Shown here one piece after another: positions 1-21,653 of a stretch of DNA of 21,653 nt. The first letter of the stretch is position 1. The number at the start of each line of letters is the position of its first letter. This DNA is from a virus. A program made the position numbers and the translations under genes. Location of the stretch: the IMG/VR virus record IMGVR_UViG_3300032285_001112, positions 1-21,653 of that record. One strand, 5' to 3'. The notes under the pieces were generated by a model. That model was not told the origin of the DNA. It saw only the letters and a list, made by a program, of their open reading frames with translations, and did no database searches.

Positions 1-1019
1 GGAGTTTGTGCCACTGCATTAGTTATACCACTAACAACTTCAGATTTTGCAATGTTTAATACATTTACATTTTTAAATGTATTGTATGTTGTACCTGCTG
101 CTTGAATAGCACCTAAAATATTTCCGTCTGCTAAAGCATTTATTGCTCCGCCGGCGCCGGCAACTAAACCACCTTGACCTAATATATTTGCATTTGACCC
201 GGGTCTAGCTATAGGGCTTAATGTTCTGTCGTAGTTAGTATCTGAACCAAATCCAGTAATAATATTATCAGGTGTTTTACCATCAATTGCACCTTCATTA
301 TATACTACTGTTTCATAATCTAATCCCATTTGCATTTCCATAGTACCATTGCCTTGATTATAATCGTATGTGTCATGGCTAAATTTTGTTATTATTGGAT
401 TAACTAAAGTATATGCTGCAAAATTATGTTGATTCAATCCAAATATAGTTATATTTTTGAAGAAAGGTATTTTAACTCCAGATGGATTTGAAGTTTCTCC
501 TACATAACCCCAATCATCATTTCCAGTAATAGAAGGCTGGTATTGAGTTCGTGTATTGTATGTAGCATCAGTTGCGCCGGATACTGGTTTTGCACCTCTT
601 GCACCTGCAAATACTACTTGCGGTTTTCTACCATCGGCGTAGTAATAGTTATAATATGTTTTCCACAATGATCTAATAGCATTACCGTTATCATCATGGA
701 AAGAAATATCTATTCCATCATATTTTATTTTTGTTTGTATAATACGTTTACGATTATATTGATTTAAAGTTACAGTATCAAATGTATAGCTAGGTAGTTT
801 TACTGTTTTTACCAGTACCCCATAGTTGAAGCTACTTGCATTTGGATATGCTTCGGGGTTTATATCAAAATACACATGAAATAAGAATTTAAACTTGGGT
901 GCATTTTGATATGAGTTGGGTCTAAATGTCTTACTAGCATGGGTGTAATCACGTAGGAAATCGCTGCCGAAAAATGTTCCGGCAGCGTCTTTTAGTAGGT
1001 TTTGAAAAAATCCAGCCAT
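1..1019 (-). CDS. Tail-tube-like protein, possible baseplate tube initiator (gp54/gp19 family), 3' end cut by window
   Basis: Reading back from the ATG at 1017-1019, the frame stays open for 339 codons to the left edge, so the C-terminus is missing. The N-terminal half has the layout of T4-type tube proteins: a FKFLFHVYFDIN strand (residues 43-54), VKTVKLPSYTF (70-80), LNQYNRKRIIQTKIKY (85-100), then ISFHDDNGN (105-113) and an aromatic WKTYYNYYYADG (119-130). The neighbouring gp19 has the same order of strands (RFRVNF, tkqVID, IPIYNS, IRDD). In T4, gp48 and gp54 are tube-like proteins that cap the baseplate and start tube polymerisation, so a gp54-type role is the best guess. A second tube or other tail protein is possible. 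The C-terminal part (from about 270) is Gly/Ala-rich. The start follows the gp19 stop by 24 bases with no clear Shine-Dalgarno. Confidence 0.6.
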   Translation of the reverse strand, partial: MAGFFQNLLKDAAGTFFGSDFLRDYTHASKTFRPNSYQNAPKFKFLFHVYFDINPEAYPNASSFNYGVLVKTVKLPSYTFDTVTLNQYNRKRIIQTKIKYDGIDISFHDDNGNAIRSLWKTYYNYYYADGRKPQVVFAGARGAKPVSGATDATYNTRTQYQPSITGNDDWGYVGETSNPSGVKIPFFKNITIFGLNQHNFAAYTLVNPIITKFSHDTYDYNQGNGTMEMQMGLDYETVVYNEGAIDGKTPDNIITGFGSDTNYDRTLSPIARPGSNANILGQGGLVAGAGGAINALADGNILGAIQAAGTTYNTFKNVNVLNIAKSEVVSGITNAVAQT

Positions 1020-1028
1020 AGTCTAGAT

Positions 1029-1036
1029 TTATTTAG
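1029..1036 (-). promoter_or_regulatory. Possible late promoter of the tube-like gene
   Basis: On the minus strand the octamer CTAAATAA lies 9 bases before the ATG at 1019. It resembles the T4 late element TATAAATA but fits less well than the copies upstream of gp19 or gp13. A start about 6 bases downstream would leave almost no leader. The gene could equally be read through from gp19. Confidence 0.3.
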
Positions 1037-1043
1037 CGTCTAA

Positions 1044-1676
1044 TTATAGTGAGCCGCCAATACCTGTAGCGATTGAACCAACTGTTCTTCCTATTGTAGC
1101 GCCTACACCAGAACCAATTGGAGCTTGAATTGCGTTATCATAACGTAATGTCAATGAAATTGTTACTGCTTCGTTTGTAGCATAGTTCAATGTATTGTAG
1201 TTAGCTGTCTGAATAAAGCAACCATATAATTCCCAAGTTTCTAATACGATAGGAGCAGCAGCACCGTTACCACCGTCTAATATTTCAATATTAGTTTGAA
1301 ACTTATAATCTTGACCAGTAGCTGCACTTGCTTGTTCAACAAAGTCCATTTGTTTCTGTAGTTGTTGACCAACTAATTTAGATACACTGTTTGAAGCATC
1401 ATCACGAATGTTGATTGCTAGTGTTTGCCAAGCATGTTTACCAGCCAAATACATTGTTGAGTTGTATATTGGGATAGTAATTTCTTGGAACTGTACTTGA
1501 GGTCTAGCGCAATCAATAACTTGTTTAGTTAATTCTACTGTGCTTGTGTTTGTTCCAAAATTCAAAAAGTTTACTCTGAATCTAAATTGTAGTTTTGGCA
1601 TTAATAAGCCCTGATTGCCACCGGCGTTATCAGATGCTACTGTCATGTTGAACAATGATTGTGAGGCTGTTGCCAT
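1044..1676 (-). CDS. 19: Tail tube protein gp19
   Basis: The 210-aa product matches T4-type gp19, the subunit that stacks in hexameric rings to form the inner tube through which DNA passes. Visible family features are LPKLQFRFRVNF-like residues near 26-37, CARPQVQFQEITIPIYNS (56-73), IRDDASNSV (90-98), the helix LVGQQLQKQMDFVEQA (101-116), and a C-terminal ELYGCFI...TISLTLRYDNAIQ segment (149-184). The Gly/Ile-rich tail after 185 is probably flexible. The ATG at 1676 is preceded by a strong AGGAGAAA Shine-Dalgarno (1683-1690) and a late-promoter octamer (1699-1706). The sheath gene lies just upstream, the usual 18-19 order. The length is slightly above that of T4 gp19, which is about 160 aa. 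Confidence 0.92.
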   Translation of the reverse strand: MATASQSLFNMTVASDNAGGNQGLLMPKLQFRFRVNFLNFGTNTSTVELTKQVIDCARPQVQFQEITIPIYNSTMYLAGKHAWQTLAINIRDDASNSVSKLVGQQLQKQMDFVEQASAATGQDYKFQTNIEILDGGNGAAAPIVLETWELYGCFIQTANYNTLNYATNEAVTISLTLRYDNAIQAPIGSGVGATIGRTVGSIATGIGGSL

Positions 1677-1698
1677 TTTATGTTTCTCCTGTTAATCT

Positions 1699-1706
1699 TA
1701 TTTATC
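1699..1706 (-). promoter_or_regulatory. Late promoter of gp19 (GATAAATA)
   Basis: The minus strand reads GATAAATA, one base from the T4 late consensus TATAAATA. By analogy with T4, transcription would start about 6 bases downstream, near 1693, just ahead of the AGGAGAAA ribosome-binding site. The same octamer precedes gp13, gp14, the 469-aa protein and the fibre. Confidence 0.7.
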
Positions 1707-1717
1707 TTAAATAAACA

Positions 1718-1739
1718 GATAACCCCTTGCGGGGTTATC
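1718..1739 (-). terminator. Terminator hairpin after the tail sheath gene
   Basis: A perfect 9-bp stem (GATAACCCC with GGGGTTATC) encloses a 4-base loop that reads GCAA on the minus strand, a stabilising GNRA tetraloop. It starts 9 bases after the sheath stop codon and is followed by TGTTTATTT, a poor U-tract. Partial termination, or protection of the sheath mRNA 3' end, is likely, so some read-through into gp19 is expected. Confidence 0.65.
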
Positions 1740-1747
1740 CTAGCTTA

Positions 1748-4700
1748 TTATAGTCCCTTAATCTCACCTGTGTTTAAAACACGAACCGGAACGTAAATGA
1801 ATTCAGCTGCCTTAACTGGTTCAAGTGCAACATCAACCCAAAGTTCATTTCTATCTATTCTAGCTGGTGTATTGTTACTTTCGTCACAAATTACCAAGTA
1901 GTCATAGATACCGCGTTTTGCCTTCAAATCAACCATCAATGTTTGAATAACACCTGCAATTTGATTACGTGTCAATGCATCGTTAGGTTCAAATACAAAC
2001 GGTCTTGCAGCTAATGTTAACTGTCTACGTACATACGCAATTAGTCGTGCAACGTTAGTTCTGTCTAATGCGCTAGAACTATTGAAACTTGTCTTGTTAC
2101 CGTAATTCAACAATCCAATTCCTGTGAAGAATACTAATGGATTAATGAAGTTGATATACAATACGTCACGTATACCAAGATTTGTTTTGGTAGTTACAAA
2201 CTCACCGGTTGTATTATCAATATAACCAATGTTAGTAGCATTGTCAATTAGACCACGGCGTGTACCTGCTGCTGCTAACCAAGGATAAGCGATAGTATCA
2301 TTTCTGATAAATGTACGTAGCATCATATGACTTGGTGGAACAGCAACTAAATTACCTGATAAATCACTTGTGATACCACTTGGATAGAACAAGCCTAAAT
2401 ATGTGTCACGGGTTACACAACCTGCTTCGCCTGTACTTGTTGCGCCTGCTGCATTGGTCGCCCATGCTTGAATTGCAGTAGCATTCGGAGGCAATCTCAT
2501 TGGTGTATCACCAATAATATAACCTGTATCACCGCGGTCATTGTTTAGTACAACCATGTTAGGTTGTGCTTCTGGATAACCAGGAGTAGCCATTAAGTTG
2601 AAGAAGTTATCTTCATCACGGATATCAGTATTAGTATCAATTACTGAACGTAGTGCTTTTACAACAACATTACGTTGTGCTTGACGGCCCATATATGGTG
2701 CTCCGTTACTTTGTAATCCACTAACACTTAACCAAGTAGATGTCATTTGTGGGTAGCTATCTGCGCCCGGGAAATTAATACCGTTAAAATAATTAGCTTT
2801 ATATTCCTTAACGTTATATCCTGAACGGCGTGTGTTGAATAACAACATACCAACTGGATACAATGATGGACTAGGAGCATCCAAATCTAAATAATCACTG
2901 GTTAACAAACTTGTAATACTTGGGATAGGATCATCAATAACGTTTGTATCACCATTTGTTGCCCAACGTGCATCAGCAAATACTACACCTTTACTGCTTG
3001 TTTGATCAGCATTGTCAATTAAGACCCACATGTCTGTCATGCTTGCTGAATCATATTGCCAACGACTGATAACTGGATATCCATCCAATGCCATTTGTTC
3101 TGTGTCAATCCACAGATCACCATATGCTAATGCTGTTGTACCATCACTTTGTGTTGTTGGTTCAGTAGCAGAAATTATAGGCCCAGTTGCATTTGTTTCA
3201 TTCATAGCTGAATATGCAGGGAAGCCTGATGAATCATATCCTGTATTTTTATATCCAACCCAACCAGTTGAAGTATTTACCATGATATCAGCTTGATCAA
3301 CTACACTCCAATACCAAGGCGTGTTATTAGCTGGAGCAGCTACTGGTGCACCTTGATTTGCAGTGAATTGTAATGCAGTCCAATTACTGATTTGTGTGTT
3401 ATAAGGTGTGACACAAAATCCAGATGCAATTGCCACTCCAGTTACTGTACCACCACCGCCAACAGAAACAACTTTTAATACAAGATCATTAGCTGTAGTA
3501 GCACCACCTAGTAGGTTACCAGCAACAGTTATTGTATCACCTAAAACATAATCTGAACCACCTGCACTAGTGCCATTACCAGTTAAAGCATATGTACCAT
3601 TACCTTCAATAGTAACACTTACTTGTAAACCTGTGCCTGAACCACCGGTTGTAGCTATATTGGTAAACGCCAATGAAACTTCAGGTCCATATTTAACAAA
3701 AGTAGTAGTAAAAGGAGTAAATCCAACCTGTGATAAAATATTAGAACTAAATCCTTTGTTTGCACCTGTTGTTTGAATAATATCATTCATTACAATTTCT
3801 CCACCTTCTGTGTGAATCAATTGAACAGCTCCGTCAGTAGTTACTAATGCAGAAGTATAATCAATACCTGCTGCTTGCCATGCAGTTACAAACTGAGTAG
3901 GAGTACAATTATCAGGGATAGTAACTTGATATACACTTGATAAACTACTGCTATTTGGTATACTGGTTTGTACATATAATATTGCACTTCCTAAACTATA
4001 ACCTAAATTTATAACAAAATCTGAATTATCACTTGTAGCAGTAGTTGGGCCTAAAGCCGCTCTACCCCATAAGTAAGTAGGACTAGCTACGTTGATCCAT
4101 TGAGAATCATAATCGTACTGACCATACACAGTTCCTACTGGTATTGCTTGTCCACCAGAGGTATCTATACCGGAAGTAGCTGACCAATCTTCTGTTGCCA
4201 AAGTAACGTTTTTTGCTACCCAAGCTGCTGTAGTAGCATTGTATTCTGATACAACAGGATTTATTCCTGACCCACCGCCCACTTTAATCCATACTGAACC
4301 AGTTGGGTGCGGATATTGTTGACTACTAGACCACAATGGCTGTTCAGCAGGTGTACCATATGTAGCTTGTGGCTGATAATAATATCCAGCTGTTATACCC
4401 ATAGATGTTAATGCTGATCCTGTACCATTTGTAATACGTAAATAATTAGTACCAGTACTAGATGGTTGTGATGAATATAAACATAACTTACCTGAAACTA
4501 CACCGGCTGTAAGACTTCTAACACCCAATGCATTAATTGATGCTGCAACACCTGCTACTGTATTATCCGGGCTTGCAGGAACTTCAACAGATGTTGTCCA
4601 GTTACCATTCACACTAATATTAAATGAATTTCCACCAATTAATGTAGGATTAGATACAGTACCTTGTACAGTTGGCCATTGTCTTTGCCATTGAATACTA

Positions 4701-5344
4701 CCAAGTTGCAACCATGTATTGTTTGAACCTTTGTAAAACATTTGATTTGTTATACCATCATCTGCTATAATAGTAGCATTGATAGCATAATCACCAATGT
4801 TTCCGATACTTTGAATAGGTTGACCACCACCTGTTAAATATGCAGCATCTGTAATAACTATAGGAAGTTTATTAGTAAATGCACCTGTAGTTGCATTAAA
4901 CTCATATAAACCCCAAGTAGAGTTGGTAGTATCTAACCAATATGCACCTGCTGCAGGGGCACCTGATGGGCGTCCAACTGAACCTACGTATGCAGCTAAA
5001 TTAATATCAGCACGTAACGTGTAGCAACGATTTGTTACACCTAACAATGAGTAAGCTGCTAATAAACCATATTCATTCAATTCATAACCCTGGATTGGTG
5101 TTCCAGCAGTTGTTGTATAGAAGAATGGTACGCCATAAAAATCTGCCAAATCTTTTTGACTTGTCATTTGATATAACTTGCCTGCATTTGCAGCAGTAGT
5201 ACCTGGAGCAACGCCTGTACCAGAAGGATTAGCCTTGTTCTGTGCTGTTGCGAAAATTACTAGCGGGACGGTGCCGCCTGGGGCTGGTAAATATTGACTC
5301 TGATCAATAATCGTTACTTCTACGCCGGGTGATGTTAATGCCAT
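1748..5344 (-). CDS. 18: Tail sheath protein gp18, greatly enlarged
   Basis: The 1198-aa product forms the contractile sheath around the tail tube. The N-terminus (MALTSPGVEVTIIDQS; then LADFYG and ELNEYGLLAAYSLLG to about 102) and the C-terminal block (about 880-1198, with YPWLAAAGTRRGLID at 1020-1034, NFINPLVFFTGIGLLNYGNKT at 1065-1085 and NELWVDVALEPVKAAEFIYV at 1166-1185) are those of T4-like sheaths, which bring the ends together to make the core fold. T4 gp18 is 659 aa, so about 500 residues are extra. They lie mainly at about 120-870 and are rich in Gly, Thr and Asn. They carry recurrent short units of the type G-x-W...Y-x-[FY]-[ND]...W (near 133-155, 348-376, 402-427, 741-775). The start is fixed by an AAAGGAAAA ribosome-binding site 7 bases upstream. 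A late octamer lies at 5398-5405. Confidence 0.93.
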   Translation of the reverse strand: MALTSPGVEVTIIDQSQYLPAPGGTVPLVIFATAQNKANPSGTGVAPGTTAANAGKLYQMTSQKDLADFYGVPFFYTTTAGTPIQGYELNEYGLLAAYSLLGVTNRCYTLRADINLAAYVGSVGRPSGAPAAGAYWLDTTNSTWGLYEFNATTGAFTNKLPIVITDAAYLTGGGQPIQSIGNIGDYAINATIIADDGITNQMFYKGSNNTWLQLGSIQWQRQWPTVQGTVSNPTLIGGNSFNISVNGNWTTSVEVPASPDNTVAGVAASINALGVRSLTAGVVSGKLCLYSSQPSSTGTNYLRITNGTGSALTSMGITAGYYYQPQATYGTPAEQPLWSSSQQYPHPTGSVWIKVGGGSGINPVVSEYNATTAAWVAKNVTLATEDWSATSGIDTSGGQAIPVGTVYGQYDYDSQWINVASPTYLWGRAALGPTTATSDNSDFVINLGYSLGSAILYVQTSIPNSSSLSSVYQVTIPDNCTPTQFVTAWQAAGIDYTSALVTTDGAVQLIHTEGGEIVMNDIIQTTGANKGFSSNILSQVGFTPFTTTFVKYGPEVSLAFTNIATTGGSGTGLQVSVTIEGNGTYALTGNGTSAGGSDYVLGDTITVAGNLLGGATTANDLVLKVVSVGGGGTVTGVAIASGFCVTPYNTQISNWTALQFTANQGAPVAAPANNTPWYWSVVDQADIMVNTSTGWVGYKNTGYDSSGFPAYSAMNETNATGPIISATEPTTQSDGTTALAYGDLWIDTEQMALDGYPVISRWQYDSASMTDMWVLIDNADQTSSKGVVFADARWATNGDTNVIDDPIPSITSLLTSDYLDLDAPSPSLYPVGMLLFNTRRSGYNVKEYKANYFNGINFPGADSYPQMTSTWLSVSGLQSNGAPYMGRQAQRNVVVKALRSVIDTNTDIRDEDNFFNLMATPGYPEAQPNMVVLNNDRGDTGYIIGDTPMRLPPNATAIQAWATNAAGATSTGEAGCVTRDTYLGLFYPSGITSDLSGNLVAVPPSHMMLRTFIRNDTIAYPWLAAAGTRRGLIDNATNIGYIDNTTGEFVTTKTNLGIRDVLYINFINPLVFFTGIGLLNYGNKTSFNSSSALDRTNVARLIAYVRRQLTLAARPFVFEPNDALTRNQIAGVIQTLMVDLKAKRGIYDYLVICDESNNTPARIDRNELWVDVALEPVKAAEFIYVPVRVLNTGEIKGL

Positions 5345-5397
5345 TTTATTTTTCCTTTATGTAAAATTTTGAGGTTTACTACCTGATTGCATACTAT

Positions 5398-5405
5398 TAT
5401 TTATG
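5398..5405 (-). promoter_or_regulatory. Late promoter of gp18 (CATAAATA)
   Basis: The minus strand reads CATAAATA about 53 bases before the sheath ATG. It differs from the T4 late consensus only at the first base. The predicted start is near 5392, leaving a leader of nearly 50 bases that ends in the AAAGGAAAA ribosome-binding site. Confidence 0.6.
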
Positions 5406-5421
5406 AATAAATTGAAAAAAG

Positions 5422-5454
5422 ACGGTATTACCGTACCTTTAAAGGTTTTAAAAC
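5422..5454. repeat. Three abutting palindromes upstream of the HNH-like gene
   Basis: Three short dyads run together just before the plus-strand gene at 5465: ACGGTA-T-TACCGT (5422-5434), the perfect palindrome ACCTTTAAAGGT (5435-5446) and the perfect palindrome GTTTTAAAAC (5445-5454). They may be operator sites for a dimeric regulator, or RNA structure in the leader. Their position in the divergent gap between gp18 and this gene fits either. No promoter hexamers stand out. Confidence 0.4.
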
Positions 5455-5464
5455 TAAATACAAC

Positions 5465-5818
5465 ATGCTTCTACAACGTCCTATATGTAAGAAATGTAAT
5501 AAAAATTATGCCGCCGTAAATTATAAGCGGAAAGATATTACATACTATAGAAGTATATGTGATGAATGTGGTAGGAAAAAAGCGAAACAAAAGCCTCGCA
5601 AAGCTAATTGGACTACCAGTGGATATAAGAAAAAAGCCACATGTGATTTATGTGGCTTTAAAAGTTTATTCCCTACACAGATAACTGTGTTTCACATTGA
5701 CGGGAACTTAGAACATATAGAACATACTAATCTACGCAGTATATGTCTAAACTGTGTAGAAGTAGTTAAGAAAAAAGATGTTACTTGGCGTCGGGGTGAT
5801 CTTGAGATTGACTACTAA
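5465..5818 (+). CDS. Small zinc-binding protein with HNH-like C-terminal half
   Basis: The 117-aa basic protein has four CxxC pairs: C8/C11, C32/C35, C60/C63 and C94/C97. The first two pairs can form one zinc knuckle. The last two frame a segment with H77-I-D-G-N81 and N89-L, the layout of HNH nucleases (CxxC, H-x-D-G-N, NL, CxxC). The usual second catalytic His after the last CxxC is not evident, because the sequence continues CLNCVEVV. It may be a degenerate or non-catalytic relative. Free-standing HNH genes in phages are often mobile, which fits its lone plus-strand position between minus-strand genes. Its 3' end overlaps the end of the dNMP kinase gene by 38 bases. No good Shine-Dalgarno precedes the ATG. 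Confidence 0.75.
   Translation: MLLQRPICKKCNKNYAAVNYKRKDITYYRSICDECGRKKAKQKPRKANWTTSGYKKKATCDLCGFKSLFPTQITVFHIDGNLEHIEHTNLRSICLNCVEVVKKKDVTWRRGDLEIDY
5630..5659 (-). terminator. Terminator for the dNMP kinase transcript, inside the opposite-strand HNH-like gene
   Basis: On the minus strand a perfect 10-bp stem (AAAGCCACAT with ATGTGGCTTT, 7-base loop) runs directly into six Ts (5630-5635), the classic intrinsic terminator form. It lies about 120 bases past the dNMP kinase stop codon. On the plus strand it sits in codons for residues 56-65 of the HNH-like protein, covering C60 and C63. Confidence 0.75.
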
Positions 5819-6440
5819 TTATCTTATACATAGTATTGTGCAATTCGTCAATGGTATCGTTATTCTCTACCATATAGTCATAGTCTAACCCAACACTACT
5901 ATATTCACTAGCATGAATTTTTAGTTTGTCTAACCTGCTCTTGCTTAGTGCCCAAGTTGTGTTACCATTTGGACCTCTGTTGAAAGACACTGCCGAATCA
6001 TACCACTCAGGATCAGGACCTCGTTTTACCCTGATAGCTATACCACCTATATTTCTAATAGCATTTACTTCATTGGCAAATCTACAATCAGTAATTACAA
6101 TATCTTCACTAGAGTTTAATAACTTATGTTCTACGCTTGCAACCCAAATATCATTATGAAAGTGATTGCGAAAAACATCAGTTCCCCAATGTTGTAGTAT
6201 CCAGCGTGGGGTAATTTCCATACCCAAACGATTACTCCACCATTCATCTTTCTTCTCTCGCCATGCTCGGCTAGCTTTTGTTGTGCCTTCTAAGTATTCT
6301 CGGTTCCAACCAAAAACTGCGGCTACAGCATCTTTCAGACTAGCTGCAAAACTGATTCGTTTAAACCCGTGATATGTAGTAAGATAGTCGGCAATAGTGT
6401 CTTTGCCTGACCCGATTAGACCGGTGATTCCGATAATCAT
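5781..6440 (-). CDS. 1: Deoxynucleoside monophosphate kinase (T4 gp1-like)
   Basis: The 219-aa product should phosphorylate dNMPs to dNDPs with ATP, feeding phage DNA synthesis. It starts MIIGITGLIGSGKDTIADYL, a P-loop (G7-x4-G12-K13-D-T) of the GKDT type found in T4 gp1. Further features are the early SFAASLKDAV helix, LQHWGTDVFRNHF (mid-protein), which parallels LMQALGTDLIVNNF in T4, and IVITDCRFANEVNAI, matching the D-x-R region of the family. The frame is open for 16 more residues upstream, but the ATG at 6440 is preferred because the P-loop strand begins there and an AGGAG lies 11 bases ahead. That AGGAG is part of a hairpin (6451-6481). The C-terminus overlaps the HNH-like gene tail to tail. 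Confidence 0.88.
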   Translation of the reverse strand: MIIGITGLIGSGKDTIADYLTTYHGFKRISFAASLKDAVAAVFGWNREYLEGTTKASRAWREKKDEWWSNRLGMEITPRWILQHWGTDVFRNHFHNDIWVASVEHKLLNSSEDIVITDCRFANEVNAIRNIGGIAIRVKRGPDPEWYDSAVSFNRGPNGNTTWALSKSRLDKLKIHASEYSSVGLDYDYMVENNDTIDELHNTMYKIISSQSQDHPDAK

Positions 6441-6450
6441 ATATAAAAAT

Positions 6451-6481
6451 GCTCCTATAGTACTTATTATACTACAGGAGC
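6451..6481 (-). promoter_or_regulatory. Hairpin: gp13 terminator that also covers the dNMP kinase ribosome-binding site
   Basis: The arms GCTCCTRTAGTA/TACTAYAGGAGC (12 bp, one mismatch at 6457 against 6475) enclose a 7-base loop. On the minus strand the second arm is followed by ATTTTTATAT, so it can end the gp13 transcript 23 bases after the gp13 stop. The same arm contains AGGAG, the only Shine-Dalgarno for dNMP kinase. A TATAAT hexamer (6466-6471) spans the loop and the first arm. No good -35 lies 17 bases before it (TTTATT). Confidence 0.6.
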
Positions 6482-6503
6482 AATACAAAATAAACTGATT
6501 AGG

Positions 6504-7301
6504 TTAGCCTTGTACCCATGTCAATGGCTGGCTGTAATCAACATACTTCTTCAATTCTTCAATTAGTAGTTCCATTGCAGCCTTACCTTCTGCTTTCATA
6601 GCAGTGCCATTCAGTGTTGTGCCTCCACCTGGACCTGCGATAGTACCAAATTTCTCACGGGCTTCACCTATCATAATCTTTAGTTGTGCTAAAATAAAGT
6701 CACCAATCCAAACACCAGCGCCCGGGTCTTGCAATAGTATTTCTTCTGTCTTTTGCACATCAGCCCATATCAATACACGCTCACCGGAACCTTTTGGGTC
6801 ACGAACAATACGCAATACTTTGGACACTGGGTTGAATGTGTAGGTTACATAACCGCCGAACATACGTGCTGCTAACTCAACATAACCAGCATAGAAGTCG
6901 TATGTTGCCATACCACCTGCATAATTATAGTTCAACAAGTATGTGTTTAGAATAGCACTACTGAACGGATCAAAACTGCTGCTTGATGGGCCAGTTTCTA
7001 ACCCAATCGTTCTACGGAAAATACTACGCACATTGATAAACTCAGCAGGAAGAGTGTATGTATCTACATTCTTCTCAATAGTCATTAGAATATATGATTC
7101 TTCCGTAGCAGCTTGTGCCCGTTGACGATAGACCTTGATAGCGTAGTTATACGCTGCCTGATAATGTTGAGGGTCCAATTCAATATCAATCATCCCGTCA
7201 CCAAGACGATACCTAAGATTATTGAATAATGCCTCTTTTAACTCATCTAGTGTTAGACCAGTTGGTGTAGAAAGAATAGAAGCGGTTGGGTATGTTGACA
7301 T
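6504..7301 (-). CDS. 13: Neck protein gp13 (head completion)
   Basis: The 265-aa product matches gp13 of environmental T4-like phages, a neck protein that joins gp14 at the portal to complete the head and accept the tail. Recognised stretches are AIKVYRQRAQAATEESYILM (54-73), DTYTLPAEFINVRSIFRR (80-97), DPFSSAILNTYLLN (111-124), MATYDFYAGYVELAARMFGG (131-150), RIVRDPKGSGERVLIWA (164-180) and IGEAREKFGTIAGPGGGTTLNG (211-232). T4 gp13 is slightly longer, about 309 aa. Its partner genes 14 and 15 lie on the other strand from 9430, so the usual 13-14-15 run is broken. Translation is probably controlled by the hairpin at 7304-7339. A terminator-like hairpin follows at 6451-6481. Confidence 0.85.
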   Translation of the reverse strand: MSTYPTASILSTPTGLTLDELKEALFNNLRYRLGDGMIDIELDPQHYQAAYNYAIKVYRQRAQAATEESYILMTIEKNVDTYTLPAEFINVRSIFRRTIGLETGPSSSSFDPFSSAILNTYLLNYNYAGGMATYDFYAGYVELAARMFGGYVTYTFNPVSKVLRIVRDPKGSGERVLIWADVQKTEEILLQDPGAGVWIGDFILAQLKIMIGEAREKFGTIAGPGGGTTLNGTAMKAEGKAAMELLIEELKKYVDYSQPLTWVQG

Positions 7302-7303
7302 AA

Positions 7304-7339
7304 AGTGTTACCTAATAATACTATTTATCAGGTAACACT
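7304..7339 (-). promoter_or_regulatory. Inverted repeat covering the gp13 ribosome-binding site
   Basis: The perfect 10-bp arms AGTGTTACCT (7304-7313) and AGGTAACACT (7330-7339) enclose 16 bases. On the minus strand the downstream arm, 7304-7313, holds the AGGT that stands 8 bases before the gp13 ATG, the only Shine-Dalgarno candidate. The loop holds the late octamer GATAAATA. RNA coming from the MazG operon would fold and hide the site. RNA started inside the loop would lack the upstream arm. Confidence 0.7.
7322..7329 (-). promoter_or_regulatory. Late promoter of gp13 (GATAAATA), inside the hairpin loop
   Basis: The exact GATAAATA octamer sits within the loop of the 7304-7339 inverted repeat. 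With T4 spacing, RNA would start near 7316, giving a leader of about 15 bases (ATTAGGTAACACTTT) that keeps the ribosome-binding site and loses the pairing arm. Confidence 0.68.
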
Positions 7340-7351
7340 ATGGTTCACGTA

Positions 7352-7792
7352 TTATAAGTCGCCGTCTTTACGATTTTCGCTATAAAATGCGTCAAACTGT
7401 CCACCGGGATAACGATTCTCTAGCTTACGCACATTCTCCGCAATCACATCGTTGGGATCAAGATTCAATGCACGACATGCATTAATCCAATACCACATAA
7501 TGTCACCGAGTTCACGCTTCATATGAAAAACATTATCAGCAGTCAATGCTTTACCCTGAAAAATGATCTTCTTGGGCACTTCAATAAACTCACCGCTTTC
7601 TGCCGCTAATCCGAAACATGCGGTGATTAGTAATGGAATATTAACATCAGGGCCATGTTTCATTTCCCCGTCAATTAACTCGTAGTTAGCATCAAGACGG
7701 TCTACTGTATCATGGAATGTAGTTAGGTCATTGCTTGCTTGACTTGTTACGGCTTCTACAAACTCTTGGTATTTGTTTAAATCAATTTTCAT
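7352..7792 (-). CDS. mazG: MazG-like nucleotide pyrophosphohydrolase
   Basis: The 146-aa all-alpha protein carries the metal-binding E-x-x-E...E-x-x-D signature of the MazG/all-alpha NTP-PPase family: E65-S-G-E68 in FGLAAESGEFIEVPKKII, and E94-L-G-D97 in MKRELGDIMWYW. Family members hydrolyse (d)NTPs to NMP and pyrophosphate, with roles suggested in nucleotide recycling and, in marine phages, ppGpp levels. Which substrate this one uses cannot be told from sequence. The gene is last in a run of four coupled genes. Its ATG overlaps the TGA of the 58-aa gene (ATGA) and has no Shine-Dalgarno of its own. Confidence 0.88.
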   Translation of the reverse strand: MKIDLNKYQEFVEAVTSQASNDLTTFHDTVDRLDANYELIDGEMKHGPDVNIPLLITACFGLAAESGEFIEVPKKIIFQGKALTADNVFHMKRELGDIMWYWINACRALNLDPNDVIAENVRKLENRYPGGQFDAFYSENRKDGDL

Positions 7793-7965
7793 GGTGTTGT
7801 TGCGGTATCAATTGCAATGACACTTCCTAAAAAAATCTGTAGCCAACCGTTTGTATCTTGCCCACCTGCAAGCAAACTTATACCACTTAAAATATTGCCA
7901 CCGGCAACTGTATATCCAATCGCTTTACGGTTACGACCAAACCACATAAAAAATTTATCTTTCAT
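7789..7965 (-). CDS. 58-aa small membrane protein, unknown function
   Basis: The frame begins MKDKFFMWFGRNRKAIGYTV, with a basic N-terminus (R11, R13, K14), then two hydrophobic stretches (about 16-34 and 41-52) separated by a polar GGQDTNG turn, which suggests a two-pass or hairpin membrane protein. The start is supported by AAGGA 6 bases upstream. The start overlaps the stop of the 59-aa gene (ATGA), and its own stop overlaps the MazG start. A holin-like role is conceivable from size and topology, but nothing in the neighbourhood supports lysis. Confidence 0.7.
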   Translation of the reverse strand: MKDKFFMWFGRNRKAIGYTVAGGNILSGISLLAGGQDTNGWLQIFLGSVIAIDTATTP

Positions 7966-8141
7966 ACTAAGTCCTTAAACATTTCTTTTCTACCTTCTAC
8001 ACCCAACGTACCATCAAAAATCTCTCGGGTACGTTGTAGCATAGCACATGCCAACATTAATAGTTCATTCCTGTCATCAGTCAATGTGATTGACTGATCA
8101 ATCAGTACCATTATTTCTGTCATTCTTTGTCCAGTGTCCAT
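7962..8141 (-). CDS. 59-aa protein, unknown function
   Basis: The frame begins MDTGQRMTEIMVLIDQSITL and ends GRKEMFKDLV. It appears fully helical with many Met and Leu residues (e.g. NELLMLACAMLQRTREI, 25-41). It lies one base after the stop of the 388-aa gene and overlaps the next start by four bases, so it is translated by coupling. It has no Shine-Dalgarno. No family was recognised. Its reality rests on the coupled spacing on both sides. Confidence 0.65.
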   Translation of the reverse strand: MDTGQRMTEIMVLIDQSITLTDDRNELLMLACAMLQRTREIFDGTLGVEGRKEMFKDLV

Positions 8142-8142
8142 T

Positions 8143-9309
8143 TTAAAACGCTTTCAAAATAATCATATTCTCGTTAAATCTACCGTTCGGGACTGCACCC
8201 ACTGCTTTGATATCTTTAAAATATTTACGTGCAGCTGGTTTACTTCCCATCACTTCTTTGATTTGCTCACCGGGCTTACGCAATGTTTTCATCTCACTAG
8301 TATTCGCATCAAACCCTAGCAAGGTGTTACCCTTGACGCTGAACACTTTGCTGTAATCATCAGCAATATAGTGATGTAGCTTGCGCTTACCTGTATCATA
8401 GACCCACGCTTCACTGGCTCCGTGCAGCTTTGTGGGATGCACACTAATTAAATCAAGTTTAGTAGCAACATCCTTAAACAACTTCAAGTATTTCAGTTTA
8501 GCAACAATCTTCTCAACGGGCACTGCTTTGCGCTTACGTGGAGCCTTGCTTGCTTTCTTAATGCTAATGTAACTGTTCAAGTCACCTAACACACCTTCAA
8601 TGAATTTCAGCACATTACGGATCTGAATCTTACCTAAGAAACTATAACCCTCTTTCAATGACTCATCACCGTCACTTAGTCGTTGGAATTCATCTTGCTT
8701 ACGCTTCCAGATTTCAACAATGATTGGGATATGTTGCGGCATGACATTGTACTTTGCGACAATATCAACTGTCTTTTCTGACGCTTTGCCTTTAGTGACA
8801 AAATCGTCAATCATACCTTCCATTTCACCTGCGGCGTCCCGTGCTTTTTCTTTCAGAATTTCTTGAATGTTGGGTCGTGCAGTTACCGTTTCTTCTTTGG
8901 TAATGCTGGTTGCGCTAGTCTTAACTTCGGTCTCAGTCAATGACTTAACCAACCGCTTGACTTCGTTTTGAAGTGTCAGTTCTTCTTGCTCGGTCAATTC
9001 TAGACCGCGCATTGTCATACGTGCTACCCAGCACAATGTGATAATGAATTCGCTTTCATGGACCTTACGAACCGACTTAGCTTCTTCAGTTCGTTTATTG
9101 TAATCCAAATATTGACACAATAGTTCTTTTGCGTCTTTTTTAGTATAGAAACGGGTATACCATGTGAAGCCTCGGGCAAGGGCCGAGAATCGTTGTTCAG
9201 GATCGGGCTGAATTGGGAAGAAGGGTTCTTCACCCATATATTTTGTATCAGCATCACGGGGGTTGAGTGCTTTTACAAAATGATCGTCTGTATGCTTACG
9301 TGTGGCCAT
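8143..9309 (-). CDS. 388-aa conserved-type phage protein, function unknown
   Basis: No family was recognised with confidence. The N-terminal part contains aromatic GFTWYTRFYTKKDAKELLCQ (47-66). The middle (about 100-190) is charged and helical (ELTEQEELTLQNEVKRLVK, then EKARDAAGEMEGMIDDF), probably with coiled coil. A basic linker KKASKAPRKRKAVPVEK follows at about 253-269. The C-terminal third (about 285-388) looks like a separate alpha/beta unit (LHGASEAWVYDTGKRKLHHY, then KVFSVKGNTLLGFD). It is the first gene of a four-gene operon with its own sigma70-like promoter, a GGAG ribosome-binding site 7 bases before the ATG, and no late promoter. This points to early or middle expression rather than a virion role. 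Confidence 0.8.
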   Translation of the reverse strand: MATRKHTDDHFVKALNPRDADTKYMGEEPFFPIQPDPEQRFSALARGFTWYTRFYTKKDAKELLCQYLDYNKRTEEAKSVRKVHESEFIITLCWVARMTMRGLELTEQEELTLQNEVKRLVKSLTETEVKTSATSITKEETVTARPNIQEILKEKARDAAGEMEGMIDDFVTKGKASEKTVDIVAKYNVMPQHIPIIVEIWKRKQDEFQRLSDGDESLKEGYSFLGKIQIRNVLKFIEGVLGDLNSYISIKKASKAPRKRKAVPVEKIVAKLKYLKLFKDVATKLDLISVHPTKLHGASEAWVYDTGKRKLHHYIADDYSKVFSVKGNTLLGFDANTSEMKTLRKPGEQIKEVMGSKPAARKYFKDIKAVGAVPNGRFNENMIILKAF

Positions 9310-9340
9310 TGATTAACTCCAAAGTTTCAATTGAATACGT

Positions 9341-9369
9341 ATTGTAGCACAGGGACCATTTGTTGTCAA
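9341..9369 (-). promoter_or_regulatory. Sigma70-type promoter of the 388-aa/MazG operon
   Basis: On the minus strand TTGACA (9364-9369) and TACAAT (9341-9346) are separated by exactly 17 bases. The -35 is a perfect match and the -10 has one mismatch. Transcription would start near 9334, about 25 bases before the ATG at 9309. It is the only near-consensus housekeeping promoter seen in the window, and so a likely early promoter. Confidence 0.85.
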
Positions 9370-9401
9370 CCTTTTGGTAATACGTTATCAAGTCTATTTA
9401 C

Positions 9402-9409
9402 GATAAATA
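9402..9409 (+). promoter_or_regulatory. Late promoter of gp14-gp15 (GATAAATA)
   Basis: The plus strand reads GATAAATA 20 bases before the gp14 ATG, placing the start near 9415. It is divergent from the sigma70 promoter at 9341-9369, so this 120-base gap drives an early-type operon one way and a late operon the other. Confidence 0.68.
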
Positions 9410-9429
9410 AGTAATAAAGTGAAATAACC

Positions 9430-11172
9430 ATGCCTAGACTATCGCTTTGGCGTCCCAATAAAACCAATGATTATAACTTTTTTGATAAGATAATATCAGA
9501 ACAGTTCACCGCAGGTTCCACGGATTTGTATGTACATAAGTATATGGGCCCTACAAATCAGGGAACTTCTATAGATTATACTCAACCGGAATACGATGTA
9601 TTAAATCCGACTAATATACAAGACCTGTTGTTTTTAGAAAATCGGGATAGATCATATGACCCAAATGTTTATCGTTTGCGTGGGCATTATAATGTACAAA
9701 ATTTAGATTTTGACTTAAGTCAGTTTGGATTGTTCTTAAACAACGATATCATATTCATCACAGTTCATTACAATGATATGATTCAATTAGTTGGTCGCAA
9801 ACTAATGGTTGGTGATGTAATTGAGTTACCTCACTTGTTGGATTATAATCCGTTGAAGGAAACTATACCAACTGCATTGAAACGTTTTATGCAGATTACG
9901 GATGCTAACTATGCAAGTGAAGGATTTAGTCCAACGTGGTTCCCGCATCTATGGCGTATCAAATGTGAACCATTAGTTGATAGTGAAGAATTTAGTCAGA
10001 TATTAAGTGCACCAATTGATCAAGATACATATCTTGGTATATGGGACAAAGATAAAACCTATCCTGCTGGATATGTAATTACGTATGGTGATAAAAATTA
10101 CAAAGCATTAACTGATGTTCCTGCAGGAGTTAATCCACCTGATCCAACCTATTGGGAATTAGACACAGCAGATAATCTTAAAGATATCCTTGCTACTTAT
10201 AATAAGAATATTGAAATTAATGATGCTGCATTACGTGAAGCAGAACGTCTTGTACCAAAATCAGGATACAATAGTAATAATTTTTATGTTGTACCTACAT
10301 ATGGTGAATATTCAAGTAACGGAGTTCTTTCAAGGGCAATTAATAATCCTGCTCCCCCAATTGGTGTTAATACAGATGGCGGAGCACCTAATCCTAATAA
10401 TACTGGTACTGTAATGATGGTACGTAGTGCTAATTATAAAAATCCTAGTCCAGTAATTAAAATACCCAAAGCGGCAATAAAAAGTATTTGGGATATAACT
10501 GCTGATATGGGTTATGAAAAACTAGATGTTTTTAATACAACACATTTAGAAACAATGTCATTGGCTCCTGAAAGAACAGATACTAATTCAGGTAGAGTCA
10601 GCGGTGATACAATATTAACAGTAGTAAGTAGTGGTACAATAACAGGACCATACGGTACTGCTGATAATACATATGCTACGGCTGATGCTAATCCAGAATT
10701 GCCAGGCTTTACAGGAACTATTAGTCAATCAATGGATTGGAGAGCAGATTGTGATCCGGCATTCCAGTTTATTGCACGTAGTAGTCCACGTAGTTTTGGT
10801 TATAGCGGCGGCTACATGACAGGCGACGGTATTCCACCAAATGGTTTCCCATTAGGAACACTTGGTTTAGATGGTGCATTACGTTCCGGTGCTGGTATCA
10901 GTTTCCCAGTAAATCCTCAAGTAGGAGATTACTTCTTACGTATTGATTATTTCCCTCAAATATTATATCGCTGGGACGGTAGATTATGGGTTAGAATTTC
11001 AACTAATGTTAGAACCGAAACTGGATTTACTGCACAAGATTCATCATTGCTATCTAGCTTTATCAATGATAGACAACAAACAAAACTTACAGACGGTACA
11101 TATGTACCTGAACGTCAAGCATTGTCTACAGCATTAACATTAAAACCAGATCCAATACCCCCACAAGTTTAA
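9430..11172 (+). CDS. 14: Neck protein gp14-like, with insertions
   Basis: The 580-aa product is called gp14 from its neighbour gp15 and its N-terminal 190 residues: FFDKIISEQFTAGSTDLYVHKYMG (17-40), NPTNIQDLLFLENRDRSYDP (59-78), LMVGDVIELPHLLDYNPL (125-142) and SEGFSPTWFPHLWRIKCEPL (163-182), a pattern seen in head-tail neck proteins of environmental T4-like phages. T4 gp14 is about 256 aa, so more than half is extra. Residues 204-243 (IWDKDKTYPAGYVITYGDKNYKA...W) look like a carbohydrate-binding CBM5/12 unit. Residues 498-523 (VGDYFLRIDYFPQILYRWDG, then RLWVRI) resemble the W/Y units of the sheath. The start has only a weak AAGTGAAA upstream. gp15 follows after 9 bases. The exact T4 counterpart is less certain than for gp15. 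Confidence 0.68.
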   Translation: MPRLSLWRPNKTNDYNFFDKIISEQFTAGSTDLYVHKYMGPTNQGTSIDYTQPEYDVLNPTNIQDLLFLENRDRSYDPNVYRLRGHYNVQNLDFDLSQFGLFLNNDIIFITVHYNDMIQLVGRKLMVGDVIELPHLLDYNPLKETIPTALKRFMQITDANYASEGFSPTWFPHLWRIKCEPLVDSEEFSQILSAPIDQDTYLGIWDKDKTYPAGYVITYGDKNYKALTDVPAGVNPPDPTYWELDTADNLKDILATYNKNIEINDAALREAERLVPKSGYNSNNFYVVPTYGEYSSNGVLSRAINNPAPPIGVNTDGGAPNPNNTGTVMMVRSANYKNPSPVIKIPKAAIKSIWDITADMGYEKLDVFNTTHLETMSLAPERTDTNSGRVSGDTILTVVSSGTITGPYGTADNTYATADANPELPGFTGTISQSMDWRADCDPAFQFIARSSPRSFGYSGGYMTGDGIPPNGFPLGTLGLDGALRSGAGISFPVNPQVGDYFLRIDYFPQILYRWDGRLWVRISTNVRTETGFTAQDSSLLSSFINDRQQTKLTDGTYVPERQALSTALTLKPDPIPPQV

Positions 11173-11181
11173 AGAGTAATT

Positions 11182-12558
11182 ATGGCACAATTTTTTTATG
11201 ATAGTCAGATACGCAGATTTTTAATTCAGTTTGCAAAAATATTTAGTAACTGGGAAGTCACTAAAGGCAAAGATCCTGCAGGTAATGAAATATTAGTTCG
11301 TGTACCAATTATGTACGGTGATAGTAGTAGACAAGCTGCAACTATCATTGCTAATAATAGTTCTAGTAACTTGCCTAGCGCGCCATTGATTACATATTAC
11401 ATTAGTGGATTGGAATACAATCAAAAGTGGACACAAGATCCTACATTTGTAGAAAAAATTAATGTTCGGCAAAGAGCATATAATCCTGAAACACAACAAT
11501 ATGAAACAACACAAGGGCAAGCATTTACTGTTGAACGATTAATGCCGGTTCCTTATACCTTAAGAATTACTGTAGATTTTTGGACTACTAATTACAATCA
11601 AAAACTACAGTTGATTGAACAATTAGGAACATTGTTTAATCCTGCATTAGAAATTCAAAGTACTGATAACTTTATTGATTGGACTAGTCTTAGTGCAGTA
11701 TTCCAAGATGGACTAACCTTTAGTAGTCGTAGTATTCCTGTAGGTACAGGTAATCCAATTGATGTCATGAGTTGGAAATTCTATATGCCAATATGGATTA
11801 CTACTGCTAGTAAAGTTAAAAAGATGGGTGTTGTTGAAAAAATCATTGCAAGTATTTTTTCAGGTAATGCATTGCAAGATATGCAAAACGATGATTTGTT
11901 ATTAGGAACAAGACAAAAGATTACACCATATGGTTATAAAATACTGTTGATAGGAAACACATTGCAGATATTGCCACAGGCAACTGCGTTCTATCCTAGC
12001 AACGTTGATTTAAATTTACCAGCTAATCCAGACACCGATATCTATTGGTCTAGTGTGTTGAATGTATATGGCACAATTAAACCCGGTATAAGTCAAATAT
12101 GGTTGCAAAATCCATATATGTTTACTGATATTGTAGGCACTATTGTTCCTAATCCAAACGATGATAGATTGTTGATATACAATATTGACCCAGACACATT
12201 GCCGCAAAACACACTTGACCCAGTTGATGGGGTAATCAATCCACAAATGACTGGCCCAAATTCGGGATTGCCAGGACCAATCAACGGGCGTAGATATTTA
12301 TTAACTGATGACATAGGTACACCCGGTGAAAGTACTATAGCATGGGGTAATTTAGTTGCGTTTGCTAATGATATTGTTCAATACAACAGTAACACTGGTG
12401 AATGGGTTGTTAGTTTTGATAGTACCATAACAACTCCTAAAACATTAGAATATGTAACCAATTTAACAACCAATGTTCAATATCGCTTTGCTGACAACTT
12501 ATGGATGAAATCATACGAAGGATGGTATGATCAAGGGGATTATTCTATAGTCATCTAA
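11182..12558 (+). CDS. 15: Tail terminator / sheath stabiliser gp15
   Basis: The 458-aa product matches T4 gp15, the ring that caps the finished tail and binds the neck. The diagnostic N-terminus FFYDSQIRRFLIQFAKIFSN (4-23) aligns with YFYNSSFRRY...LFSN of T4, and ILVRVPIMYGDSSRQ (37-51) with FIRVPITYASKEH. Later RLMPVPYTLRITVDFWTTN (119-137) and DVMSWKFYMPIWI (194-206) follow the family fold. T4 gp15 is 272 aa. The added C-terminal region (about 285-458) includes GRRYLLTDDIG (369-379), IVQYNSNTGEWVVSFDS (398-414) and YRFADNLWM (434-442), which resembles DUF2793-type surface modules. The start has AAAGAG at good spacing. It is the second gene of the plus-strand late operon. Confidence 0.87.
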   Translation: MAQFFYDSQIRRFLIQFAKIFSNWEVTKGKDPAGNEILVRVPIMYGDSSRQAATIIANNSSSNLPSAPLITYYISGLEYNQKWTQDPTFVEKINVRQRAYNPETQQYETTQGQAFTVERLMPVPYTLRITVDFWTTNYNQKLQLIEQLGTLFNPALEIQSTDNFIDWTSLSAVFQDGLTFSSRSIPVGTGNPIDVMSWKFYMPIWITTASKVKKMGVVEKIIASIFSGNALQDMQNDDLLLGTRQKITPYGYKILLIGNTLQILPQATAFYPSNVDLNLPANPDTDIYWSSVLNVYGTIKPGISQIWLQNPYMFTDIVGTIVPNPNDDRLLIYNIDPDTLPQNTLDPVDGVINPQMTGPNSGLPGPINGRRYLLTDDIGTPGESTIAWGNLVAFANDIVQYNSNTGEWVVSFDSTITTPKTLEYVTNLTTNVQYRFADNLWMKSYEGWYDQGDYSIVI

Positions 12559-12579
12559 TACTGTGATAAATCATAGTAT
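12558..12579 (+). promoter_or_regulatory. Hairpin over the Nudix start codon, with late-like octamer
   Basis: The arms ATACTGTGAT (12558-12567) and ATCATAGTAT (12570-12579) pair over 10 positions with one G-U and a 2-base loop, which would open to 4 in practice. The second arm contains the A and T of the ATG at 12578. A late-like GATAAATC (12565-12572) spans the loop. With T4 spacing, RNA would start at or next to that ATG and be leaderless. Confidence 0.45.
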
Positions 12580-12994
12580 GAGCAACACATCCGCAGGCGT
12601 TTTCTTTTATAGTAATAAAACAAATCGCTACCTTTATCTACTAAGAACAGATAACAAGAACCCAGGGAACTGGGGAATACCTGGCGGAAAGATAGAAGAT
12701 GATGAAACATTATTTGAAGGTATTGCTAGAGAATGTCAGGAAGAAATAGGTATATTTCCAAATAACGCAAAATTAGTACCTATACAGAAATTTATAAATC
12801 ATACATTCACATATCATACATTCTTTTGTGAAATATCAGATGAATTTGTGCCAATCTTAAATGAAGAACACTGTGGATATGCGTGGGTAGGAGATAATCA
12901 ATATCCCAAACCATTACATCCAGGATTGTTTAGTACTGTTAATTTTGATGTAGTACAAGAAAAGTTAAAATTACTTACAAAAAAAGAGACCTAA
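12578..12994 (+). CDS. Nudix hydrolase
   Basis: The product carries a complete Nudix box G-x5-E-x7-RE-x-x-EE-x-G-x: GKIEDDETLFEGIARECQEE followed by IGI, in which E residues bind the metal that cleaves nucleoside-diphosphate-linked substrates. It is preceded by NPGNWGIPGG, a usual lead-in. Substrates of phage Nudix enzymes range from (d)NTPs and oxidised nucleotides to NAD-type compounds and RNA caps, and this one cannot be assigned. From the ATG at 12578 it has 138 residues. A GTG at 12563 would add five (MINHS). Neither start has a Shine-Dalgarno, and ATG is chosen by codon type. It is the last gene of the gp14-gp15 operon, with its stop codon in the loop of the terminator. Confidence 0.9.
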   Translation: MSNTSAGVFFYSNKTNRYLYLLRTDNKNPGNWGIPGGKIEDDETLFEGIARECQEEIGIFPNNAKLVPIQKFINHTFTYHTFFCEISDEFVPILNEEHCGYAWVGDNQYPKPLHPGLFSTVNFDVVQEKLKLLTKKET

Positions 12995-13006
12995 GTCTCT
13001 TTTTTT
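12979..13006. terminator. Bidirectional terminator between the Nudix and coiled-coil genes
   Basis: The stem AGAGAC/GTCTCT (12985-12990 and 12995-13000) has a CTAA loop and is flanked by six As on the left and six Ts on the right, so it works in both directions. The Nudix TAA lies in the loop. The minus-strand gene ending at 13005 has its stop in the T-tract. It separates converging late transcripts. Confidence 0.88.
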
Positions 13007-13319
13007 ATTTTAGCAATGCAGCCACTGTATTGAATCCCAGAGCACCGACTACTACGCCTGCTCCCATCATCATCCAGCGCCATCGTTCTAAAACTGTGAT
13101 CTTTCCAGCCAATTCACTATGTTCCTTTAAATCTAGTTCACGCATAGTTTTTAACATATTTCTAGTTTCTTCTGCGTTATCATTTAAAGCATCGTGCATT
13201 GATTTCAAGTCCACTTTAAGTTCACCGACTTTTTCTTCGATGTTCTTAACTTGGACTTGCAGAACGGCAATTTCAGTTTCAGGTTGCATTTTGTTGGCCT
13301 TACTTGCTGAGGTTGCCAT
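13005..13319 (-). CDS. Coiled-coil protein with C-terminal membrane anchor
   Basis: The 104-aa product has a heptad-rich middle (about 14-78: IAVLQVQVKNIEEKVGELKV, then repeated L/I/M at a/d spacing) and one C-terminal hydrophobic segment (about 82-103, MMMGAGVVVGALGFNTVAAL) ending in a single Lys. The order of coiled coil then single anchor is that of XhlA/haemolysin-like small phage proteins and some holins, and a lysis or membrane-anchoring role is plausible. No endolysin is seen nearby. It starts 2 bases after the stop of the 469-aa virion protein, so it is probably made late with it. Confidence 0.75.
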   Translation of the reverse strand: MATSASKANKMQPETEIAVLQVQVKNIEEKVGELKVDLKSMHDALNDNAEETRNMLKTMRELDLKEHSELAGKITVLERWRWMMMGAGVVVGALGFNTVAALLK

Positions 13320-13321
13320 GA

Positions 13322-14731
13322 TTAAGCGTTATTGATAGTAACGATTGGATTAGGTTGACCGTTAGCAGCATTTGCAGCATAAGCTGTGTTGAAAGATGCA
13401 ATTACGTCAGGATTTACAGTATTCAATACTGCTAAACCTGTACCTGATCCAGTTGCTGTAGCAGTGAATGTAATACCAGTGATGTTACTTGCTGCACCAC
13501 ATGCTGTCCAATCTGTTGTACCTGATTGATAAATTGTGTACAATGTACCAACTGACAATGAACCAGGAGCAACTGTTGCTGGGAACAATTCAGAATTGTA
13601 ATCATTGATACTTGCAACATATTGTGTACCAGATGCAGCGTTAGTTGCAATGATAGTCATTGTGTTTGGTGTCAATGCTGTGTTAGCAACATTAGCTGTG
13701 TACACTGGATTAGTGATACCAGTAACAGTTCCTGTAACCAAGTACTTTGTTTTACCCTTTTGACGAACAATGTATCCTGCTTCCGGTAATGCTTGAATGA
13801 ATGTATCACCTGCACCACTTACACCTGTACTATTATTTGCCGCAACAGCAGTCAATACTAGTTGTTGCTGAATAGCATTTGATGTTACACTTGCGTTTGA
13901 TGTAATTGCTTGTGCTGCACCACCTGGTGTTGCAGAAACAGTGAATGCTGTTGCATTGGCAATTGTTTTAACAAAGTAAGGTGTACTTGCTGTCAATCCA
14001 CCAAACGCTGTATCAAAAGTTACTGCTCCGCCCAATACAAGTGTCTGTGCATTTCCACTTGTACGAATAACGTTACCTGTTGCAGTTGAGTTAGCGACTG
14101 CTACTGTTACATTACCAACATTGTTGGCAACTGTACCTATTAGTGTTACAGCGCCTGTTCCTGGTACTACATTAGCACCATAACCTGTTGTTCCATACTG
14201 AGCAAAGATAATTGTACCATTAGCAATATTAGCAAAGTTAGTACCTAAACCAACTAACACATTACTACTTGTGCTTGCTAATTGTGTACCTGTACCTTGA
14301 ACACCAAATGCTACATTACATAACACTTGCTTACCAACGATAGTTGTGTTACCACCAACTACGCCATATGTATTAGCGTTTGTTGCTGGGAAGCCTGCGC
14401 CACCTAGTGGGTTGTTAAAGTATGCATCAACAACATTGACTGACGCACGAACTGATTGACCAGTCGTATCAGACAACGTTGGGCTAACTTGAGGTTGAAC
14501 ACTTAACTGTGTTGAAGATACAGTAAAAGTACTAGCACCAGTAACTGCAAGTATGTAATAAATTGTGTTAGCAGTTAATCCACCTACAGTAGATGCTGTT
14601 ACGAATGACATGCCTTTTGACACACCAACTGTAGCTAAAGTTTGTGATACTGTTACGACACCAGTTGCAGCAACTGTGTCAGTGATTGTTAAGACTGTTT
14701 GAGCCTTTGCGATTTTTAGAGGACGTCCCAT
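13322..14731 (-). CDS. 469-aa repetitive virion protein (fibre or decoration type)
   Basis: The product is rich in Ala, Thr, Gly, Val and Asn with almost no charge after residue 10, typical of beta-structured tail fibre or surface proteins. Related units recur: GGLTANTIYYILAVTGASTF (50-69) and GGLTASTPYFVKTIANATAF (244-263), both followed by TVS, and a VLVGLGTNFANIANGTIIFA unit (158-177) shared in style with the 175-aa protein. Near the C-terminus LSVGTLYTIYQSGTTDWTAC (392-411), then GITFTATATGSGTGLAVL, is a module common in phage fibres. The start is firm, with AAGGAGAA 7 bases upstream and a late octamer at 14814-14821. The exact virion position is unknown. Confidence 0.8.
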   Translation of the reverse strand: MGRPLKIAKAQTVLTITDTVAATGVVTVSQTLATVGVSKGMSFVTASTVGGLTANTIYYILAVTGASTFTVSSTQLSVQPQVSPTLSDTTGQSVRASVNVVDAYFNNPLGGAGFPATNANTYGVVGGNTTIVGKQVLCNVAFGVQGTGTQLASTSSNVLVGLGTNFANIANGTIIFAQYGTTGYGANVVPGTGAVTLIGTVANNVGNVTVAVANSTATGNVIRTSGNAQTLVLGGAVTFDTAFGGLTASTPYFVKTIANATAFTVSATPGGAAQAITSNASVTSNAIQQQLVLTAVAANNSTGVSGAGDTFIQALPEAGYIVRQKGKTKYLVTGTVTGITNPVYTANVANTALTPNTMTIIATNAASGTQYVASINDYNSELFPATVAPGSLSVGTLYTIYQSGTTDWTACGAASNITGITFTATATGSGTGLAVLNTVNPDVIASFNTAYAANAANGQPNPIVTINNA

Positions 14732-14813
14732 TTGATTCTCCTTGAAATATTAGTGAGTTCTAGTCACTACGCGGCGGGGACCGCATAAACTCGCCGAATG
14801 CGAATGTATAATA

Positions 14814-14821
14814 TATTTATC
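14814..14821 (-). promoter_or_regulatory. Late promoter of the 469-aa protein (GATAAATA)
   Basis: The minus strand reads GATAAATA 83 bases before the ATG, directly after the terminator at 14832-14855. The leader contains a 6-bp hairpin (TAGTGA/TCACTA, about 14752-14770) and a GC-rich GCGG/CCGC stem near 14771-14784, unusual for this AT-rich genome. Confidence 0.65.
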
Positions 14822-14831
14822 TCAAGTGGTG

Positions 14832-14855
14832 AAAAAGCGACTCGGGTCGCTTTTA
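14832..14855 (-). terminator. Terminator after the 175-aa virion gene
   Basis: The perfect 9-bp stem AAAAGCGAC/GTCGCTTTT has a 4-base loop. On the minus strand it ends in TTTTTC, beginning right after the stop codon of the 175-aa gene. The flanking A and T runs would also let it act on plus-strand RNA. Confidence 0.82.
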
Positions 14856-15383
14856 TTATAGCATGTATCCATTTGCCATATTAGCATGAGGCATGCCTAA
14901 TTCAGTGATACTAAATTCAGTTCCTGCACCGCCACCAGTTGTTATAAATGCTACTACATTTCCTTGACCGCAATAAACAGTATTAAATGTACTGGCTCCA
15001 GGATAAATTTGTGACTGCTGAGTAGCGATTGCGTAAGGAACACCTGCATTATTAAAAGTGTATGCAACATTTGATAATGCTACTCCTGCATTAGCAGTTA
15101 ATGTTAAACTAGTAGCGTTTGCAATACTTGATACGATTCCCACTGTAGTTCCGGTAGTATTTCCTATCCATGCACCAACTGACAATTCAGTATTAAACGC
15201 AGTTCCCACTCCAGTGACCGTTGCACTGTTAGTTGCTGCCGTCGCTGTTCCTGTGCCTGCTACTCTAGGATATCCAGTTGTAGCATGAATACCAGTACCA
15301 GTAGTAGATATTCTAATCTTGTCCGTAGCAATATTAGCTGATTGTTGTGATACTAAATTGCCTGTATATACATATGATGTCAT
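14856..15383 (-). CDS. 175-aa virion protein (fibre-associated)
   Basis: The product has low charge and is Thr/Ala/Gly-rich. The unit at about 43-110 (GTGTATAATNSATVTGVGTA, then AFNTELSVGAWIG...VGIVSSIANATSLTLTANAG) is a beta-rich module often seen in tail fibre and other surface proteins of T4-like phages. The C-terminus FITTGGGAGTEFSITELGM (145-163) is distinct. The start is supported by an ATAGGAAT site and a late octamer at 15402-15409. It lies between the large fibre and the 469-aa protein on the same strand, which suggests joint function in the host-binding apparatus. Confidence 0.78.
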   Translation of the reverse strand: MTSYVYTGNLVSQQSANIATDKIRISTTGTGIHATTGYPRVAGTGTATAATNSATVTGVGTAFNTELSVGAWIGNTTGTTVGIVSSIANATSLTLTANAGVALSNVAYTFNNAGVPYAIATQQSQIYPGASTFNTVYCGQGNVVAFITTGGGAGTEFSITELGMPHANMANGYML

Positions 15384-15401
15384 TTTGTTATTCCTATATC
15401 T

Positions 15402-15409
15402 TATTTATT
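15402..15409 (-). promoter_or_regulatory. Late promoter of the 175-aa gene (AATAAATA)
   Basis: The minus strand reads AATAAATA immediately after the fibre stop codon, 18 bases before the 175-aa ATG. With T4 spacing, RNA would start about 12 bases ahead of the ATG, close to the AGGAAT ribosome-binding site. Confidence 0.5.
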
Positions 15410-15410
15410 A

Positions 15411-18089
15411 TTAAAGTCTGCCAACCGCTACTTCAATAACGCCTTCACCTTCAAAGTTTTCTAATGCTTTTCCTATTACTGAACCAATATATGGGTGAAT
15501 CATTGGTCTAGCATATCCGTCACCAGCACTCACAAGCATGTCACCCTTATGTATTGTTCCACGAACTTTAACTGGTACACGACCTTGCAATGCTAATGCT
15601 ACAACATGTTCACCTTGACATTGTGAATTCATTACATACGCAGGGTTAGTTGATACTACACCTGCTACTTTGGTTGTGCCATCTTCAGCTATTGTAACTT
15701 CTTTCTCGCCACCAAACTCTACAACTGTGCCTGGCTCATATGGCTTATCTGCTTCGTAGTATTCTGCTAAGTCAGCGTATGTTGCAGTTAGTTTACTACC
15801 TGCACTTAATCCCCAATTACCAGTAATAGTACCTGCTGTAGTATTTGCACCTGTTGTTAGTGCTGTGGCACCAACTGTACCGGCAAATGTTGGTAAGTAT
15901 GCTGCGACATTTGAATTTGAATATGAACCGGCAAAACTTATAGATACCCCGTTAGCATAGTAATAGTTGTCAGTTTTAATACCACCAGTAGATACATTGG
16001 CAGAAACTGTAACTGATGTTAGTGTTCCAACGCTAGTAATATTAGGTTGTGCTCCGGTTGCTAACGTTCCTGTTATAACGCCTGTGTTAGCAGTTAAGTT
16101 AACTGCTGTTAGTGTACCATTAACTCCTAAACTAGTTAATGTCCCGACACTAGTAATATTAGGTTGTGCGGCTGTTGTTACTGTTCCTGCGCTAGTAGCT
16201 GCACCGCTTAATGCACCCACAAACGTTGTTGCTATGAATGCACCATTTGCTATATTAGCAGAGAACGCTGTGTTTGAACCTTGGGCATAGTTAGCTACAG
16301 CAGTTCCCGGAACAAATGCAGGATACCAAATCCCTGTTGTCAATGCGGCCATTGCAGTGTAGTCAGTTACATTTGCATATGAAACATTTAGATTATTAAC
16401 ACGAGTGGTGCTTGCTATTGTTAATGGTGCTGTACCAGTGGCAACATTTGATTCTAATATACTAGCAATAACTCTACCCGATGTACCCAAATTACCTACA
16501 TTAGCATTACCAGTACCGGTATTGAATGTATAATTAGAAACGTTAACCCCTGTATTAGAGATTGTCATTACTGTATTACTAGCAGAAGTAAATGCTATAT
16601 TTCCATTTAAGGTGATAGCAATGTTACTGTTACCATTAGCCTGCGGGCCCACTAGGTTTGCCGCAGACACGTTGCCAGTAAATACACCAATGCCAGAACC
16701 AATGTTACCTACATTAGCGTTACCGGTACCTGTATTTAATGTGCCTGCTACGTTAACACCAGTACCAGTAACAACAATTATATTTGCATTGCCCCCGGCA
16801 GTAATATTAATATTACCAGATGCTGCGGGTATTGCTATATTACTTGTGCCATTTGCAAATGTACCAATGAGATTACCACTTGTTGTATTACCCGTAACCG
16901 CAAGACTTAATAAGGTACCAACACTTGTTATGTTAGGTTGAGCATTAGTTGTTAATGTTCCGGTATATAATGTTGAAATCAATGCACCAGTTGCTGCATT
17001 AAATGATAGATTTGCATTTGAACTTAATGATAAGTTACCTGTAGTATTTGCGTTAACAAACGTTGGATAGAATGTTCCACTAGTTCTAGTAGTAACTACA
17101 CCGTAGTCACTTACATTAGCACGTGCCACATATAAATTAGGTACTATTGAAGTACTAGTTACAGTTAAAGGTGCTGTACCAGTTGCAACATTTGAAACTA
17201 ATATAGGAGCAGTAATACTTGTTACTGCATTTAAGTTTCCAGTTACAATATTACCAGTTGATACAGTTAATGTGTTTGTAAGTTTATTGTATGTGAAACT
17301 AGTATTACCTGTTATAACACCAGTATCATTGAATTGCACAGTATTAGCTGAACTACTACCTACTGTTCCGCCACCACCTGCACCTGTACTTGAAGTAGCA
17401 ATAGCATTAGGAGAGTTTGTATATGTTAATCCGGCGCCATTGACCGGACTTCCTGTTCCTTGAGAGGAATACAGTGAAACATTACCGGTAGTAGGGAAAT
17501 TAGATGCTAATTGAACATAAAAAGTTTGTCCGTTAACGATACTGTTAGATGCACCAGTGACCCCTGAAATTGTAATTGCAGCATTATTTGTGTATGGCGT
17601 AGTATTTGCTACTGTCATCACAATTGGATTAGCATTTGATAATGCTATTATTTTTGTATACAATGTACCTTGTGGAGTCCAAGATAAATTACCAGCACCA
17701 TCGGTCTGTAACACATAACCCGGCGCAGAAGCACCAGTCATGGAAAGATTTGATACATTTCCTAATTGAAGTTTACCGCCACTAAATTGACTAGTATTTC
17801 CTGAATAGTTTTCCCACGTATCGGTACTTGACACATATGTTAATATTTGGCCGTTTTGAGGTCCTACAATATTAAAATTTCCACCACCACTACCGTTTAC
17901 CTGACTAAAACTAATATCAGAATATGAAGTTAATACTTCAACATTTTCATCGGTGTAGTTGTTGCCGGTTCTGCCTATAAATAGACGATTTGTGTCGGTT
18001 GCCCAGCCAAATTCGGCATTATCTAATTGTGGTAAGTCAACTAGATTACCTGCTCTTTGTTGGATTTTACTGATTTGTACTATGGCCAT
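15411..18089 (-). CDS. Large tail fibre protein
   Basis: The 892-aa product probably recognises the host surface. Residues 1-45 (MAIVQISKIQQRAGNLVDLP, then AEFGWATDTNRLFIGR) match the short N-terminal attachment module common to phage fibres (major-tropism-determinant type). Residues about 100-770 are a low-charge Asn/Thr/Gly/Ala shaft with internal repeats: AQPNITSVGTL three times (383, 641, 680), a 47-residue unit twice (299-345, 547-593) and NTGTGNANVGN twice (452, 523). From about 770 the composition changes sharply to charged sequence (YADLAEYYEADKPYEPGTVV, then VAGVVSTNPAYVMNS), resembling the C-terminal chaperone or Peptidase_G2-like domains of fibres that trimerise and may self-cleave. 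Its start codon lies in a hairpin (18088-18117). Confidence 0.88.
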   Translation of the reverse strand: MAIVQISKIQQRAGNLVDLPQLDNAEFGWATDTNRLFIGRTGNNYTDENVEVLTSYSDISFSQVNGSGGGNFNIVGPQNGQILTYVSSTDTWENYSGNTSQFSGGKLQLGNVSNLSMTGASAPGYVLQTDGAGNLSWTPQGTLYTKIIALSNANPIVMTVANTTPYTNNAAITISGVTGASNSIVNGQTFYVQLASNFPTTGNVSLYSSQGTGSPVNGAGLTYTNSPNAIATSSTGAGGGGTVGSSSANTVQFNDTGVITGNTSFTYNKLTNTLTVSTGNIVTGNLNAVTSITAPILVSNVATGTAPLTVTSTSIVPNLYVARANVSDYGVVTTRTSGTFYPTFVNANTTGNLSLSSNANLSFNAATGALISTLYTGTLTTNAQPNITSVGTLLSLAVTGNTTSGNLIGTFANGTSNIAIPAASGNINITAGGNANIIVVTGTGVNVAGTLNTGTGNANVGNIGSGIGVFTGNVSAANLVGPQANGNSNIAITLNGNIAFTSASNTVMTISNTGVNVSNYTFNTGTGNANVGNLGTSGRVIASILESNVATGTAPLTIASTTRVNNLNVSYANVTDYTAMAALTTGIWYPAFVPGTAVANYAQGSNTAFSANIANGAFIATTFVGALSGAATSAGTVTTAAQPNITSVGTLTSLGVNGTLTAVNLTANTGVITGTLATGAQPNITSVGTLTSVTVSANVSTGGIKTDNYYYANGVSISFAGSYSNSNVAAYLPTFAGTVGATALTTGANTTAGTITGNWGLSAGSKLTATYADLAEYYEADKPYEPGTVVEFGGEKEVTIAEDGTTKVAGVVSTNPAYVMNSQCQGEHVVALALQGRVPVKVRGTIHKGDMLVSAGDGYARPMIHPYIGSVIGKALENFEGEGVIEVAVGRL
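16020..16943 (-). repeat. Three copies of an 11-residue repeat in the fibre shaft
   Basis: The codons for AQPNITSVGTL occur at 16020-16052, 16137-16169 and 16911-16943. The protein is identical in all three, but the DNA differs at synonymous sites, so these are old repeats kept by selection rather than fresh duplications. They probably mark successive shaft turns. Confidence 0.8.
16311..17195 (-). repeat. Two copies of a 47-residue fibre module
   Basis: Positions 17055-17195 and 16311-16451 code for related units: both begin SNVATGTAPLT, share N-L-x-V-x-x-A-N-V-[ST]-D-Y in the middle and end in TG/SG-x-[FW]-YP-x-FV. The middle is diverged. Each is followed about 40 residues later by the AQPNITSVGTL repeat, so a larger composite unit has been duplicated. 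Confidence 0.75.
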
Positions 18090-18117
18090 AAGTGTAATTC
18101 TTCACGTTTACACTTAT
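18088..18117 (-). promoter_or_regulatory. Inverted repeat covering the fibre start codon
   Basis: The perfect 10-bp arms ATAAGTGTAA (18088-18097) and TTACACTTAT (18108-18117) enclose a 10-base loop. On the minus strand the downstream arm includes the A and T of the fibre ATG, and the loop carries GAAGAA, the likely ribosome-binding site. The upstream arm overlaps the late octamer. A late-promoter RNA would keep only about two bases of that arm. Confidence 0.7.
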
Positions 18118-18122
18118 TTATC
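18115..18122 (-). promoter_or_regulatory. Late promoter of the tail fibre (GATAAATA)
   Basis: The exact GATAAATA octamer on the minus strand, 26 bases before the fibre ATG, overlaps the first three bases of the inverted repeat's 5' arm. With T4 spacing, RNA begins near 18109, just after most of that arm. Confidence 0.68.
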
Positions 18123-18140
18123 ATAATATTGATGTAATCG

Positions 18141-18827
18141 CTATAGGAATTTCATGTAGTATTGCTCTACCCGCTTAAACCACATATCAGAGTATTTGTC
18201 AAAATCACTGCCTTCTAATATGAATTCCTGATAAGCATTATCAGCAGAACACATGAAAATGACACCTTTGCGTATCTTAGTTCCGTGTACTTCATTATGT
18301 GCGTTGGCATATGCTGCTAATTGAACAAAGTAATCATCAATCCATTCACGCTTTTTAGGCTTGTTAGTTTGCTTGTGATCCATGATAGCTTCATCCCCAT
18401 CATGTATGCCACATAAGTCTGTTGTACCAGCGTAAATTTTAGGGAAATATAGTGGTACTTCTGTTCCCCAATATTCAGTGCAGTTACTAAGACCTTCGGT
18501 AATGATAGTCTGTGCCATCTTGTGACTTTGAATGCTGTAGGGGTTACTGCCAGATTCTGTGATTATACCTGTCTTAATATAATCCTCAAGAAACTTATGC
18601 ATTCGTGTTCCACGATTTGCTGCTTCAGTTGTGATTGCTTGTGCTTTTTGAACACCAACTCTTTTGCGCCAGTTTTGTAATGCTTGTTTACTTTCTTCCG
18701 ACTTAGTAGCGTCTAAGATAGTTGTGACACTGGGAAGTTTCTCACCATCGGGGGTAGCATATCTGCGACCTTCGGGAGTATCTATTCGTTTGATTGCTTC
18801 GTATTTGTATTTGTTTGGATTGTACAT
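18141..18827 (-). CDS. PD-(D/E)XK nuclease, RecB/Cas4-like exonuclease family
   Basis: The 228-aa product shows the ordered motifs of RecB-like PD-(D/E)XK nucleases: GTRMHKFLEDYI (73-84), an acidic TEVPLY (122-127, E123), GTTDLCG (134-140, D137), IMDHKQT (148-154, catalytic D150-x-K152) and QLAAYANA (169-176), the family's QxxxY motif. Such enzymes digest DNA ends in recombination, repair or host DNA breakdown. Only three cysteines are present (116, 139, 193), not arranged like the Fe-S cluster of Cas4 or AddB. The start is the ATG at 18827, 18 bases after the SGNH-like gene, and no strong ribosome-binding site is seen. It is the last gene of the IscA cluster. Confidence 0.85.
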   Translation of the reverse strand: MYNPNKYKYEAIKRIDTPEGRRYATPDGEKLPSVTTILDATKSEESKQALQNWRKRVGVQKAQAITTEAANRGTRMHKFLEDYIKTGIITESGSNPYSIQSHKMAQTIITEGLSNCTEYWGTEVPLYFPKIYAGTTDLCGIHDGDEAIMDHKQTNKPKKREWIDDYFVQLAAYANAHNEVHGTKIRKGVIFMCSADNAYQEFILEGSDFDKYSDMWFKRVEQYYMKFL

Positions 18828-18845
18828 TAAGTCAATGATAACATA

Positions 18846-19592
18846 TTACAAAGTAAATTCACACCATTCTGGGTGAATTTGATGAGTTTTACTGTTCTTA
18901 ATATAATCTCGTAAATGCAAATAGGGCATATCTACATGAGTTAAATTACCAAATCTATTTTGTATTTGATTTATGGTATAATCTGCTATTGCTATGTTGC
19001 CCTCAATACTTTCATGCCCACAAGGTAATTTGGCATAGTTATGTGTTATTTCAGAAAAGTTTTGTAATGTGTTTGTAATCCTATCACAAATGCCTGAATA
19101 TTTTTCAGTGAGTGCGTCATGTGAAGCCTCTCTACCCGCTATGTCTGCCATTAAATAGGGTATGTTATGATTTTCTAAAAGATTTATTAATGATAGCTTA
19201 TACAAAATTGTTTTCCTAAAGAAATCTTCTTCATTCCAATAATCTAATACTGCATGTTGATATGAACTAGTGGGTTTATTATCTGGAAACATTATTGGAC
19301 GATAGTCTTGATAAACCTCATCATTAAAAGAATTATGCCATCCTTCTCTACGCCAATATTGACTCCATCCAATTATAACAAAAGGCTTACTTCCTGTTGG
19401 TAAATTTTCATAAACATATTCATATGTTTTACGATGGATAGCATCATTGCCTATTCCGGGAACTGCTAGATTAACTAATGGAACGTTAAAACTTTTTGCA
19501 ATTAATGCTGGCCATCCCTGTTTAATTATATTAGGTAATCCTTGACAATATGTCCAGCTGCAACCAACTGTTACGATATGTGAAACTTCCAA
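18846..19592 (-). CDS. SGNH/GDSL-hydrolase-like protein, downstream copy
   Basis: The protein has 248 residues if started at the TTG at 19590-19592. That start is chosen because it lies one base after the IscA stop, has AGGGTG 5-6 bases upstream, and begins just before the first conserved strand. Longer starts overlap IscA for 80-90 bases. Family marks are HIVTVGCSWTYCQGLP (block I, Ser12), AVPGIGNDAIHRKTYEYV (block II, Asn49), VIIGWSQYWRRE (block III region) and LPCGHESIEGNIAIADY (block V, His203). SGNH enzymes remove acyl groups from sugars or lipids. The block V Asp two or three residues before His is absent, so activity is uncertain. It shares its plan, though little sequence, with the protein at 19911-20633. 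Confidence 0.72.
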   Translation of the reverse strand: MEVSHIVTVGCSWTYCQGLPNIIKQGWPALIAKSFNVPLVNLAVPGIGNDAIHRKTYEYVYENLPTGSKPFVIIGWSQYWRREGWHNSFNDEVYQDYRPIMFPDNKPTSSYQHAVLDYWNEEDFFRKTILYKLSLINLLENHNIPYLMADIAGREASHDALTEKYSGICDRITNTLQNFSEITHNYAKLPCGHESIEGNIAIADYTINQIQNRFGNLTHVDMPYLHLRDYIKNSKTHQIHPEWCEFTL

Positions 19593-19593
19593 T

Positions 19594-19914
19594 TTACACC
19601 CTAAAACTTTCCCCGCAACCGCATTTATCACGTTCATTTGGATTAAGAAATTCAAACCCTTCATTAAGTCCATTGCGGACATAATCTATTGTCATACCTT
19701 GAATATATGCACAACTTTTTGGGTCAATATATAATGAACAACCATCACAATCAATCTTTAAATCTTCTGGCATTAGAGTATCAACATATTCAAGCACGTA
19801 AGCTAACCCAGAACAACCTGTAGTTTTTACACCAATTCTGATTCCCAACCCCTTGCCTCGTTTTGCAAGAGTTTGTTTCACTTTGTTACTTGCTTTATCT
19901 GTTATGGTTATCAT
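19594..19914 (-). CDS. iscA: IscA/HesB-type iron-sulfur cluster carrier
   Basis: The 106-aa product has the usual length and all three invariant cysteines of A-type carriers: C34 in VKTTGCSGLAYVLEY, and C98 and C100 in NPNERDKCGCGESF. ITITDKASNKVKQTLA opens the family fold. In bacteria these proteins accept Fe-S clusters or iron from IscU and pass them to target enzymes. IscA genes are recurrent auxiliary genes in marine and freshwater T4-like phages. It overlaps the upstream SGNH-like gene by ATGA and is followed by the second SGNH-like gene after one base, so the three are translated together. No Fe-S target protein is recognisable in the window. Confidence 0.93.
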   Translation of the reverse strand: MITITDKASNKVKQTLAKRGKGLGIRIGVKTTGCSGLAYVLEYVDTLMPEDLKIDCDGCSLYIDPKSCAYIQGMTIDYVRNGLNEGFEFLNPNERDKCGCGESFRV

Positions 19915-20633
19915 ATATATTTTTCATTGAATACTTTATTTAGATATTGATTTGGATACAAAATATTAATTTTTTCAATCATCCATTTAGCAACAAGTTC
20001 ACTACCTCTTTCGGTTAAATGCCCCAATGGGTATTCAGATTTATCTTGTAAGGCATGGTGAAATTTATTACGTCCTCCCTGTTCAGATAATGATATGTCT
20101 ATCATACGACTGGTATCATCTATTTTTATCCATGATTGCATTTTAGGTCTGTTAATTTTCTTAGAGTAATATTCTGAATTTATAACATCAAGCAAAAAAT
20201 CATCTAACGAAAAACATTCAATATAATCAATTGAAAGACTTTTTAATAGTGTTTGTATTGCATGGATATACACTAATGTTTTTTTAATTTGATTAGTTTC
20301 ATCAAAATGAGTAGCGAAAAATTCTTTTACAAAATCTTTTTCAAAACGTTCTGGTCCGTTTGTTATGCTTATCAAATTTTTAGGATATTTATGACTATAA
20401 AAATCTTGTCTAGTAGATTCAGTATATACAATAATTACTAATGGGTTGCTGTTAAGTTTTGGAATATCTTCATATATTTTTCTAAATGTATATTCATTGC
20501 TAGCACCACCTAACCCTTTATTTATAAGTGGCAATTCATAATGTTCTGCAATACGAGTACCTAATGAATCTTTTGGAAGAACTTCCCCTCCCTCAGCAAA
20601 ACTATCACCTACTATATAAACACAATCCCACAT
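19911..20633 (-). CDS. SGNH/GDSL-hydrolase-like protein, upstream copy
   Basis: The 240-aa product begins MWDCVYIVGDSFAEGGEVLP, with the GDS block I (Ser11) at the end of the first strand. GLGGASNEYTFRKIYEDI (40-57) fits block II (Asn46). PLVIIVYTESTRQDF (64-78) takes the block III place, and YPLGHLTERGSELVAKWMIE (201-220) block V with His205. As in its neighbour, the Asp of the D-x-x-H motif is missing. Fatty-acyl or sugar-acetyl esterase activity is typical of the fold, and in phages such proteins may alter surface glycans, but the substrate is not deducible. The ATG at 20633 lies 11 bases after the preceding gene, without a clear ribosome-binding site. It is the first gene of the IscA cluster. 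Confidence 0.75.
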   Translation of the reverse strand: MWDCVYIVGDSFAEGGEVLPKDSLGTRIAEHYELPLINKGLGGASNEYTFRKIYEDIPKLNSNPLVIIVYTESTRQDFYSHKYPKNLISITNGPERFEKDFVKEFFATHFDETNQIKKTLVYIHAIQTLLKSLSIDYIECFSLDDFLLDVINSEYYSKKINRPKMQSWIKIDDTSRMIDISLSEQGGRNKFHHALQDKSEYPLGHLTERGSELVAKWMIEKINILYPNQYLNKVFNEKYI

Positions 20634-20644
20634 TGTTTAATATA

Positions 20645-20971
20645 TTATTGCATGGCATTTTGTGCCATTTGTCCTACTACCTGTTGACTTTGAGTTTGAT
20701 CCGAATTGGGTTGAGTTTCATCATGCCCTTTAAATACAACGTTGTCACCTTGAATGTTAGAGATGATTGTATTTAAGGGAGGGTTCTTGATCATATCATA
20801 CAAATCGGTGACATCTAAAACAATATCACCTTTATCTTGTAGATAAGTTAAAAACTCGTCCGTCGTATAACTACTAGGATCTATCTTACCGTTATCTAAA
20901 TCAGTTTTAAGTTGATTTACAAGAACGATAAGTTTAGTACTCGCCGGATCAGCAAGTTCAAAGAGAAACAT
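20645..20971 (-). CDS. 108-aa protein, unknown function
   Basis: The product begins MFLFELADPASTKLIVLVNQ, with a helical first half, LTYLQDKGDIVLDVTDLYDM (41-60) in the middle and a polar Gln/Asn/Asp-rich tail (85-108). The start at 20971 is one base after the stop of the upstream gene (TAATATG) and has AAAGAG just before it. A longer in-frame extension to 21088 is rejected because it would lie wholly inside that gene. No family was recognised. Coupling to the upstream acidic protein suggests the two act together. Confidence 0.72.
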   Translation of the reverse strand: MFLFELADPASTKLIVLVNQLKTDLDNGKIDPSSYTTDEFLTYLQDKGDIVLDVTDLYDMIKNPPLNTIISNIQGDNVVFKGHDETQPNSDQTQSQQVVGQMAQNAMQ

Positions 20972-20972
20972 A

Positions 20973-21653
20973 TTATCTCTTTGCTCTACCAACGCCACCT
21001 GATGGGGGCATATCTGGTTCTTCAGCAGGAGGGGGAATATCACCCATAGACATATCAGCTTCTTCTTCGCCGGCATCCATGCCAGCATCTAAACTTGCAT
21101 CCACACCAGCTTCGGCGCCTAAATCAGCACCAGCATCAAATGCCGCATCTACTGCTTGACCAGTAAGACCATTCAATGCATTCTTCAATGCACTTGATGC
21201 TTCCTTCAATGAAGCAGATAGTGTATCTAATTGTGCTGAAACTGCGTCATTGTATGTTTGACTTTCGTTAACACCAATTTCACTTTCAATGCTTGATACT
21301 AATGCAGGCAATTCTTTAACTTGCATCTGACCAACATCTTCAAGCATCTTTTGTACCTGATCAACCATGTCTTGTGCTGCTAATACAACTTGTGACTTCT
21401 CAACTTCTTCGTTCTCAACCATAATTCTTGGCTGTGGAAGTGAACGTAATTCGTTGTAGTGGTCTGCAAGTGCTTGCTCCATGAATACCAACTTCATGTA
21501 TGAAGCGGATGTTTGACTATTGTGATAGTCGGGAGATTGCTTTGATTCATTCATCAAACCGCGAACTTTTGTAAGCATGGTTCGTGTAGATGACATAGAC
21601 ATATTATCTACATTGAACGGCATCTCATACTGTTCGTTTAGTACTCTAGTTGA
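20973..21653 (-). CDS. Acidic Ala-rich helical protein, 5' end beyond window; possible prohead core or scaffold
   Basis: The frame is open without a stop to the right edge, so the gene probably starts outside. The first ATG in the window (21623) has no ribosome-binding site, and the ten codons before it read STRVLNEQYE, which looks like coding sequence. The body is strongly helical (about 40-140, e.g. VVLAAQDMVDQVQKMLEDVG), followed by an acidic AGADLGAEAGVDASLDAGMD repeat, a Pro-rich PPPAEEP stretch and a basic end GRAKR. Acidic, Ala-rich helical proteins of this size suit a capsid scaffold or prohead core, but this is inference from composition only. Confidence 0.7.
   Translation of the reverse strand, partial: STRVLNEQYEMPFNVDNMSMSSTRTMLTKVRGLMNESKQSPDYHNSQTSASYMKLVFMEQALADHYNELRSLPQPRIMVENEEVEKSQVVLAAQDMVDQVQKMLEDVGQMQVKELPALVSSIESEIGVNESQTYNDAVSAQLDTLSASLKEASSALKNALNGLTGQAVDAAFDAGADLGAEAGVDASLDAGMDAGEEEADMSMGDIPPPAEEPDMPPSGGVGRAKR

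Follow-up and report, generated by a model that had tools for sequence, protein, structure and literature searches.

The gp13 leader and its operon

The window, the whole 21.7-kb viral record analyzed here, carries on its minus strand a run of genes that ends in a virion gene. The run opens with a gene for a 388-aa protein of phrog_11903 with no assigned function (8143..9309), followed by a mazG pyrophosphatase gene (7352..7792) and, immediately downstream of it, a gp13-like neck protein gene (6504..7301; head-tail adaptor Ad2, phrog_211, with homologues named neck protein). A deoxynucleoside monophosphate kinase gene follows (5781..6440), for which ATG 6440 rather than TTG 6488 is the likely start. 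Twelve nucleotides separate the mazG stop codon from an inverted repeat whose 5' arm, AGTGTTACCT (7339-7330), is the anti-Shine-Dalgarno side of a stem that runs on through 7325, and whose 3' arm, AGGTAACACT (7313-7304), contains the gp13 Shine-Dalgarno (SD) sequence AGGT (7313-7310), 8 bases before the gp13 ATG (7301-7299). The late promoter octamer GATAAATA (7329-7322) lies within the 16 bases between the arms, directly after the 10-bp 5' arm, so that the minus strand reads AGTGTTACCT, GATAAATAGTATTATT, AGGTAACACT, TT and the gp13 ATG. The initial annotation had placed the arms, the octamer and the AGGT-ATG spacing at these positions, and all proved correct on re-reading the sequence. By T4 late promoter geometry, in which the 6th base past the octamer is the first transcribed, transcription here is predicted to begin at 7316, 3' of the entire 5' arm.

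Upstream of the 388-aa gene stands a sigma-70-type promoter, TTGACAACAAATGGTCCCTGTGCTACAAT (9369-9341, minus strand), which matches the consensus at 11 of 12 positions and belongs to an early-promoter family, TTGACATTAAATGGTTTTGGGTATATAAT, with 11 copies in G001, the largest relative record, and 15 in G002 against 0 expected. In both of these records one family copy directly precedes the 388-aa gene heading the mazG/gp13 operon, the same place as in the window. The early promoters of G001 and G002 (L198-L218) are near-identical, TTGACATTAAATGGTTTTGGGTATATAATA-like sequences. A terminator scan found no strong terminator between the 9369-9341 promoter and gp13, and the earlier statement that gp13 lies directly downstream of an early-type operon is supported by this same-strand promoter and apparently uninterrupted path. 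The naming of that operon as sigma70/MazG stands in part: its promoter is sigma-70-type and mazG is present, but the 388-aa gene has no sigma-factor family match. A gp55-like late sigma is encoded in G001 (E 6.9e-74); the partial records G002, G003 and G005 yielded none, and the window is itself a fragment.

RNA of the minus strand from 7339 to 7304 is predicted to fold into 15 pairs, the 10 perfect ones plus five more, one of them G.U, around a 6-nt loop, with a free energy of -18.4 kcal/mol (z -6.6) that none of 200 shuffled sequences equaled. The annotated perfect 10-bp repeat is therefore present, but the octamer is not confined to a 16-base loop: its GATAA pairs with TTATT to form the additional five pairs, so the stem is 15 bp long and the octamer lies partly inside it. 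Rfam holds no family matching this hairpin. Perfect 10-bp inverted repeats on their own are not rare in the window, and the octamer by itself is weakly significant, since its five copies, against 1.8 expected, are reached or exceeded in 7 of 100 shuffles; four of the five closely precede virion-type genes. What goes beyond chance is the coincidence of the repeat with the octamer and the SD and, above all, its conservation. Another copy of GATAAATA, at 14821-14814, is followed after about 8 nt by an Rfam freshwater-2 RNA (RF02980, 61.9 bits; 14729-14805, minus strand), possibly the start of a late transcript.

We took as the measure of masking the predicted free-energy cost of holding the SD unpaired, in the long read-through RNA and in a late RNA modeled with the 6th base past the octamer as its first. 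For gp13 this cost is 15.2 kcal/mol in the read-through RNA and 1.9 in the late RNA; the same calculation for T4 gene e gives 13.2 and 1.6, and the ordinary T4 leaders of ipII and ipIII give 0.6 and 1.1 kcal/mol. The predicted costs are at the level of T4 gene e, and to that extent they bear out the proposal that read-through RNA hides the gp13 ribosome-binding site and late RNA exposes it.

Conservation of the hairpin in relatives

A protein search recovered 80 loci with gp13 82-98% identical, and 580 relatives in all. Nearly all of these loci retain the stem, and the octamer is present in every readable leader; among some 38 different leaders of uncultured relatives the octamer is kept and the stem mostly so, and across the 37 that were aligned the octamer is invariant. 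Covariation between the arms in these 37 leaders scores 0.174 against 0.111 in shuffles, a value reached by none of 500, and 83% of cells are paired against at most 57% when the register is slid. Changes on both sides occur at 7 stem pairs, so the paired changes that the initial annotation had looked for in related phages do exist. Raw counts of the pattern ACCTGATAAATA-N8-AGGT were not used as evidence, because many coding stretches match it by chance. Searched against phage records at the DNA level, the region gave matches to mazG only.

Is the element selected as RNA or as DNA? Over 38 different arm pairs, 13 of 102 places show a transition that gives G.U in the sense RNA, against 3 of 111 for A.C (p 0.008, uncorrected for relatedness); because the leaders are related the counts are not independent, and the p value is merely a guide. 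The asymmetry holds for the six inner pairs, which were chosen after the outer pairs had been seen to be poorly conserved, and a count over the whole arm of nine pairs shows none (14 versus 19). Paired changes together with tolerance of G.U and not of A.C favor selection on the sense RNA over a DNA palindrome, and the sequence record points to a gp13 hairpin selected as sense RNA. A DNA operator that binds a dimeric regulator or an endonuclease and overlaps the late promoter would also place a repeat around that promoter, and I-TevI of T4 is known to repress itself at such a site (PMC2988022). A binding site would be expected to keep its sequence, but here the arms vary while pairing stays, the mismatch tolerance follows the sense strand, and unrelated phages carry unrelated arms; we regard an operator as most improbable.

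A few lineages keep the octamer and lose the pairing, the pattern that the initial annotation had named as counting against its reading, but most keep the stem. Those that lose it have an inserted gene or an insert of about 400 nt immediately upstream, and some form a weaker substitute. In the L037, L030 and L073 groups the octamer and SD are retained and the usual 5' arm is lost behind roughly 400 nt of apparently non-coding, apparently structured sequence (about 770-1224 in L037), which has neither an Rfam nor a tRNA match. In L073 the SD pairs instead with a different stretch upstream, and the same happens more weakly in L037 and L030, where opening the SD is predicted to cost 4.4 and 5.9 kcal/mol.

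Predicted masking of leaders across genes and phages

We compared every gene closely preceded by a [GT]ATAAATA octamer in six records by its gain in SD access from the long to the late RNA (4 such genes in the window, 18 in G001, 10 in G002, 9 in G003 and 8 in G006). The strongest mask is that of gp13 in five of the six: its gain is 13.3 kcal/mol in the window (next gene 2.7), 13.0 in G001 (7.0), 9.8 in G002 (5.4), 12.3 in G003 (7.0) and 9.2 in G006 (5.0). In the sixth, G005, mazG and gp13 are separated by an inserted tail-fibre-like gene, and it is this gene that gains 15.0 kcal/mol, gp13 only 3.3. A similar exchange, with the strong hairpin on an inserted fibre-like gene rather than on gp13, is found in the L147 and L189 groups; in L050 and L033 the inserted fibre-like gene has no masking hairpin with a late promoter and gp13 retains its own hairpin. 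L154, L158 and L106, with weak hairpins at both the fibre gene and gp13, are the exception.

Some hairpins at other late promoters are arranged differently. At 18088-18117 of the minus strand, a 10-bp hairpin (TAAGTGTAA/TTACACTTA) lies between a late octamer and the ATG of a tail-fibre-like gene with the SD in its loop, and is retained in G001, G002, G003 and G005. Hairpins that enclose GATAAATA also occur before genes whose names, read from sequence, are putative: a small HNH-like gene (L102 2876), baseplate gp6 (L123 154) and portal gp20 (L108 4050), the last with its SD-like arm distant from the ATG. Leaders of gp6 in other phages carry such hairpins despite a late-type gene upstream, so the design is not confined to early/late borders.

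These arrangements bear on whether the hairpin serves gp13 or the gene before it. Stable RNA stems can block exonucleases, and a hairpin beginning 12 nt past the mazG stop might mainly end or protect the mazG message, as terminator, 3' stabilizer or nuclease processing site, with masking of gp13 a side effect. The stem, however, has few G-C pairs and no T-run, and thus lacks the G+C-rich stem followed by a T-run of an intrinsic terminator; the terminator scan omits it yet lists a hairpin at 6482-6450; and the element tracks the gp13 SD and the octamer, is found ahead of an inserted fibre gene and comes after a variety of upstream genes, which makes a role centered on mazG quite unlikely. Translational coupling is another possibility: ribosomes finishing mazG would open the stem, and gp13 would be made early in controlled amount. 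A ribosome terminating 12 nt before the 5' arm could touch the base of the stem, but it would not reach the SD, and relatives with other upstream genes and other gaps (34-69 nt, and 236 nt in L013) have the same hairpin, so we give coupling very little credence.

Homologues of gp13 at 23-41% identity were examined in cultured jumbo phages. RaK2, Muenster, PBECO4, SD-2_S15, Munch, fENko-Kae01, XaC1, Hallingskeid, XbC2, CBB, GAP32, BF and Kaldavass are all predicted to have at gp13 a strong stem that carries a TAAATA motif on the 5' side and holds the SD in the 3' arm, and for those of them that were computed, opening the SD costs 13-19 kcal/mol. Leaders of the RaK2/GAP32/PBECO4/Munch type occupy the same position before the same gene as in the window, whereas their arm sequences are unrelated and their octamer starts 26-31 nt from the SD rather than 15-19 as in the window's group. 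In CBB, ATAAATA late motifs have been predicted before structural genes and gp13 is a virion protein (PMC5259590); the motif of the RaK2/GAP32 group is mostly CTAAATA, one base from it, and GAP32 structural genes are preceded by such late motifs, one of them GCTAAATA. The annotated gp13 start of RaK2 (L193 2441) falls within the hairpin, and the ATG 12 nt downstream, preceded by GAGGTG, is the more likely one.

In the hairpin-bearing jumbo phages, the same-strand genes that precede gp13 appear to be of early type (nudE, glutaredoxin, macro domain). Phages whose upstream gene lies on the opposite strand have little or no mask, with SD-opening costs of 1.2 kcal/mol in Atu_ph07, 4.4 in SCTP-2 and 6.4 in Vibrio 2.275, or, in Phosso, an intermediate one (8.6). 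PA5oct has a same-strand upstream gene yet a weak mask (4.4), and its uncultured relatives show a third arrangement, in which an outer stem pairs promoter GCTGAT with ATGTCAGC at the start codon.

A proposed timing switch

In T4 gene e, a stem that encloses a late promoter and masks the SD has been demonstrated as a control mechanism (PMC3014915), and for I-TevI, I-TevII, I-TevIII, segB and mobE a hairpin in early or middle read-through RNA masks the ribosome-binding site that late RNA, without the 5' arm, leaves free (PMC2988022). The targets listed in reviews are e, soc, 49, further T4 genes and the endonucleases (PMC3014915, PMC2988022), and the precedents given in the initial annotation (e, soc and I-TevI) agree with these sources. 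We propose that gp13 is controlled in the same way. Early RNA from 9369-9341 would cross the 388-aa gene and mazG into gp13 bearing both arms, and would fold at 7339-7304 with the gp13 SD unavailable; late RNA polymerase with the gp55-like sigma would then start at the octamer inside the hairpin, near 7316, and the resulting mRNA, with a leader of about 15 nt and no 5' arm, would be translated. We infer that early RNA reads through into gp13, that the octamer serves as a promoter and that the two RNAs are translated differently.

Given the parts, the fold predictions, the paired-change conservation, the family of early promoters and the tie to gene context, all of which can be read in the sequences, the gp13 leader very probably acts as a timing switch at the RNA level, of the kind known from T4 gene e, and each step by which the initial annotation had the neck protein kept silent early has sequence evidence behind it. 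As in gene e, and also in soc and gene 49, the octamer stands between the arms of an SD-masking stem; gene e likewise has nudE upstream on its strand, and its predicted opening costs are on a par with those of gp13 in the window. The SD sits in a stable stem (-18.4 kcal/mol, 15.2 to open, both predicted), the octamer is placed so that late RNA would lack the 5' arm if it starts at 7316 as assumed, same-strand early genes lie upstream with read-through possible, and a gp55-type late sigma is encoded in the relative G001; in every feature testable from sequence, the gp13 element belongs with T4 e, soc, 49 and I-TevI. Unlike e, soc and 49, its target is a virion assembly gene, its sequence is unrelated to those of T4, and it is held by covariation across a broad uncultured group; unlike the I-TevI, I-TevII, I-TevIII, segB and mobE elements, it is associated with no endonuclease or intron and shows no sign of an operator for its product. 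Among open-licence papers, jumbo phages included, we found no report of this gp13 switch.

The gap between gp13 and the kinase gene holds a second conserved, terminator-like hairpin (6482-6450, minus strand), with TATAAT (6471-6466) in its 5' arm and loop, the kinase SD AGGAG (6456-6452) in its 3' arm and, in many cases, a T-run after it. It is conserved in 22 leaders, where covariation scores 0.315 and shuffles give 0.206. Genome-wide there is no enrichment of TATAATA-type motifs, so that conservation alone argues for a promoter inside this hairpin, which may be a terminator, a masked ribosome-binding site with an internal promoter, or both. A terminator-like hairpin at this place speaks against the idea that early RNA has to run through gp13 before it gets to the kinase gene. 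It is possible, though doubtful, that promoter-in-hairpin switches with opposite timing flank gp13 on both sides, with gp13 made from late RNA only and the kinase only from its own earlier promoter, the sigma-70-type TATAAT in the 6482-6450 stem, its SD being hidden in RNA that runs through gp13; the gene bearing the late switch would then change with the early/late border when genes are gained or lost.

Accounts of the T4 switch usually center on lysozyme and the homing endonucleases, which would be harmful if expressed early. At gp13 the proposed switch would act on a virion neck gene, selected in a large uncultured group and with versions of other sequence in cultured jumbo phages, which suggests that positioning a late gene behind an early operon follows a general rule. 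Such a rule is testable in cultured phages, and it would offer annotators a sequence signature for the borders between early and late genes.
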